DNA of 64,000 nucleotides from Halogeometricum limi (GTDB lineage Archaea; Halobacteriota; Halobacteria; Halobacteriales; Haloferacaceae): positions 1 through 64,000 of the forward strand of contig NZ_FOYS01000002.1 of the NCBI RefSeq assembly GCF_900115785.1, read 5' to 3'. The translations under genes and the position numbers were made by a program. The notes under the pieces are model-generated. The model was not told the DNA's origin. It did not search any database and saw only the letters and a list, made by a program, of their open reading frames with translations. Every line of letters begins with the position of its first letter. The stretch's first letter is position 1. Below, one piece after another: positions 1-64,000 of this stretch.

Positions 1-1237
1 CGATATCGCTGTCTTCCTGCATGGCTTCGGCGACGTCGCGGGTCTGGAACGCGATGGATTCGAGCGTCGCGCGGACGACGTGCTCGCGTCGGGTGCCGCG
101 TGTCATGCCGACGATGGTGCCGCGTGCGCGCTGGTCCCAGTGAGGCGCGCCGAGGCCGGCGAAGGCGGGGACGAAGTAGACGCCGTCGGTGGAGTCGACC
201 GAGCGGGCGAGTTCCTCTGTCTCGGCGGCGTCCTCGATGAGGGTCATATCTTCGAGCCACTCGATAGCGGCGCCGGTGATGAAGATGGAGCCTTCGAGGG
301 CGTACTGGACGGGTTCGCCGGAGCGCTGGAAGCCCACCGTCGTCAGGAGGCCGTTCTCGCTCATGACGGCTTCGTCGCCGGTGTTCATGAGCATGAACGA
401 CCCCGTACCGTAGGTGTTCTTGGCGTCGCCGGCGTCGAAGCAGGTCTGTCCGAACAGCGCGGCCTGCTGGTCGCCGAGCGCGCCGGCGACGGGGATTTCC
501 GCGCCGAGGAAGCCGTCGGCGTCGGTCGAGCCGTAGGTGTCCTCGTCCGACGAGGGTCGGACTTCGGGGAGAAGCGCCTCGGGGACGTTGAACTCGTCTA
601 AGAGTTCGTCGTCCCAGTCCATGTCGTGGATGTTGAACAACATGGTTCGGGAGGCGTTGGTGACGTCGGTGATGTGGTTGCCGGTGAGGTTGTAGATGAC
701 CCACGAGTCGATGGTACCCATCATCAACTCGCCGTCCTCGGCGCGGTCACGGACGTCGTCGGGACGCATGCGCGCGAGTTTGATCTGGTCGGTGTTGTCG
801 AGGAGCCACTCTGCTTTGGTCGCGGAGAAGTATGCGTCGGGTTCGAGGCCGGTCTTCTCGCGGACCCACTCTTCTTTGCCTTCGTCTTGGAGTTTCTCGA
901 TGCGGTCGGTGGTGCGCCGGTCCTGCCAGACGATGGCGTTGGCGATTGGTTTGCCGGTTTCGCGGTCCCAGATGAGGGTGGTTTCGCGCTGGTTGGTGAT
1001 GCCGATAGCCTCGAGTTGCTCTGCGTCGAGGTCGGCTTCGTCGAGGGCGTCGAGGATGACGGCCTCGGTGTTCTCCCAAATCTCTTCGGGGTCGTGTTCG
1101 ACCCAGCCGGGTTCGGGGTAGATCTGTTCGTGTTTTCGGTACGCGTTGGCGACGACTCGGCCGTCGTGGTCGAAGACCATGAAGCGGGTTCCGGTAGTGC
1201 CCTGGTCGATGGCTCCGACGTATGTTTCGTTTGTCAT
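1..1237 (-). CDS. glpK: Glycerol kinase, C-terminus cut off by the window edge
   Basis: Phosphorylates glycerol to sn-glycerol 3-phosphate in the cytoplasm. It is the entry step for glycerol, a main carbon source in hypersaline habitats. Translating from the ATG at 1237 gives about 412 of the usual ~510 residues. The N-terminal FGGY phosphate-binding motif (GAIDQGTTGTR), WQDRR, GTIDSWVIYNLTG and GDQQAALFGQ are all visible, so the frame is intact up to the edge. It lies downstream of the glpABC operon on the same strand, but a GlpA-like gene on the opposite strand separates them. A TATA-like stretch near 1325-1333 could be its promoter, about 90 nt upstream. Function is secure from sequence. 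Confidence 0.96.
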   Translation of the reverse strand, partial: MTNETYVGAIDQGTTGTRFMVFDHDGRVVANAYRKHEQIYPEPGWVEHDPEEIWENTEAVILDALDEADLDAEQLEAIGITNQRETTLIWDRETGKPIANAIVWQDRRTTDRIEKLQDEGKEEWVREKTGLEPDAYFSATKAEWLLDNTDQIKLARMRPDDVRDRAEDGELMMGTIDSWVIYNLTGNHITDVTNASRTMLFNIHDMDWDDELLDEFNVPEALLPEVRPSSDEDTYGSTDADGFLGAEIPVAGALGDQQAALFGQTCFDAGDAKNTYGTGSFMLMNTGDEAVMSENGLLTTVGFQRSGEPVQYALEGSIFITGAAIEWLEDMTLIEDAAETEELARSVDSTDGVYFVPAFAGLGAPHWDQRARGTIVGMTRGTRREHVVRATLESIAFQTRDVAEAMQEDSDI

Positions 1238-1450
1238 GATTACAACTCCAACTCCTGCCGGCCCCACGGGCCCGCCGTCGGCGACGCCGCGGTACGCCGA
1301 ACGTGCTAACAGACCCCAAGAATTAGCATAAACGTTTCTCAAATACCACGTTTGCGAATGTCCGTACAGTTCGAACGTTCGCGGTACAGTCGGGCGGTCA
1401 GGGAGTTCCGTCGCCGTCAGACCCATACCCGCGCGGACCAACATCTGGTA

Positions 1451-2686
1451 ATGACGCGAAACACCGACGTGCTGGTGGTCGGCGGTGGTGCGACGGGTGC
1501 CGGAATCGCTCGTGACCTCGCACTCCGCGGCGTCGAGGTGACACTCGTCGAACGCGGGGGCCTGGCGTCCGGAACGTCCGGGCGGTCACACGGGCTCTTA
1601 CACAGCGGTGCGCGGTACGCCGAGGCCGACGAAGTCGGCGCGCGCGAGTGCATCGAAGAGAATCGAATACTGAGACATATCGCGGGTGAGTGCATCCGCG
1701 ACACGGGCGGTCTGTTCGTCCAACTCGAAGGCGACGACCCAGGGTACTTCGACGCCAAGCGCGCGGCCTGCGAGGACATCGGTATCCCGACCGAGACGCT
1801 CTCCGGCGAGGAGATTCGCGCGGAGATACCCGACCTCTCCGCGGGCGTCGAACGGGTGATGAAGGTGCCCGACGGCGTCGTCTACCCCTCGCGCCTCGTC
1901 GCTGCCAACGCGGCGGACGCCCGCGACCACGGCGCGACCATCCTCACGGACGCGCCCGTCGAGGGGATGCGCGTCGAGGGCGGGGAAGTCGTCGCCGTCG
2001 CCGTCGGCGGCAGCGTCGACGACACCATCGAAGCCACGCACGTCGTCAACGCCGCCGGCGCGTGGGCGGGCGAACTCGGCGAGATGGCCGGCGTCGACGT
2101 GGAGCTGCGCCCGACGAAGGGCGTGATGGTCTCCGTCGACTACGAGGGGTTGGGCCCGGTACTCAACCGCGCCCGCGACCCCGAAGACGGCGACATCGTC
2201 GTCCCGCACGACGGCGAAGTCGTCCTCGGCACGACGAGCGTCGAAGTCGACGACCCGGACGACTACCCGCAGGACGCCGAAGAGGTAGTGGCGATGCGCG
2301 AGGAGTGCGGGAAGATGCTCCCGGCCGTCGCCGACGCCGAACAACGGCGGGTCTGGTGGGGCGTCAGACCGCTGTACGCCCCCGACGAGGACTCCCGAGG
2401 CGGTGCCCGCGGTATCTCTCGCGGGTTCTTCGTCCTCGACCACGCCGAGGAGGGCGTCGAGAACCTCACGAGCGTCGTCGGCGGGAAACTCACCACCTAC
2501 CGCCAGATGGCGGAGGCGACGGCGGACCGCGTCTGCGACCGACTCGGCGTCGAGGCCGCGTGCGAGACGGCCGAAAAGCGACTCCCGGGAGCGGACGACC
2601 CCGAACAGTTGGACCGCTTCGTCGCGGCGTTCGGGGAGGCACAACCGACAGACGAGGACGTGGTTCGCGGCCGCGCGGACGACTGA
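1451..2686 (+). CDS. Short GlpA-like FAD-dependent glycerol-3-phosphate dehydrogenase without the BFD domain
   Basis: A 411-residue FAD-dependent oxidoreductase closely related to the GlpA subunit encoded at 5377-7185. It has the Rossmann motif GGGATGAGIARD, TSGRSHGLLHSGARYA and the [10 protein letters not shown] segment. It stops just after the catalytic domain and lacks the C-terminal [2Fe-2S] BFD-like cysteine domain of full-length GlpA. The ATG at 1451 opens directly on the conserved core. An in-frame ATG at 1358, at leaderless distance from a TATA-like element near 1327, would add 31 basic residues of no recognisable family. It lies on the opposite strand between glpC and glpK. It could be a second dehydrogenase using a different electron acceptor, or a decaying duplicate. 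The frame is undamaged. Confidence 0.85.
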   Translation: MTRNTDVLVVGGGATGAGIARDLALRGVEVTLVERGGLASGTSGRSHGLLHSGARYAEADEVGARECIEENRILRHIAGECIRDTGGLFVQLEGDDPGYFDAKRAACEDIGIPTETLSGEEIRAEIPDLSAGVERVMKVPDGVVYPSRLVAANAADARDHGATILTDAPVEGMRVEGGEVVAVAVGGSVDDTIEATHVVNAAGAWAGELGEMAGVDVELRPTKGVMVSVDYEGLGPVLNRARDPEDGDIVVPHDGEVVLGTTSVEVDDPDDYPQDAEEVVAMREECGKMLPAVADAEQRRVWWGVRPLYAPDEDSRGGARGISRGFFVLDHAEEGVENLTSVVGGKLTTYRQMAEATADRVCDRLGVEAACETAEKRLPGADDPEQLDRFVAAFGEAQPTDEDVVRGRADD

Positions 2687-2815
2687 CGGAGTGCGGAATC
2701 GCGCGCTATCGGCGGCCGTCGGCGACGGCGAATCCCGCGCCGGACTCGGACGCTTCGCTCACGGTCGAGACAGTCGCGTGCTCCGGCGGAGAGCGAAAGC
2801 GCGTCGCGAAGGCGC

Positions 2816-4120
2816 TCAGACCAGCGCTTCTTCGAGCAGTTGCAGAGGGTGTTTGATGTCGTAGCCGGTGCCGTGTTCCATCTGCATCGAACACGTCGGA
2901 CACTCGGTCATGCCGACGTTCCCCTCGGCGTGGTGCATGTGGTCGAACATCTCCTCGCCGATTTTCATCGAGGTGTCGTACTTCTCCTCTTTCCATCCGT
3001 AGGTGCCCGAGATGCCCGAACAGGAGTCGCCCACGTCTTCGATGACGACGCCGTCGAGTTCGCGGAACAGTTCGACCGCCTGCCGGTCGAGACCCTGATT
3101 TCGGGCGTGACACGGCGCGTGGTAGGCGAACGACTGTTCCTCCACGGAGGCGTCCTCGATGGCCGCTTCGAGGTCCTCGTGGACGCGGAGGTACTCCATC
3201 GCCTCGAACGTGTGCGCGGAGACTCGCTCGGTTCCCGAGAACGAGAACAGTTCGGGGTACTCCTGCTTCAGCGACATCGAACAGGAGGTACAGGAGGCGA
3301 CCACGTCGTAGCCCTCGTCTATCAGGTCGTCGAACTCCGAGACGTTCACCGCGGCGGCGCGTTCGGCGTCGTCGAGCATCCCGTTGGCGAACATCGGCGT
3401 GCCGGAACAGCGCTGTCTCGGGACGGCTATCTCGTAGCCGAACTCCTCGTACACGCGGACGAGTGCCTTCGCCACCTCCGGAGTGTTGTAGTTCGAGTAA
3501 CAGCCGTGGAAGTACGCTATCTTCTTCTCCTCGGAGGACACCTTCGCGCCGCCGCGTTCGGCCCACCACTCGCGGAACGTCTGTTCGGCGAACTCGGGGA
3601 ACTCCCTCTCGGCGGTGATTCCCAGCAGTTTCTCGTTCACCTGTTGGACGAGCGAGTTGCCCATCACGAAGTTGGTGAGTCGCGGCACCTTGCTCCCGAG
3701 TTCGGCCAGCAGTCGGTAGTTCGAGAGGATGCGGTTTCGGACGTACTCCCGCGAGAGTTTGTCCATCTGTTCGTCGACGTACTCCCCGCGAGCGGTGTTG
3801 TGCATCTGGCTCAGGGGGACGCTCGACGGGCACGCGCCGTCACAGCGCATGCAGTTCGAACACGACATGATGGAGTCGTCGATGTCCTCGTCGCCCTTGC
3901 GCTTGAGTCGCCACTGCTCCGGACCCTGGAACTTCGGCCCGGGGAAGTCGTCGTCGACTTCCGCCACCGGACACGACGTGTCGCAGGCGGTACACTTGTA
4001 ACAGTTGTCCGCGCCGGGGCGGAGGTCCATGTTCGTCTCGTCGTCGAACACCTGGACGGGTTCGAAGTCGTTCTGTTCGTCAACGCCGAAGTCGGATGGT
4101 GGTGTCTGTGCGTCGCTCAT
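2816..4120 (-). CDS. glpC: Anaerobic glycerol-3-phosphate dehydrogenase subunit C
   Basis: The 434-residue iron-sulfur subunit that links GlpAB to the membrane quinone pool. Two ferredoxin-type [4Fe-4S] motifs are visible near the N-terminus (CYKCTACDTSCP and CSNCMRCDGACP). They are followed by two cysteine-rich CCG-type domains, seen as CTSCSMSL and CPTCSMQM with CHARNQG between them. The ATG at 4120 (MSDAQTPP) is chosen because an upstream extension is arginine-rich and antisense-like. The start lies 4 nt past the glpB stop, so translation is probably coupled. It is the last gene of the glpABC operon and ends convergently with the GlpA-like gene. Confidence 0.94.
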   Translation of the reverse strand: MSDAQTPPSDFGVDEQNDFEPVQVFDDETNMDLRPGADNCYKCTACDTSCPVAEVDDDFPGPKFQGPEQWRLKRKGDEDIDDSIMSCSNCMRCDGACPSSVPLSQMHNTARGEYVDEQMDKLSREYVRNRILSNYRLLAELGSKVPRLTNFVMGNSLVQQVNEKLLGITAEREFPEFAEQTFREWWAERGGAKVSSEEKKIAYFHGCYSNYNTPEVAKALVRVYEEFGYEIAVPRQRCSGTPMFANGMLDDAERAAAVNVSEFDDLIDEGYDVVASCTSCSMSLKQEYPELFSFSGTERVSAHTFEAMEYLRVHEDLEAAIEDASVEEQSFAYHAPCHARNQGLDRQAVELFRELDGVVIEDVGDSCSGISGTYGWKEEKYDTSMKIGEEMFDHMHHAEGNVGMTECPTCSMQMEHGTGYDIKHPLQLLEEALV

Positions 4121-4124
4121 GTGG

Positions 4125-5390
4125 TCAGGCCTCCTCTCCGGCACGGCCGCCCGCGACTGCCGCCGTCGCCAGTGAGACGCCGCTCGCGGACTTCTCGCGT
4201 GCCACGTCCGCGCCGCCGACGACGCCGCCGGCCGCCCGGAGGTTCTCGAACTGTGGTTCGCCACTCGCCGTCGTGGGTCGCATCTCCTCGTCGGGGACGA
4301 CGCCGAACCGCGCGAACGCGTGGTCGCCGAACGCCGCCTCCTCGGACCAGTCGTACCGGTCCTCGGCGTGCGGGACGTGACAGTCGAACAGCGGTTCGGT
4401 GACGCCCTCGCGGTCGGAGTCGATTCCCTTCCCCACGAGTCCGCCCGTCGCGAGGACGAACTGCTCTGCGTGGTAGGGGACGCGACTCCCCTTCTGGTCG
4501 ACGTACACCGCCTCGATTCGGTCGCCGTCCGCCTCGTAGCCGACGGCGGGGTTGCCCGTCGCGATGCGGACGCCGGCGTCGTCTAAGGCGTCGAACAGGC
4601 GGTCTTCGAGCTTCAAGCCGAGGAGGCTCGGCGGCCCCGTCGGCACCTCGAACACCGACATGCCGAGTCGAGACTCCAAGTCCTCCCGGACCTCGTCGCC
4701 GTGCACGTCGCCGAGCATCGCCGGGAAGCCGACGCGGTCCTCGCCGCTCGTGTGTTCGCGAACCGTGTCCGCGAGGGCGCGCCGGACGCCGACGCCGCGG
4801 TCGACGCGTTCGTCCTCGTCTAACGCCTTCGCGAACCGGGTCAGTCGAGCGTCGGCGCGGAACCGTTTCGGGAACGGGAGGGTGACGCCGCGCGTCTCGA
4901 ACGGGACGCCCGCGTTCGCCACGTGTTCCGCGACGACGTTCGCCGCGAAGTCCGTCGTCCCCTCGAAGCCGACGAACAGCGTGTCTTCGTCGATACTCGC
5001 CAGACCCGGCGCGACGGACGCGGGGTAGCGGGCGGTCGGTTTGACCGTCCCGCCGTAGGTCGGAACGAGCGCGTTCGTGTCGGTGTGCCCGCCCGCGTAC
5101 ATCTCGCCGACCGCTTCGTCGAAGATGCGGAGACCCTCTCTCACCGCCTCCTCGCCGAGGATGCGGTAGGGGTGGTCCTCGGACAGGTCGGCCATCGCCG
5201 CGTACGGGTCGGCGTGCGGTCCGTCGCCGTCGGCGTAGCCGAGAACGTCTATCAGCCCGCTCGCCTGTCTGAGCGTGCTCTTTTTGTGTGCGACCAGACG
5301 GACTTTCTTGCCCGACTCCGCCGCGGCGAGGGCCGCCGTCGTCGCGGCGAGGCCGCCGCCGACGACGAGGACGTCGTCACGAATCGGCAT
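4125..5390 (-). CDS. glpB: Anaerobic glycerol-3-phosphate dehydrogenase subunit B
   Basis: A 421-residue flavoprotein subunit of the membrane-associated GlpABC dehydrogenase. The N-terminal dinucleotide-binding motif [18 protein letters not shown] follows the ATG at 5390 almost at once, and this fixes the start. The C-terminal part ([27 protein letters not shown]) is the usual FAD-binding end of the family. The first 14 nt overlap the end of glpA in another frame, and glpC starts 4 nt after its stop. The three genes therefore form one tightly packed operon. Confidence 0.93.
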
Positions 5391-7185
5391 GGTGCCCTCC
5401 GTCTGACCGCGAGTCCGACGAGACTCGCGACGCGTCGCGTCGCTCACCTCCGTCAGTCGCCGCGCGGTCGGTGTCGTCGCCCGCGGCGTCTCCGGCCGCT
5501 CCGACGGCTGCGCTCGCGCCGGTGTCGAACGCGGCGAAGTCGACGCCCTCGTCCGACGCCGCCGGGTCGCCGTCGCGGTTCATCGTCGTCGCGTGCAGCA
5601 GGTGTTTCAGCATCGCCTGCGAGAGCTGCTCGCCCCACAGACCGTGTCGCTCGCCCTTCCAGCGCTCTTGGTAGAGTTCGTCCAGCGAGTCGCGGACGAC
5701 CACCTCGCTGTAGTCTCCTATCAACTCGTTCGCCATCCGGTGACAGCAGAACGCGCCCTGACAGTTGCCCATCGAGGCGCGGGTTCGGATGCGGACGGCG
5801 TTCAGGTCCGTCCCCGAGTGGTCGAGCGCGTCGTGAATCTCGGCCTGCGTGACGGCTTCGCACTCGCAGACGGTCGGGTTCGGTCCGTCCCACCCGCCGA
5901 GTACCTCGTCCGTGCGCGACCCGAGACGCTGGGCGCTTCGACGGCCGACGGGCGAACGGATGCCGAACTCGTCCATCCAGTCGCGGAGCACGGAGAAGTC
6001 CGACGACCCGGGGAGGGGAACGTCTGCGGTCTCACACTCCGCCTCGACGCCGACCTTCTCGCAGACGTGGTCGGATATCTTCTCGGCCATCAGACGGTAC
6101 GTGGTGAGTTTCCCGCCGACGATGGAGGCCATCCCCGGCAGGTCGTCGCGGTCGCCGTGGTCCAAGAGGAAGAAGTCGCGGGTGATGTCCGTCGGGTCGG
6201 TCGTCCCGGTTCCCGGCGGTTCGTAGAGGGGGCGGACGCCCCAGAACGAGCGAATCGTCCGCGCCTCCGAGAGCATCGGAACGAGTTCCGAGAGCGTGTC
6301 TATCATCAGGTCGACCTCCCACCCCTCCTCGGGGTAGTCTTCGGGGTCCTCGACCTCCTCGTCGGTCGTTCCGAGGATGCACGTCGTCTCGTGGGGGACG
6401 ATGATGTCGGCGTCGCCCTTCGGCCGACAGCGGTTGACGACGGTGTCGACCTGTCGGACGTTCATGATGGTCATGACGCCCTTCGAGGGGCGGACGGCGA
6501 CTTCGACGCCGGCCATCTCTCCTATCTGTCCGGCCCACGCGCCCGTCGCGTTCACGACGTAGTCGGCGTACAGTTTCTCGCGCGTGCCCGGTTCGCCCTC
6601 GCCGATGCCGAGGTCCTTGTCCTGGTGTTCGACTTCGACGCCGATTATCTCGCCGTCCTCGACGAGGACGTCCACGACTTCCGCGTGCGTCTCGACGCGC
6701 GCCCCGTGGTCGATGGCGTCGGCGGCGTTGGCGACGCAGAGGCGGAACGGGTCCACCGCACCGTCGGGGACGCGGATGGCGCGTTTGACGTCTTTCGCGA
6801 GGTACGGTTCCATCTCGCGGGCCTCTTCGCCCGAGAGCACTTCGGCGGGGATGCCGCACTCGCGACAGCCGTCGAGTTTCTTCTGGAAGTAGTCGTCGTC
6901 GTCCTCCGGCCGTTGGACGAACAGGCCGCCGGTCATCTCGACGCAGTGACTGGCGATGCGACGGAGGACGCGGTTCTCGTCGATACACTCCTTGGCGGAG
7001 GCTTGGTCCGAGACGGCGTACCGGCCTCCACTGTGGAGCAAGCCGTGCATCCGCCCCGTCGTCCCGTGTGTCAGATTCCCCTTCTCGACGAGGGTCACGT
7101 CGAGTCCGCGCATCGCGAGGTCGCGCACGATGCCGCACCCGGTTGACCCGCCGCCGATGACGAGGACGCTCGGCGTTTCGGTCAT
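5377..7185 (-). CDS. glpA: Anaerobic glycerol-3-phosphate dehydrogenase subunit A
   Basis: The 602-residue catalytic subunit that oxidises sn-glycerol 3-phosphate to dihydroxyacetone phosphate. The N-terminal FAD fold shows [16 protein letters not shown]. The substrate and FAD region shows [18 protein letters not shown] and [15 protein letters not shown]-terminal BFD-like [2Fe-2S] domain has cysteines at about 440, 442, 475 and 480 (CEC and CQGAFC). About 60 acidic, low-complexity residues end the protein. The ATG at 7185 lies about 33 nt downstream of a TATA-like box, which fits a near-leaderless transcript. It is first gene of glpABC and should be glycerol-regulated. Confidence 0.96.
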
Positions 7186-7290
7186 CTCACTACCTTCTGG
7201 TGGGACCGACCCCACTTTATTTTACCTCCTCTCCGACACCACGCGTAAACTATCTCTTCCGATGGGACCGACTCTCCCGAGGTGCCTTCA
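7186..7290 (-). promoter_or_regulatory. glpA promoter with TATA-like box and two repeated operator-like sites
   Basis: On the minus strand a TATA-like TAAAATAAA sits at about 7216-7225, 31-40 nt before the glpA ATG. Just downstream of it GTGGG (7200-7204) and CCCAC (7211-7215) form an inverted repeat with a 6-nt spacer. The 10-mer TGGGACCGAC occurs at 7201-7210 and again at 7263-7272, so one copy lies between TATA and start and one upstream of TATA. A regulator of the glp operon may bind here. The rest of the 352-nt gap to 7537 holds a TATA-like tttttatc near 7492, probably for the next plus-strand gene. Confidence 0.5.
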
Positions 7291-7537
7291 ACTCCCGTGA
7301 GAGAGGTTCTCGACCGCATTCACCGCGTGCTCTCGCGTCTGACACTACGACGTAGATGAACGTTCCTAATAGTTACGTGTGCTCCTCGCTGACCGCCGAA
7401 CACCGACGCGGAGAGCGAACCCACCCGAGAGATTTACCCGCCGTCACCGGGGTGAGAGACGCCTCGCGTTCCGCGACCGGAGACCAGGTGTTTTTATCGG
7501 TCCTCGGAGAATCTGGCAACGATAGCCAGCGTATCTC

Positions 7538-8707
7538 ATGCGACTCACCGACCGAATCGACCGTCGACGACGCCGCGGGGAGAGAGTGCACAGCCTCGTC
7601 CGTGAACTCTCGGCGCTGAACCCGACGCATCACCTCGCAGAACCCATCGGCCGCGGGCCGACGCTGGAACGCCTCCTCGATAGACTCGACTCGACGTTCG
7701 ACGGCCGCCTCCCCGAGTCGTTCTGCGTCGTCGGCCCGAAGGGCGCGGGGAAGTCCGCCGTCGTCTCCGCCCTGTTCGACCACCTCGCGGCGACGACGAC
7801 GACGACGCGGCGCGGCGTCATCCAGACCACGACGCGAGCGTCGGAACCGTCACCCACCGAGTTCGCCGCCGTCGATGCACGGGCGGCAACCTCGGAGTTC
7901 GCGCTCCTCCGAACGGTGCTCGACGCCGTCGTCGACGAACGCGTGCCGCGGCAAGGCGTCGGGACCGAGACGCTCCGCGACCGACTCGCCGCGGAACTGG
8001 ACTACCGGCGTCGTCTCGTCGTCGCCGTCGACCACGTCGGCGAACCGGAGACGCTCTCGCTCTCGACGCTCGACTCGGCGTTGGACCCCTTCTCCTCGGC
8101 GCTCTCTTACGTCGCCGTCGGCCGGGAGTTCACCGACGCGACGCGACCGACGGTCGAGATTCCGCGGTACGAACGCCACGCGCTCGTCGACGTGCTGACC
8201 GCGCGCGCTTCCGACGCCCTGACTCGCGACGCGTTCGACCACGAGACGGTCAGCGACGTGGCGTCGTGGGCGGACGGCGACGCGCACGACGGACTCGCCG
8301 CGCTGTTCGGTGCCGCCGTCACCGCCACCGACGAGGGCGCACCGCGAATCGACGCCTCGCACGTCGCCGCCGGGTGCGACGCCGTCCCCGACGACTGCTG
8401 TTCGCTGGGGCAGGTGCTCGCCCTCTCGGAGAGTCGCCGTCGCGTCCTCGCCGTCCTCGCGTCGCTCCCGCCGGAATCCCGTTCCTCCGTCGTCGTCGCC
8501 GCGGACGCCATCGCGGCGGACGAGTCGGTGGGGTTGTCGGCGACGACGGTGAAGCGGGTCGTGTACGAACTCGCCGAACACGGCTTCGTCCGTCGCGTCC
8601 GCGGCGAGACGACCGACGAGGGCCCCGGCCGTCCGCCGACCAGGCCCGAACCGAACTTCCCGACGGTCGTCTTCGAGCGACTGACGGCGGGGCCGACGCC
8701 GGAGTGA
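7538..8707 (+). CDS. Orc1/Cdc6-like AAA+ ATPase with winged helix
   Basis: A 389-residue protein with the archaeal Orc1/Cdc6 layout. It has an N-terminal lead (LAEPIGRGPTLERL), Walker A GPKGAGKSA near residue 66-75, and a Walker B position reading VVAVDHV. A lid-type segment IPRYERHALVDVLTARA follows, then ASWADGDAHDGLAALFGAA. A C-terminal winged helix (SATTVKRVVYELAEHGFVRRV) ends it. The usual DE of Walker B is DH, and the arm-like linkers are short, so it is a divergent member. It may regulate transcription or bind DNA rather than fire an origin. No convincing origin recognition box was seen nearby. Confidence 0.75.
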   Translation: MRLTDRIDRRRRRGERVHSLVRELSALNPTHHLAEPIGRGPTLERLLDRLDSTFDGRLPESFCVVGPKGAGKSAVVSALFDHLAATTTTTRRGVIQTTTRASEPSPTEFAAVDARAATSEFALLRTVLDAVVDERVPRQGVGTETLRDRLAAELDYRRRLVVAVDHVGEPETLSLSTLDSALDPFSSALSYVAVGREFTDATRPTVEIPRYERHALVDVLTARASDALTRDAFDHETVSDVASWADGDAHDGLAALFGAAVTATDEGAPRIDASHVAAGCDAVPDDCCSLGQVLALSESRRRVLAVLASLPPESRSSVVVAADAIAADESVGLSATTVKRVVYELAEHGFVRRVRGETTDEGPGRPPTRPEPNFPTVVFERLTAGPTPE

Positions 8708-8754
8708 GTCGCCGCGGACGGTGCCTCTTTGCCGTCGTACGCCGAACCGCGACT

Positions 8755-9432
8755 ATGGCTAGCGACGCGCCGCCACTCGTTCTCGACATCGACGGAACGC
8801 TCACCGACGACCCCGGCCGCCTCGACCCGCGCGCGTTCGACGTCCTCCCGTCGTGGGACGCGCCCGTCGTCCTCGCGACGGGGAAGGCGTTCCCCTACCC
8901 GGTGAGTCTCTGTCACTACCTCGGCCTCGACAAGAACGTCGTCGCCGAGAACGGCGGGGTCGTACTCGCCGCCGGCGAGGTGACGTACACGGGCGACAGA
9001 GACGCCGCGCAGGCCGTCGCCGACGAGTTCGTCGCACGCGGCGGCGACCTCGGATGGGGGTCGTTCGACGACACGAACTACTGGCGCGAGACGGAAGTTG
9101 CGGTGGACCGCTCGGCGGACGAGACGCTCCTCAGAGCGGTCGCCGAGGAACACGAGATGGAGGTCATCGACACCGGCTACGCCTACCACGTGAAGACGCC
9201 GGGCGTGGAGAAGGGAGTCGGCTTCGAGCGACTGTGCGAGACGCTCGGGATGGACGCGAAGGAGTTCGTCGCCGTCGGTGACAGCGTCAACGACGTGTCC
9301 ACGTTCGGCGTCGTCGGCCGGTCGTACGCCGTCGCCAACGCGGACGAGGCGGCGCGGGCCGCCGCCGACGAGGTACTCTCCGAGTCGTACATGGACGGGA
9401 CGCTCTCGGTGCTGCGTTCGCTCTCCGAGTAA
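8755..9432 (+). CDS. HAD-family phosphoglycolate phosphatase, archaeal type
   Basis: A 225-residue HAD phosphatase. Motif I is LVLDIDGTLTDD (nucleophile and acid/base aspartates), and motif IV is VAVGDSVNDVSTF with the metal-binding aspartates. Between them a small cap domain contains VVAENGGVV, typical of the archaeal TA0175-like phosphoglycolate phosphatases. These remove 2-phosphoglycolate or related sugar phosphates in the cytoplasm. The ATG at 8755 places motif I at residues 8-19, as in the family. It ends 2 nt before the convergent cutA gene. The substrate is inferred from family only. Confidence 0.85.
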   Translation: MASDAPPLVLDIDGTLTDDPGRLDPRAFDVLPSWDAPVVLATGKAFPYPVSLCHYLGLDKNVVAENGGVVLAAGEVTYTGDRDAAQAVADEFVARGGDLGWGSFDDTNYWRETEVAVDRSADETLLRAVAEEHEMEVIDTGYAYHVKTPGVEKGVGFERLCETLGMDAKEFVAVGDSVNDVSTFGVVGRSYAVANADEAARAAADEVLSESYMDGTLSVLRSLSE

Positions 9433-9434
9433 CG

Positions 9435-9746
9435 CTACGTCTCTTCGCTCGTCGACGCGTCGACCCACGACGCGTACGCCGGGAGCACGTCGCTCTCGTC
9501 GAACCGTTCGATACAGGGCACGTCGTGCGGGTGTAACGCCTCGATTCGGTCGCGGAGTTCGTCGTACCGTTCCGCCGTCGTCTTAGCGAGGAGTATGGTC
9601 TCGCTCTCGTCGTGCACCTCGCCGTCCCACCGGTAGACGGAGTCGGACGCGACGCGGTTCACGCACGCGGCGAGTCGCTCTTCGACGAGCGTTCGCGCGA
9701 GTTCGTCGGCGGCGTCGGGCGGGGCCGTGACGTAGACGGTGGGCAC
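9435..9746 (-). CDS. cutA: CutA1 divalent-cation tolerance protein
   Basis: A 103-residue CutA1 protein, the full family length. It has MPTVYVTAPPDAADELARTL, LAACVNRV, the trimer-core segment YRWDGEVHDESETILLAKTT and HPHDVPCIERF. CutA1 forms very stable trimers and has been linked to copper tolerance, though its real role is not settled. The start codon at 9746 is GTG. It lies directly behind the small HEWD protein (stop at 9748) with an overlap of a base or so, so the two are likely co-transcribed. Confidence 0.92.
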   Translation of the reverse strand: MPTVYVTAPPDAADELARTLVEERLAACVNRVASDSVYRWDGEVHDESETILLAKTTAERYDELRDRIEALHPHDVPCIERFDESDVLPAYASWVDASTSEET

Positions 9747-9747
9747 C

Positions 9748-9948
9748 TCAGGCTTCCGCGCCGTCGTCTTCGAACGGCGCGAACGTGCCGTTGATGTCCC
9801 ACTCGTGGATGCAGTAGAGACTCCCGACGGTCGTCTCGTCGTCGGCGTCGGTCACGCGCCACGACGCCTCGGCGTCGTCCCATTTCTCGGTTCGCCCGCA
9901 GATTTCACAGGTCCGCCTCGTCGGCGTCCGGAGGGTGGGTCCCGTCAT
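9748..9948 (-). CDS. Small zinc-binding HEWD-family protein
   Basis: A 66-residue haloarchaeal protein with a CxxC pair (CEICG) near residue 14 and a later YCIHEWDINGTF block. The Cys/His pattern suggests one structural zinc. The HEWD tetrapeptide gives the name to a small haloarchaeal family of unknown function that I recognise from memory. The ATG at 9948 is used; an upstream start at 9969 would add seven residues. It precedes cutA with essentially no gap. A role in metal sensing or homeostasis with CutA is only an inference. Confidence 0.75.
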   Translation of the reverse strand: MTGPTLRTPTRRTCEICGRTEKWDDAEASWRVTDADDETTVGSLYCIHEWDINGTFAPFEDDGAEA

Positions 9949-10097
9949 GCGCCGAGAGACGGCGGCCAACGCGAAGAAAGTTGCTCTGTCACTCGCGTCT
10001 CCTCGTTGCGTCTCCTCGTCGCGTTCCCCCCCGTCGCGTCCGCTCTCGGCCCGCCGCCACCGGCGGAGTTTTTGCCCGCCCGGACCGTCCAGCGGAC

Positions 10098-10655
10098 ATG
10101 GGATTTCACACGTTCGACGTCGACCGGGCCGCGAAGTTAGACGACGAGGGTCGCTACCGGTTCTGTTCTCGCGAGGAACTCCTCTCGCTTCTCTCTGCCG
10201 ACCCCGACGCCGTCGTCGCCGATTTGGGCAGCGGAACCGGATTCTACACCGACGACGTGGCCCCGCACGTCGGGACGTGTTACGCCGTCGACGTGCAGTC
10301 GGCGATGCACGACCTGTACCGCGAGAACGGCGTCCCCGAGAACGTCGAGTTCGTCACCGCCGACGTCGCGTCGCTTCCCTTCGCGGACGACCACCTCGAC
10401 GCGGCGTTCTCGACGATGGTGTACCACGAGTTCGCCGGCGACGAGGCGTTCGCCGAACTCGCCCGCGTCGTCCGCCCCGGCGGCCGTCTCGTCACGGTCG
10501 ACTGGTCGAAGACGGGCGACGGCGACGACGGGCCGCCGACGGACGAACGGTTCGGCCTCGGCGACGCCGTCTCCGCCTTCGAGGCGCACGGGTTCGACGT
10601 GGCGACGGCGGCGACGCGCCGCGAGACGTTCGTCTGCGTCGCTCGCCGCCGATAA
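10098..10655 (+). CDS. Class I SAM-dependent methyltransferase
   Basis: A 185-residue methyltransferase of the UbiE/Methyltransf_11 type. Motif I is VADLGSGTGFYTDDVA (about residues 39-54). Motif II-like AVDVQSAMHDLYRENG, VEFVTADVASLPFADDHLDAAFS and the late VVRPGGRLVTVDW complete the SAM fold. The substrate cannot be read from sequence. It stands alone between minus-strand genes, with the ATG at 10098 after a 149-nt gap that holds nothing recognisable. Confidence is good for the fold and low for the reaction. Confidence 0.85.
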   Translation: MGFHTFDVDRAAKLDDEGRYRFCSREELLSLLSADPDAVVADLGSGTGFYTDDVAPHVGTCYAVDVQSAMHDLYRENGVPENVEFVTADVASLPFADDHLDAAFSTMVYHEFAGDEAFAELARVVRPGGRLVTVDWSKTGDGDDGPPTDERFGLGDAVSAFEAHGFDVATAATRRETFVCVARRR

Positions 10656-10680
10656 CACGAACGTCTAACGAACGACGTCC

Positions 10681-10700
10681 GTACTAGGAAAATCTAGTAC
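10681..10700. promoter_or_regulatory. Perfect 7-bp inverted repeat, operator-like
   Basis: GTACTAG at 10681-10687 and CTAGTAC at 10694-10700 form an exact inverted repeat around an AT-rich GAAAAT spacer. The site lies 25 nt after the methyltransferase stop and 63 nt upstream of the zinc-ribbon gene at 10763. That is a plausible place for a regulator of that small gene. The arms are too short and AT-rich for a strong terminator. Confidence 0.5.
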
Positions 10701-10762
10701 TGAATATCGAATTAGGTTGTGTCAGGACAACGCTTATCGGCGAGAGTTTGCCACTCGAAGAC

Positions 10763-10918
10763 ATGGTACTGAACAACGCGGTCATCGACCCCTACCGGGC
10801 GGAGGAAGGCTACTACGAGTGTCGCGACTGCGGTGCGCGCGTCTCGGGAACCGCGGTCACCACCTGTGAGGGGTGCGGTAGCGACGCCGTGTTCAACCTC
10901 TCCGTCTCGCGCGAGTAG
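10763..10918 (+). CDS. Small rubrerythrin-like zinc-ribbon protein
   Basis: A 51-residue protein with two Cys pairs, YYECRDCGARV and TCEGCGSDAVFN. This is the pattern of a rubredoxin/zinc-ribbon knuckle, seen in many short haloarchaeal 'rubrerythrin-like domain' proteins. The ATG at 10763 begins MVLNNAVIDPYRAEEG, and the stop is at 10916-10918, only 7 nt before the convergent DUF368 gene ends. Metal binding is inferred from the cysteines and the function is unknown. The palindrome at 10681-10700 lies just upstream. Confidence 0.75.
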   Translation: MVLNNAVIDPYRAEEGYYECRDCGARVSGTAVTTCEGCGSDAVFNLSVSRE

Positions 10919-10925
10919 TTCTCCC

Positions 10926-11945
10926 TCAGTCGAGGCCACCGCTGGGTGCGGCTTCGTCGACAGTCTCCTCGTCCACTTCCGCGAGTCCCGCGTATCGGTC
11001 GACGAGGAGGACGGCGACGGCACCGAAGACGGCCGTCACGGCGAATATCGCGTAGCCCTCCGTCGTCCAGACGCGGCCGAGTTCGCCGAGTTGCTCCGTC
11101 GTCTTCGCGACGGGCGCTCTCAGCGCGCCGACGATGAGGGCGACGAGGAAGGCGAGCGTGGCCTCTCGGTAGTGTTCTAACGCCCAGCGGACGGCGTGCG
11201 CGACGGTGAGCAGTCCGAGAACGGCCCCGACCATGAACACGACGACGACGACACCGTTCTCCACGACGGGAGCGACGGCCCCGCCGAGGACGAGTCCGAG
11301 GAGACTGTCGACGAACTCGCCGAGCGTTCCAGTCATGTACTCGTACTGCCCGAGGAGAATGAGGAGTAGCGACCCCGAGATGCCGGGGAGAATCATCGCG
11401 CTGACGGCGATGGCACCCGCGAGAAGGGTGACGGGGAGACTCGTCCCGAGCGAGGACCCCGCCTGCCCGGAGACGACGAACGCGAAGACGAACCCGGCGA
11501 CGGCGGCGGCGATTCGACGGGGCGTGTCGACCTCGACTTCGGAGAACAGCACCCACGCCGAGGCGGCGATGAGACCGAAGAAGAACCCGAACGTCGGCAC
11601 CGGGAACTCCGTGATACCGATGTGGACGACGCGAGTGATGCTGACGACGGCGACGGCGATGCCGGTTCCCAACGTGAGGAGGAAGGCGACGTCCATCTCG
11701 TGCAGTGCCTCGACGGCGTCGTCGCGACGGGCGGGGACGACGCCGCCGAGGACGGCGGCGATGCGACCGGGCGAGACGGCGGTGACGGCGGCGATGAGTC
11801 GTTCGTAGATGCCCGTGACGAGTGCGATGGTCCCGCCGGAGACGCCGGGGACGGCGTCGGCGGCACCCATACAGACGCCTTTGAGAAAGACGACGAGCCA
11901 CGAGGTGGAGAGTTGTGCGCGCGCGTCGTCAGCGGCCTTCGACAT
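10926..11945 (-). CDS. DUF368 membrane protein, candidate polyprenyl-phosphate translocase
   Basis: A 339-residue polytopic membrane protein. The N-terminal signature FLKGVCMGAADAVPGVSGGTIALVTGIYERLI and the mid-protein repeat ILPGISGSLLLILLGQYEYM are the two inverted halves typical of DUF368. Bacterial DUF368 proteins (PopT) are now known to return undecaprenyl phosphate across the membrane. In archaea the matching carrier is dolichyl phosphate. It sits at the edge of the N-glycosylation genes, next to aglM and near aglB. Recycling of dolichyl phosphate after AglB action is therefore a reasonable inference, not a demonstrated role. The ATG at 11945 gives the family length. Confidence 0.85.
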   Translation of the reverse strand: MSKAADDARAQLSTSWLVVFLKGVCMGAADAVPGVSGGTIALVTGIYERLIAAVTAVSPGRIAAVLGGVVPARRDDAVEALHEMDVAFLLTLGTGIAVAVVSITRVVHIGITEFPVPTFGFFFGLIAASAWVLFSEVEVDTPRRIAAAVAGFVFAFVVSGQAGSSLGTSLPVTLLAGAIAVSAMILPGISGSLLLILLGQYEYMTGTLGEFVDSLLGLVLGGAVAPVVENGVVVVVFMVGAVLGLLTVAHAVRWALEHYREATLAFLVALIVGALRAPVAKTTEQLGELGRVWTTEGYAIFAVTAVFGAVAVLLVDRYAGLAEVDEETVDEAAPSGGLD

Positions 11946-12095
11946 GGAGGGTCGTTTGCCGCGGAGGTACTCCCGTGTTTCGCTCCGCGCGAGTGCGTGC
12001 GACTCGGCCGGACGTGGTGCAACTCCACTGCGCTCGGTAGCAGAATCCGGGAGCGAGGCGAACGTTCAAACGCTCACGAGCAGTGAACTATCACA

Positions 12096-13388
12096 ATGAA
12101 GCTCAGCATCATCGGCAGCGGGTACGTCGGCACCACCATCGCCGCGTGCTTCGCCGACCTCGGACACGACGTCGTCAACGTCGACATCGACGAGGACGTC
12201 GTCGAGGCGCTGAACGACGGCCGTTCGCCCATCCACGAACCCGGCTTGGACGAACTCATCGAAGAACACGCCGGCGACCGCCTCCGCGCGACGACGGACT
12301 ACGACGCCGTCCTCGACACCGACGTGACGTTCCTCGCTCTCACGACGCCCTCCGACGACGACGGACACATCGACCTCTCCATCATGGAGGCGGCGACGAA
12401 GTCGCTCGGGTCGACGCTCGCAGAGAAGGACAGCGACCACCTCGTGGTCACGAAGAGCACGGTCGTCCCGACGACGACGGAGGAGGTCATCACGCCCATC
12501 CTCGAAGAGCACTCCGGCAAGACGGCGGGGGAGGACTTCGACGTCGGCATGAACCCCGAGTTCCTCCGCGAGGGGAGCGCCGTATCGGACTTCTTAGACC
12601 CCGACAAGGTCGTCCTCGGGTCGAACACGTCCCGCGGCGCGGCGACGATGCGCGCGGTCTTCGACCCCCTCCTCGAACGCGCGCCCGACGCCGCCCTCGT
12701 GGAGACGGGCATCCGGGAGGCCGAGATGATAAAGTACGCCAACAACGCCTTCCTCGCGGCGAAGATTTCGCTCGCGAACGACCTCGCGAACATCTGCAAG
12801 GAGTACGGCGTCGACTCGAAAGAAGTGCTGGACGCCATCGGACTGGACTCCAGAATCGGCTCGGCGTTCCTCGGCGCGGGCGTCGGGTGGGGCGGCAGTT
12901 GCTTCCCGAAGGACGTGGCCGCCATCGTCGCCGCCGCGCGCGACGTCGGCTACGACCCCGCGATGCTGGAGGCGACCATGGAGGTGAACGACCGCCAACC
13001 CGTCCGGATGCTCGACATCCTCCGCGACCACGTCGACCCCGACGGCGCGCGCGTCGCCGTCCTCGGCCTCGCGTTCAAACCCGGCACCGACGACGTGCGC
13101 AACTCCCGCGCCATCCCCCTCGTGGACGCCCTCGTCGACGCCGGCGCGGACGTGGTCGGCTACGACCCCGTCGCGACGGCGAACTTCCGCGAGAAGTTCC
13201 CCGACATCGACTACGCCGACTCCGCCGCCGCCGCACTCGACGGTGCCGACGCCGCCCTCGTCGTCACCGACTGGGACGAGTTCGCCGCCCTGGACGACGA
13301 GTTCGACGCGATGTCGGAAGCCGTCGTCGTCGACGGCCGCCGCATCGTCACGCGACGCGACGGCATCGTCTACGAGTCGCTGGTCTGA
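12096..13388 (+). CDS. aglM: UDP-glucose 6-dehydrogenase, AglM-type
   Basis: A 430-residue nucleotide-sugar dehydrogenase that makes UDP-glucuronic acid for the N-linked glycan. The N-terminal Rossmann motif MKLSIIGSGYVGTTIAACFADLGHDV is followed by the substrate region NPEFLREGSAVSDF. The catalytic cysteine sits in GWGGSCFPKDVAAIV, and the C-terminal UDP-binding domain has GLAFKPGTDDVRNS. All are standard for UDP-Glc/UDP-ManNAc dehydrogenases. It is convergent with aglB, the same arrangement as aglM-aglB in Haloferax volcanii (recalled), which supports the symbol. An alternative substrate such as UDP-ManNAc cannot be excluded. Confidence 0.88.
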   Translation: MKLSIIGSGYVGTTIAACFADLGHDVVNVDIDEDVVEALNDGRSPIHEPGLDELIEEHAGDRLRATTDYDAVLDTDVTFLALTTPSDDDGHIDLSIMEAATKSLGSTLAEKDSDHLVVTKSTVVPTTTEEVITPILEEHSGKTAGEDFDVGMNPEFLREGSAVSDFLDPDKVVLGSNTSRGAATMRAVFDPLLERAPDAALVETGIREAEMIKYANNAFLAAKISLANDLANICKEYGVDSKEVLDAIGLDSRIGSAFLGAGVGWGGSCFPKDVAAIVAAARDVGYDPAMLEATMEVNDRQPVRMLDILRDHVDPDGARVAVLGLAFKPGTDDVRNSRAIPLVDALVDAGADVVGYDPVATANFREKFPDIDYADSAAAALDGADAALVVTDWDEFAALDDEFDAMSEAVVVDGRRIVTRRDGIVYESLV

Positions 13389-13672
13389 GCCGACGCCCGA
13401 ACCCCGTTCTCTCCTCGTCTCCGCTTTTCGCCTTCACCGCTTTTCTCCACCTCTCGTTGTCTCTCCCCGTTCGCCTTCGACTCTCTCTGCTCCTCTTCGT
13501 CTCTCTGCCCCCGCCGTTTCTCTGCTCCTCTTCGTCTCTCCGTCCCCTCTCCGACCCGTAGACGCTCCGCTCGCCGCGCGTCCGGAGACGGCGTCCGCTC
13601 GTCGGAGCGACGTTCCCAAAGAAGAGTTGGTCGAGTTCGAGTCGAGACGAGTCGACTCGTCGTTCGACGGCG
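13389..13672. repeat. Polypyrimidine gap between convergent aglM and aglB with a 21-bp direct repeat
   Basis: The gap has no credible gene. From about 13405 to 13560 the plus strand is strikingly C/T-rich. It holds an exact 21-bp direct repeat starting CTCTGCTCCTCTTCGTCTCT, at 13485-13505 and 13520-13540 (35-bp offset). T/C-rich runs serve as archaeal termination signals. The tract lies where aglM transcripts would end and faces the aglB terminus. Confidence 0.6.
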
Positions 13673-16600
13673 TTACGCCGCGGGTTCGGCGAGCGTCGCC
13701 GAGTCGGGGGCGACGACCGACGAGGAAGTCGACCCCTCGTCGCCCTCGCCGTCGGACGAGGAACTCGAACCGGTGTTCAGTTCGAGTTTCTGCGCGTTGC
13801 GTTCGAGTTCGACCGAGAGGTCACCGGACTCCGCGCCGTTGACCTGTCCCTCCGAGACCGAGAGGTTCGCGCGGTCGCTGACGATGTAGCCGCTCTCGTT
13901 CAGCGACGCGGCGGTCGAGATGGTGTACGGGCCCGTCGCACGAACGCTGACGTTCGTGTAGCCGTTGTCGGGGCCGTACTCGTCGTAGCCCGTCGTCGAG
14001 TACGGGAGCGTCATCGTGAACTCGCCGTTCTCGTCCGTCTGGGCCTGCTGGGTGTAGGTGAACGTCTGGTTCGACGTGGGCATCTCCATCTGCACGCTCG
14101 CGGTGACCGTGGTGTTCGCGGGTGCACCGCTTCCCTGCACTGTCGCGCCGGGGACGCGCTCGAAGGACTTCACCCAGGCGCTGCTCTCGGGCAGAAGCGC
14201 CTGCGGGTTGACCTGTGCGGCCCGCGCGTCCTGGTACGTCAGTTGCAGGTACTGGTTCGAGGAGGTGGCCGTCGAGTTGCTCACCTTCACGAGGCGGTAG
14301 TGGTCGAGGGCTTCGACGCGTTCCTCGGGGAAGCCGCCGATGCCGCCGACCTGCGAGTTGCCGTCCTCTTCGACGAACTGCTCGGCCGCGCTCATGTTGT
14401 CGAACGTGCGGACGACCGACGCGTTACCGGCCGGGTTACCGGGGACGGTGACCGTTCCGCTGCCGGTCTGTACCGTCCGCGGTTCCCAGTCGACGACGAC
14501 CGGAGACGGCTGTTTGGCGCTGCCGTGGTAGTAGTACAGGCGGGTCATCATGCTCTCGTAGAACCGCTGGTTGCGCACCAGGAAGTTCTCGCCCGTGTAC
14601 TGGCCGCTGCTGTCGAGACGGTAGACGCGCTGTTCGTAGAACTCCGAGGAGGAGAAGTTCTCCTCTGCGTCGTAGAAGACGGCCGGCGCGCCGAACTTCG
14701 ACCCCGGCGTCGCCATCTTCCAGTCGACCATCACGTAGCGCGTCTCGTTGCCTTCGGTGCTCTGCGACGCCAGCACGTCCTCCGCTTGGGACTCGTTCGG
14801 CGCGAGGAGGAAGTTCGCCGCCTCCGTCGCACCCTCCTGGAACGGGTTGGCGTTCGGGATGCGCTCACCCTCGACGGTTATCCAGTGTCCGTAGTCCCAC
14901 CACGATTGGACGCCGTAGGCCCCCTCCGGATAGGAGAAGTCGTCCGTCTCGTCGTACTCGCCGTAGTACTCCATCTCGTTGTCAGCACCGCCGAAGGTGC
15001 CTTCGGCGGGCGTGTTCCCTTGCATCCACTCGAGCGAGGAGTCCCACCGAAGCACGTCGCCGGGGCCGTTCGCCGCGCTCGTCTGCCACGCGGTGCTCGT
15101 GTCGTCGAACGCCGGGTTACCGGTGTCTCGGACGTTGAGCGGGACGAGGAGGACGGGCGCTGCGATGAGGAGGACGACCATCACGAGCGAGACGACCTGG
15201 TACAGTTCGAGGTCCGTGACGCTGGACGCCGTCGCGCGGACGTCGAGGAACGACAGCACCTCGCCGAGGAGGTACGCGTTCATCACGACGACGATGGCGG
15301 CGAGGTAGTAGTTGAAGCGAACCTGCGTGAACGCCGCGGACGTCATGAACACCGCCCAGACGAGGACGAGTAGGTGTTCGGGGTCCTGTCGGACGAGTAG
15401 CGTCGCCCCGACGATGAGGCCGCTGACGATGGCGAGGCCGACCAGTTGGCCGCCGACGCCGATGAGACTCCCGATTCCGGCCGGGATGGCCGGCACGAGG
15501 AAGACGAGCAAGACGGCGAAGAGACTGCCGACGACGTACGCGTAGTCACGCGTGTCGCCGCGGGAGACGAGCGGCTTCGCGAGCATCCAGATCGCCGCCG
15601 CGATGGCCGTGAAGAACGTGAAGCCGTAGTCGGAGACGATGCGGTTGACCGGCGTCAGTTGCAGTCGGCTGAGCGAGTTGGGGTCGAGGTACGGTTGGGC
15701 CTCGCCGATGGTCCGCGTCGCGGCACCGGTGCCGAAGCCGAGGATGTTGAAGAAGTTCGTCGCGATGAGCGACCACGCACTCGGCAGCGCCACGTAGAGG
15801 AACCCGAGGGTGACGAGGACGAGACCGAGGACGGCCGCCGGGTACGCCGACGGCTCGACGTCGCGCGACTCGAACTGCCTGGCGACCCACGCGAGGAACA
15901 CCGCGCCGACACCGACGGCGAGAGAGAGAAGCGGTTGTGCCAGAGAGAAGTGAACCGCAGAGAAGCTGAACTGGTCCACCTGAACGAACATCAACAGTGC
16001 GGTGACGCCCATCGAGACGGCGGCGGCGAACGCCGTCGGCTCGGGGCTTCGGCCGTTCGCCACGTCGCTCGACATCTTCACGAGGACGAAAGCCCCGAGG
16101 ACGCCGACGATGAGCACGCCCGGCGGCCACACCCACATGTAGAGTGCCGTCGCGACGCCGGCGAGGGCCGCCCACGTGATGGACGAGCCGATGGCGTCGA
16201 AGTCGCGTTCGGAGACGACTTCCCAGATGGGCATCTCCTTCTCGGCGACGGCGAACGCGATCATCAGCGCGGCGATGGCCAGCGCTTGGAACAGCGGTTC
16301 GACGCCGTTGTGGTCCGAGACGCCGACGAGCGTCCGTTGGAGGAACAGACCGGGCATCAGACCGAGGAGGACGGCGGCGAAGACGCCGGGGCCGCGTCCG
16401 GCGAGACGCTTGCCGATGACGTACACCGGAATCGCGGTCAGCGCGCCGAACACGGCGGGAGCGACCAACAGCGTCTGCGCGACGAGTTCCGGACTCGGAC
16501 TCCCGAGACCGAGAATCAGCGCGACGGTCGCGACGATCTGGTCGTAGAGCGTCCCGAACTGCCCGACGCTCGTACCGTAGGGGAAGTTCGTCCACGGGTC

Positions 16601-16840
16601 GAACGGCATCGTGAACGGCCAGTGCCTGACGACGTAGTTCACCTCTCTGAGGTGATACCACGCGTCGTTACCGGAGAAGAACACCTCTCCGCCTCTGATA
16701 AACTTGCTGTACGACTGGAGACGGATGACCAACATGGCGGCCATCACCACGAGAAGTGCGGGGACGTGGTACCAGTCTTCGAAGCGTTCGAGGACCGAAG
16801 ACGTGTCGTAGTCCTCGCGACGCTCGTTGTCTACACTCAT
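13673..16840 (-). CDS. aglB: Oligosaccharyltransferase AglB
   Basis: The 1055-residue Stt3-type enzyme that transfers the glycan from dolichol phosphate to Asn in N-X-S/T sequons outside the membrane. The N-terminal half carries many transmembrane segments, with the conserved SGNDAWYHLREV loop whose aspartate binds metal. The catalytic WWDYG motif is at residues 647-651, in QSWWDYGHWITVEGE. The extracellular C-terminal region is acidic and ends in a Ser/Asp/Glu-rich tail. The ATG at 16840 is preceded by a palindromic TATA region. It lies among glycosyltransferase genes and convergent with aglM. Confidence 0.96.
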   Translation of the reverse strand: MSVDNERREDYDTSSVLERFEDWYHVPALLVVMAAMLVIRLQSYSKFIRGGEVFFSGNDAWYHLREVNYVVRHWPFTMPFDPWTNFPYGTSVGQFGTLYDQIVATVALILGLGSPSPELVAQTLLVAPAVFGALTAIPVYVIGKRLAGRGPGVFAAVLLGLMPGLFLQRTLVGVSDHNGVEPLFQALAIAALMIAFAVAEKEMPIWEVVSERDFDAIGSSITWAALAGVATALYMWVWPPGVLIVGVLGAFVLVKMSSDVANGRSPEPTAFAAAVSMGVTALLMFVQVDQFSFSAVHFSLAQPLLSLAVGVGAVFLAWVARQFESRDVEPSAYPAAVLGLVLVTLGFLYVALPSAWSLIATNFFNILGFGTGAATRTIGEAQPYLDPNSLSRLQLTPVNRIVSDYGFTFFTAIAAAIWMLAKPLVSRGDTRDYAYVVGSLFAVLLVFLVPAIPAGIGSLIGVGGQLVGLAIVSGLIVGATLLVRQDPEHLLVLVWAVFMTSAAFTQVRFNYYLAAIVVVMNAYLLGEVLSFLDVRATASSVTDLELYQVVSLVMVVLLIAAPVLLVPLNVRDTGNPAFDDTSTAWQTSAANGPGDVLRWDSSLEWMQGNTPAEGTFGGADNEMEYYGEYDETDDFSYPEGAYGVQSWWDYGHWITVEGERIPNANPFQEGATEAANFLLAPNESQAEDVLASQSTEGNETRYVMVDWKMATPGSKFGAPAVFYDAEENFSSSEFYEQRVYRLDSSGQYTGENFLVRNQRFYESMMTRLYYYHGSAKQPSPVVVDWEPRTVQTGSGTVTVPGNPAGNASVVRTFDNMSAAEQFVEEDGNSQVGGIGGFPEERVEALDHYRLVKVSNSTATSSNQYLQLTYQDARAAQVNPQALLPESSAWVKSFERVPGATVQGSGAPANTTVTASVQMEMPTSNQTFTYTQQAQTDENGEFTMTLPYSTTGYDEYGPDNGYTNVSVRATGPYTISTAASLNESGYIVSDRANLSVSEGQVNGAESGDLSVELERNAQKLELNTGSSSSSDGEGDEGSTSSSVVAPDSATLAEPAA

Positions 16841-16865
16841 CGCTTTGGTGACGGAGGAAAACGCG

Positions 16866-16878
16866 CATAAGCCTTATG
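16866..16878 (-). promoter_or_regulatory. Palindromic TATA-like element upstream of aglB
   Basis: CATAAG (16866-16871), one central base, and CTTATG (16873-16878) form a perfect 13-bp palindrome. It lies 26-38 nt before the aglB ATG, exactly where a TATA box for a near-leaderless transcript is expected. It could be just the promoter core or a site where a repressor competes with TBP. The remaining ~75 nt to the next gene show nothing else. Confidence 0.5.
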
Positions 16879-16954
16879 ATGACGGTCTATAGGCTCCCTG
16901 TCAGGATAGTCGAGCGCGACGCTCGGTCGACCGACTCTCTCGTCTCTCCGTCCG

Positions 16955-18103
16955 TCACTGGTCGTGTTCGGCGGTGGCCTCGTCGTACACGGACAGCATC
17001 TGTTCGAGTACGGCCTCGGGAGAGAATCGCTCGGCTACCGACGCGCGGTTCGCCTCGCCGACGGACGGACCTGCCTCGCGTGCGCGTTCGATGGCCGCCG
17101 CGAGTGCCTCCGAGTCGCCGGGTTCGGCTCTGAACGCGGGGTCGGTCACTATCTCCGCGGGTCCGCCGACGTCGGTTGCGACCACCGGGAGTCCCGACTC
17201 CATCGCTTCGAGGAGCGTCCGGCCGAACGGTTCGGGCCAGACGCCGGGGTGGACGAACAGGTCCGAGGAAGCGTAGTACCGCTTCACCCGTTCGTACGGA
17301 ACGCGCCCCTCCAACGTCACTCGGTCCTCCAGGTCGAGTGCCGTCACCACCGACTCGATTCGCTCCCGTTCGTCGCCGTCGCCGACGATTCGGAGCGTAA
17401 CGTCCTCGGGGAGTCGGGCGACGGCCCGGACGAGCACGTCGACGCCTTTCTCCTTGATGAGCGACCCCACGTAGAGCACCGAGTACCCGTCGCAGTCGTT
17501 CGCTTCTCGTCGTTCGAGCGGTTCGAAGTCGGGGTCAACCATGTTGGGGACCACGACGAACGACTCGGGGTCGAACCCGTTCTCGCAGTAGACGCGCTTC
17601 GACGCCTCGCTCAAGGTGACGAAGCGGTCGATGCGTCTCGTGTACGCGCGGATGACCCGGCCTGTCGTCGGGAACGCGAGTCGCTCGTAGAGTCGTCGGA
17701 GCCGGTTCGGCTCGACGTTGAACGTCCGTTTCGGGAGGATATCGTAGGAGTTCAGTGTCGCGACGCTCGGCACGTCGTACCGGTCGCTCAGATAGCCGAC
17801 GACGGGGTTGAGTGCCATGTTGTAGGCGTGGAGGAGGTCGATATCGTCGAGACCCGTCTCGGTGAACTCGAACGCGGCGGCGGCGTAGAGGTTCCCGAGT
17901 TCCGGGAGGACGTGCGGTGGTGACCCGAGTCGTCTGACCGTGACGCCGTTTACGACGTCCTCACGCCTCGCGTCGAAACTGAACACGGTCACGTCCGAGA
18001 CGGCGTCGTGTCGGTCCAGGTGTTCCGCCAGTAACTGTACGCTGACCTCGCCGCCGCCGCGCATCGTCGGCGGATAGCGAGGGGTCACCAGACCAACGTG
18101 CAT
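16955..18103 (-). CDS. Glycosyltransferase family 4 (group 1), glycan assembly
   Basis: A 382-residue GT-B glycosyltransferase. The N-terminus reads MHVGLVTPRYPPTMRGGGEVSVQLLAEHL, with the usual glycine-rich acceptor loop. The C-terminal donor domain has VLYVGSLIKEKGVDVLVRAV, and the family signature is PFGRTLLEAMESGLPVVATDVGGPAEIV, with its E-x7-E motif. It probably adds one sugar to the dolichol-linked glycan on the cytoplasmic side. It lies 114 nt upstream of aglB on the same strand and divergent from the next glycosyltransferase. Donor and acceptor are unknown. Confidence 0.88.
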   Translation of the reverse strand: MHVGLVTPRYPPTMRGGGEVSVQLLAEHLDRHDAVSDVTVFSFDARREDVVNGVTVRRLGSPPHVLPELGNLYAAAAFEFTETGLDDIDLLHAYNMALNPVVGYLSDRYDVPSVATLNSYDILPKRTFNVEPNRLRRLYERLAFPTTGRVIRAYTRRIDRFVTLSEASKRVYCENGFDPESFVVVPNMVDPDFEPLERREANDCDGYSVLYVGSLIKEKGVDVLVRAVARLPEDVTLRIVGDGDERERIESVVTALDLEDRVTLEGRVPYERVKRYYASSDLFVHPGVWPEPFGRTLLEAMESGLPVVATDVGGPAEIVTDPAFRAEPGDSEALAAAIERAREAGPSVGEANRASVAERFSPEAVLEQMLSVYDEATAEHDQ

Positions 18104-18226
18104 CGGTTTTTGGCTCCCGTGACGGAAGTATATATGTTGTGTTATCTAGGTGCAGGAGGCCTCACGAAACGGCGTAGAGACGTGGTTTGACAACACTGAA
18201 ATAGTCGGGACGGGCGGAATACACAC

Positions 18227-19123
18227 ATGGTGAAGCACACGGTCGCCGTCTGCAACTACAACATGGTCGAGACCGTGGAGCGGTCGCTCCGCGCCATGCT
18301 CGACCAACTCGACGACACCTTCGAGATGGTCGTCGTCGACGGCGGGTCGCAGGACGGCAGTTTAGAGATACTCAGAGACCTCGAAGACGAGTACGAGATG
18401 CTCCGCGTCGTCTCGCTTCGCCCCGACTCGGACCGCTACCTCGGCGCCGACCGGAACACCTCCTTCGAGGCGTCTGCGGGGGAGTACATCCTCGAATCAC
18501 TCGACTGCGACGACTACTACGACAACATCATCGTCGACTTCACCGACCTCTACCATCAGATAGAAGAACAGGTGGACTTCGAGTTCATGCTCCACGGGTG
18601 GGGAATCAACATCGCTCCGCGGAGTCTTCTCTTGGACGTGCCGTACTACAACCTCGGCGGCGCGGAGGACCGCGACCTGTGGCGTCGATTGTTCGCCCGA
18701 GACGCGATGATTTGGCTCCAGCACGACTCCATCGGGTGCTCGCTCGGTTACGAGAAGTCGCTGATGGACGAGATCAACCGAGACATCCACGGGAAGATCT
18801 GTGACTTCCAGTCGGGTATCACGCTGAAGAGCGCGCTCGAGTGGTCGCTGTCGCACCCGCAGTACGGCATCGTCGAGAAGGACCGGAGCTATCCCGCGAG
18901 ACAACTGAAGAAAGCGTGGGACTTCGGAACGCATCTCTACGCGTACGCGAAGGCGCGGGGTCGACCGCACCACGAGGCTCCCGAACAGTTCAAAGAGAAG
19001 GGTTCGGTCGAAAAGTACATCTACGAGAACCGGATGACCGTCTCCGACATCGAGGAGACGTACGGTATCGAAATCGACACCGACAGACTCTCGAAACTCG
19101 GGCAGAAACGCCTCGTCAAATGA
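18227..19123 (+). CDS. Glycosyltransferase family 2 (AglG/AglI-like region)
   Basis: A 298-residue GT-A transferase. The N-terminal nucleotide-binding strand HTVAVCNYNMVETVERSLRAML and MVVVDGGSQDGSLEIL are typical GT2. A DxD-type site occurs in ILESLDCDDYYDN. The C-terminal half is charged and has no obvious membrane segments. The last codon overlaps the start of the sulfatase-like gene (ATGA at 19120-19123), so the two are translationally coupled. With the flippase behind them they form a plus-strand trio. A cytoplasmic sugar-adding step is inferred. The divergent 123-nt gap upstream has a TATA-like tatatatg near 18131. Confidence 0.8.
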   Translation: MVKHTVAVCNYNMVETVERSLRAMLDQLDDTFEMVVVDGGSQDGSLEILRDLEDEYEMLRVVSLRPDSDRYLGADRNTSFEASAGEYILESLDCDDYYDNIIVDFTDLYHQIEEQVDFEFMLHGWGINIAPRSLLLDVPYYNLGGAEDRDLWRRLFARDAMIWLQHDSIGCSLGYEKSLMDEINRDIHGKICDFQSGITLKSALEWSLSHPQYGIVEKDRSYPARQLKKAWDFGTHLYAYAKARGRPHHEAPEQFKEKGSVEKYIYENRMTVSDIEETYGIEIDTDRLSKLGQKRLVK

Positions 19124-20523
19124 GGAACGTCGTCCTGCTGTGTCTGGACTCCGTGCGGATGGACACGTTTCAGGAGTTCGCGACACGCCTCCAAGACCGC
19201 GCGGACGTCGAGTACACGCAGTGTCGTGCGGCGAGTTCGTGGAGTCCGCCGAGTCACGCGAGCATGTTCACCGGCGAACTGCCACACGAACACGGTGTCC
19301 ACGCGTTCAACCCCGACTTCTCTCACCTCTCGCGCGAGGACACGTTCCTCGGTGACCTCTCCGAGCATCGACTCGTCGGAACGAGTGCGAACGTCTACGC
19401 CAGTTCCGCGTACGGGTTCGACGGTCTGTTCGACGAGTTCGTCGATGTCTCTCCGCACCGGCGATTTCCGAACGGCCTTGACGTCGTCCAGTTCGGTTCC
19501 GAATCGGACGAACGGGGTCTCTCGAAGTACGCAGCGTTCGTCCGCGCGGCACTCGAACACGACCACACGCTGGAGAGCCTCGCGAACGGTGCCGTGGTGC
19601 AACTGGAAGATATCTCCGCGAAGCTCCCGTTCCCGAAGCCCACCGACGACGGAGCGAGTATCGTCGCGAAGAACGTCGAACGACTCGCCGACCACGACGA
19701 CCGACCGTTCTTCCTCTTCGCGAACTTCATGGACGCGCACCTCCCGCACACGCCCGTTTGGGGATACGACCAGTCGTTGCACGACGTGCCCGCCCGCTGG
19801 CACTCCGACAGGCTGGACGACGCCGCTATCAACATCCGCGGGGAGGCGGCGGAGTACCCCGACGATATCGAGAACTTCCGACAGCTCTACGACGCGTCGG
19901 TCGAGTACCTCGACCGGAAGGTCTCTGCACTGATCGGACGCATCGAGGAAGCGACCACGCGCGAGACGACGTTCGTGGTCACCGCCGACCACGGCGAAAA
20001 CCTCGCGTACCAGCGAGAAGACGGCCTCATCGGGCACAATGCGTCGCTCTCGGAGGCGCTCTTGCACGTGCCACTGTTAATCATCAACGCTCCAGCGTCT
20101 TCGACTGCCGTCGTCGACGACTACGTGAGTCATCTGGACCTGGGTGAGTTGATAGTCGGCCTCACATCAGGGACAGCACCCGATATCGGTCGGAGTCGCG
20201 TCTTCGCCGAGCGAATCGGCTCGACCACGTCGAACGACCACTCCGAGAAGGTCAGACGGCGTCTCACCCGAACGATTCGAGCCGTCTACGAAGGTCGAGA
20301 CAAGTTCCTGTGGGACTCGACGGGGTTCTCCGGGCGATACGAACTCGACCCCGACCGACCGAGTTGGGAGCGACTGGCCGACGACGGAATCGACGTCGCG
20401 GAGTTCGATGCGTCGTTCTCCGTCCCGTTGGAAGACGCCCGTGAGACCGGTCTCGCCTCCCAGTCGAGGGGAGAGACGAACACCGCAACCAAGCAGCGAC
20501 TCGAAGACTTGGGCTACCTCTGA
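19120..20523 (+). CDS. Sulfatase-superfamily protein lacking the formylglycine arginine
   Basis: A 467-residue alkaline-phosphatase-superfamily enzyme. Metal-binding blocks are visible at the start (VVLLCLDSVRMDTF), near residue 290 (TFVVTADHGENL) and in LLHVPLLI. The nucleophile region reads SWSPPSHASMFTGELPHEHG. A true sulfatase has C/S-x-P-x-R there to make formylglycine, but the arginine is replaced by histidine. It may therefore be a phosphatase or a phospho-group or headgroup transferase. The ATG at 19120 overlaps the upstream glycosyltransferase by 4 nt, and the flippase follows after 6 nt. A role in modifying the N-glycan or its lipid carrier is inferred from context. Confidence 0.82.
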   Translation: MRNVVLLCLDSVRMDTFQEFATRLQDRADVEYTQCRAASSWSPPSHASMFTGELPHEHGVHAFNPDFSHLSREDTFLGDLSEHRLVGTSANVYASSAYGFDGLFDEFVDVSPHRRFPNGLDVVQFGSESDERGLSKYAAFVRAALEHDHTLESLANGAVVQLEDISAKLPFPKPTDDGASIVAKNVERLADHDDRPFFLFANFMDAHLPHTPVWGYDQSLHDVPARWHSDRLDDAAINIRGEAAEYPDDIENFRQLYDASVEYLDRKVSALIGRIEEATTRETTFVVTADHGENLAYQREDGLIGHNASLSEALLHVPLLIINAPASSTAVVDDYVSHLDLGELIVGLTSGTAPDIGRSRVFAERIGSTTSNDHSEKVRRRLTRTIRAVYEGRDKFLWDSTGFSGRYELDPDRPSWERLADDGIDVAEFDASFSVPLEDARETGLASQSRGETNTATKQRLEDLGYL

Positions 20524-20529
20524 GCGCTC

Positions 20530-21984
20530 GTGAAGTCCTCTCTCGACCTGAACCTCAAGAGCGAAGCGCTCTCTGCCGTCACCTCCAAGGTCGCGATGGC
20601 CGCCCTCGGCTTCGCCGGTGTCGTCATCTTCGCGAACGAACTCGGCGCGGAGGGGTTGGGACTGTACTACCTTCTTCTCGCACCCAGTCAGATAATCGCG
20701 AAGGTCCAGACCGGAGTCGGAACGGCGCTGAAGAAGCGCATCAGCGAGGCGCAGACCCAGGCAGGAGAGTACATCTCTATCGGACTGCTCACTCACGTCG
20801 TCGTCACCGCTGTGACCGTCGCCGTCGTCGTCCTGTTCGGCTCTGTCCTCCAGCGGTACATCGACGCGTTCGAGCAACCGGTACTCATCGCGCTCATCGT
20901 CGCGTCGTTCGGTCTGTTCGAGGTGGCGTTCAAGGTGTTCGAGGGAAGCGGCTACCCCGCTCGCGCCTCGTGGATGGATACCGTCAGGAGCGTACTCACA
21001 CTGGGTCTGCAGCTCGTGTTCCTGTTCATGGGATACGCCGTATACGGTCTCGTCGGCGGGTACGTGCTCGCGGCCATCGTCACCGCGGTTGCTATGCTCG
21101 TCAACACGGGCGTCCAACCGACGATGCCGTCCCGCACAGCGCTCGGACGCACGTGGTCGTTCTCGAAGTGGAGCGTCCCCAACTCGCTGCTCTCGGCGTC
21201 GTACTTCAGGATGGACGTGATAATCCTCGGCATCCTGTTCGTGAGTACCGACCCCGTGGCCGCCTACGAGACGTCGCTCCGCCTCTCGCAGGTCGCCGCG
21301 TACTTCGCTGCGAGCATCTCCGCCCCACTCGTCGTGAAGATGAGCGGCCTGTCGTCCATCGGCGAGAGCGTCGAGTTCGACCTCAAGAACGCCATGTCGT
21401 ACGTCGGCCTGTTCGCGCTTCCCATCTTCTTCGGCGCGCTGGCGATTCCGGAGGCGCTGATGGTCACGGTGTTCGGCCCGACGTTCTCGGGCGCCGGCCC
21501 GGTTCTCATCGGACTCGCGCTGTTTCAGGTGTTGAACTCCTATCGACAGCCGATAGACGCGCTCATCGAGGCGACGGACCGACCGAAACTCAAGTTCCGA
21601 GTCATGCTCGTCACCGTCGTCGTCAACGTCGCGCTCGCGTTCCCCCTCGGCTGGGAGTTCGGCGTCATCGGCGTCGTCGCGGCGACGGTCATCGCGGAGT
21701 TGACCCGGTTCGTCCTGTATCAGACCGTCGCCTACCGCGAGTTCGGTCGACCGGTCGCCACCCGTCCGATGTTCCACCAGGCCGTCGCGGCGGCGACCAT
21801 GTTCGTCGCCGTCGAACTCGTCACCCGCGAGTTCCGCATCGCTGGGTGGCTGGACCTCCTCTTCGTCGTCGGCTTCGCGGGCGTGGTCTACTTCGTCGCA
21901 CTGACCGTCCTCAGCGACCACTTCAGAGACCTCGTCTCGTCGACGCTGTCTCAACTCGTCTCGTCGGAGACCAGCGACTCGTAG
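20530..21984 (+). CDS. Wzx-like polysaccharide flippase (MOP superfamily)
   Basis: A 484-residue membrane protein of the polysaccharide biosynthesis/flippase family, with about 12-14 hydrophobic segments. It starts MKSSLDLNLKSEALSAVTSK, then VAMAALGFAGVVIFANELG, as in MOP exporters. It probably moves the dolichol-linked glycan to the outer face before AglB acts, as AglR is thought to do in Haloferax volcanii. The start is GTG at 20530, 6 nt after the sulfatase-like stop. Its 3' end overlaps the convergent glycosyltransferase by 34 bp. Confidence 0.85.
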   Translation: MKSSLDLNLKSEALSAVTSKVAMAALGFAGVVIFANELGAEGLGLYYLLLAPSQIIAKVQTGVGTALKKRISEAQTQAGEYISIGLLTHVVVTAVTVAVVVLFGSVLQRYIDAFEQPVLIALIVASFGLFEVAFKVFEGSGYPARASWMDTVRSVLTLGLQLVFLFMGYAVYGLVGGYVLAAIVTAVAMLVNTGVQPTMPSRTALGRTWSFSKWSVPNSLLSASYFRMDVIILGILFVSTDPVAAYETSLRLSQVAAYFAASISAPLVVKMSGLSSIGESVEFDLKNAMSYVGLFALPIFFGALAIPEALMVTVFGPTFSGAGPVLIGLALFQVLNSYRQPIDALIEATDRPKLKFRVMLVTVVVNVALAFPLGWEFGVIGVVAATVIAELTRFVLYQTVAYREFGRPVATRPMFHQAVAAATMFVAVELVTREFRIAGWLDLLFVVGFAGVVYFVALTVLSDHFRDLVSSTLSQLVSSETSDS

Positions 21985-23009
21985 ACCCGTTCGGTCTCTT
22001 CGCAGACGGCGTCCCACCTCGGGAGCGACTCGCTCGGTGCGTCGAGGCCCGCGGCCCGTCCGACCGCCGCCGCGACGGTAGACGGCGTCGGGTCGTCGAC
22101 GCCCACACAGTCGTCTCGTCCCACCCAGTCCACCAACGCCCCGGCCTCCCGAACCACGCACGGCGTCCCCGCCGCCAACGCCTCCGCGACGGTCATGCCG
22201 TACGCCTCGAACGACGACATCGTCACGAACGCCGCCGCACCGGCGTACAGTCCGGGTAACTCCTCGTCGGCGACGTAGCCGAGGAACTCGACGCGGTCCG
22301 CGACGCCGCGGGACTCGGCCCGTCGCTTCAGTTCCTCGGAGTAGGACCCGCTCCCGGCGACCAAGAGGTCGTACTCCGGCAACTCGGTCATCGCGTCGAC
22401 GACGAACTGGACGCCTTTGTACTCCTCGACGCGGCCGACGCAGAGGAGGTACGGTCGGTCGCGGTCGAACGGTTCCGCCCCGGCGAATCGGTCGACGTGG
22501 AGACCGTTCGGAATCACCGTCGCGTCGATACCGAAGTCGTCGTCGAGCCGTCGCCGCTCCCACTCGCTGACGGCGACGACCTGCCGTGCGCGTTCGAGTG
22601 CGCGTCTGCCGACCGCCGCGTAGAGACGGAGCAGCGCGTCTCGGAACCCCGATGCGCTCCCCGCGTGGTAGTGCGGCGTCGCGACGAACGGGTCCGTCGT
22701 CGCCGCCGCGGCGAACGCCAGCGGGAGCGAGTGGTAGTTGTGGCCGTGGACGACGTCGGCGTCGAACGCGCGGACGGCGGTGAAGATTCCGGGGGCGGCG
22801 TGGTAGGCGTCGCCGGGTGCGAACGCGTCGAACCGCCGAACCGAGACACCGTCGCGGACGCACGTCGTCTCCACGTCGGGACCGTCGTCCGCGCTGAAGA
22901 CGGTCACGTCGTGACCGCGTTCGACCATCCCCGCGGCGAGTTCCTCGACGTGCGTCTCGACGCCGCCGGTGTGTGGCGGGTACTTCGAGGTGACGTAGAG
23001 TACCCTCAT
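21951..23009 (-). CDS. Glycosyltransferase family 4 (group 1)
   Basis: A 352-residue GT-B enzyme. It begins MRVLYVTSKYPPHTGGVETHVEELAAGM, followed by the donor-domain entry PYLLCVGRVEEYKGVQFVVDAM. The signature is MSSFEAYGMTVAEALAAGTPCVV with both acidic residues. The ATG at 23009 overlaps the upstream GT2 stop (ATGA), so the gene is coupled to it. It is the third gene of a minus-strand set aglF - GT2 - GT4. A sugar-adding step in the N-glycan pathway is likely, but the specificity is unknown. Confidence 0.88.
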   Translation of the reverse strand: MRVLYVTSKYPPHTGGVETHVEELAAGMVERGHDVTVFSADDGPDVETTCVRDGVSVRRFDAFAPGDAYHAAPGIFTAVRAFDADVVHGHNYHSLPLAFAAAATTDPFVATPHYHAGSASGFRDALLRLYAAVGRRALERARQVVAVSEWERRRLDDDFGIDATVIPNGLHVDRFAGAEPFDRDRPYLLCVGRVEEYKGVQFVVDAMTELPEYDLLVAGSGSYSEELKRRAESRGVADRVEFLGYVADEELPGLYAGAAAFVTMSSFEAYGMTVAEALAAGTPCVVREAGALVDWVGRDDCVGVDDPTPSTVAAAVGRAAGLDAPSESLPRWDAVCEETERVYESLVSDETS

Positions 23010-24178
23010 CGCTCGCTCTCGAACGCCGCGCGCGACTCGCGGTCTATCTCCCACGTCCCGTCGGCGTCGCCTCGAAGTCGAAGGGCGGCGACCAGCAGCG
23101 ACGCCTGCGCGTCCAACACCGCGTAGACGGGTTGAAGCGGGCCGAGTGCGTCTCGCTGACCGAGTGCGCCGAACGCGAGGAAGGCGGCGATGAGGCAGAG
23201 GCCGAACGGCCCCCCGAGGACGAACACGCCGGCGGTGAAAAGCGTCGCAGCAGCGAGGAGTAGCCACGGTCCGACGACCATCAGGAGGTAGTTCGCGGGG
23301 AGGACGACGAGTCCGTACAGCCCCAGGGAGGAGTCGAACCGCGCGTCGGCGTGTCGGTGGAGCAGTTGGAGCAGTCCCATCGCGCGGCGGTCTTTCCGCG
23401 TCCGACGCTTCGTGAACTCCGAGACGCCTGACTCGGCGAACTGCATCGTCGGGTCCATCACGACGCGCTTGCCCGCCCGTCTGATTCGGAGCGCGATTTC
23501 GGTGTCGTCGGCGAGTGAGTCCTCGGCGATGGGCGAGAACAGGTCTCGACGGAAGGCGAAACAGGGGCCGTGGAAGATGAACGTCGAGTCGAGTCGGGAC
23601 TCGACGCGCTGGACGAGAGAGAGCATGTCGCGGTAGTCCTGTTCGACGTCGCTGTCGCCGATGACATCCGTCTGTCGGCCCGTCACCGCACCGACTGCGT
23701 CGTCCGCGAGGTTCGCGGCGGCGACTCGGAGAACGCTCGGGTCGAGTTTCGAGTCGGCGTCGGTTCGGAACACCACCTCGCCCGAGGCGGCCCGAATCGC
23801 GTCGTTGAGCGCCGGTGCGACCCCGCGTCGCTCGTCGTCGTGGAGAATCGTCAGCGACGGGGCGTCTCGACCCTCGAAGAACGAGCGAACCACCGCGGGC
23901 GTGCCGTCGTCGGACGCGTCCGCGAGGACGAGTTCGACCTTCTCCATCGGATAGTCGAGAGCGAGCACGTCCCGGAGTTTCGTCTCGATGATCTCCGCTT
24001 CGTTGTACGTCGGGACGACGACGCTGACGGTCGGTTCCCACTCGCCTTTCTCCGCCGGCGACCCCTCCGGTCGGAGGAGCGCGAAGAGCGCGAGGTAGAG
24101 GAGGTACGGAAAGAGCGCGATAGCCGACAGACAGACGGCGAGGGCCGTCGAACCGAGGGCGACTGCGTTGCGGCGCAT
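23006..24178 (-). CDS. Membrane-bound glycosyltransferase family 2
   Basis: A 390-residue processive-type GT2. An N-terminal hydrophobic segment (ALGSTALAVCLSAIALFPYLLYLALFAL, interrupted here for length) precedes SVVVPTYNEAEIIETKL and VVFRTDADSKLD with its DxD. ADDTEIALRIRRAGKRV and RRTRKDRRAMGLLQL follow, then at least three C-terminal membrane segments. The ATG at 24178 starts just before the first helix; an in-frame GTG at 24220 would add 14 residues. It overlaps the following GT4 by 4 nt and follows aglF by 56 nt. It probably acts on a lipid-linked sugar at the cytoplasmic membrane face. Confidence 0.85.
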   Translation of the reverse strand: MRRNAVALGSTALAVCLSAIALFPYLLYLALFALLRPEGSPAEKGEWEPTVSVVVPTYNEAEIIETKLRDVLALDYPMEKVELVLADASDDGTPAVVRSFFEGRDAPSLTILHDDERRGVAPALNDAIRAASGEVVFRTDADSKLDPSVLRVAAANLADDAVGAVTGRQTDVIGDSDVEQDYRDMLSLVQRVESRLDSTFIFHGPCFAFRRDLFSPIAEDSLADDTEIALRIRRAGKRVVMDPTMQFAESGVSEFTKRRTRKDRRAMGLLQLLHRHADARFDSSLGLYGLVVLPANYLLMVVGPWLLLAAATLFTAGVFVLGGPFGLCLIAAFLAFGALGQRDALGPLQPVYAVLDAQASLLVAALRLRGDADGTWEIDRESRAAFESER

Positions 24179-24234
24179 AGCTGGCTTCTTCGCGCCGAGA
24201 TGAAAAATCTCCCGTGTCACCGCTCTCGGGCGCG

Positions 24235-24981
24235 TTACTCGTCGGCGTCGTCGCTCTCTGCGTCGTCGGCTTCCTCACGAAGTCGCCGCTCGGCCTCGTC
24301 TCGGTCCTCCGGGTAGCCGACGTCGATTCGCCAGCCTTCGAGCCGTATCGCGTCTATCGTTCGACCGCTGTCTATCAGGAGGCCGACGGCGTCGGAAATC
24401 TCGTACTCGCCGCGGTCGGAGGGTTGGACGAGGTGGCAGGCGTGGAAGATGGCGGGCGAGAACGTGTAAAAGCCCGTCATGACGATGTTCGACGGCGGGT
24501 CGTCCGGTTTCTCGACGACGCCGGTTATCTCGCCGTACTTGTTGGTGTCGCAGACGCCGTACCGACTGGCCTCCTCCCACGGCACCTCTTCGACGAGGAA
24601 CGCCGCGTCCGCCCGGTCCTCTCGCTGTCGCCGGACGACGTCCTTCAGGTTCGCGTTGAACACGTTGTCGCCGAGCATCAGCATGAAGTCGTCGTCGATG
24701 TGCTCTTCGACGGTCAGGAGGGCGTGTGCGAGCCCCTTCTGTTCGCGCTGGTGAGCGTACGTGATGGGGATTCCCTCGTACTCGTCGCCGTAGTGGCTGA
24801 TGATCTTCTCTTTCAGGTAGCCGACGACGAGGACGAACTCGTCCGCGCCGAGTTCTTTCAGTCGGTCCAGACAGTGGGTGATGATCGGTTTGTCGTCGAC
24901 TTCGACCATCCCTTTCGGCTTGTCGTCTGTCAGCGGCCGAAGTCGAGTTCCTCTTCCTGCCGCGAGAACCACCGCTTGCAT
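24235..24981 (-). CDS. aglF: Glucose-1-phosphate nucleotidylyltransferase AglF
   Basis: A 248-residue sugar-nucleotide transferase that makes UDP- or dTDP-glucose for glycan building and feeds AglM. The N-terminus MQAVVLAAGRGTRLRPLTDDKPKGM is the canonical G-rich nucleotide loop with the PKGM lysine. FMLMLGDNVFNANL holds the metal aspartate, and GEYEISDAV and WRIDVGYPEDRDEAERRL follow. The ATG at 24981 lies about 28 nt from TATATAT (25006-25012), so the mRNA is probably leaderless. It is first in a minus-strand set with two glycosyltransferases and divergent from aglJ. Confidence 0.88.
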   Translation of the reverse strand: MQAVVLAAGRGTRLRPLTDDKPKGMVEVDDKPIITHCLDRLKELGADEFVLVVGYLKEKIISHYGDEYEGIPITYAHQREQKGLAHALLTVEEHIDDDFMLMLGDNVFNANLKDVVRRQREDRADAAFLVEEVPWEEASRYGVCDTNKYGEITGVVEKPDDPPSNIVMTGFYTFSPAIFHACHLVQPSDRGEYEISDAVGLLIDSGRTIDAIRLEGWRIDVGYPEDRDEAERRLREEADDAESDDADE

Positions 24982-25005
24982 GACCCGACGTTCTCCGTCG
25001 GTGCG

Positions 25006-25012
25006 TATATAT
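25006..25012 (-). promoter_or_regulatory. TATA box for aglF
   Basis: A clean TATATAT lies 25-31 nt upstream of the aglF ATG on the minus strand. This is the spacing expected for a transcript that starts at or next to the start codon. It is an island of A/T in a G+C-rich divergent gap shared with aglJ. Confidence 0.65.
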
Positions 25013-25151
25013 CTCGGGTGTGCGTTCGCCGCCTGCGTTTCAGTCTCGTCTCCGCGAGCCGATGGGAGTGCGGCCGTCTCCGCTCCCGAGGGGTCCCCGT
25101 CGTCGCCGCAGACAGCAACCCTTTTGCGCTCGCCACGAAGAAATCCGGCCG

Positions 25152-26153
25152 ATGCCCCCATTGGATTCCGTCTGCGTCCTCGTGCCCACCTACAACGAGG
25201 CCGAAACCATCGGTGACGTCGTCGACGACTACCGCCGGGAGGGGTTCACCAACGTCCTCGTCATCGACGGTGGGTCCGACGACGACACCGTCGCCGTCGC
25301 CGGAGACCACGGCGCGCGCGTCGTCGTCCAGTCGGGGTCCGGCAAGGGACAGGCGGTTCGCGAGGCGGTCGAGTACCACGTCGACGCGGAGTACGTCCTG
25401 ATGTTGGACGGCGACGCGACGTACCGGGCGGAGGACGCGGAGGCGATGCTCGAACCGCTCGATGGGGGGTACGAACACGTCATCGGCGACCGGTTCGCCG
25501 ACATGCGCGAGGGGGCGATGACGCGTTTCAACCAACTGGGAAACCGCATCGTCAACCGCGCGTTCGCGACCATCCACGGCCACGACTACGAGGACATCCT
25601 CTCCGGCTACCGCGCGTTCTCTCGGGACTCGTTCATGCGGATGACGCTCACCGCCGACGGGTTCGGCGTCGAGACGGAGATGGCAGTCGAGTGCGTGAAG
25701 CGAAACATCCCGACGGCCGTCGTCCCCATCACGTACCTCCCGCGCCCCCACGGGTCGGACACGAACCTGCGGCCCATCCGCGACGGCGGTATCATCTTCC
25801 TCGAACTCTACCGGCGCGCGAAGACGAACAACCCCCTGTTCTACTTCGGGAGCGTCGGCGGCGCCTCCACTGTCGTCGGGTTCGTCATCGCCCTCTACGT
25901 CGCCGTCGAGTGGGTGACCGTTCGTATCTCACACGAGGTGATGGCCGTCGTGGCCGCCTTCGCCGTGTTGTTCGGCGTGCAACTCCTGATGTTCGGGGTG
26001 CTCTCGGACCTCATCCTGTCGCTGCACCGGGACACCTTGCGGAAGATAGAGGAGGAGAACGAGGACGCCGACTCGTCCGCCGGGTCGTCACGGCGAGTCG
26101 ACGTGGCCCCCGACGGCGGGGAATCTGACGGCGAGGACGGACGCGACCACTGA
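25152..26153 (+). CDS. aglJ: Dolichyl-phosphate hexosyltransferase AglJ
   Basis: A 333-residue GT2 enzyme that loads the first hexose of the N-glycan onto dolichyl phosphate. VCVLVPTYNEAETIGDVVDDY and VLVIDGGSDDDT give the nucleotide site, and LMLDGDATYRAED carries the DxD. HVIGDRFADMREGAMTRFN and DILSGYRAFSRDSF are dolichyl-phosphate glycosyltransferase hallmarks. Two C-terminal hydrophobic segments (near residues 235-255 and 268-295) anchor it. The tail is acidic. It is divergent from aglF with a 170-nt gap. The match to Haloferax AglJ is from memory. Confidence 0.88.
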   Translation: MPPLDSVCVLVPTYNEAETIGDVVDDYRREGFTNVLVIDGGSDDDTVAVAGDHGARVVVQSGSGKGQAVREAVEYHVDAEYVLMLDGDATYRAEDAEAMLEPLDGGYEHVIGDRFADMREGAMTRFNQLGNRIVNRAFATIHGHDYEDILSGYRAFSRDSFMRMTLTADGFGVETEMAVECVKRNIPTAVVPITYLPRPHGSDTNLRPIRDGGIIFLELYRRAKTNNPLFYFGSVGGASTVVGFVIALYVAVEWVTVRISHEVMAVVAAFAVLFGVQLLMFGVLSDLILSLHRDTLRKIEEENEDADSSAGSSRRVDVAPDGGESDGEDGRDH

Positions 26154-26164
26154 GAGACGCGACC

Positions 26165-26491
26165 TCAGAACGGAAGCATCGCTCGGAGTTGGCCGAGGAA
26201 GTTGTTCGACGCCGAGCGTCGGTACTCCTCGAACACCGGATGCAGCGAGTCGAGTAGTTCGGCCTTGCTGGCGAACTTGGACTGCGGCACGGACTCCAGT
26301 GCCTCGCTGAGTCGGACGCTTCCCCCGGCGGCGTTGTACGGGACCGCGACGTCGTCCAGTTCGCGGACGAGTTCGTCGGCGGTCACGGGGTACGTCACGT
26401 CCGCCTCCGACAGGTGTTTCGCGAGTGCGGCGATACCGAACTCGAGCGTGTCTGGTTCGTCCCCGCCCTGCGGTGGTGGTCGTGCAGCCAT
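26165..26491 (-). CDS. Conserved haloarchaeal 108-residue protein, possibly DUF5789
   Basis: A small soluble protein starting MAARPPPQGGDEPDTLEFGI. The central part is amphipathic (ALAKHLSEADVTYPVTADELVRELDD), and the end reads FEEYRRSASNNFLGQLRAMLPF. The pattern resembles a family I know as DUF5789, but this is from memory. No catalytic motif is seen. It ends 12 nt after aglJ, convergent with it, and is divergent from the ribbon-helix-helix gene. Confidence 0.7.
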   Translation of the reverse strand: MAARPPPQGGDEPDTLEFGIAALAKHLSEADVTYPVTADELVRELDDVAVPYNAAGGSVRLSEALESVPQSKFASKAELLDSLHPVFEEYRRSASNNFLGQLRAMLPF

Positions 26492-26588
26492 CGACGGAGG
26501 CTACGGTCTCATCCGTTGAAAAACCCCCGACTACGTTCGAGACCGTCCGTATCTGTTAACCGGCGGGAGTTCGTGTGACAGGACGACG

Positions 26589-26801
26589 ATGACGGACTAC
26601 ACCACCGTGTCGATACCGAAAGACCTCGCCGAACGCGTCGAGTCGACGATAGAGGGGACCAGTTTCTCCAGTACGAGCGACCTCGTGCGGTTCCTCCTCC
26701 GCAGTATCGTCATTCAACACCAGCGCGAAGGGAAACTCACGGAAGCGCAGTTCGAGGACATCGCAGAGCAACTCGCGGACCTGGGCTACCTCGACCGCTG
26801 A
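26589..26801 (+). CDS. Ribbon-helix-helix (CopG/MetJ-type) DNA-binding protein
   Basis: A 70-residue protein. The first strand and helices TTVSIPKDLAERVESTIEGTSFSSTSDLVRFLLRS match the ribbon-helix-helix fold, in which the N-terminal strand of a dimer reads the DNA major groove. The C-terminal part (LTEAQFEDIAEQLADLGYLDR) is a short helix. It probably regulates itself or neighbours. No partner toxin is adjacent: the flanking genes are a conserved small protein and a JAMM-like protein. Confidence 0.82.
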   Translation: MTDYTTVSIPKDLAERVESTIEGTSFSSTSDLVRFLLRSIVIQHQREGKLTEAQFEDIAEQLADLGYLDR

Positions 26802-26818
26802 GCACCGAGAGTTCCCGT

Positions 26819-27238
26819 TCAGTCGTTCGCGAGCGACTCTCGCGGCGGTTCCGCGTCGAGGATTTCGAGGGAGAGGCGCGTCCCGGAGCGGTCGAACGCG
26901 TCCATCGAAGCGTCGTCCCACGGCGGGACGGCGACGAGGACGGCGGCCGCGAAGTCGTCCTCTCGGGTGGGTTCGGCCGGTCCCTGCGGGTGCGAGACGA
27001 ACTTCGCGCGTCCGCGCCCGGCGGGCGTGCCGAGGTCCATCCCGAACACGGCGCGGACCGACCGCCCCGCCTCGGGGAGATAAAAGTGCGTCAGTACCGG
27101 CGTCTCCGGGTCTAGCTCGACGTCGTCGCCGAACTCCTCGGCGGGCGTCGTCGCGAGGACGACGGTGACTCGTTCCGGTTCGGCCTCCGACGCCATGTCG
27201 AGGAGCGCGTCGTGGAGCCCTCGGGTGATGAAGACCAC
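26819..27238 (-). CDS. Degenerate JAMM/MPN-like protein
   Basis: A 139-residue protein starting at GTG 27238 (VVFITRGLHDALLDMASEAE). A TATA-like TTTTTACA about 28 nt upstream supports this leaderless start. AEPERVTVVLATT resembles the P-x-E-x-x-G-x-L strand of JAB/MPN domains. FVSHPQGPAEPTREDDF resembles the HSHP-x7-S-x2-D metal site, but with Val in place of the first His and Thr in place of Ser. It may be a non-catalytic MPN-like protein or an altered protease of the SAMP (ubiquitin-like) system. The assignment is by pattern only. Confidence 0.6.
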   Translation of the reverse strand: MVFITRGLHDALLDMASEAEPERVTVVLATTPAEEFGDDVELDPETPVLTHFYLPEAGRSVRAVFGMDLGTPAGRGRAKFVSHPQGPAEPTREDDFAAAVLVAVPPWDDASMDAFDRSGTRLSLEILDAEPPRESLAND

Positions 27239-27279
27239 AGTCGCTGTAGTACGCCGGCGTGTAAAAACGTGACCGCGCC

Positions 27280-27966
27280 CTAGGAGAGCATCTTCTGGAA
27301 CGCCTTCTTGTACGCGCTGGGAAGGTTCTTGCGAGCGTCTTCGAGGGCACCTCGGAGGGCCGTCGCGGCGTTCTCCGTCACGCCCGCGCCGTGTCCGACG
27401 AGGACGCGTTCGGGGTCGTAGCCCCGGAGGGCGCGGCGCGGCGGGAGCGGACGGAGCATCGGGTGCACGCCGAGGCGTTCGCCGGGCGCGCAGAAGTACG
27501 ACGCCGTCCCGAGGGCCTCGGGAACGAGCAACGTCCCCGACGCCTCGTGGTAGAAGCCGACCTCCTGCCACGGCGGGAGCGACGAGTCGACGACGGTGAA
27601 CGCCTCGAACCCCGAGTCGGCGAGGGTCCGTCCGAACCGTTCGACCGGCGCGTCCACGTCCCCGGCGACGCCGGACATCCAGTCGGCGACGTACACAGGC
27701 ACGTCGTGGCGGTTCGCCAGCTTTCCGGCGTCTCGAACGTGCCTGTCCAGGCCGACGACGACGCCCGACACCTCCCCGTACTCGGCCAAGAGTTCGTCGA
27801 GGCCGGGGGCGTCGACGGGGTCGAACACCCAGAGGCCGCCGTCGTCGCCGACGAGTGCGTGGCTCGCTCGTTGCATCTTCTCGTCCGGGTACGCGAGCCA
27901 TCCGACGCCGCCGTCCCACCGGTCTATCACTCGGTACTCCGCCGTCCCGCGACCCTTCATCGGCAT
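27280..27966 (-). CDS. Metallo-beta-lactamase-like conserved protein, metal motif not intact
   Basis: A 228-residue haloarchaeal protein. Segments such as SHALVGDDGGLWVFDPVDAPGLDELL, VSGVVVGLDRHVRDAGKLANRH and LVPEALGTASYFCAPGERLGVH follow the order of a metallo-beta-lactamase fold. The usual HxHxDH is reduced to LDRHVRDAG, so catalysis as a standard hydrolase is doubtful. The ATG at 27966 follows a TATA-like element near 27990 at leaderless distance; an internal ATG at 27960 is equally possible. The downstream gap to the JAMM-like gene is 41 nt. Confidence 0.7.
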   Translation of the reverse strand: MPMKGRGTAEYRVIDRWDGGVGWLAYPDEKMQRASHALVGDDGGLWVFDPVDAPGLDELLAEYGEVSGVVVGLDRHVRDAGKLANRHDVPVYVADWMSGVAGDVDAPVERFGRTLADSGFEAFTVVDSSLPPWQEVGFYHEASGTLLVPEALGTASYFCAPGERLGVHPMLRPLPPRRALRGYDPERVLVGHGAGVTENAATALRGALEDARKNLPSAYKKAFQKMLS

Positions 27967-28043
27967 ACCCGAACGAAGGACGGCGTAAGTATAAACCTCG
28001 TCGCCGAAGCGCGGGTTGCCGCTCCCGGCGGGGTTTATCTGGC

Positions 28044-28100
28044 GGTTCGTGGTGCACGGTTCGTGATGTGTAGTTCGTGGTGCACGGTTCGTGGTTCGTC
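28044..28100. repeat. Short tandem repeat with 14-bp unit
   Basis: The unit GGTTCGTGGTGCAC is repeated with small changes. An exact 21-bp match occurs at 28045-28065 and 28073-28093 (28-bp offset), and a partial unit follows at 28094. It lies in the divergent gap between the metallo-beta-lactamase-like gene and the VOC gene, close to the 28158 start. It may vary in copy number. Confidence 0.75.
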
Positions 28101-28157
28101 CTCTCGGGCCGCGGGAGACGGGTCGATATTTTGGGGCCTCCTCGCGTAGAGCGGGCT

Positions 28158-28886
28158 ATGCTCACCCGCCTGTGCCGTCTCGGATTGGAGGCCAAGTATC
28201 TCGGGACGGCCCGAGAGTTCTACGAGACGCGTCTCGGCCTCGCCCCCACCGACGAGTCCGACACCGCCGTGACGTACCGCGTCGGCGAGACGACGCTCGA
28301 ACTCCGCCGTCCGCTCGACGTCCCTCGCGGCGGCGTCCACACCCACTACGCGTTCTCGACGACGCGCGAGGCCTACCCCGACTGGATGGCGTCGCTGTCG
28401 GACCTCGACCCGGTGGAGTTCAGCTTCGGGCACTCCAACTCGCTGTACGTCTACGACGCCGACGGCAACTGCGTCGAGATCGGCGGCATCGACGACGGGA
28501 ACGACGCCGAGTCGCTCGGCGGGGAGAACCCGCTGTCGTCGGACCTCCCCCTGACGGGCATCTTCGAGGTGGTGCTGGAGGTGACCGACCTCGAACGCGC
28601 CGAAGCGCAGTTCCGCGCGCTCGGGTTCGAGGTGAGCGACAGGGGCCAAGACCGCCCGCGCGTCCGTCTGTCGGGTCCGGTCGACCTCGAACTGTGGGAA
28701 CCGCAGTTGGGTATCGCGGACGCTCGCGGCGGCCTGCACGTCGACCTGACGTTCGAGACGGCCGACCCGGCGGCGGCCGCGGAGGCGGCCGGGCCGTGGG
28801 TCGACGGCCCCGACGAAGTGGCGGGCGGACTCCGCGTGCGCGACGCGGACGGGCACGTCCTCACGTTCGTCACCGACTGCCGGTGA
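28158..28886 (+). CDS. VOC-family (glyoxalase/bleomycin-resistance fold) protein, two domains
   Basis: A 242-residue protein with two VOC modules. The first (LTRLCRLGLEAKYLGTAREFYETRLGL to DADGNCVEIGGI) and the second (TGIFEVVLEVTDLERAEAQFRALGF to VRDADGHVLTFV) each show the beta-alpha-beta-beta-beta order. Glu and His residues at the usual metal positions (for example VEFSFGHSN and CVEIGG) are present in part. Such proteins include dioxygenases, isomerases and drug-binding proteins, and the substrate here is unknown. The ATG at 28158 is used because the upstream stretch is tandem repeat. Confidence 0.82.
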   Translation: MLTRLCRLGLEAKYLGTAREFYETRLGLAPTDESDTAVTYRVGETTLELRRPLDVPRGGVHTHYAFSTTREAYPDWMASLSDLDPVEFSFGHSNSLYVYDADGNCVEIGGIDDGNDAESLGGENPLSSDLPLTGIFEVVLEVTDLERAEAQFRALGFEVSDRGQDRPRVRLSGPVDLELWEPQLGIADARGGLHVDLTFETADPAAAAEAAGPWVDGPDEVAGGLRVRDADGHVLTFVTDCR

Positions 28887-28918
28887 GTGTGGCAGAACGG
28901 GCGTCGCCGACGCGACGC

Positions 28919-29206
28919 TCAGAGCCGATTCGTGTCGATGTCGACGCCCGGCGGCGTCACGACGAGGAACTTCCGGAAGTGCATCAGCTGTCCGCCCATG
29001 TCCTTTATCTCGCGTGCGAACCCGGTCGCTAACTCGTTCAGGTCGCCCTCGACTGCGAGAAAGAGGACGTTACCGTCGTCGACGAGTCGGACCCACTCTC
29101 GGGGTTCCGTGCCGCCGTCCAGGACGCCGAGAACCACGTCTCCGTTCAGGTCTTCGTCGTCGAGTTGGTCCTCGGCCGACGAGAGGTCGAGGTTGAAGTC
29201 GCTCAT
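28919..29206 (-). CDS. Conserved haloarchaeal 95-residue protein, possibly DUF5779
   Basis: A short acidic protein starting MSDFNLDLSSAEDQLDDEDL, with a more ordered centre (VVLGVLDGGTEPREWVRLVDDGNVLFLAVEGD) and a C-terminal LMHFRKFLVVTPPGVDIDT. It looks like a family I recall as DUF5779. There are no catalytic motifs or membrane segments. It is convergent with the VOC gene. Confidence 0.7.
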   Translation of the reverse strand: MSDFNLDLSSAEDQLDDEDLNGDVVLGVLDGGTEPREWVRLVDDGNVLFLAVEGDLNELATGFAREIKDMGGQLMHFRKFLVVTPPGVDIDTNRL

Positions 29207-29571
29207 ACCCGGTCACATTGCGGAGGGGGACGAAAAGGATTCGGTGCGCGGGCGGCGGAACTCCTCACCCAGTCTCACCACACGGTCGTGCGTACGTGTC
29301 TCTTTCTCGTGGTCCACGTTCGTCCAATCGACGGCGCGCGCGAGCCACCGGAACCATTCATTCACAAATTCAGGCCCGGAAAAATCCCAACAGTAGATGT
29401 TCTGACTCGTTACGGTGAGGGAGGGATATAAGGTAATATGTACACTTCGTATCCTACCCAACCCGTTTACGTCGGGCGGTTTCGTGGTATCTCTTCGAAG
29501 ACCGTGAGAGACTGTATACCGTTCGTGACACGGTAGCAGGGAAACGCTTTTATACGTCTCGGGGCTGGGAT
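29207..29571 (+). promoter_or_regulatory. leuA upstream region with TATA box near 29550
   Basis: This 365-nt gap contains no credible gene. The first half is mixed sequence. The second half is relatively A/T-rich, with ggatataaggtaatatg around 29424-29439. CTTTTATACG near 29547-29556 is the likely leuA TATA box. The expected transcription start, about 26 nt on, falls at 29575-29580, next to the ATG at 29580 and just after the GTG at 29572. Confidence 0.55.
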
Positions 29572-30819
29572 GTGATACGATGTCTCAACGACACACGGAG
29601 GACACTTCGTCGGGCTCCCCGGCGGGTCGAGTTCTTCCAGGGCACATTAGCCCACATTACTGAATCGGAGATTGACGGTGTACGGATTTTCGACACGACG
29701 CTGCGCGATGGTGAGCAGTCGCCACGCACCTCGTTCAGTTACGAGGAGAAGCGCGACATCGCGGCGACGCTAGACGAGATGGGGACGCACGTCATCGAGG
29801 CGGGCTTCCCGGTCAACTCGGACGCCGAGTTCGAGGCAGTCAGCGACATCGCCGCGTCCACGGACACGACCGTCTGTGGGCTGGCCCGCGTCGTCGACAA
29901 AGACGTGGAAGCCGCCCTCGACGCGGGGGTGGAGATGGTCCACGTCTTCGTCAGCACCAGCGACGTCCAACTGGCCGACTCGATGCACGCCTCCAAGGAG
30001 GAGGCAGTCGAACGCGCCGTCGCGAGTGTCGAACGAGTAAAAGACGCCGGTGTGGAGGTCATGTTCTCGCCGATGGACGCCACGCGGACGGACGTGGGGT
30101 TCTTGGCCGAGATACTGTCGGCCGTCGACGACGCCGGCGTCGACTGGGTGAACATCCCAGACACGTGTGGCGTCGCCACGCCGACGCGCTTTGCGGACCT
30201 GGTTCGCGAGGTGCGACAGCACACCGACGCACACATCGACGTGCACGCGCACGACGACTTCGGACTGGCCACCGCGAACGCCATGGCGGGCTTCGAGGCG
30301 GGCGCGGCGCAGGCGCAGGTGTCGGTCAACGGCATCGGCGAACGCGCCGGCAACGCCGCCTACGAAGAGGTCGTCATGTCGGCCGAATCGCTGTACGACG
30401 TCGACACGGGAATCGACACGAAGCGCATCACGGAACTGTCGCGCATCGTCGAGGAGGCGAGCGACATCCCGGTGCCGGCGAACAAGCCGGTGGTCGGGCG
30501 CAACGCCTTCAGCCACGAGAGCGGCATCCACGCCGCCGGCGTCATCGAGAACTCGGACACGTTCGAGCCGGGTGTGATGACGCCCGAGATGGTCGGCGCA
30601 CAACGCGAGTTCGTCCTCGGCAAACACACCGGCGCGCACTCGGTTCGCAAGCGACTGGAGGACGCCGGGTTCACGCCCGACGACGGCGAAGTACGCGCGG
30701 TCACGCGCCGCGTCAAGGACTTCGGCGCGGAGAAAGAGCGCGTGACGACGGACGTCCTGACGCGAATCGCTCGCGAAGAGGGCGTCGAACACGAGGACGA
30801 CACGGAGGTTCGAGCCTGA
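29572..30819 (+). CDS. leuA: 2-isopropylmalate synthase (LeuA/citramalate synthase family)
   Basis: A 415-residue enzyme that condenses acetyl-CoA with 2-oxoisovalerate, the first committed leucine step; close paralogs make citramalate from pyruvate. The TIM-barrel start VRIFDTTLRDGEQSPRTSFSY, IDVHAHDDFGLATANAMAGF with metal histidines, NGIGERAGNAAYEEVV and the GKHTGAHSVRKRL region are clear. It has no C-terminal regulatory domain of normal LeuA length, as in the shorter archaeal forms. The only start codon in this frame before the conserved core is GTG 29572, which gives a basic N-terminus unlike most haloarchaeal proteins. See the overlapping frame at 29580. Confidence 0.88.
   Translation: MIRCLNDTRRTLRRAPRRVEFFQGTLAHITESEIDGVRIFDTTLRDGEQSPRTSFSYEEKRDIAATLDEMGTHVIEAGFPVNSDAEFEAVSDIAASTDTTVCGLARVVDKDVEAALDAGVEMVHVFVSTSDVQLADSMHASKEEAVERAVASVERVKDAGVEVMFSPMDATRTDVGFLAEILSAVDDAGVDWVNIPDTCGVATPTRFADLVREVRQHTDAHIDVHAHDDFGLATANAMAGFEAGAAQAQVSVNGIGERAGNAAYEEVVMSAESLYDVDTGIDTKRITELSRIVEEASDIPVPANKPVVGRNAFSHESGIHAAGVIENSDTFEPGVMTPEMVGAQREFVLGKHTGAHSVRKRLEDAGFTPDDGEVRAVTRRVKDFGAEKERVTTDVLTRIAREEGVEHEDDTEVRA
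29580..29663 (+). other. 27-codon ORF overlapping the leuA start in another frame; possible true leuA N-terminus
   Basis: An ATG at leaderless distance from the TATA box opens MSQRHTEDTSSGSPAGR, an acidic, Ser-rich sequence typical of haloarchaeal protein starts. It ends at TGA 29661-29663. Skipping one base near 29628 would join this to EFFQGTLAHITESE of the leuA frame. So it is either an upstream ORF or the real leuA start cut off by a 1-nt frameshift, sequencing error or programmed shift. Confidence 0.4.
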
Positions 30820-30936
30820 TGGCTCGCGCCCCGTTCGCTCACGACGGTGAGCCACGGGTGCGCGGCCGGCCGTGGGCCCGCAACGCTTGCGTCCCGCGAA
30901 ACGTTGATTACGGTGCGAGAAAATCGACCGAGTACG

Positions 30937-31041
30937 ATGCGACGACGACCACCACAGCAGTCCGCCACTCCCGCAGCGTCGGGAGTCCCCGCGGACGACG
31001 TGGCGGCCGCGCAGTCGCTCATTATCGTAGGGGCCGCCTAG
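30937..31041 (+). CDS. Candidate ilvB leader peptide ending in Leu-Ile-Ile-Val
   Basis: A 34-codon ORF in the 364-nt gap before ilvB. It starts MRRRPPQQSATPAASG and ends AAAQSLIIVGAA, so four branched-chain codons (CTC ATT ATC GTA) come five codons before the TAG stop. A perfect 6-bp hairpin spans the stop codon. The operon makes valine, isoleucine and leucine. This is the layout of a leader peptide that senses the pathway end products, as in bacterial ilv attenuators. That it is translated and regulatory is inference. An in-frame ATG at 30847 could make it 64 residues. Confidence 0.5.
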   Translation: MRRRPPQQSATPAASGVPADDVAAAQSLIIVGAA

Positions 31042-31046
31042 CCCCT
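31029..31046 (+). promoter_or_regulatory. Hairpin overlapping the leader-peptide stop
   Basis: AGGGGC (31029-31034) and GCCCCT (31041-31046) pair perfectly around a 6-nt loop. The stem covers the last codons and the TAG of the leader ORF. A ribosome stalled at the Leu-Ile-Ile-Val codons just upstream could affect whether it forms. There is no strong T-run directly after it. It could act on transcription or on translation of the downstream genes. Confidence 0.4.
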
Positions 31047-31118
31047 CACTCTCTCCTCTCGACCGTCGACGTTTCGCCCGGCACACAGCCACAGAGAGAC
31101 TCACAGACCTTCCAGACG

Positions 31119-31187
31119 ATGGAGCACCACGACAGTACACGCGACCGGCGACCGAACCGACCCCTCACCCACGGAGGCCGACGATGA
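31119..31187 (+). other. 22-codon ORF overlapping the ilvB start (ATGA)
   Basis: ATG at 31119 opens MEHHDSTRDRRPNRPLTH and ends at TGA 31185-31187, which overlaps the ilvB ATG at 31184 by the usual ATGA arrangement. A GGAGG ribosome-binding site lies about 8 nt before the ilvB start inside it. It could couple ilvB translation to the leader region. It is short and chance occurrence is possible. Confidence 0.3.
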
Positions 31188-32938
31188 GCGAACCAGCACC
31201 ACCGAAGAAAGACGCCGACGAACCGGCCGACGAGGCGACCGAACAGACACCCGTGACCACGGGCGCGTCGTCCGTCGTCCGCGCGCTGGAGAACGCCGGC
31301 GTCGAAGCCGCGTTCGGCGTGCAAGGCGGCGCTATCATGCCCGTCTACGACGCCCTCTGGCACTCGGACATCCACCACGTCACGATGGCCCACGAACAGG
31401 GCGCGGCGCACGCCGCCGACGCGTTCGGCGTCGTCCGCAACGAACCCGGCGTCTGTCTCGCCACGTCGGGACCGGGGGCGACGAACCTCGTCACCGGCAT
31501 CGCCGACGCCAACATGGACTCGGACGGCGTCCTCGCCCTCACGGGACAGGTCCCCTCCGAGATGGTCGGGTCGGACGCGTTCCAGGAGACGGACACCATC
31601 GGCGTCACGACGCCCATCACGAAGCACAACTACTTCGCGGCGGAGGCGGACTCCGTCGGCGACACCGTCGGCGAGGCGTTCGCCCTCGCCGGCGAGGGCC
31701 GCCCCGGACCGACGCTCGTCGACCTCCCGAAAGACGTGACGATGGACGAGACGGACCGCCAACCCGGTCCGGCGAAGACGCCGAAGACGACGACGCCGAA
31801 GACGACGCCCGACAAGGCGGCCGTCGCCGACGCGGCGCGCGCCATCGAGGCGGCGGAACGACCGTTGCTCCTCCTCGGCGGCGGCGTCATCAAGGCCGAC
31901 GCCACCGACGAAGCTCGCGCGTTCGCGCGCGAGTTCGGTATTCCGGTGGTCACGACGATGCCGGGAATCGGTTCGTTCCCCGAGGACGACGACCTGTGTC
32001 TCTCGTGGGCGGGCATGCACGGCACCGGCTACGCCAACATGGCCATCACCCACACGGACCTCCTCGTCGCCGTCGGAACGCGCTTCGACGACCGACTGAC
32101 CGGCGGAGTGGACTCGTTCGCCCCCGAGGCGGAAGTCGTCCACGTCGACATCGACCCCGCGGAGATATCGAAGAACGTCCACGCGGACTACCCCGTCGTC
32201 GGCGACGCCGCGACGACGCTCGACCGCCTCGCGGACGAAGTCGCGACCGAACCCGACGCGGGCGAGTGGCGCGAGCAGTGCCTCACGTGGAAAGACGAGT
32301 ACCCGATGGACTACGCGACGCCCGAGGACGAACCGCTGAAACCGCAGTTCGTCGTCGAGTGTCTCGACGAGGCCACCTCCGACCGCGCCGTCGTCACGAG
32401 CGGCGTCGGCCAGCACCAGATGTGGGCCGCGCAGTACTGGACGTTCACGGAACCGCGGACGTGGGTGTCCTCGCACGGCCTCGGCACGATGGGCTACGGT
32501 CTGCCCGCGGCAATCGGCGCCCGACTCGCCGCCGAGGACGACCAGGAGGTCGTCTGCGTCGACGGTGACGGCTCGTTCTTGATGACGATTCAGGAGCTCT
32601 CCGTCGCCGTCCGCGAGGAGTTGGACATCACCGTCGCCGTCCTGAACAACGAGTACATCGGGATGGTGCGACAGTGGCAGGACGCCTTCTTCGAGGGGCG
32701 TCACATGGCCGCCGAGTACAACTGGTGCCCCGAGTTCGACAAACTGGCCGAAGCGTTCGGCGCGCGCGGATGGCGCGTCGACGACTACGACGAAGTCGCA
32801 GACGCCATCGAGGAGGCCCTCGCGTACGACGGTCCCTCGGTCATCGACTTCCACATCGACCCGAGAGAGAACGTCTACCCGATGGTCGCCTCCGGCGGCG
32901 CGAACGGCAAATTCGCACTCACGGAGGACCAGCTATGA
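31184..32938 (+). CDS. ilvB: Acetolactate synthase, large catalytic subunit
   Basis: A 584-residue thiamine diphosphate enzyme, the first common step to valine, leucine and isoleucine. The N-terminal PYR domain (FGVQGGAIMPVYDAL, with the catalytic Glu in AHEQGAAHAADAFG) follows an acidic extension of about 26 residues. The middle domain and the C-terminal ThDP domain have the metal motif VVCVDGDGSFLMTIQELSVA and NNEYIGMVRQWQDAFFEGR. It is followed by ilvN with an ATGA overlap. A good ribosome-binding site (GGAGG) precedes the ATG, which is uncommon in this window. Confidence 0.96.
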   Translation: MSEPAPPKKDADEPADEATEQTPVTTGASSVVRALENAGVEAAFGVQGGAIMPVYDALWHSDIHHVTMAHEQGAAHAADAFGVVRNEPGVCLATSGPGATNLVTGIADANMDSDGVLALTGQVPSEMVGSDAFQETDTIGVTTPITKHNYFAAEADSVGDTVGEAFALAGEGRPGPTLVDLPKDVTMDETDRQPGPAKTPKTTTPKTTPDKAAVADAARAIEAAERPLLLLGGGVIKADATDEARAFAREFGIPVVTTMPGIGSFPEDDDLCLSWAGMHGTGYANMAITHTDLLVAVGTRFDDRLTGGVDSFAPEAEVVHVDIDPAEISKNVHADYPVVGDAATTLDRLADEVATEPDAGEWREQCLTWKDEYPMDYATPEDEPLKPQFVVECLDEATSDRAVVTSGVGQHQMWAAQYWTFTEPRTWVSSHGLGTMGYGLPAAIGARLAAEDDQEVVCVDGDGSFLMTIQELSVAVREELDITVAVLNNEYIGMVRQWQDAFFEGRHMAAEYNWCPEFDKLAEAFGARGWRVDDYDEVADAIEEALAYDGPSVIDFHIDPRENVYPMVASGGANGKFALTEDQL

Positions 32939-33618
32939 GCTCCGACGATTCGAACGAGACGACCGACTTACCGAAGCACGGACTGGCCGGCCCCCGACCG
33001 GAGGAACGACCCCACCCGGAGGGGCGGCGCAACTCGCAGGGTATCCGCATCGACCCCGAAGTCGAGGCGGAACACGACCCGCGACGCGCCGTCATCTCCG
33101 CGTTGGTCGAGAACGAACCCGGCGTGCTCTCGCGCGTCGCGGGACTCGTCTCTCGACGGCAGTTCAACATCGAGAGCCTGACGGTCGGTCCGACCACCGT
33201 CGACGGCCACGCGCGAATCACGATGGTCGTCGAGGAACCGGACCCCGGTATCGACCAGATAGAGAAACAGATGGCGAAGCTCAAGCCCGTCATCTCCGTG
33301 GGCGAGTTGGACGACGACGCCGTCCGCGCGGAGTTGGTCCTCCTGAAGGTGGAGGGCGACGAACCGGACAAGGTCCACGCCATCACCGAGATGTACGAGG
33401 GGAAGACGCTGGACGCCGGGCCGCGGACCATCACGGTCCAGTTGACCGGCGACGAGCGAAAGATAGACGACGCCATCGACGCGTTCCGCCAGTTCGGCAT
33501 CATCGAGATAGCCCGAACCGGTCAGACCGCACTCGCACGCGGCGACCAAGCGACCGTCCCCGGAGAGAAACCCGGAACCGCCGGCGAACCGACCACACCA
33601 ACGAACTACGATGACTAA
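32935..33618 (+). CDS. ilvN: Acetolactate synthase, small regulatory subunit
   Basis: A 227-residue regulatory subunit that gives feedback control by valine. An acidic, haloarchaeal-type leader of about 60 residues precedes an ACT domain ([33 protein letters not shown]). A second half ([39 protein letters not shown]) matches the IlvN/IlvH C-terminal domain. Its ATG overlaps the ilvB stop, and its last 8 nt overlap ilvC. Confidence 0.95.
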
Positions 33619-34654
33619 CGACGAACTCACGACGACCGTATACTACGACGACGACGCAGACCGCTCGCAGATAGACGACAAGACCGTGGCCGTCCTCGGG
33701 TACGGCAGCCAGGGCCACGCCCACGCGCAGAACCTCTCGGACAGCGGGGTCGACGTCGTCGTCGGCCTGCGCGAGGGGTCCTCCTCGCGAGACGCCGCGG
33801 AAGCCGACGGCCTCCGCGTGGCGACGCCCGCCGAGGCGGCGGCGGAGGGAGACATCGTCTCCGTCCTCGTCCCCGACACCGTCCAACCGGCGGTGTTCGA
33901 GGAGATTCGCGACGAACTGGAGGCCGGAGACACGCTCCAGTTCGCGCACGGCTTCAACATCCACTACAACCAGATTCGCCCGCCCGAAGACGTGGACGTG
34001 ACGATGGCCGCCCCCAAGTCGCCGGGCCACCTCGTCCGCCGTAACTACGAGGCGGGCGAGGGGACGCCGGGCCTCATCGCCGTCTACCAGGACGAGACGG
34101 GGTCGGCGAAGGAGGAAGCGCTCGCGTACGCCCACGCCATCGGGTGCACCCGAGCGGGCGTCATCGAGACGTCGTTCCAAGAGGAGACCGAGACGGACCT
34201 CTTCGGCGAACAGGCCGTCCTCTGCGGCGGCGTCACCTCGCTGGTGAAGCAGGGCTACGAGACGCTGGTCGAGGCGGGCTACTCCCCGGAGATGGCGTAC
34301 TTCGAGTGCCTGAACGAACTGAAGCTCATCGTCGACCTGATGTACGAAGGCGGCCTCGGCGAGATGTGGGACTCCGTCTCCGACACCGCCGAGTTCGGCG
34401 GTCTGACGCGCGGTGACCGCGTCGTCGACGACCACGCCCGCGAGAACATGGAAGAGATTCTCGAAGAGGTGCAGAACGGTACGTTCGCCCGCGAGTGGAT
34501 CGCGGAGAATCAGGCCGGTCGACCGTCTTACACGCAACTGAAAGACCGCGAGGAGAACCACCACATCGAACAGGTCGGTGCACCGCTTCGCGACCTGTTC
34601 TCGTGGGCCGACGAGGACGAGAAAGAGGCCGCGGAAGCGCCCGCTGACGACTGA
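33611..34654 (+). CDS. ilvC: Ketol-acid reductoisomerase
   Basis: A 347-residue class I enzyme that converts acetolactate to dihydroxyisovalerate with NADPH and Mg2+. The Rossmann loop [17 protein letters not shown], the [12 protein letters not shown] block and the metal-binding helical domain ([20 protein letters not shown]) are intact, and the length is standard. The start overlaps ilvN by 8 nt. A 79-residue small gene follows after 5 nt, then leuC. Confidence 0.96.
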
Positions 34655-34659
34655 GTACG

Positions 34660-34899
34660 ATGAGCGACAACGACAATCGAACCCGAGAGACGGAGACGGA
34701 GACAGAGATGCGACGCGTGAGCCACACGAATCCGTACACGAACGAGACGCTCGGCGACACGTTCCGTCGCGGACCGGCCGTCACCGACGGCGGCGAGCGA
34801 CGAGACGAGGACGCCATGGCGAACGTCGACCACACGCCGCGGGAGGGCGACGGCGCCAACGCGGTGTGGAACCGCGGCCGCGGTGATAGCGATGAGTGA
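34660..34899 (+). CDS. Conserved small acidic protein between ilvC and leuC
   Basis: A 79-residue highly polar protein: [20 protein letters not shown], then [18 protein letters not shown] and [22 protein letters not shown]. No fold or motif is recognised. The ETETETE run looks like a small codon repeat. The same position in the Haloferax volcanii cluster holds a small gene (HVO_1505, from memory), so it is probably a real conserved operon member. Its end overlaps the leuC start by 8 nt. It may assist the LeuCD enzyme, but this is speculation. Confidence 0.7.
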
Positions 34900-36313
34900 G
34901 GGGACGCTGTACGACAAGGTGTGGAACGAACACACCGTCACGACGCTCCCCACCGGGCAGACGCAGTTGTTCGTCGGTCTGCACCTCATCCACGAGGTGA
35001 CGAGTCCGCAGGCGTTCGGGATGCTTCGCGAGCGCGACATGGAGGTAGCGTTCCCCGAGCGAACCCACGCGACGGTGGACCACATCGTCCCAACCGCCGA
35101 CCAGTCGCGACCCTACGCCGACGGCGCGGCCGAAGAGATGATGTCGGAGCTAGAGGAGAACGTCCGCGAGGCGGGTATCGACTTCTCGGACCCGACGTCG
35201 GGCGACCAGGGTATCGTCCACGTCATCGGGCCCGAGCAAGGCCTGACCCAACCCGGTATGACCATCGTCTGCGGCGACAGTCACACCTCCACGCACGGCG
35301 CGTTCGGCGCGCTCGCGTTCGGTATCGGTACCTCGCAGATTCGCGACGTGCTGGCGACCGGATGCATCGCGATGGAGAAACAGCAGGTTCGCAAAATCGA
35401 GGTCACCGGCGAACTCGGCGACGGCGTCGAGGCGAAAGACGTCATCCTCGAAATCATCCGCCGACTCGGCACCGACGGCGGCGTCGGCTACGTCTACGAG
35501 TACGCGGGCGAGGCCATCGAGAACCTCGGGATGGAAGGCCGCATGAGCATCTGTAACATGTCCATCGAGGGCGGCGCACGCGCGGGCTACGTCAACCCCG
35601 ACGAGACGACATACGAGTGGCTCGCGGAGACGGACGCCTTCCGCGACGACCCCGAGAAGTTCGAGAAACTGAAGCCGTACTGGGAGTCCGTCCGCTCGGA
35701 CGACGACGCCGAGTACGACGACGTGGTCACCATCGACGGGAACGAACTCGAACCCGTCGTCACGTGGGGGACCACGCCCGGACAGGGCGTCGGCATCACC
35801 GAACCCATTCCGGCCCCCGAAGACCTGCCGGAGGACAAACAGGACACCGCGCGCCGCGCGCAGGAGCACATGCGCGTGACGCCCGGCGAGACGATGCAGG
35901 GCTACCCCATCGACGTGGCGTTCCTCGGGTCGTGTACGAACGCACGACTCGCGGACCTGCGCCGCGCGGCCGCCCTCGTGAAGGGTCGACAGGTCCACGA
36001 GGACGTCCGCGCGATGGTCGTCCCCGGCAGTCAGCGCGTCCAGACGGCCGCCGAAGAGGAGGGCCTGAAGGACGTCTTCGAGGAAGCCGGCTTCGAGTGG
36101 CGCAACGCGGGTTGTTCGATGTGTCTCGGCATGAACGAAGACCAGTTGGAGGGCGACGAGGCGTGCGCCTCCTCCTCGAACCGGAACTTCGTCGGCCGAC
36201 AGGGCTCGAAGGACGGGCGCACCGTCCTGATGAACCCGCGCATGGTCGCCGCCGCGGCGATTCGCGGGGAAGTGACCGACGTGCGCGAGATGAAGGAGGT
36301 GAACGTCGCATGA
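34892..36313 (+). CDS. leuC: 3-isopropylmalate dehydratase, large subunit
   Basis: A 473-residue aconitase-family subunit that isomerises isopropylmalate in leucine synthesis. The [4Fe-4S] ligands are visible in [15 protein letters not shown] and [14 protein letters not shown]. Active-site segments [22 protein letters not shown] and [12 protein letters not shown] are intact. The ATG at 34892 is chosen over an in-frame GTG three codons upstream. It overlaps the small gene before it and is followed by leuD with an ATGA overlap. Confidence 0.96.
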
Positions 36314-36924
36314 CCGAGGAGATTCCGGAAGTCGACTACGTGTCGGGGACGGGGATTCCCATCCGCGGCAACGACATCGACACCGACCAGATAATTCCGG
36401 CGCGGTTCATGAAGGTGGTCACCTTCGACGGACTGGGTCAGTTCGCGTTCTTCGACCTGCGGTTCGACGACGACGACGAACCGAAGGACCACCCGATGAA
36501 CGAAGACCGGTTCAAAGACTCCTCGGTGATGGTCGTCAACGCCAACTTCGGCTGCGGGTCCTCTCGCGAACACGCGCCACAGGCGCTGATGCGGTGGGGA
36601 ATCGACGCCATCGTCGGCGAGTCGTTCGCCGAAATCTTCGCGGGCAACTGCCTCGCACTCGGCATCCCGACGGTCACCGCCGACCACGAGACCATCTCGG
36701 AACTGCAGTCGTGGGTCGAGGAGAATCCCGACGGCGACATCGACGTGGACGTGGAAGCGGAGACGGTCACCTACGGCGGGAACACCGTCGACGTGACCGT
36801 CGACGACGCCCAGCGAAAGGCACTCGTCGACGGCGTCTGGGACACGACGGCGCTGATGAAATCGAACGCCCGCGCGGTACAGGAGACGGCGAACTCCCTG
36901 CCGTACATCCAGAGCGATGACTGA
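36310..36924 (+). CDS. leuD: 3-isopropylmalate dehydratase, small subunit
   Basis: A 204-residue swivel-domain subunit that completes the LeuCD active site. [47 protein letters not shown] and [10 protein letters not shown] are typical LeuD. The length fits the bacterial-type small subunit. The ATG at 36310 overlaps the leuC stop by 4 nt, and leuB begins 8 nt before this gene ends, so LeuC and LeuD should be made together. Confidence 0.95.
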
Positions 36925-37885
36925 GGAAATAGTCGTCGTCGAGGGCGACGGCATCGGCAAAGAGGTCGTCCCGGCGGCCGTCACCGTCCTCGACGCCGTC
37001 GGCGACTTCGAGTTCGTCGAGGCCGAGGCGGGCGACGCCGTACGAGAGGAGACGGGCGAAGCACTCCCGCAGGAGACGTACGACCTCGTCGCCGACGCGG
37101 ACGCGACGCTGTTCGGCGCGGCGGGCGAGACGGCCGCGGACGTCATCCTTCCCCTTCGCGAGGCGGTGGACTCGTTCGTCAACGTCCGCCCCGCGAAAGC
37201 CTACCCGGGAGTCGACGCGCTTCGCCCGGAGACGGACGTCGTCTTCCTGCGCGAGAACACCGAGGGCGTCTACTCGGGACACGAGGACCGACTCTCCGAG
37301 GACCTCTCGACGCTCACGCGCGTCGTCACCACCTCGGCGTCGGAACGACTCGCCGAGTTCGCCTGCGACTACGCTCCCGAGGGCTTCCACGTCGCGCACA
37401 AGGCGAACGTGATGCGCGAGACGGACGGCCGGTTCCGCGATAGCGTCGTCGCCGTCGCCGAGGAGAACGGCGTCGACACCGACGAGGTGTTGATGGACGC
37501 GTTCGCGACGCACGTCTGCCTGAACCCCGAACAGTTCGACGTGGTCGTCTGCCCGAACCTCGCGGGCGACGTCCTCTCGGACCTCGCGGCCGGACTCGTC
37601 GGCGGACTCGGTCTCCTCCCGTCGGCGAACATCGGTCCGGACAACGCGCTCTTCGAACCCGTCCACGGGACGGCCCCAGACATCGCGGGCGAGGGCGTCG
37701 CCAACCCGTCGGCGACGATTCTCTCCGCGGCGATGCTGTTGGAGCATCTCGGCTACGAAGAGGAGGGCGCCGCGGTCCGAGACGCCGTCGAGGCGACCTT
37801 GGAGAACGGCCCGCGCACGGCCGACTTGGGCGGCGACGCCTCCACCGAGGACGTGACCGCGGCCATCGTCGACCGACTCGACTGA
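36917..37885 (+). CDS. leuB: 3-isopropylmalate dehydrogenase
   Basis: A 322-residue decarboxylating dehydrogenase, giving 2-oxoisocaproate, the leucine precursor. It has [49 protein letters not shown], the metal site [29 protein letters not shown], and the nucleotide loop [21 protein letters not shown]. It is the last gene of the branched-chain operon. A gap of 222 nt then holds the glpR regulatory region. Confidence 0.94.
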
Positions 37886-38000
37886 ACGACCGGACACGGT
37901 TCGTTTTCCGCCCGCTTTCGAGCCCAGTTCGTCCGAACCGCTGATTCTCGACGCTGTTCTCGGCGTCTCATCCGTCCGCGACCGGCCGACAGTCGAGTGT

Positions 38001-38095
38001 CTGCACGACTTCACGAATTTTCTGCGGGAAACGTGCAGGAGCGAACGTATATCGAACACAAACAATTAACAACGAACAGGCGCTACTCCCGAGTA
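38001..38095 (+). promoter_or_regulatory. glpR upstream region: inverted repeat, motif shared with fba, and a TACTC palindrome
   Basis: CTGCACG (38001-38007) and CGTGCAG (38032-38038) form an inverted repeat. CGGGAAA at 38025-38031 runs into CGTGCAGGAGCGAA at 38032-38045; almost the same string lies upstream of fba. CGAACACAAA (38053-38062) is repeated upstream of ptfC. TACTC (38084-38088), two bases, and GAGTA (38091-38095) form a palindrome 13 nt before the glpR ATG. These are candidate sites for GlpR itself or a TrmB-like sugar regulator. Confidence 0.5.
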
Positions 38096-38107
38096 CGACT
38101 GACGCTT

Positions 38108-38875
38108 ATGTTACCAGCAGAGCGAAAAAGACGAATCGTGGAACTCGTCTCGGCGGACGACGGCCGGTCCGTCGAGGGCCTCGCGGAGGAACTCGGCTAC
38201 TCGAAGGCCACCATCCGGCGTGACCTCCGAGAACTGGAGGACCGCGGACTCGTCGAACGGTCACACGGTGGAGCGGTTCCCGTCACGACGGTCGGGAAAG
38301 AACAGACGTACGGACAGAAAGAGGTGCAGAACCTCGCCGGAAAGCGAGCCATCGCCGCCCGCGCGGTCGAAGAGATAACCGAGGGTCAGGTCGTCTTCTT
38401 CGACGCCGGGACGACGACGATAGAGGTGGCCAAACAGGCCCCGAAAGACGGGTCGATGCTCGCCGTGACGAACTCGCCGCGTCTCGCCGTCGAACTCGGG
38501 CGCGAGGAGAACGACGTGAAGTTGACGGGCGGGACGCTTCGCAGTCGGACGAGGGCGCTCGTCGGACCGACTGCAGAATCGTTCATGGAACGGACGAACT
38601 TCGACCTCCTCTTTCTCGGGACGAACGCCATCGACTCCGAGGGCGGGTTGACGACGCCGAACGAGGACGAGGCGCGGATGAAGCAGCTGATGGTCGAGAA
38701 GTCCGCCCGCGTCGTCCTCGTCGCCGATACGACGAAGGTCGGGAAACGTTCGTTCGTGAAGTTCGCCGACGTCGCCGACGTGGACGTGTTCGTCACCGAC
38801 GGCGAGTTGCCGCCCCGCGAACGCCGCGCCTTGGAGAACGAGGGCGTCACTGTCGTGGAGGTGTCGCCCGAATGA
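38108..38875 (+). CDS. glpR: DeoR-family transcriptional repressor GlpR
   Basis: A 255-residue DeoR-type regulator of fructose and glucose metabolism. The N-terminal helix-turn-helix (RRIVELVSADDGRSVEGLAEELGYSKATIRRDLRELEDRGLVERSHGGA, shown in parts in the family) is followed by the sugar-phosphate-binding domain with VFFDAGTTTIEVA, LTGGTLRSRTRALVG and FLGTNAID. In Haloferax volcanii GlpR represses the glpR-pfkB and kdgK promoters. The ATG at 38108 is used because upstream sequence is promoter-like. It overlaps pfkB by ATGA, so the regulator and its target are co-transcribed. Confidence 0.93.
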   Translation: MLPAERKRRIVELVSADDGRSVEGLAEELGYSKATIRRDLRELEDRGLVERSHGGAVPVTTVGKEQTYGQKEVQNLAGKRAIAARAVEEITEGQVVFFDAGTTTIEVAKQAPKDGSMLAVTNSPRLAVELGREENDVKLTGGTLRSRTRALVGPTAESFMERTNFDLLFLGTNAIDSEGGLTTPNEDEARMKQLMVEKSARVVLVADTTKVGKRSFVKFADVADVDVFVTDGELPPRERRALENEGVTVVEVSPE

Positions 38876-39795
38876 GCGACGACGTGTTGACGGTGACGAT
38901 GAACCCGGCCGTCGACCACACCGTCCGCGTGACCGAACCGCTTCGGACGGGCGCAGTCGCCCGGACGGACGACGCGAAGTTCGACGCCGGCGGCAAGGGA
39001 ATCAACGTCTCGAAGTACCTCACGGCGCTAGACGTCGACGCGCCCGCCACGGGCTTTCTCGGCGGGCCGTTCGGCCGGATGATTCGCGACCGACTGACCG
39101 ACGACGCCGTGCCGAACGACTTCGTCACTATCGGTGACCGAACGCGACTGAACACGACGGTGCTCGGTCCGGAGGGCGAGTACAAGATAAACCACGACGG
39201 GCCGACCGTCTCCGAGGACGAAGTCGAGACGCTCGTCGAACGCGTCCGCGCCCGCGACCCGGACAGGTTGGTCATCGCCGGGAGTCTTCCGAACGGCGTC
39301 TCCACGGCCGACGTCGACGAACTCGCATCGGCGGGCGACTGGGAGACGGCCGTCGATATGGGCGGGGCGTCGCTCACCGAACTCGACGCCTCGTACCTCG
39401 TCTGCAAGCCCAACCGCGAGGAACTCGGCGTCGCGACGGGGATGGCCGTCGAGACGACTGCGGACTGCGTCGCGGCGGCGCAAGCCCTCCGCGAACGCGG
39501 GTTCGAGTTCGTCGTCGCGTCACTCGGCCCCGACGGTGCGTTGCTCGCCACCGACTCGGGCACTTACCACGCCGCGGCGCTTCCGGTCGACGTGGTCGAC
39601 ACCGTCGGCGCGGGCGACGCTCTCCTCTCCGGATTCCTGGCCGGGTTCGCGCGCGGAGAGTCCGAACGGACCGCGCTCCGAACGGGCGTCACCGTCGCCT
39701 CGCGCGTCGTCGCCGCCTCGGGGACCAGCGTCCCGGACTTCGAGGGCGTCTTCGAGACGCGAGACGACGTGGGCGTCTCCACCGCCCGACCCTAA
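38872..39795 (+). CDS. pfkB: 1-phosphofructokinase
   Basis: A 307-residue PfkB-family kinase that phosphorylates fructose 1-phosphate, the product of the PTS, to fructose 1,6-bisphosphate. It has LTVTMNPAVDHTVRV, DAGGKGINVSKYL, LVIAGSLPNGV and the ATP/catalytic site VVDTVGAGDALLSGFLAGF with the base Asp. It is coupled to glpR and followed after 98 nt by the PTS permease gene. Substrate assignment relies on that context and on Haloferax homologs. Confidence 0.93.
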   Translation: MSDDVLTVTMNPAVDHTVRVTEPLRTGAVARTDDAKFDAGGKGINVSKYLTALDVDAPATGFLGGPFGRMIRDRLTDDAVPNDFVTIGDRTRLNTTVLGPEGEYKINHDGPTVSEDEVETLVERVRARDPDRLVIAGSLPNGVSTADVDELASAGDWETAVDMGGASLTELDASYLVCKPNREELGVATGMAVETTADCVAAAQALRERGFEFVVASLGPDGALLATDSGTYHAAALPVDVVDTVGAGDALLSGFLAGFARGESERTALRTGVTVASRVVAASGTSVPDFEGVFETRDDVGVSTARP

Positions 39796-39825
39796 TGTTC
39801 GTTAGTTCGGGTCTCGACGCAGAAG

Positions 39826-39835
39826 CGAACACAAA
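39826..39835 (+). promoter_or_regulatory. CGAACACAAA motif upstream of ptfC, shared with glpR
   Basis: The 10-mer CGAACACAAA occurs here, 59 nt before the ptfC ATG, and at 38053-38062, 46 nt before the glpR ATG. The A/T-rich stretch gtgtttttgaag just downstream is the likely core promoter of the PTS operon. The repeat may be a shared regulatory site for fructose genes. Confidence 0.4.
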
Positions 39836-39893
39836 TGCGCATATCCGAAAGTGTTTTTGAAGACGTTTAGTAACTATCGTGAGGGAGCAAACT

Positions 39894-41039
39894 ATGGCAC
39901 GTAAGCAGTCAGCGGAGAACGCATACCGGTCCTACCTGACGAAGATCAAAGAGGACCTGATGACGGGTGTATCGTACATGATTCCGTTCGTCACCATCGG
40001 GGGCATCTTCCTCGCCCTCGGCTACGCGGTGGCGGGCGTGACGGGAACGGGCGTCCAGGACGTGTTCGGCGCGACGGGGACGATGGGGTGGTTCCTCGCA
40101 CAGATCGGTGTGGCGGGGCTCACCATCATGGTGCCCATCCTCGGCGCGTACATCGCGTACGCCATCGCCGACCGTCCGGGCCTCGCACCCGGATTCCTGC
40201 TGTCGTACATCATCCAGCAAGGCAACGTCCTGCAGGCGGCCGGTGACGTCATCGGCCTGCAGGGCGGTGCGGCCGGTGCGGGCTATCTCGGCGCGCTCGT
40301 CGCCGGTCTGCTGGCCGGATACGTCGCTCGCTGGATAAAGGGCTGGAGCGTCCCGTCGTTCGTCCAGCCGATGATGCCGGTGCTCATCGTACCGGTGCTG
40401 ACGATGGCGATTCTGTCGCCTCTCGTCATCTTCGTCCTCGGCGTCCCCGTCGCCATCGCGAACGCCGGACTGACCAGTTTCCTGCAGAGTATGCAGGGGA
40501 GCCAAGCGGTCCTCGTCGGCGCACTCCTCGGCGGCATGATGGCGTTCGACATGGGCGGACCCGTCAACAAGGTCGCCTACGTGTTCGCCACGGGCCTCAT
40601 CGCCGAGGGCGTCGTCGCCCCGATGGCGGCCGTGATGATCGGCGGGATGGTCCCGCCCATCGGCCTCGCCATCTCGAACTTCATCGCGCCGCACAAGTAC
40701 GCGGCCGAGATGTACGAGAACGCGAAGTCGGGCATCGTCCTCGGCTTCTCGTTCATCACCGAGGGCGCGATTCCGTACGCCTCCTCGGACCCCGTCCGCG
40801 TCATCCCCTCGATCATCGCCGGAAGCGCGGTGGGCGGTGCGATGTCGATGGCGCTGAACGTGACGATGCCCGCCCCGCACGGCGGTATCTTCGTCGTTCC
40901 GCTGTCGAACAAGCCGTTGATGTTCCTCGCCGCAATCGTCATCGGGTCTCTCGTCACGGCCGTCATCGCGACGGTCACGAAACCCGACTTCGACGAACGC
41001 GTCGGCACCGGGTCCGGCGCGGCGGCGTCCGACGACTGA
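39894..41039 (+). CDS. ptfC: Fructose PTS permease, EIIC component
   Basis: A 381-residue membrane permease of the fructose phosphotransferase system. The start MARKQSAENAYRSYLTKIKEDLMTG is followed by repeated hydrophobic segments, then GGMMAFDMGGPVNKVAYVF and the ITEGAIPYASSDP loop typical of EIIC-Fru. EIIA, HPr, EI and EIIB are separate genes just downstream, as in Haloferax volcanii. The ATG at 39894 is chosen; an in-frame GTG at 39879 would add five residues. Confidence 0.94.
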   Translation: MARKQSAENAYRSYLTKIKEDLMTGVSYMIPFVTIGGIFLALGYAVAGVTGTGVQDVFGATGTMGWFLAQIGVAGLTIMVPILGAYIAYAIADRPGLAPGFLLSYIIQQGNVLQAAGDVIGLQGGAAGAGYLGALVAGLLAGYVARWIKGWSVPSFVQPMMPVLIVPVLTMAILSPLVIFVLGVPVAIANAGLTSFLQSMQGSQAVLVGALLGGMMAFDMGGPVNKVAYVFATGLIAEGVVAPMAAVMIGGMVPPIGLAISNFIAPHKYAAEMYENAKSGIVLGFSFITEGAIPYASSDPVRVIPSIIAGSAVGGAMSMALNVTMPAPHGGIFVVPLSNKPLMFLAAIVIGSLVTAVIATVTKPDFDERVGTGSGAAASDD

Positions 41040-41119
41040 CCACGACCACCGACCAATCGAACTAAAGACCACCGACAACGCAACTACCTTACTCTTCCCG
41101 TTCACATATTCGCACGAAA

Positions 41120-41584
41120 ATGCTCGAAGATGAAATCGACCGCCTGATGCCGACGGCGCACATCTCGTTAGACGAACCGCCCGCAGAGAAACAACTGGCC
41201 ATCGAGTTCCTCTTGGACCTCGTCGTGGAGAACGGTCGCGTGACCGAACGCGAGACGGCACTCGCGGACCTCAAGGAGCGAGAGAAAGAGGCCACCACCG
41301 GCGTCGGCATGGGAATCGGAATCCCGCACGCCAAGACCACCGCCGTCGAGGCTCCCTCCGTCGCGTTCGCGCGGTCCTCGGAGGGCATCGACTTCGACGC
41401 GATGGACGACGAACCCGCGAAACTGCTGTTCATGATTCTCGTCCCCGAGGAGGGCGGCGAGGAACATCTGCAGATTCTCAGTTCGCTCTCGCGCGCCCTC
41501 ATGCACGAGGACGTGCGCGAGAAACTCCTGAACGCCGAGGACGAAGAGACGGTTCAGAACACGGTTCGGGAGGCGGTGAACTGA
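41120..41584 (+). CDS. ptfA: Fructose PTS EIIA component
   Basis: A 154-residue phosphocarrier. TTGVGMGIGIPHAKTTAVEAPSVAFARS contains the phosphorylated histidine in GIPHAKT and matches the PTS EIIA-2 signature. It takes the phosphoryl group from HPr and passes it to EIIB. It starts 80 nt after ptfC and overlaps ptsH by one base (TGATG). The symbol follows the haloarchaeal naming as I recall it. Confidence 0.92.
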   Translation: MLEDEIDRLMPTAHISLDEPPAEKQLAIEFLLDLVVENGRVTERETALADLKEREKEATTGVGMGIGIPHAKTTAVEAPSVAFARSSEGIDFDAMDDEPAKLLFMILVPEEGGEEHLQILSSLSRALMHEDVREKLLNAEDEETVQNTVREAVN

Positions 41585-41853
41585 TGCCCGAACGCGTCGT
41601 CGAAGTCGTCCCCGAAGACGGCCTGCACGCCCGTCCCGCCTCGAAGTTCGTCGAGACGGCAAACGAGTACGACTCGGAGGTCAAAGTCGGCCCCGAAGAC
41701 GGCGACTTGGTGAACGCCGCGAGCATGCTCGCCGTCACCGGTCTGGGCGTCTCCGGCGGCGAGAAGGTCCGCATCTCCGCGGAGGGCGACGACGCCGAAG
41801 CGGCACTCGACGCCCTCGAAGAAGTGCTTTCGACACCGGAGGACGAACTGTAA
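41584..41853 (+). CDS. ptsH: PTS phosphocarrier protein HPr
   Basis: An 89-residue HPr, the standard length. The active-site histidine is in VVPEDGLHARPASKFVETA. The second conserved region NAASMLAVTGLGVSGGEKV has serine near the position of the regulatory Ser-46 of Gram-positive HPr. No HPr kinase gene is seen in the window. It sits between EIIA and EI, 3 nt before ptsI. Confidence 0.95.
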   Translation: MPERVVEVVPEDGLHARPASKFVETANEYDSEVKVGPEDGDLVNAASMLAVTGLGVSGGEKVRISAEGDDAEAALDALEEVLSTPEDEL

Positions 41854-41856
41854 CCG

Positions 41857-43560
41857 ATGACAGAACGACGACTCGGCGGCGTCGGCGTCACGCCACTGTC
41901 GGGCGTCGGCGACGTCGTCTGGTACGCGCCCGACGCGGAACTGGACGACCCGCCGGCCCCCGAAGACGTGGACGCCGAGGCCGAGACGACGCGATTCGAG
42001 GAGGCTCGCACCACGGCACGTGAGGAGTTGCAACTCGAACGCGAACGGACCGCAGAGCGCGTCGGTGAGGACGAGGCGGCGGTGTTCGACGCGCACGTCC
42101 AGTTCCTCGACGACCCGCAGATAACCGACGGCGTCGAAGAGAAGATAGCCGAGGGACTCCCCGCCGAACACGCCGTCCAGCGGACGTTCGACCGCTTCGT
42201 CGAGCAGTTCGAGGGCATGGAAGGTCGGATGGCCGAACGCGCAGACGACCTGCGCGACGTGCGCGACAGACTCGTTCGCGTCCTCGCGGGCGGCGAACGG
42301 GTGAACCTCGCGGAGTTGCCCGAGGGGAGCGTCGTCTTCGCCGAGCGACTGACGCCGAGCGACACGGCGCAGTTGGACCCCGAACGCGTCGCCGGGTTCG
42401 TCACGGTCACCGGCGGCCGAACCTCCCACGCGGCTATCTTCGCTCGCTCGCTGGCGCTTCCCGCCGTCGTCGGCGTCGGCGAAGAGTTGTACGACGTCGA
42501 AGACGGCGAGACGGTCGCCGTCGACGGCACGGACGGCGTCGTCGTCGTGGACCCCGACGAGTCGACCCGCGAGGCCGCCGTCGACGGCGACGACGTGACG
42601 GTTCGTCACGACCCGGTGTCGACGGCCGACGGCGTCGAGATAGAGGTCGCTGGAAACGTCGGCACGCGGGCTGACCTCGCACCGGCCGCCGACCGCGGTG
42701 CCGACGGCATCGGTCTCTTCCGCACCGAGTTCCTCTTTCTCGACCGGCAGTCGCCGCCGGACGAACAGGAGCAGTACGAGGCGTACGTCGAGGCGTTGGA
42801 GACGTTCCCCGAGGGCCGCGTCGTCGTCCGAACGCTCGACGTCGGCGGCGACAAGCCAATCGACTACCTCGACCTGCCCGAAGAGGAGAATCCGTTCCTC
42901 GGCGAACGGGGGATTCGGCGGTCGCTCAGTCCCGACGCGGACCTGTTCGAGACGCAACTTCGCGCGCTCTTGCGCGCCGCGGCGCACGACACGGGCGGTG
43001 ACCTCGCGGTCATGCTCCCACTCGTCTCCACCGTCGACGAGGTGGTGGCCGCCCGCGAACGACTCGAACTGTTCGCCGACGACCTGGAGCGAGAGGGAAT
43101 CGAGTACGCCGTTCCCGAGTTCGGCGTGATGGTCGAGACGCCCGCCGCGGCGTTCATGGCCGCGGACCTCGCCGAAGAAGTCGACTTCTTCAGCATCGGG
43201 ACGAACGACCTCGCACAGTACGTCATGGCGGCCGAACGCGGCAACGAACGCGTGGCCGACCTCGGCGACTACCGACAACCGGCGGTGCTCCGAGCCATCC
43301 GCGCGACCGTCGACGCCGCCGAGGGAACCGACGTCTGGGTCGGCATGTGCGGTGAGATGGCCGGCGACCCCGAGTTGACCGAACTCCTCCTCGGCCTCGG
43401 CCTCGACGAACTCAGCATGAGCGCCGTCACCGTGCCGCAGGTGAAACAGGCCGTGACGGAGACGAACACGGAGGCGGCGCGAAAACTGGCCGATAGCGCA
43501 CTGTCGGCCAGCACCAAAGATGAAGTCGAACAAGTGCTAACACAGAACACACAATCATGA
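41857..43560 (+). CDS. ptsI: PTS enzyme I (phosphoenolpyruvate-protein phosphotransferase)
   Basis: A 567-residue EI that draws the phosphoryl group from phosphoenolpyruvate. The phosphohistidine is in FVTVTGGRTSHAAIFARS. The PEP-binding barrel shows GIGLFRTEFLFLDR, VVRTLDVGGDKPIDYL and SIGTNDLAQYVMAAERGN, with the catalytic cysteine in VWVGMCGEMAGD. The frame is complete. It overlaps ptfB by ATGA, so EI and EIIB are translationally coupled. Confidence 0.96.
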   Translation: MTERRLGGVGVTPLSGVGDVVWYAPDAELDDPPAPEDVDAEAETTRFEEARTTAREELQLERERTAERVGEDEAAVFDAHVQFLDDPQITDGVEEKIAEGLPAEHAVQRTFDRFVEQFEGMEGRMAERADDLRDVRDRLVRVLAGGERVNLAELPEGSVVFAERLTPSDTAQLDPERVAGFVTVTGGRTSHAAIFARSLALPAVVGVGEELYDVEDGETVAVDGTDGVVVVDPDESTREAAVDGDDVTVRHDPVSTADGVEIEVAGNVGTRADLAPAADRGADGIGLFRTEFLFLDRQSPPDEQEQYEAYVEALETFPEGRVVVRTLDVGGDKPIDYLDLPEEENPFLGERGIRRSLSPDADLFETQLRALLRAAAHDTGGDLAVMLPLVSTVDEVVAARERLELFADDLEREGIEYAVPEFGVMVETPAAAFMAADLAEEVDFFSIGTNDLAQYVMAAERGNERVADLGDYRQPAVLRAIRATVDAAEGTDVWVGMCGEMAGDPELTELLLGLGLDELSMSAVTVPQVKQAVTETNTEAARKLADSALSASTKDEVEQVLTQNTQS

Positions 43561-44039
43561 AGCTAGTCGCAGTCACCGCGTGTCCAACTGGCATCGCTCA
43601 CAGCCAGATGGCCGCAGAGAACCTCGAACAGACAGCAGACCGACTCGGCCACGACATCAAGGTCGAAGTGCAGGGCGCGATGGGCGCGCAGAACGAACTC
43701 ACGGCCGACGACATCGCCGAGGCGGACGTCGTCATCATCGCCGCCGACACGGCCGTCAGCCGCGACCGGTTCGAGGGTAAATCCCTCGTGAAGGGAACGG
43801 TCAAAGACGGCGTCAACGACGCCGAAGGACTCGTAAAGAAGGCCGAAGAACTCGCCGAGTCCGACGGCGCAGAACAGGTCGACGTCGCCGCCGGCGGTTC
43901 GGACGCGGCGGACGCCGAGTCCGATGCCGACTCCGACCCAGAACCCGCGGAGACGAACTCGCAGCAGGCGACGCAGCAACGCCGCGGCGGCGACCGCGAG
44001 AAGGGACTGTTCGCCCGTCTGAAGAAACTCTTCTCCTGA
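43557..44039 (+). CDS. ptfB: Fructose PTS EIIB component with long acidic tail
   Basis: A 160-residue EIIB-Fru that phosphorylates fructose to fructose 1-phosphate during transport with PtfC. MKLVAVTACPTGIAHSQMAA contains the active cysteine in ACPTGIAHS. The core ends near residue 105. About 50 more residues form an acidic, Asp/Ala/Ser-rich linker and end in a basic, amphipathic KGLFARLKKLFS, which might dock on the membrane or on PtfC. That tail is unusual for a free-standing EIIB. Confidence 0.93.
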   Translation: MKLVAVTACPTGIAHSQMAAENLEQTADRLGHDIKVEVQGAMGAQNELTADDIAEADVVIIAADTAVSRDRFEGKSLVKGTVKDGVNDAEGLVKKAEELAESDGAEQVDVAAGGSDAADAESDADSDPEPAETNSQQATQQRRGGDREKGLFARLKKLFS

Positions 44040-44221
44040 ACCGCCGTCGTCGCTCTCCGCTCTCCGTTCTTCGCCGCTTCACTCCGCGCTCCGCGCTTCG
44101 TCCTTCGCGCGCTCGCTGCACACTGCGTCGATAACAGTCACGAACGCTCTCGAAAACGAACAGAACCGAACAGACACGCCGGTGGTCATATCTCGTCCGA
44201 CTCGCCGATTTACACGGATTC

Positions 44222-44305
44222 GAGTACCGATATGTGCTGTTCGCAGTTCGTGCGTCGTACTCGGGAAATCGTGCAGGAACGAAAGCTCTCCGCATACGTT
44301 ATAAT
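44222..44305 (+). promoter_or_regulatory. fba promoter region with motif shared with glpR
   Basis: GAGTA (44222-44226) and TACTC (44258-44262) lie in inverted order. CGGGAAAT at 44262-44269 runs into CGTGCAGGAACGAA (44270-44283), which differs from the glpR upstream string by one base and a one-base insertion. A TATA-like GTTATAAT follows at about 44298-44305, 35-42 nt before the GTG start. The shared motif lies just upstream of TATA, where archaeal activators bind. The rest of the 300-nt gap after ptfB shows no gene. Confidence 0.5.
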
Positions 44306-44339
44306 CCCCGCACGTGAATCCCCAGACAGGTGACCCATA

Positions 44340-45332
44340 GTGCCATTCTACGGCGGTAGTGAACTCGGCAAGGTCTACGACGACGCACTGGAAGACGGGT
44401 TCGGTCTCGTCGCCTCGAACGTCGCCGAAACCAACGTCATGATGGGGTTGATGGAGGGTGCCTCGCGAGAGAACTCCGACCTCCTCATGCAACTGTCCGG
44501 CGGTGCCTGTTCGTTCGCCGGGAACGGCGACGCCGTCTCCGGCCTGAAGGCGATGGGCAACTACATCGAGGTCATCGCCGACCAGTACGACATCGGCGTC
44601 TTCCTCAACATGGACCACCAGACGGACATGGAGTTCATCGAGGCGCAGATGGACCTCGGGATTCCCTCCTCTATCATGATCGACGCCTCCCACGAGGCGT
44701 TCGAGGAGAACGTCGCGACGAGCAAGGAAGTCGTCGAGATGAAAGAGGAGAAGGGTGCGGACGTCCTCATCGAGGCCGAACTCGGTCAGATAAAGGGCGT
44801 CGAAGACGAGATAGAGGCCGAAGAGGCGTTCTACACCGACCCCGAACAGGCCGTCGAGTTCGTCGACCGGACGGGGTGTGACCTCCTCGCCATCTCCGTC
44901 GGGACGCAACACGGCGTCGCGAAGGGGAAGGACCTCGAACTCCGCCCGGACCTCGCACACGACATCCGACAGGCACTCCGCGACCACGGCCTCGACACGC
45001 CCCTCGTCCTGCACGGGTCCTCGGGCGTCCAACCCGACCAACTGCAGGAGATGCTCCAACACGGCATCTGTAAGGTCAACAAGGACACGCGCTACCAGTA
45101 CGAGTACACGCGGACGGCGTACGACCACTACCGCGAGGACCACGAGGCCATCGTCCCGCCCGAAGGCGTCGAGGACGCCCGCGACACGTTCTTCAACGAG
45201 ACCGAGTGGTCGCCGAACAAAGACGTGTTCGACCCCCGCGTCGTCGGCCGGAAGATTCGTGACCGCGTCGCGGACGTGCACGCGGACCTGACGCACGTCT
45301 CCGGCAGTGCGGGCCGAAGTCGCTACCGCTGA
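44340..45332 (+). CDS. fba: Fructose-bisphosphate aldolase, class II
   Basis: A 330-residue Zn-dependent aldolase that splits fructose 1,6-bisphosphate, completing fructose breakdown. Visible are the N-terminal [34 protein letters not shown], the metal and phosphate sites [15 protein letters not shown] and [14 protein letters not shown], and [17 protein letters not shown]. The start codon is GTG at 44340. It has its own promoter 300 nt after ptfB, yet belongs with the fructose genes. Confidence 0.94.
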
Positions 45333-45411
45333 ACGCCTCGCGCACTCCTCTTTCGTCGGCGGCGTCGACACCGCCCCCGCGCTTAAGTCGCTCCGTGACC
45401 TTCTGTCAGTC

Positions 45412-45561
45412 ATGCCTCAAGTACACCTCGACGAGGAGACGGTGGCCCGACTCGACTCGCTTCGAGAAGAGGACGAAGACTACGACGAGATAATCACCGA
45501 ACTCATCAACATCTACGAGGCAGAAGAACTCACGCTGTTCCGCACCGGCGACGAAGTCTGA
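45412..45561 (+). CDS. Small antitoxin-like/conserved haloarchaeal protein
   Basis: A 49-residue protein MPQVHLDEETVARLDSLREE, then DYDEIITELINIYEAEELTL. The initial strand plus two helices resemble the N-terminal half of VapB/RelB-type or ribbon-helix-helix proteins; the DUF7557 family is a possible match from memory. No toxin gene is adjacent. The ATG at 45412 is preceded by a TATA-like cttaag about 28 nt upstream. Confidence 0.65.
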   Translation: MPQVHLDEETVARLDSLREEDEDYDEIITELINIYEAEELTLFRTGDEV

Positions 45562-45610
45562 CCGACCGCCGACCCGCCGACTCACCGGTTTCAGACGCGC
45601 CCGCGGCCTG

Positions 45611-46060
45611 CTACTCTTGGTACGCGACTCTGACTCGTTCCCACTTTCCGTTCGACTCCAGGTGACGCTGTAACTCGTCGGCGTACTCCTGAACGAGACG
45701 CTCCGCCTCTCGCCGTTTCTCGGCGTCGTCGCCGCCGCCGCCACCGCCGAGTCCCAGTGCGCCCTTGATGGAGTCGAACAGACCGCCACCGCCGCCCGAC
45801 GACGACTCCGCGGGTGCGCCGCCCATCTGCGCCATCTGCGACCGGACGTTCTTCAGTTCGGGCATTATCTGCGGGAGTTTCTCGGTGTCCGCGACGATGC
45901 GCGCCCGTTCGGGGTCGTCCGCGTGTTCGATCTCGAACTCCGTCGCCGTCATGATGAGTCCCCACTCCTGACTGGAGAACTCCGAGGCGGCGACTCGGTC
46001 GTTGAACTCGCGGTCGACCGTCATCCGGTCTCCGACGATGCTGTCGGTCCAGTTAGCCAT
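45611..46060 (-). CDS. Conserved haloarchaeal protein with Gly-rich linker, possibly DUF5799
   Basis: A 149-residue protein. The N-terminal 85 residues (MANWTDSIVGDRMTVDREFN to LPQIMPELKNVRSQMAQMGG) look like a compact alpha/beta domain. A linker rich in Gly and Ser (SSSGGGGGLFDSIKGALGLG) leads to a C-terminal amphipathic helix (RREAERLVQEYADELQRHL). It resembles a family recalled as DUF5799. Function is unknown. It is divergent from the HAD phosphatase. Confidence 0.72.
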   Translation of the reverse strand: MANWTDSIVGDRMTVDREFNDRVAASEFSSQEWGLIMTATEFEIEHADDPERARIVADTEKLPQIMPELKNVRSQMAQMGGAPAESSSGGGGGLFDSIKGALGLGGGGGGDDAEKRREAERLVQEYADELQRHLESNGKWERVRVAYQE

Positions 46061-46154
46061 GTGTCGGCGTATGCGTACGAGGCGTTTGAGCGTTTCCCCG
46101 TGCAGGAATCGCCGCACGGGCATCCTTTTTGCGCCCGTGGGTCCCGATAGTCGT

Positions 46155-47414
46155 ATGGAACGATACGACCTTCTCTACCGACTGTACGCGGACTTCGAGA
46201 CGGACACGCTCAGAGAGTTACAGAACTTCGTCGACCTCTTTCCCCCCGTCGACTCGCGCATCGCACTCGACTACTGGGAGGACGCGAGCGACGAACTAGA
46301 GGACCGAAAAGAGGAGGTGCAGTCGTCGTTCGCCGCCGGCGCGACGTTCGCCGAGATAGCCGCGCGGGCGACTCGCGACCAGACGTTCACGGCACTCGAC
46401 CTGCACTCGAAGTACGGCCGGTCGGTGAACGCACTCGTCCTCGACGTCGACGAGACGCTTCGTTCGGCCGGGCGGACGGACAACGAGATTCCGCGCGACA
46501 CGCTCCACCTCCTGACGGAGTTTCACGAGGCGGGCGTCCCCATCGTCATCTGCACCGGACAGACCTTAGAGAACGTCAAGGGGTTCACCATCCAGGGTCT
46601 CGGCAACGAACTCGTCCACTCGGGCGACGTGAGCATCGTCTACGAGGCGGGGACCGGCGTGTTCACTCCCGGCCACGGGTCGACGACGAAGCAGTTGCTG
46701 TACGAGGACTTAGACGACACCGTCCGCGAGGTGTTCTCGGAGGTTCGTTCGCGCGTCCTCCCGCAGGCGCCGGACGACCTGCGCGAGTCCGTCCACCTGC
46801 AGGGCAACGAGTTCAACATCACGCTCAAGCCGAACTTCGACATCGGGAGCGACCCCGCCGAAGAGGTCATCGACCACGGCCTCGTCTACCTCGTGGACCT
46901 CCTCGGCCGCGCGGTCGGTTCCGCACTGGACGGCGAACTCGGCGTCGACGCCGACGGCGGGGTCGCCGAAGACTGGGCCCGCGCGTACTACGCCGCCGCG
47001 GACCCCGAAGTTCAGACCGTCCTCGGCGACAGAGGCGCCGCACCGGAGTGTGACCCCGAAGACGTCCCCGAGACGGTTCGGTCGCTGTTCGACCGCATCG
47101 ACGTCGCGTACTACCACGCCGACGCGGCCGAAATCGGGTCGCTCGAACTCAACAAGCCGAACGGCGTTCGGGCGGCCCTCGACGTCCTCGACGTCGAGGA
47201 CCCGTTCGTCCTCGTGATGGGCGACAGTAAATCCGACCTCAGAGTGATGGAGTGGGCCGACGACGCCGACGCGGGTATCGCGGCCGCGCCGCAACACGCC
47301 TCCGAAGACGTGTTGACTCACGTCCGCGCCACCGACGAGTTGGTGTACGACCGCGGCGACGCCGCGTCTCTGCTCCGCATCGTCTACGTGATGAACCTCC
47401 TCGACGAACTGTAG
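46155..47414 (+). CDS. HAD-superfamily phosphatase, large cap type
   Basis: A 419-residue protein. After about 95 helical residues the HAD motif I appears as ALVLDVDETLRSAG, motif II as PIVICTGQTLENV, and motif IV as FVLVMGDSKSDLRVMEW. A cap of about 200 residues between them and a conserved ELNKPNGVRAAL before motif IV recall the sugar-phosphate phosphatases (Cof/trehalose- or mannosyl-phosphate type). The substrate is unknown. The ATG at 46155 fits the first ordered helix and lies in the gap divergent from the DUF5799-like gene. Confidence 0.78.
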   Translation: MERYDLLYRLYADFETDTLRELQNFVDLFPPVDSRIALDYWEDASDELEDRKEEVQSSFAAGATFAEIAARATRDQTFTALDLHSKYGRSVNALVLDVDETLRSAGRTDNEIPRDTLHLLTEFHEAGVPIVICTGQTLENVKGFTIQGLGNELVHSGDVSIVYEAGTGVFTPGHGSTTKQLLYEDLDDTVREVFSEVRSRVLPQAPDDLRESVHLQGNEFNITLKPNFDIGSDPAEEVIDHGLVYLVDLLGRAVGSALDGELGVDADGGVAEDWARAYYAAADPEVQTVLGDRGAAPECDPEDVPETVRSLFDRIDVAYYHADAAEIGSLELNKPNGVRAALDVLDVEDPFVLVMGDSKSDLRVMEWADDADAGIAAAPQHASEDVLTHVRATDELVYDRGDAASLLRIVYVMNLLDEL

Positions 47415-47536
47415 TCCCGGGGGAACTGCCCGCACGAACCACTTTTGCCGTCCGGGTCCGAACGGCCGATTCGGACGCTCCGACGACCGACGGCCGGAGT
47501 GCAAAGGTTTACAACTTATCGAGTAAACGCAGAACT

Positions 47537-48778
47537 ATGAGCAAAGATTACGCAGACTTGCACGACCCGAACGCGGAGTACACGATGCGGGAACTCTCCG
47601 CCGAAACGATGGGTGTCTCGGGGAAACGCGGTGGCCGCCGCGACGTCGAGATAACCGACGTCCAGACGACGATGATAGACGGCAACTTCCCGTGGACGCT
47701 CGTTCGCGTCTACACCGACGCGGGCGTCGTCGGCACCGGTGAAGCCTACTGGGGCGCGGGCGTCCCGGAACTCATCGAACGGATGAAGCCGTTCCTGGTC
47801 GGGGAGAACCCCCTGGATATCGACCGACTGTTCGAACACCTCGTCCAGAAGATGTCCGGCGAGGGGTCGGTACAGGGCGTCACCGTGACCGCAATCTCCG
47901 GCATCGAAGTCGCCCTCCACGACGTGGCAGGGAAGATTCTCGACGTTCCGGCCTATCAACTGCTCGGGGGCAAGTACCGCGACAAGGTGCGCGTCTACTG
48001 CGACTGCCACACGGCCGACGAGGCCGACCCCGAAGCGTGCGCCGACGAGGCGGAACGCGTCGTCGAGGAACTCGGCTACGACGCGCTGAAGTTCGACCTC
48101 GACGTCCCCTCGGGCCACGAGAAGGACCGAGCGAACCGTCACCTGCGCAACTCCGAGATTCGCCACAAGAAAGAGATAGTGGAGGCCGTCACCGAACGCG
48201 TGAAAGACCGCGCGGACGTCTCCTTCGACTGTCACTGGACGTTCTCGGCGGGGAGCGCGAAGCGACTCGCCGCCGCAATCGCCGACTACGACGTCTGGTG
48301 GCTCGAAGACCCCGTCCCGCCGGAGAACCACGACGTCCAGCGTGAAGTCACGCAGGCCTCCCCGACAACGCCCATCGCGGCGGGCGAGAACGTCTACCGG
48401 AAGCACGGGCACCGTCGTCTCCTCGAAGAGCAGGCCGTCGACATCATCGCGCCCGACATGCCGAAGGTCGGCGGGATGCGCGAGACGCGGAAGATAGCCG
48501 ACATGGCGGACACTTACTACGTGCCGGTCGCGATGCACAACGTCGCCTCGCCCGTCGCGACGATGGCCAGCGCCCACGTCGGGACGGCCATCCCGAACTC
48601 GCTGGCCGTCGAGTACCACAGCTACCAACTCGGCTGGTGGGAGGACCTGGTCGAAGAGGACGTCATCGAGGACGGCTACATCGAGATTCCGGAGAAACCC
48701 GGTCTCGGCGTCACGCTCGACATGGACGTCGTCGAAGAACACATGGTCGACGGCGAGACGTTGTTCGACGAAGCGTAG
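47537..48778 (+). CDS. gnaD: D-gluconate dehydratase
   Basis: A 413-residue enolase-superfamily enzyme that dehydrates gluconate to 2-keto-3-deoxygluconate in the haloarchaeal semi-phosphorylated Entner-Doudoroff route. The N-terminal cap has FPWTLVRVYTDAGVVGTGEAYW. The barrel carries the lysine site YDALKFDLDVP, metal ligands in VSFDCHWTFS, VWWLEDPVPPENHD and IAAGENVYR, and the base in VAMHNVASPV. Its place near the fructose genes matches Haloferax (HVO_1488, recalled). Other sugar-acid dehydratases of this superfamily remain possible. The 3' end is duplicated after the gene. Confidence 0.88.
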   Translation: MSKDYADLHDPNAEYTMRELSAETMGVSGKRGGRRDVEITDVQTTMIDGNFPWTLVRVYTDAGVVGTGEAYWGAGVPELIERMKPFLVGENPLDIDRLFEHLVQKMSGEGSVQGVTVTAISGIEVALHDVAGKILDVPAYQLLGGKYRDKVRVYCDCHTADEADPEACADEAERVVEELGYDALKFDLDVPSGHEKDRANRHLRNSEIRHKKEIVEAVTERVKDRADVSFDCHWTFSAGSAKRLAAAIADYDVWWLEDPVPPENHDVQREVTQASPTTPIAAGENVYRKHGHRRLLEEQAVDIIAPDMPKVGGMRETRKIADMADTYYVPVAMHNVASPVATMASAHVGTAIPNSLAVEYHSYQLGWWEDLVEEDVIEDGYIEIPEKPGLGVTLDMDVVEEHMVDGETLFDEA

Positions 48779-48879
48779 CTTCGTCGTACTCGCAGCACGA
48801 GGTGCTGCGCCGTTCGACGGGGAGTGAAACGACTCGTCGTGCAGGAAAATCTTCGATTTTCCGTGTTCGACGAAGCGTA
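48763..48879. repeat. REP-like insertion with two hairpins, bounded by a 15-bp direct repeat
   Basis: GTTCGACGAAGCGTA, the last codons of gnaD up to TA of its stop, is at 48763-48777 and again at 48865-48879, a 102-bp offset. Between the copies lie two perfect hairpins: CGCAGCAC-GAG-GTGCTGCG (48791-48809) and GGAAAATC-TTC-GATTTTCC (48844-48862). The layout suggests a small palindromic element inserted at the gene end, keeping the stop codon. It may also end gnaD transcripts. The remaining gap to 49061 has no gene; a TATA-like ttataaaa is near 49016. Confidence 0.65.
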
Positions 48880-49061
48880 AGGCGAGTCGAGCCACGAGAC
48901 CGACGCTTTATGACGGACAGGCGGCGCGCGTTCGACTACTCGAAGCGGTCGCGCCGCGCACTCGCAGGTCGCTCCGAGTGACTGTCACGTCACGGCGCGG
49001 ACTGGCCGCCGCTCTTTATAAAAACGTACGTGCCGGTACACCTACACTTATCGAACGCCGA

Positions 49062-49074
49062 GTCAACTGTTGAC
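49062..49074 (+). promoter_or_regulatory. Palindrome GTCAAC-T-GTTGAC directly before the acetamidase start
   Basis: A perfect 13-bp palindrome ends 2 nt before the ATG at 49077, and about 40 nt downstream of a TATA-like TTTATAAAA (49014-49022). In a short-leader transcript it would overlap the initiation region. It is therefore a good candidate operator for a repressor of this gene. Confidence 0.5.
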
Positions 49075-49076
49075 GT

Positions 49077-50027
49077 ATGTCGTACTCTGTCGACTACGAA
49101 CTCTCGGATGCCGACGAGAACGTCCACCACGTGTGGGACAACAGTCTCGACCCCCGCGTCACGGTCGAACCCGGGGACATCGTCCGGTTCGAGTGCCGGG
49201 ACGCACTCGACGGACAGGTCGGCCCCGACTCCGACGCCGAGGACCTCGCGAACGCGAGTTTCGACCCGGTCCATCCGCTCACCGGCCCCGTCGCGGTCGA
49301 AGGCGCGGAACCCGGCGACGTGTTGGCCGTCGAACTGCTGGATTTCGAGCACAAAGGCTGGGGGTTCACGGGGTACATGCCCGGCGAGATGGGTCTCGGT
49401 CTGCTGCCCGAGGAGTTCGAGGAGGCGGGCCTACACGTCTGGGAACTGGACGACGAGGTGGCGCAGTTCGTGAACGGTATCGAAGTTCCCCTCGACATGT
49501 TCCCCGGTATCATCGGCGTCGCCCCCGGCGACGACGGCGAACACGACACGCTCCCGCCGCGGGACACCGGCGGAAACATGGACGTGAAACACATGACGGC
49601 GGGGTCGACGGTGTACCTCCCCGTCGAGACGGAGGGGGCGTTGTTCTCCACCGCCGACTGCCACGCCGCGCAGGGTGACGGTGAGGTCTGCGTGACCGGG
49701 ATAGAGGCACCGATGTTCGTCACCGCGCGGTTCGACGTGCTGAAGGACAAGTCCGTCAAGCAACCGCAACTGGAGACGACCGGACCGTTCACCCCGACCG
49801 GGTCCGACGAACCGATGTACGCGACGACGGGCATCGCCGACGACCTGATGGTCGCGACGAAGAAGGCGGTCAGACACATGATCGACCATCTGGAGGCGGA
49901 ACGCGGCCTCACGCGCGGCGAGGCGTACATCCTCTGCTCTGCGGCGGTCGACCTGAAGATAAGCGAAGTCGTCGACGCGCCGAACTGGACAGTCACGGCG
50001 TACGTGCCCGAGAGCATCTTCCCGTAG
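49077..50027 (+). CDS. Acetamidase/formamidase family protein
   Basis: A 316-residue FmdA/AmdA-type amidohydrolase. RVTVEPGDIVRFECRDAL, LTGPVAVEGAEPGDVLAVELLDF, DTGGNMDVKHMTAGSTVYLPVETEGALFSTADCHAAQGDGEVC and GEAYILCSAAVDLKIS (shown as separate pieces) match the family. DCHAAQGDGE holds conserved residues. It would release ammonia from short amides; the true substrate is unknown. The gene stands alone after the palindrome and is convergent with the MOSC gene. Confidence 0.87.
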   Translation: MSYSVDYELSDADENVHHVWDNSLDPRVTVEPGDIVRFECRDALDGQVGPDSDAEDLANASFDPVHPLTGPVAVEGAEPGDVLAVELLDFEHKGWGFTGYMPGEMGLGLLPEEFEEAGLHVWELDDEVAQFVNGIEVPLDMFPGIIGVAPGDDGEHDTLPPRDTGGNMDVKHMTAGSTVYLPVETEGALFSTADCHAAQGDGEVCVTGIEAPMFVTARFDVLKDKSVKQPQLETTGPFTPTGSDEPMYATTGIADDLMVATKKAVRHMIDHLEAERGLTRGEAYILCSAAVDLKISEVVDAPNWTVTAYVPESIFP

Positions 50028-50035
50028 CGAACGAG

Positions 50036-50590
50036 TCAGTCGTCCCCGAACGTCTCGCGCAAGCGGTCTGCGATGGATTTCCCGACCGTCCGGGGGTCCG
50101 CTTCGAGCAGTTCGAGTTCGTCGCCGACGCGAATCGTCCCGCCGTCGACCACGTTCGCGCAGATGCCGCCGCGCTTCCGTCCGAGGGCGCGAGCGACGCC
50201 GTCCTCGCCGGCGACCCGTTCGACGTGCGCGCAGGGTGGTCGCGGCCGCGTCCCGCGGAACGTCACCTCGCCGACGCGGAACGTCGTCTTCAGCAGGTCG
50301 TGGAGGTCGACCCCGCGCACGACGACGTTTCGTCGGTGACGGCCGTCGGTGAGGTCGATACCCGTCTCTTCGAGAATCGCCTCCAGTGCGCCGGCGTCGA
50401 CGAACGTCACCTCGCACACGTCGTACGGCGAGTAGTAGCCCGTCCCGAGGAGGTAGCGGTCGCCGCGGAGGCCGCCGTCGACGGCTTCTATCGACTCGTG
50501 CGACACCATCGGCGCACCGTCTTCCGGACTCGTCCAGAGCGCTTCGACGCGGCCCAGTGGCTCCCGTTCGCCCGCGTCGTCTCCCGCCAT
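50036..50590 (-). CDS. MOSC-domain protein
   Basis: A 184-residue protein with the MOSC fold (the C-terminal module of molybdenum-cofactor sulfurases, which carries sulfur or delivers Moco). [36 protein letters not shown] opens the barrel (shown in two family blocks). [14 protein letters not shown] and [12 protein letters not shown] with a conserved Cys follow, then [21 protein letters not shown]. The ATG at 50590 overlaps the stop of the ferritin-like gene (ATGA), so the two are coupled. Confidence 0.85.
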
Positions 50591-51225
50591 CAGCACACCG
50601 ACCGGGGGTCGAACCCGAGACCCCGCAGTGCGTCCGCGTAGTCCTCGTACGCCAACTGGATGGTGTAGCCGGCGACTCGCCGGGCCGTCTCCCAGTCTTC
50701 TTCCGTCTCACAGGTCGCATCGAGGAGCGACAGTCCCCGTTCCAGCGTCTCCAGCGTCTCCGATTTCAGTCCGCGGAGGACGTCTGCCGTCCTCTCGTCG
50801 GCCTCGTTCACGAAGAATCCGATGAGTTGGTTGTACGTCCGTTGGCTCACGAGGGGACGACCGACCATCCCGGCGGCGATTCGCTCGACCGTCGCGTCGC
50901 GGCCGCGCAGGTACGCGTGCATCGGTCCCGGTTCGTCGTCCGGTTCCCATTCCCCGTCGAGTTCTGCGGTCACGCGTTCGAGGTGGTCGGCCTCCTGGTC
51001 GGCGACGACGGCGAACGCCTCGCGCGCGTCGTCGTCGGTTTCGTCCGCCGTCCATCCGTCGAACGTCACGTGAGCGGCGTGTTCGCTCGCGGCCGCCACG
51101 TCGAGGACCCGTTCGCGCGTCAGGTCCGCGTCGGTCAACGCGACGAGCAGTTGTTGGGAGCCGAGTCGGTCCAACTCCGTCTGCTTGTCTTCTTCGACCG
51201 TCGAACGGAGCGTCGCTGCGTCCAT
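50590..51225 (-). CDS. Ferritin-like/rubrerythrin-like helical protein
   Basis: A 211-residue, largely helical acidic protein. Helix-borne ExH/ExxH-type patterns ([17 protein letters not shown] and [19 protein letters not shown]) and the four-helix spacing suggest a ferritin-like di-iron domain. Not all ligands can be placed, so metal binding is uncertain. It is divergent from the HemAT oxygen transducer with a 105-nt gap and coupled to the MOSC gene. An oxidative-stress or redox role is an inference from this context. Confidence 0.65.
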
Positions 51226-51330
51226 ACCCAGTCGTTCGGGCAGTACCGTCGTGAACCTTCGTGTCGGGGCGGTCTCAGTTCTGATATCCGGCGACGAACA
51301 TTCTTCATGGGGTGTCCCATCGGGGAGGAC

Positions 51331-53088
51331 ATGAGCGACGACGCTGTTGCCGTGACCGACGAACAGCGTGAGATGGTCGACGGGTCGGCCCTCGCGGACG
51401 GTCTCGGTCTCGACGGCGACGAGATAGCGTGGCGCAAGGAGTTCAACCGATTCGGCGCGGAGGACGTGGCTCGACTGGAGTCGCTCGAACCCGTGTTCGA
51501 CGACGTGGCCGACGAGGTGGTCGACGAGTTCTACGACCACCTGACGGGCGACGAGGGGGCGACGGAGATACTGGGGCGGTCGAGTAAGGGTCTGACGGCA
51601 CTCAAGGCCGACCAACGCGCGTACCTCCGGTCGCTCGGCACCGGCGAGTACGACCGCGAGTACTTCGAGCGGCGGGCGCGAGTCGGCAAGATTCACGATA
51701 TGTTGGAACTCGGGCCGAAGTTCTACCTCGGCGCGTACTCGGTGTACTACGAGGGGCTGACCCGGGCCATCGGCGCGGAGGTCAAACGGGAGTACGGCGA
51801 CGGCGGTGCCGACGCGGACGGCGGCGGACTCCTCTCTGGCCTCCGCGGTTCCGGCGACGGCGGCGACGTGTCGGCAGCGGTCGACGCCGTGGTCGAACGG
51901 ACGCTCTCGCTCATGAAGCTGTTCCTCCTCGACCAACAGGTCGCGATGGACACGTACATCCACTCGTACAGTCAGGAAGCGCGCGCACAGGCCGAACGGC
52001 GTCGCAAACTCGCCTCGCAGGTCGAGGGCGAACTCCGCGACCCCATCGAAGACGTCCACCAGTCGTCGCTCACCGTCTCCGAGGAAGCCGAGGAGATTCG
52101 CAGCATCGCGAACCGACAGGCGGCGGACATGGACGAAGTCGCGGGCGAGGTGTCTCAGATGAGTGCGACCGTCGAAGAGATAGCCGCCACCGCGGAGGAA
52201 GTCGAGCACACGAGCACGGAGGCCGCCGAGCGCGCCGCGAACGGCGAGGAGGCGGCCGACGAGGCTATCGAGGTGATGGAGGACGTCAGTCGGGCGGCGA
52301 CCGAGGCGTCCGAAGACGTCCGTCGCCTGCAGGAGAAGATAGACGAGGTGGACGGCGTCATCGAGACCATCAACGAAATCGCTGAACAGACGAACCTCCT
52401 CGCGCTCAACGCCTCAATCGAGGCCGCACGCGCCGGTGACGCCGGCGAGGGATTCGCCGTCGTCGCAAACGAGGTGAAGTCGCTCGCCGAGGAGTCGCAA
52501 GCGCAGGCGAGCGAGGTGGAACAGACGGTCAACAGCGTCCAACAGGAGGCCGGTGAGACCGTCGAGAGTCTGTCGGAGACGACCGAGAAACTCCACGAAG
52601 GGATCGAGCGCGGCGAGGACGCGATGAGCAGTCTCGGCGAAATCGTCGACGCAGTCCAGCGAACGACCGACGGAATCGCTGAAGTCGCCGACGCCACCGA
52701 CAACCAGGCGATGAGCGCCGAACAGGTCACGAGCGTGGTCGAGAACACGCGTCAGCAGGCCGAGACCGTCGCCGAACAGGTCGAGGACGTGGCGGACGCG
52801 AGTCGCCGACAGGCCACCAAGATGGAAGGCATCCGGGAGTCGACGAAGCGACTCGCCGTCGGCGACGACGGCGGAGACGACGGCGAACTGGCCGGCGGCG
52901 AATCGAGCGACGACGAGACGGCGGCCGGTGTCGTGGATGACGCGTCCGCCCCCGCCTTCGTCGACACGGACGGCGGCGTCGACGCGATTCCCGAGGCGGT
53001 CAGGGCGAACGTCCCCGACGACGTGCTCGCGGCCGCAGCGTCCGACGAGTCGACCGACGCGACCGGCGGCGACGACGCGGGCGACTGA
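51331..53088 (+). CDS. hemAT: HemAT globin-coupled aerotaxis transducer
   Basis: A 585-residue soluble chemoreceptor. The N-terminal protoglobin domain (about residues 25-160) has the likely haem-binding proximal His122 in [17 protein letters not shown] helical linker follows, then the coiled-coil signalling domain with its hairpin tip [21 protein letters not shown] (interrupted in family terms at the glutamines) and [16 protein letters not shown]. It binds oxygen and signals to CheA. There are no membrane segments. The C-terminus is about 70 acidic residues. The ATG at 51331 has GGAGG just upstream; ATG 51307 is also in frame. Confidence 0.93.
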
Positions 53089-53152
53089 ACGTCGACCGAG
53101 TGGCTCCAACGACTCGCGAAGCGTTCTTCTCACGACACGTGCTACTGGAGGT

Positions 53153-54301
53153 GTGACACCGAACAGCCTCCACGAACGACTCGAACGAGGTGAGTCGACG
53201 TCCATCCTCGACGTCCGAAACCGAGACGAGTTCGAGACGTGGCATATCGACGCCGAGGCGGCCACGACGACGCTCGTACCGTACTCGAAGTTCATGGCGG
53301 CCGAAGTGCGAGACGCGGTGGCCGACACCGCCCGCGAGGCCGGACTCGACCCCGACGACCCCGTCGTCGTCGTCTGCGGCCGCGGCGAGGCCAGCGACTA
53401 CGTCGCCGAACTGCTGAGAGACGCCGGCTTCGACGCCGAAAACCTCGAAGAGGGGATGCGAGGGTGGGCGCGCGTGTACGTCTCCGTCGTGATTCCGATG
53501 GCGGGCGAACACGTGGTCCACCAGTACCGCCGCCCGTCGAGCGGATGTCTCGCCTACCTCGTCGTCTCCGGGGACGAAGCCCTCGTCGTCGACCCGCTTC
53601 GACAGTTCACCGACCGCTACGCCGCCGACGCGCGGGAATACGGGGCCGACCTGGTCTACGCCGTCGACACGCACGTCCACGCCGACCACGTCAGCGGCGT
53701 CCGGCGACTCGCGGCAGAGACGGGGGCGACACCCATGTTCCCCTCCGGGGCGAGAGAACGCGGTCTACAGGCGGACGTGCACGCCACCTACGTCGTCGAC
53801 GGCGACGAGATTCGCGTCGGGGACGTCGCTCTCACCGCCGTGCACGCGCCGGGACACACCTCCGAGATGACCGCTTTCCGCATCGACGACCTCTGTCTCA
53901 CGGGAGACTCGGTGTTCGTCGAGAGCGTCGCCCGACCCGACTTAGAGCGGGGCGACGAGGGGGCGGCGGCGGCCGCACGGCGACTGTACGACACGCTCCA
54001 CACCGTCTTCGGCGCGTTCGACGACGACGTCCGCGTCGCCCCGGCGCACTACGGACCGTCCGCCGAACGGAACGCCGACGGGACGTACACCACCACGTTC
54101 GGTGACCTTCGGGCGGAACTGTCGGCCCTGTCGCTCTCTGAGTCCGCGTTCGTCGACCACGTCACGAACGACATGCCGCCGCGGCCGGCGAACTACGAGG
54201 AGATAATCGAGACGAACCTGGGACGGGCGGACGTCGACGACGCCGAGGCGTTCGAGTTGGAACTCGGCCCGAACAACTGCGCGGTGTCGAACGCGGACTG
54301 A
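53153..54301 (+). CDS. Rhodanese - metallo-beta-lactamase fusion (persulfide dioxygenase-like)
   Basis: A 382-residue two-domain protein. The N-terminal rhodanese domain (about 1-105) has STSILDVRNRDEFETWHI and the active cysteine in VVVVCGRGEASDYVAEL. The C-terminal metallo-beta-lactamase domain has the metal motif VDTHVHADHVSGVRRL, HAPGHTSEMTAF and LCLTGDSVF. Rhodanese joined to an ETHE1-like hydrolase suggests oxidation of glutathione- or thiol-bound persulfide, but the order here is rhodanese first. The GTG at 53153 follows GGAGGT directly. It lies 64 nt after hemAT on the same strand. Confidence 0.85.
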   Translation: MTPNSLHERLERGESTSILDVRNRDEFETWHIDAEAATTTLVPYSKFMAAEVRDAVADTAREAGLDPDDPVVVVCGRGEASDYVAELLRDAGFDAENLEEGMRGWARVYVSVVIPMAGEHVVHQYRRPSSGCLAYLVVSGDEALVVDPLRQFTDRYAADAREYGADLVYAVDTHVHADHVSGVRRLAAETGATPMFPSGARERGLQADVHATYVVDGDEIRVGDVALTAVHAPGHTSEMTAFRIDDLCLTGDSVFVESVARPDLERGDEGAAAAARRLYDTLHTVFGAFDDDVRVAPAHYGPSAERNADGTYTTTFGDLRAELSALSLSESAFVDHVTNDMPPRPANYEEIIETNLGRADVDDAEAFELELGPNNCAVSNAD

Positions 54302-54302
54302 C

Positions 54303-54316
54303 GCCTCGAACGAGGC
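54303..54316. terminator. Hairpin after the rhodanese-MBL gene
   Basis: GCCTC (54303-54307) pairs with GAGGC (54312-54316) around GAAC, starting 2 nt after the stop codon. It may stabilise or end the transcript. Two imperfect copies of a 17-18 bp string (…CTCGCCGnTGGTAGnCA…) follow to about 54360. No T-run is present, so termination is only suggested. Confidence 0.35.
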
Positions 54317-54423
54317 AGTCGCTCGCCGGTTGGTAGCCACTCGCCGCTGGGTAGTCACTCGGGATACTGTCGTGACACGCGACGCACGGCACCGCGCGTC
54401 GCGAAGACTGGAGCGTCGTTCGC

Positions 54424-54750
54424 TCAGTCGTCGTCTGCGGCGGGTGCGGCCGACGCCGCGTCGTTCTCGATGCTCGGCGGGTAGACGCCGCGCTTCAGCT
54501 TCAGGTCGCTCTGCGGGCGCGCCATGCACGTCAGCGCGTAGTGTTCTTTCTCCTCGTCGGTGAAGCCGCGGGCGGCGGGTTGGACGACTTCGCCTTCGAT
54601 AATCTCCGCGGAACAGGCCAGACACATGCCGACCCGGCAGGAGTACTCCTGTGCGATGCCTTCCTCGATGCAGGCTTTGAGAATCGTCTGCTTGTCGGAA
54701 ACCTGAATCGACTCGCCCGTCCCGACGAACTCGACGGTGTACTCGGTCAT
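54424..54750 (-). CDS. Plant-type [2Fe-2S] ferredoxin
   Basis: A 108-residue ferredoxin. TEYTVEFVGTGESIQVSDKQTIL opens the beta-grasp fold. Cluster ligands are in YSCRVGMCLACSAEI (C-x4-C-x2-C) and the fourth in YALTCMARPQSD. The C-terminus is acidic. Haloarchaeal ferredoxins of this type accept electrons from 2-oxoacid oxidoreductases. The main haloarchaeal ferredoxin is longer and carries an inserted N-terminal domain, so this is a second, shorter type. It uses the ATG at 54750. Confidence 0.92.
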   Translation of the reverse strand: MTEYTVEFVGTGESIQVSDKQTILKACIEEGIAQEYSCRVGMCLACSAEIIEGEVVQPAARGFTDEEKEHYALTCMARPQSDLKLKRGVYPPSIENDAASAAPAADDD

Positions 54751-54876
54751 GTACCGAAATTTGCGGGACCGTATCAAAACTCTTTATGGAGTGATTCCGT
54801 CGCCGAACCGAGGTCGGAACGTGCCGGACGTCGGCGGCGACGGTGCGTTCCGCCGACCGCTGGCGGGTCCGAGCGG

Positions 54877-55314
54877 TCAGGTCAGTCCGCGCTCGGCCGC
54901 CCCCTCGCGTATCTTCTTCGCCCGCTTCCGCACGCGGTTCGCGTACCGCCGTACCTTCTCGGGTTTCTCGCCGTAGTAGGAGGCGACCCACTCAACGTCC
55001 ACGTTCTGTTGCGTGAGGAAGTAAGCGACGAGCGTATCCCGTCCGGCTTGGACTATCTCCGGCGGGATGCCTCGCTCTCCCGTGCCGGCCTCCTGAAAGC
55101 CGTTCACGTCGAAGTAGACGTCCGCGTACAGCGTCGCCGTCTGGGGGTCGTCGAACTCGATGCCCTCGTGGTGCGGTGCCTCGAACCGGTAGGCTGTCTC
55201 GTCTCCGCCGGCCGTTCGTTCGACGATTCGGACGCCGAGGATGTACTCGCGGTAGACGGACTCGGTCGGGTCCGCGGCCTGTTCGTCGGTCGTTCGCTGG
55301 TTGGTCTGTGACAT
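54877..55314 (-). CDS. Conserved protein of unknown function, 145 residues
   Basis: No family is recognised. The first ~30 residues are polar (MSQTNQRTTDEQAADPTES). A central part with regular strands (YREYILGVRIVERTAGGDET, ATLYADVYFDVNGFQE) and a basic helical end (VEWVASYYGEKPEKVRRYAN, then RVRKRAKKIREG) follow. The C-terminal helices could bind nucleic acid. The upstream extension to 55389 is arginine-rich and is rejected in favour of the ATG at 55314. It lies between the ferredoxin and PhoX genes on the same strand. Confidence 0.65.
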   Translation of the reverse strand: MSQTNQRTTDEQAADPTESVYREYILGVRIVERTAGGDETAYRFEAPHHEGIEFDDPQTATLYADVYFDVNGFQEAGTGERGIPPEIVQAGRDTLVAYFLTQQNVDVEWVASYYGEKPEKVRRYANRVRKRAKKIREGAAERGLT

Positions 55315-55407
55315 GTTAGGTCTCGAAGTGGGGCCGAGCGGTCGGCGACGGTTCACGGGCCGCCGTCCGGCGACCCGGCCGCGCAGCACCGGTCTCTCGG
55401 CACCGAG

Positions 55408-57693
55408 TTACTCGCTCGACGCTTCCTCGTCCGAGTCGTCGCCGTTTCCTTGGCCGTTACCGTTGCCTTGGTTCTGGCCGTTGCCCTGACCGTTACCGTT
55501 GCCTTGGCCCTGGCCGTTCTCGTCGCCGTTTCCGTTGCCTTGGCCGTCCTCGTCGTCGTTTCCGTCGTCCTGGCCGTTCTCGTCGCCGTCGCCGTCACCG
55601 TCGTCCGGGTCCTCGGGTTCGTAGACGTAGAGGCCGTCGTTCGGGTACGACCGGGCGGGTCCGCCGAAACCGTCCTCACAGCAGAGCACGCGGCCGTCGC
55701 GCATCGTGTAGACGTTGTCGACGTTCCGGAGGGCGTCGTTTGCGTCCTCCGGCGGGTCGGTGAAGTCCGGTCCGACGATGACCGGTTCGAGCGTCGAGAC
55801 GTTGTAATCGTCTTCGATTTCGGCGCGGTAGACCACGCCCCCGTCGACGCGGTCCATCTGGACGTCGCCTTCGTCGTCCGCCAGCGCGTCGTTGAACTCG
55901 GAGATGCCGAAGTAGACGTAGTCGCCCGGTCCGGCGTCGTCGACGCTGTCGACGCCCTCTGCCTTGTTGAACTCGATGGACGCGCCGATTTCCTTCGCGG
56001 CCGCGCGAGTCTCCAAGAACGGCACGCGTCGGAGTTCCTCGTCGACCCCGCCCGGACCGTTCTCCTCGTACTGCTTCGCCCACTCGACGATGTCCTCGTT
56101 CGAGATGTAGTTCCGGTTCCCGTTGTGGATGACTTCGAGGTCCGCTTCGCGAAGCGCCGCCGCCGGGTCGTCGGCCCAGTTCGTCTCGGCGTGCGATTCG
56201 AGGTAGTCGACCTGCGTGACGTCGTCGTACTCGGCGACCCACGACTCGACTTCCGCGTTGGTCGCGTGCCCGAGTTCGATCCACTCCACTTCGAGGGGGA
56301 CGTCCGCGGGAGAGTTCCGTTGGCCGGCCTCCTCGGCGTTCGCCGCGTCGTTCGTTATCTTCGGCGCGTACAGCGTCCCCGACACCCGCATCGGGTCGTC
56401 GAACCACGGGATGGGCGAGTCGGCGACGAACTTGTAGATGCCCTTGCTGTCGCCGTCAGAACAGCCGTAGACGGTCTTCTCGTCGCCGAGGATGTCCGGC
56501 GCTTCCCACGAGGCCCGACCCATCACGTAGTACTTGACGGCTTCGGGTTCGTCGGCCGCCGGTTCGCGGAAGTCGACGAAGTAGCCGTAGCGGTACGGGT
56601 TCGGGTAGACGTCGTCTATCGGCGTCGTCGCGAGGTTCTGGTCGTCGACCTGGTCGTTCTGGTCGGACCCGAGGTAGTACGCGAGGAACTCGACCCCGGT
56701 CAGCGACCAGTAGCCCTGCGGTTCGAAGTCCTCCGCGAGGTGGTCCTTCTCCGCGTACGTCGATATCGCGTTCGATATCTCGCTCGGATTCGGTCGGTTC
56801 CAGAACTGGCAAGCGCCGACGAGTCCCAGACCGGACCCGGCCTCGACGATGTCGCTCACCGTCGCCGTCAGGTTGACGCGCGGATGCGAGTAGTTCTCCT
56901 CGGCCGAAATCATCGTCTCCCACGGGCTGAGGTCGCCGTAACAGTTGATTCGAGTCCCGCCGTGCGCGCGGAGCGACTCGGTGTTCGTCAGGTTCATCGC
57001 GTTCTCCATGTCGGCCTGCCACTCCCCGTCGTCGTCCTGACTGAGCGGAACCCGCGAGACGCACCCGGGACTGTTCTCCCAGTTCGTGAACAGATAGCCC
57101 TCCGTCCCCTCGTCGTTCGTGGAGACGAACTGGTTGCAGTCGGGGTTGCTCGCGGCGAGTCCGTACTGCGTGCCCGCGAAGTACGGTCGCTCCTCTCGTT
57201 CGGGGTCCTCGGGGCTCTGACGCATGATTTCGTCCCCGTCGGGCGTCTGCGTCACGCCGAGCAGTTCGTCGCCGCCGTTGATGGGTTGACGCCCGTAGAA
57301 GAGGAGTTCGTAGTTCCCGTTCGCGGCCCGAACGTCTCGCTGTTCCTCTTCTGTCTCCGGAATACCGACCTCCTCGAAGTCGTCGTTGTTCCCGTCGAAC
57401 TGGAACCGGAATCCGCTGAAGTAACCGACGCCGGCCCGGCCGAACGGTTCGGGGTTCTCCTCGGCGGGATGCTGGAGACTGTACAGCAGGGACCCGTCCT
57501 GGAAGACGAACGGCCCCGTCATCTCCGCGCCGAACGCCGTCGTCGAGTGGCGCTTGAGGCTCCCCTTGACGCTGGGTGCCCCCGGTGTGTCTGACTCCTC
57601 TACCTCGTCTGCACTCGCGGCCCCCGCGACACTCGCTCCGAGTGTGGCGGCCACGGAACTCGCCATCAGCTTTCGTCTGCTTAGGTCAACCAT
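55408..57693 (-). CDS. phoX: PhoX-type alkaline phosphatase, Tat-exported, with Gly-Gln-Asn repeat tail
   Basis: A 761-residue secreted phosphatase of the PhoX (DUF839) family. The N-terminus VDLSRRKLMASSVAATLGAS is a twin-arginine signal that ends near AASA. PhoX motifs AHGGTRINCYGDLSPWETMISAEENY and YKFVADSPIPWF are visible, the first holding conserved metal ligands of the Ca/Fe enzyme. After about residue 695 the protein turns into Asp/Gly and then GQGNGNG-type repeats, about 65 residues, probably a wall or ion-binding tail. It frees phosphate from organic esters outside the cell. An A/T-rich promoter lies upstream. Confidence 0.92.
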   Translation of the reverse strand: MVDLSRRKLMASSVAATLGASVAGAASADEVEESDTPGAPSVKGSLKRHSTTAFGAEMTGPFVFQDGSLLYSLQHPAEENPEPFGRAGVGYFSGFRFQFDGNNDDFEEVGIPETEEEQRDVRAANGNYELLFYGRQPINGGDELLGVTQTPDGDEIMRQSPEDPEREERPYFAGTQYGLAASNPDCNQFVSTNDEGTEGYLFTNWENSPGCVSRVPLSQDDDGEWQADMENAMNLTNTESLRAHGGTRINCYGDLSPWETMISAEENYSHPRVNLTATVSDIVEAGSGLGLVGACQFWNRPNPSEISNAISTYAEKDHLAEDFEPQGYWSLTGVEFLAYYLGSDQNDQVDDQNLATTPIDDVYPNPYRYGYFVDFREPAADEPEAVKYYVMGRASWEAPDILGDEKTVYGCSDGDSKGIYKFVADSPIPWFDDPMRVSGTLYAPKITNDAANAEEAGQRNSPADVPLEVEWIELGHATNAEVESWVAEYDDVTQVDYLESHAETNWADDPAAALREADLEVIHNGNRNYISNEDIVEWAKQYEENGPGGVDEELRRVPFLETRAAAKEIGASIEFNKAEGVDSVDDAGPGDYVYFGISEFNDALADDEGDVQMDRVDGGVVYRAEIEDDYNVSTLEPVIVGPDFTDPPEDANDALRNVDNVYTMRDGRVLCCEDGFGGPARSYPNDGLYVYEPEDPDDGDGDGDENGQDDGNDDEDGQGNGNGDENGQGQGNGNGQGNGQNQGNGNGQGNGDDSDEEASSE

Positions 57694-58049
57694 CTGAGTA
57701 CACGAGTAGCTGTCTCGCTAATGAGCATTTATAATTGGGATATATAAGGGAATAACAATCTAGACATAGCCTGTAGTAATACGTAGCAGTACGTTGCAGA
57801 AAGACCTCTGAGCGGCGAAATATTGCTTCTGGAGACTGCTATCTTCTAGAGAATGTCAGATGCTTAGTGAACGCAGATTGGGGTGTTGTGAACGCACTGT
57901 ACAACTATCTATGTCTCCAAAGACGAAGATTTCCGCTCCCCTCGGAGTCCGGCCTCTATGAGGGGCGTCCGTTCCGAAGTCGTCGAGTAGCCGTTGTACA
58001 CGTTTTTCGACACGAATTCCACGAGTTCGAGACAGTCTCGCGTCGGTCG
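57694..58049 (-). promoter_or_regulatory. A/T-rich phoX upstream region with tandem 10-bp repeat
   Basis: This gap is clearly more A/T-rich than the window. On the minus strand TTATAAAT near 57727-57735 sits about 38 nt before the phoX ATG, with a second TATATA near 57741. TACGTAGCAG (57780-57789) and TACGTTGCAG (57790-57799) are tandem copies with one mismatch, one helical turn apart. They could bind a phosphate-starvation regulator. No gene is supported here, although a short ATG-led frame begins at 57867. Confidence 0.5.
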
Positions 58050-58484
58050 CTACCCGTCGTCGTGCGTCCGAACCGTCAGCACGGGGACGTCGGAACTCCG
58101 GACGACTTTCTCCGTGACGCTCCCGAGGAGGTAGCGGTTCAGTCCGCTCCGGCCGTGCGTCCCCATCACGACGACGTCGCAGTCCTCCTCGTCGGCGTAG
58201 TCGAGAATCGTCTGATACGCCGTCCCCGTCTGGACGCTCGCCGTCACGTCGACGCCCTCGCGCTCTGCGGCCTCGACGATGTGGTCGACGGCCTGTTTCC
58301 CCTCGTCTTCGAGGGCTTCGAGGACGATGTCCGCACCGGCCTCGAGCGAGGCGTACGCGCCCGAGTCCACGACGTAGAGCGCGTGGATGCTCGCACCGTA
58401 CTGCTTCGCGAGGTCGACCGCGTGTTCGACCGCACGGTCCGTCGCCTGACTCCCGTCCGTCGGCACGAGTATGCGTTCGTACAT
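58050..58484 (-). CDS. Universal stress protein UspA family
   Basis: A 144-residue UspA protein. MYERILVPTDGSQATDRAVEHAV and the ATP-binding signature VVMGTHGRSGLNRYLLGSVTEKVV (G-x2-G-x9-G-S/T) are intact, followed by VPVLTVR. Such proteins act in stress responses; haloarchaea have many copies with unassigned roles. It lies 60 nt downstream of a small minus-strand gene. Confidence 0.93.
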   Translation of the reverse strand: MYERILVPTDGSQATDRAVEHAVDLAKQYGASIHALYVVDSGAYASLEAGADIVLEALEDEGKQAVDHIVEAAEREGVDVTASVQTGTAYQTILDYADEEDCDVVVMGTHGRSGLNRYLLGSVTEKVVRSSDVPVLTVRTHDDG

Positions 58485-58544
58485 CGAGTGCCGATACGAC
58501 GCGACGCGGTTAGAAACTGTTCGCCGAAGAGGGGTGTTTCTCGG

Positions 58545-58835
58545 CTATTCGACGTCTTCGACGGACTCGCCGCGGAAGGCGAGTAGCGCCTCTTCGCACC
58601 GTTGTAACCCGTCGATTCGGGCGGTCTCGTCGAGCGAGACGGTCTCGACGACGGTCCAGCCGTCGCTCTCGTCGAACGCCAGTCCCTTCACCCACGATTC
58701 GGTCGCGAGGATGACGGCGCTCGCGTCGCCCTCCTCGCGGATGGGGCTCGCGAGTTCGACGGCCTCCGAGTGGTTGAGGTCGACGAGTTCCTTCGCTGAC
58801 AGCGGTCTCGGCGGAAGCGACTCCACGATTGCCAT
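58545..58835 (-). CDS. Conserved haloarchaeal protein, 96 residues
   Basis: A small acidic alpha/beta protein: MAIVESLPPRPLSAKELVDL, NHSEAVELASPIREEGDASA and VETVSLDETARIDGLQRCEE. No catalytic motif or known domain is recognised. The ATG at 58835 is chosen because the upstream extension is basic. It is divergent from the Agl23-like gene with a 94-nt gap. Confidence 0.7.
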   Translation of the reverse strand: MAIVESLPPRPLSAKELVDLNHSEAVELASPIREEGDASAVILATESWVKGLAFDESDGWTVVETVSLDETARIDGLQRCEEALLAFRGESVEDVE

Positions 58836-58929
58836 GGTCGTCGCTCGGCCGTCGCGGTGCTTGTGCCTTCCGAACCGTCCGCCCACCGCGACCAAAAAGC
58901 TTCTACGGGATTACGCGGGAGTCTCTCCC

Positions 58930-60630
58930 ATGACTCTCGGAGACGCGGCCGACGACGGCGCCGCGACTCGATTCGGCCTCCGGTTCCGCGGGGACCGAGT
59001 CGCCGCGGCCGTCGTCTTCCTCGCCGCACTCGCCCTCCTCGTCCGTCTCGTCGGCCTCGGTGCTCGGCCGTTCCACTGGGACGAGGCCCGCGTCGGCTAC
59101 TGGACGCTCCGCTATCTGGAGACCGGTGCGTTCGAATACCGCCCCCTCGCCGGTGGTCCCCTCCTCTATCACCTCGACAGACTGGTATTCGCCCTCGTCG
59201 GCGTCTCCGACGCGCTCGCACGTCTCCCCGTCGCCGTCCTCGGCGCGGCACTGCCGCTCTGTGCGCTGCTCTTCCGGGACAGACTCGACGACGCCGAGAC
59301 GCTGGTGTTCGCCGCGCTCCTCGGGTTCAACCCGCTCTTCGTCTACTACTCGCGCTTCCTCCGCGGCGACGTTCCCCTCGCGCTGTTCGCCCTCGCGTTC
59401 GTCGGCTTCTCGCTCCGCGCGTACGACCGCCGGAGCAGACGCGACGCGTACGCCGCGGCCGTCTCACTCGCTCTGACGCTCGGGTCGTCGGGCTTCGCGG
59501 CCGCCTACCTCCTCTGCTGGGCGGCCGTCGCCGTCCTCCTCGTCGACCAACCGAGCGCCGTCCTCGACGGAGGTGCGTCCGCCCGCCGTCTCCTCGGGTC
59601 GGTTCGCTCGCGCGTCGCGGGCCGAACCGCGTCCGCCGTCCGCGCCTCGCTCCTCTTTCTCGGGACGACGGTACTCCTCTTCGCCCCGCGCGCCGGCCCG
59701 AACGTCGACGTCGGTCTCACGAGGCCGACGACGTGGCACCTCGTCCTCTACGAGTCCACCGTCGGCGCCCTCTGGTCGTTCGTCGGCGTTCGCGTCCTTC
59801 GCCGCTGGCCGTACTGGACGCACGAACTGTTCCCCTACGTCGGCGACCTGTTCGATACGCTCGGCTACGTCGCCCTCCCGATTCTCCTCGCGGCCGTCGC
59901 CGTCTTCGCGTGGAACCGGTACGTCACCTCGCCCGGTCGCCCCCTCGTCGACGCGTTCGTCTACTGGGCCGCCGTCGCCGTCGCGGTGTTCCCCGTCGTG
60001 ACCGAGGTGTCCGCGCCGTGGGTCGCACTCCACGTCGTCCTCCCCCTCACGCTCCTCGCGGCCGTCGGCGGCGCGGCACTGCTTCGCTACACCGTCTCCG
60101 TCGCCGGCGGTGACGACCGGGACGTTGCGACTGTGGCGGCCACGACGCTCCTCCTCGTCGCCGTCGTCGCGCAGGCCGGCGCGGTCACCGCGACGGGCGT
60201 CTACGGCCCGTCCGACCGGTCGAACGACCTCGCGCAGTTCGCCCAACCGAGCGACGACCTGACTCCGCTCTTCCGGAACGCCACCGCCGTCGCCGACGAC
60301 GACCCGTCGACGCCCGAGGTGCTGTACGTCGGTCCCGACTACTACACGGCGTGGGACCCCGGAAACGAGTGGCCGCCGGTCGTCCAGAACTGGGGGAACC
60401 GACTCCCCCTCCCGTGGTACTTCGAACGGGCCGACGCGGACACCATCAGCACGGAGAACGTGACGACGTTCGACCGACGGGCGCGGAACCACTCGACGCC
60501 GCCCATCGTCGTCACCGAACCTGGTCTCTCCGGGGCGATGCGAGACAGACTCGGCGACGAGTACGCGGCGACTCGGTACCACCTCGGCTTGTGGGACCGG
60601 CGCGCCGTCGTGTTCGTGCGGCAGTCGTAG
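58930..60630 (+). CDS. Agl23-like membrane protein (TIGR03663, GT-C-like)
   Basis: A 566-residue polytopic membrane protein. RPFHWDEARVGYWTLRYLETGAFEYRPLAGGPLLYHLDRL (given in two pieces in the family) has the acidic loop of GT-C/PMT-type enzymes just after the first membrane helix. About ten hydrophobic segments follow, then an extracellular C-terminal part of about 150 residues with FRNATAVADDDPSTPEVLYV. TIGR03663 is named 'flippase activity-associated protein Agl23'. It probably helps a lipid-linked sugar step at the membrane. It lies 35 kb away from the main agl island. Confidence 0.82.
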   Translation: MTLGDAADDGAATRFGLRFRGDRVAAAVVFLAALALLVRLVGLGARPFHWDEARVGYWTLRYLETGAFEYRPLAGGPLLYHLDRLVFALVGVSDALARLPVAVLGAALPLCALLFRDRLDDAETLVFAALLGFNPLFVYYSRFLRGDVPLALFALAFVGFSLRAYDRRSRRDAYAAAVSLALTLGSSGFAAAYLLCWAAVAVLLVDQPSAVLDGGASARRLLGSVRSRVAGRTASAVRASLLFLGTTVLLFAPRAGPNVDVGLTRPTTWHLVLYESTVGALWSFVGVRVLRRWPYWTHELFPYVGDLFDTLGYVALPILLAAVAVFAWNRYVTSPGRPLVDAFVYWAAVAVAVFPVVTEVSAPWVALHVVLPLTLLAAVGGAALLRYTVSVAGGDDRDVATVAATTLLLVAVVAQAGAVTATGVYGPSDRSNDLAQFAQPSDDLTPLFRNATAVADDDPSTPEVLYVGPDYYTAWDPGNEWPPVVQNWGNRLPLPWYFERADADTISTENVTTFDRRARNHSTPPIVVTEPGLSGAMRDRLGDEYAATRYHLGLWDRRAVVFVRQS

Positions 60631-60761
60631 TCGCGCGCTAGCCGTGACCGTGCGGGAGTCGTCGCGTACGGGAGTCGTCGAACGGACGAGAAGCGGAGTC
60701 CGAACGCCGTCGCTCAGCCGTCAGCGTCGAAAGAACAGGATGCTTCGTCTCTGTCGTCGGG

Positions 60762-61715
60762 TTACCGGAAGCCCATCGCTTCGATCTGCTCTTGATACCG
60801 GTTGCGGATGGTGACTTCCGTCACCTGCGCGACGTCGGCGACTTCGCGCTGGGTCTTCTTCTCGTTGCAGAGCAGGGAGGCGGCGTAGATGGCGGCGGCC
60901 GCGAATCCCGTGGGCGACTTGCCCGAGAGCAGGCCCTGTTCGGCGGAGACGTCGATTATCTCTGTCGCCTTCGCCTGCACCTCCTCGCTCAGACCGAGTG
61001 CGGAGGCGAAGCGCGGGACGAACTGCTTGGGGTCGACGGGCTTCAGTTCCAGACCGAGTTCCTGGGAGATGTAGCGGTACGTCCGTCCAATCTCCTTCTG
61101 CGGAACGCGGGACACTTCGGCGACTTCGTCGAGCGAACGGGGGATACCTTCCTGCCGGCAGGCGGCGTAGAGCGCGGAGGTGGCGACGCCCTCGATGGAG
61201 CGCCCGCGAATCAGGTCCTCGTTCAGCGCGCGTCGATAGATGACGGACGCGACTTCACGAACCGAGCGCGGAACGCCGAGCGCGGAGGCCATCCGGTCGA
61301 TTTCCGAGAGCGCGAACTGCAGGTTTCGCTCGCCCGCGTCCTTCGTTCGGATTCGCTCCTGCCACTTTCGGAGTCGGTGCATCTGCGAGCGCTTCTCCGA
61401 GGAGAGCGAGCGTCCGTAGGCGTCTTTGTCCTTCCAGTCGATGGTCGTCGTCAGTCCGCGGTCGTGCATCGTCTCGGTGATGGGCGCGCCGACGCGGGAC
61501 TTCGACTGCCGTTCGGAGTGGTTGAACGCCCGCCACTCCGGGCCGCGGTCGATCTGTCGCTCGTCCAAGACCAAGCCGCAGTCGTCGCACACTAACTCCC
61601 CCTGGTCAGCGTCCGTGATGATATTGGTGGACTCACACTCCGGGCACGCAATCCGCTCGTCGGAACTCTGCTCCACTTCCTGCTCCTGCTGACGCTGGCG
61701 GCTCGGACGTTCCAT
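60762..61715 (-). CDS. tfb: Transcription initiation factor TFB
   Basis: A 317-residue TFIIB homolog. The N-terminal zinc ribbon [27 protein letters not shown] is complete. The B-finger/linker has [27 protein letters not shown], and two cyclin repeats end in [11 protein letters not shown]. It recruits RNA polymerase to TBP-bound promoters and reads the BRE. Haloarchaea carry several TFBs, and which paralog this is cannot be told. An A/T-rich promoter (ttataaggtttg) lies directly upstream, so the transcript is probably short-leadered. Confidence 0.96.
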
Positions 61716-61845
61716 TATAAGGTTTGTGGTGGAGGATGCATTTAAGTCTTTGTGCTATCGTGTCGGCTGAATACGATGATTAGATGGTAGTAACGACCGT
61801 TCATACACCGATTTGATTATCCGGTAACCGGTCGAAACGAACTGT

Positions 61846-62781
61846 ATGCGTAGCCGAACCGTATTCGTGGTTCTCGCCGTACTCGTCGTCTCGGGCTGTC
61901 TCGGGGCTGTTTCTCCGGGCGCGTCGCCGACGGAGACGTCGGACGCCGACGGAACCTCCGACTTCGGCGGTCCGAGCGTCACCGTGACCGTCGCGGAAGT
62001 CGTGGACGGCGACACGGTGAAAGTCCGATACGCCAACGGGTCGCGCGACACCGTTCGCCTCCTCGGCGTCGACACGCCCGAGGTGTACGGGTCGAACGCG
62101 CCGGGCGAGTTCGAGGGCGTCCCTGACACCGAGGCGGGCGTCGCCTGTCTCGACGCCGCCGGCGAAGACGCCTCCGCGTACGCGAGAGAGCGACTCTCCG
62201 GCGAGGAAGTCACCCTCGTCTTCGACGAGACGGCGGACCGCCGCGGCTACTACGGCCGTCTCCTCGCGTACGTCTCCGTCGACGGGAGGTCGTTCAACCT
62301 CGCACTCCTCGAATCCGGACACGCTCGCGTGTACGACAGTACCTTTACCGAACGTGAACGCTATCGCGCCGCCGAGGCGGACGCCCGCGCGGCGGGGCGC
62401 GGCCTCTGGTCGTGCGCCGACCGGACGACGACGGGAACGAGCGCCGACGACGCCTCCATCGACGTCGTTCGGATTCACCCCGACGCCGCGGGCGACGACA
62501 ACGAGAATCTCGACGACGAGTACGTCGTCTTCCGAAACGAGGGCGAGGAGTCGGTGAATCTCACGGGCTGGTCCGTCGTCGACGCGGCGGGCAACGAGTA
62601 CGACTTCCCGCCGGGGACGACGCTCGAACCCGGCGCGGAACTGACGCTCGTGACCGGACGGGGAACCGACAGTCGGGAGACGCTCTACTGGGGCCGCGAG
62701 TCCGCGGTGTGGAACAACGGCGGGGACACGGTCGAACTTCGGGACGGACGCGGCGTCGTCGAGGCCGAGCGTCGGTACTGA
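61846..62781 (+). CDS. Secreted lipoprotein nuclease with lamin-tail domain
   Basis: A 311-residue exported protein. The signal VFVVLAVLVVSGCLGAV ends in a lipobox with the Cys at about 17. A Ser/Thr/Asp linker leads to a staphylococcal-nuclease-type domain (about 45-185): VTVAEVVDGDTVKVRYANG, VRLLGVDTPEVYG, and GYYGRLLAYVSVDGRSFN with the catalytic Asp/Arg/Glu set. The C-terminal lamin-tail-like domain (about 200-311) has DDEYVVFRNEGEESVNLTGW and WNNGGDTVELRD. It would degrade external DNA for phosphate or nutrients. Confidence 0.9.
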   Translation: MRSRTVFVVLAVLVVSGCLGAVSPGASPTETSDADGTSDFGGPSVTVTVAEVVDGDTVKVRYANGSRDTVRLLGVDTPEVYGSNAPGEFEGVPDTEAGVACLDAAGEDASAYARERLSGEEVTLVFDETADRRGYYGRLLAYVSVDGRSFNLALLESGHARVYDSTFTERERYRAAEADARAAGRGLWSCADRTTTGTSADDASIDVVRIHPDAAGDDNENLDDEYVVFRNEGEESVNLTGWSVVDAAGNEYDFPPGTTLEPGAELTLVTGRGTDSRETLYWGRESAVWNNGGDTVELRDGRGVVEAERRY

Positions 62782-63005
62782 CGCGACTCGACGACGAGTA
62801 CCCGCGTCCGAGGGGGGAGGAATGGGGGAATGGGGGACGCGGAGCGTGCGACCCCATGCGTTGGTATCACACGGAGAGGCTTCAGTCCCTCGGGCCGTTC
62901 ATCTCCCGCGCACAACTCTTCTCCGTCCTTCGATAATCTCCCGATAATATTACTATTGGACATTCAACAAGGCTTTTGTATGATTAGCAGGTATGTGCTA
63001 GTGTC

Positions 63006-63407
63006 ATGAGCACGACCCCCACTTCGAACGCGTCTGCGCCCCACGAGATAGCCACCGACACCGTCAGCGACGTGACGCCAATCGTCGTCTCGGCGTCGAG
63101 TCTCGACTCGACGGCCCCGGACTACCTGCGCGACGTGAAGGCTGAACTCGTCGGAGACGGCTATCATCCGACGGTGCTGACCGTCGACGCCTGTTTCGGT
63201 GAGGACTGTCCGCTGGCGACGCAGGACGTCGCCGACGAACTCCGAGCGTACGTCCGCGCCGCGTCGTTCCTCGGGACCGCCCGCGTCGAGGTCACCGTCG
63301 ACGAGGCGGCCGACGAAGCGGCCGTTCGGACGGCGCTCCGCGCACTCGAAGAGCGAGCGCACCGCGAGGGGGTCGCTTTTTCGGTGTCCGGCGCGATATC
63401 CGCCTGA
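63006..63407 (+). CDS. Conserved haloarchaeal protein, 133 residues
   Basis: A small protein with an N-terminal polar leader (MSTTPTSNASAPHEIATDTV), a strand-rich centre (TPIVVSASSLDSTAPDYLRD, YHPTVLTVDACFGEDCPLAT) and a helical end (AAVRTALRALEERAHREG). DACFGEDC has two Cys, but no known motif is complete. Its stop overlaps the start of the methyltransferase gene (TGATG), so it is coupled to it. The 224-nt gap upstream holds CGATAAT twice (62931-62937, 62942-62948) near the likely promoter. Confidence 0.7.
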   Translation: MSTTPTSNASAPHEIATDTVSDVTPIVVSASSLDSTAPDYLRDVKAELVGDGYHPTVLTVDACFGEDCPLATQDVADELRAYVRAASFLGTARVEVTVDEAADEAAVRTALRALEERAHREGVAFSVSGAISA

Positions 63408-64000
63408 TGGCGACGAAGTCCGCGCTCGAAACACAGCTCTCCGTCGTCGCGGGGTTCGAGAACCCCCGCGTCGAACTCGAACAGTACCCGACACCGCCGA
63501 CGCTGGCCGCCCACGTCGTCCACGTCGCCGACCTGAACGGGGATGTGGAGGGAAAGACGGTGGTCGACCTGGGAACCGGAACGGGGATGCTCGCCCTCGG
63601 CGCCGCCCTCCGGGGCCCGGCGCGCGTCGTCGGCGTCGACGTGGACGCCGAAGCGCTCGGAACCGCACGCGAGAACCGCGTCCGCGTCGGGACGACCACC
63701 CCAATCCACTGGGTCCGCGCCGACGCGACGCGCGCACCGCTCTGTATCGACGGCCCGGTGACGGTGCTCATGAACCCGCCGTTCGGCGCGCAACACGGCC
63801 ACGAACACGCCGACAGAGCGTTCTTGCAGACGGCGTCGTCGCTCGCCGACGTGTCGTACTCCGTCCACAACGAGGGCTCACAGGAGTTCGTCGAGGCGTT
63901 CGCCGCCGACGAGGGCGGTGAGGTGACGCACGCGTTCCGCGCGACGTTCAACCTCGACAGGCAGTTCGAGTTCCACGAGTCCGAGTCGCGGGACATCGAG
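63407..64000 (+). CDS. METTL5-like RNA/DNA methyltransferase, 3' end cut off
   Basis: The first 198 residues of a SAM-dependent methyltransferase of the METTL5/COG2263 type. FENPRVELEQYPTPPTLAAHVVHVA is the family N-terminus. KTVVDLGTGTGMLALGAALRG is motif I, and VLMNPPFGAQHGHEHADRAFL contains the NPPF catalytic motif of N6-adenine methyltransferases. Human METTL5 modifies 18S rRNA; archaeal homologs may modify rRNA or tRNA. The frame runs out at the window edge, probably within 15-20 residues of the stop. Confidence 0.9.
   Translation, partial: MATKSALETQLSVVAGFENPRVELEQYPTPPTLAAHVVHVADLNGDVEGKTVVDLGTGTGMLALGAALRGPARVVGVDVDAEALGTARENRVRVGTTTPIHWVRADATRAPLCIDGPVTVLMNPPFGAQHGHEHADRAFLQTASSLADVSYSVHNEGSQEFVEAFAADEGGEVTHAFRATFNLDRQFEFHESESRDIE

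Follow-up and report, generated by a model that had tools for sequence, protein, structure and literature searches.

The 34-codon open reading frame (uORF1) ahead of the branched-chain amino acid operon of Halogeometricum limi probably encodes a control peptide through which a ribosome-mediated attenuator senses isoleucine and valine (probability about 0.7, from sequence comparison). Regulation by a stalled ribosome, which the earlier note had proposed, is the best reading of a conserved leader that joins branched-chain codons to a stop-codon hairpin and has parallels with Phe and Trp codons at other loci. A classical bacterial transcription attenuator was not established, since the compared loci yielded no U-tract, terminator or alternative hairpin of universal occurrence. 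The uORF1/hairpin leader as such was confirmed by the comparison as real and conserved, far beyond chance.

The leader and operon in the window

The window analyzed is a stretch of 64,000 nt from Halogeometricum limi (NZ_FOYS01000002.1, positions 1 to 64,000, forward strand; genome of 3.6 Mb). It displayed the following features around the start of the operon:

30897..30910, + strand: BRE and TATA-like box (BRE CGAAA at 30897-30901, TATA-like TTGATTA at 30904-30910), about 32 nt upstream of the uORF1 ATG
30937..31041, + strand: uORF1, 34 codons plus TAG, ending SLIIVGAA-stop; frame open in 81/81 loci, 17 lengths
31015..31022, + strand: TCGCTCAT, Ser-Leu-Ile codons, possible start-codon sequestering arm; reverse complement of the ilvB start ATGAGCGA (31184-31191), with an RNAalifold helix in some clades
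31024..31033, + strand: core ATCGTAGGGG, Ile-Val-Gly codons; 81/81 loci, Val replacing Ile in one
31029..31046, + strand: hairpin AGGGGC-loop-GCCCCT over the stop TAG (31039-31041); fifth pair standard in 101/109 loci
31046..31065, + strand: pyrimidine-rich, G-poor tract 3' of the hairpin, from base composition over ilvB loci
31119..31187, + strand: uORF2, 22 codons, MEHHDSTRDRRPNRPLTHGGRR-stop, its TGA overlapping the ilvB ATG; present in 70/81 loci
31173..31177, + strand: GGAGG, Shine-Dalgarno-like sequence of ilvB; SD-like in 54/81 loci
31184..32938, + strand: ilvB, acetolactate synthase large subunit (Pfam TPP enzyme domains), first gene of ilvBNC-leuCDB (to 37885)

The 34-codon ORF (translation MRRRPPQQSATPAASGVPADDVAAAQSLIIVGAA-stop, 30937-31041) and the perfect hairpin at its stop codon described in the earlier note were borne out at 30937-31046, the 6-bp stem pairing AGGGGC (31029-31034) with GCCCCT (31041-31046) at a local folding probability of 1.00. 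Its statement that the downstream operon makes branched-chain amino acids also held, Pfam giving the gene order ilvB-ilvN-ilvC-leuC-leuD-leuB; leuA ends directly upstream.

Conservation, probable translation and hairpin of uORF1

The comparison set comprised the window and 80 fetched loci encoding ilvB relatives (81 in total), the named nearest relatives being haloarchaeal. The core AT(T/C)GTAGGGG was found upstream of ilvB in all 81 loci, which share kinship and so do not count as independent events, with one variant (GTAGTAGGGG, locus L036). It always lay in frame within a short ORF started by ATG. Peptides ended in IVGA, IVGV or either plus one residue, and three loci extended a few codons more. 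The cognate codons of the core were Ile-Val in 80 loci and Val-Val in one, and the residues preceding the core Ile included I (40 of the 81 loci), R (18), G (10) and V (4). The conserved short ORF that had been anticipated was present throughout, but its supposed ending Leu-Ile-Ile-Val was limited to some clades, Ile-Val-Gly being the invariant part.

A protein search with the 34-aa peptide yielded no convincing relatives because conservation is confined to the last residues, and a comparison anchored on the locus was therefore required. Across the order, the pattern ATTGTAGGGGN{1,13}CCCC, which omits ATC-form genomes such as H. limi itself, matched in 207 of 293 genomes, nearly always as a single match, against about 20 matches altogether (counted from the table) for a reversed-pattern control. 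Other families carry a like leader, ending for example in ..VERELIIVGV-stop or ..AVVARALIIVGV-stop. Four further core matches within the H. limi genome look like chance sites, none being a leader of the uORF1 type.

Variant arrangements were also observed. A second ilv-type leader copy (..VGARLIVGV-stop plus hairpin) occurred at L118 and L121 (G031:C2:397923 and G194:C1:25410), where it precedes not ilvB but a small ORF (..DDDQQTMADVDHTPPHEAPGANRVFERGNEGRR-stop or a close variant) that had no Pfam match. A further second copy, at G171:C2:1392286, was seen as a pattern match alone. At L129 the hairpin is intact and TGG stands where relatives have the TGA stop, so that the leader peptide runs on; this locus speaks against the attenuator explanation.

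Translation of a conserved leader peptide across haloarchaea appeared probable from promoter placement and frame. A generic BRE/TATA matrix, drawn up from general knowledge rather than fitted to the 81-locus set, was used to score all ATGs up to 250 nt 5' of the core, whatever their frame. In 81/81 loci the top-scoring ATG shared the frame of the core and no in-frame stop intervened, even though 17 distances occurred, from 12 to 60 codons. In 68 of these loci the TATA box started exactly 32 nt upstream of the uORF1 ATG, a spacing that places the predicted transcription start a few bases 5' of the ATG and would make uORF1 leaderless, which we consider probable. Median promoter scores were 11.1 for uORF1, -2.9 for uORF2 and -4.6 for ilvB, and a second promoter at either of the latter two positions was rejected on these scores.

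Several of the eight final in-frame positions showed an excess of Ile, Leu and Val codons (53% at -5, 63% at -2). Outside the C-terminus, pN/pS ranged from 0.87 to 1.32 without codon-position bias, displaying no amino-acid selection; the dN/dS below 1 that the earlier note had put forward as a check was thus not found there. Values near 1 in this part are expected of an attenuator, and a drifting N-terminal part fits a control peptide rather than a protein with its own function.

The core was constrained largely at the nucleotide level. Its Val codon was GTA in 81/81 loci, a codon that makes up 0.5% of those for Val within the initial 300 nt of ilvB, and its Gly codon was GGG in 81/81; the Ile codon was ATT in 64 and ATC in 16 loci. 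Rare codons are fixed or favoured at the core (GTA, ATT), and the invariant GGG is explained by its forming a hairpin arm. The Ile-Val pair might accordingly follow in part from the hairpin and its flank. As to whether conservation acts on the peptide or on the nucleotides, the frame is kept in every locus but the core is partly held as nucleotides.

The loci share a GGGG..CCCC hairpin over the stop codon, with 5 to 8 nt between its arms. The GGGG arm begins 3 nt past the core Ile codon, within reach of a stalled ribosome. The fifth pair was of C-G, U-A or U-G type, and the occurrence of three pair types at this position supports an RNA hairpin. GTA pairs with UAC in many loci (TAC directly follows CCCC in 31/109), and an extended GUAGGGGC/GCCCCUAC stem was found in several clades. 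On inspection of the leader sequences, the hairpin of the window was not followed by a U-run, nor was such a run universal among the loci, and Rfam at gathering thresholds gave no match in the window or in 20 loci.

Such constraint could also reflect a nucleotide-level element, in which the inverted repeat GTAGGGG..CCCCTAC would serve as an operator in DNA or as an RNA hairpin bound by protein, the ORF being incidental. The invariance of GTA and GGG and the full stem of several clades agree with this explanation, which is nonetheless unlikely: it does not account for a promoter-linked ATG held in the core frame over 17 lengths without an in-frame stop, and the arm spacing varies, unlike that of a fixed protein dyad.

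Parallel leaders before pheS and a second trpS

Leaders with other cognate codons were found ahead of two aminoacyl-tRNA synthetase genes. A promoter-linked uORF with terminal Phe codons, mostly as a run, preceded pheS in 16 of 25 haloarchaeal genomes, H. limi included, a count that leaves out one ORF (L148) not fitting the pattern. The H. limi leader (L155, G000:C8) reads MSTGPRDGGGVARDSTVTDGFGFFFRVL-stop. These uORFs (L149-L170, with L155 among them) typically end in ..GFGFFF.., are of leaderless type and lie 168-345 nt upstream of pheS; a GC-rich, partly conserved stretch follows them. The pheS leaders had no Rfam match. In front of the second tryptophanyl-tRNA synthetase gene, a promoter-linked uORF with Trp-Arg-Trp codons was present in 5/5 loci (L221-L225). 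The Trp leaders keep the nucleotides TGGCGCTGG or TGGCGTTGG, together with GCGGACAGT or a close variant. Six further gene sets (the TyrRS, main TrpRS, TrpC, LeuRS, IleRS and ValRS loci) displayed no fitting cognate leader.

The Phe and Trp uORFs share no sequence like the ilvB core, which further argues against a nucleotide-level element. Differential RNA-seq in Haloferax volcanii reported uORFs in the long 5'-UTRs of pheS (26 aa) and of a tryptophan-tRNA ligase (23 aa), and the uORF table of that study (Table 2) does not include ilvB, which counts against the ilvB attenuator (PMC4983044). It seems reasonably probable that haloarchaea hold a family of leaderless-uORF attenuators, with Ile/Val codons before ilvB, Phe codons before pheS and Trp codons before the second trpS, which would sense amino acids through a stalled ribosome without a bacterial-type terminator.

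Possible output step, proposed mechanism and known systems

The second short ORF, uORF2, probably hands ribosomes to ilvB by translational coupling, as its placement suggests. Its stop codon overlaps the ilvB start as ATGA in 70/81 loci, and 84 of the 94 ATGs between uORF1 and ilvB are in its frame. Its start lacked a Shine-Dalgarno sequence in 67/70 loci. The uORF2 peptide is weakly conserved; one frame is kept despite 24 lengths, and a Tyr-Arg-Pro-Thr-like stretch is common to many copies.

These features would also suit a constitutive translation device, in which uORF1 loads ribosomes and uORF2 passes them to ilvB by termination-reinitiation, without amino-acid sensing. The ATGA overlap, the uORF2 start devoid of Shine-Dalgarno sequence and the lack of a further promoter near ilvB all fit this explanation. 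We regard it as quite improbable, because it leaves unexplained the fixed Ile-Val codons, the stop-codon hairpin and the occurrence of cognate Phe or Trp codons in the parallel leaders. An arrest peptide, whose nascent ..IVG(A/V) end would stall the ribosome near the stop on a free amino acid (TnaC-like) rather than on hunger for charged tRNA, is very improbable: the conserved residues are indeed the last before the stop, with an invariant Gly among them, but the hairpin arm accounts for the GGG codon, the residue preceding Ile varies freely, and the Phe and Trp leaders repeat cognate codons like sensors of tRNA charging.

Two forms of output were considered for the proposed Ile/Val-sensing attenuator, about equally likely. 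The leading guess, from folding models, is translational: the control codons would pair with the ilvB start region, and uORF2 would pass ribosomes on. Ab initio consensus folding (RNAalifold) gave a TCGCTCAT/ATGAGCGA-type helix in Haloferax, in the Halogranum group (including the window) and in two Natrialbaceae sets, but no start-sequestering helix in the Halorubrum, Halobellus or Halonotius groups. Since the helix is found in some clades and missing in others, sequestration is plausible in the window and not universal. Pairing scores against shuffles peaked near the ilvB start (mean z of -1.34 at offset +12). When ilvB start regions were swapped between clades, the cognate pair was clearly favoured in Natrialbaceae only. 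Blocking the footprint of a stalled ribosome in silico freed the ilvB start in 21/73 loci, compared with 2/73 for control blocks. Sequestration of the start codon as a universal rule was therefore not supported, being clade-limited.

The second form, about as likely as the first, is FttA-dependent termination within the G-poor tract. G accounted for 3% of nt 1-10 and 9% of nt 11-20 after CCCC in ilvB loci, compared with 33% in uORF1. FttA, an archaeal termination factor without homology to Rho, has a preference for U-rich RNA; for bacterial Rho, a coupled ribosome sterically excludes the terminator, and a similar idea has been raised for archaea (PMC11616081).

In the attenuation model, transcription would begin a few bases 5' of the uORF1 ATG, as the promoter spacing suggests, and the first ribosome would load in leaderless style at the 5' end. 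A shortage of charged tRNA-Ile or tRNA-Val would stall this ribosome at the conserved Ile-Val codons, and its footprint would then mask the hairpin's 5' arm together with the segment preceding that arm. With ample amino acids, it would reach the stop and depart, allowing the hairpin and any longer-range pairing to form, and ilvB expression would presumably be lowered. In the translational form of the output, TCGCTCAT would pair with ATGAGCGA, and uORF2 would pass ribosomes to ilvB. If this model is true, regulation that couples ribosome position to gene expression acts on archaeal genes too, and leaderless translation gains a regulatory role. H. volcanii is a genetic model in which the haloarchaeal leader system is testable.

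To our knowledge, leader-peptide attenuation has been described in bacteria only. A limited search, of titles and abstracts in open-access literature, yielded no archaeal precedent, and neither attenuation nor leader peptides are mentioned in a review on the coupling of transcription and translation in archaea. In Escherichia coli, ivbL, ilvL and leuL are the leader-peptide attenuators of ilvBN, ilvGMEDA and leu. The haloarchaeal leader resembles them in having a short ORF with Ile, Val or Leu codons just before branched-chain genes, and a hairpin placed where a stalled ribosome would disrupt it. It differs in being a probably leaderless uORF with few control codons and a hairpin over the stop codon, in that no U-tract terminator or universal antiterminator was found, and in a second ORF overlapping the ilvB start. 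In the bacterial pheST attenuator, pheM likewise encodes a Phe-rich leader peptide ahead of the genes for phenylalanyl-tRNA synthetase, whereas the haloarchaeal pheS leader is an archaeal uORF of leaderless type.

Regulation of the TnaC type involves the ribosome and Rho, with a conserved peptide end beside the stop codon and then a G-poor, C/U-rich tract. The haloarchaeal leader is alike in its conserved peptide end by the stop and in the G-poor, C/U-rich tract after it, but factor-dependent termination in archaea uses the non-homologous FttA (PMC11616081). The uORFs reported in H. volcanii 5'-UTRs likewise precede pheS and tryptophan-tRNA ligase; the account given with that uORF table, in which ilvB does not figure, holds no discussion of cognate codons or attenuation (PMC4983044).
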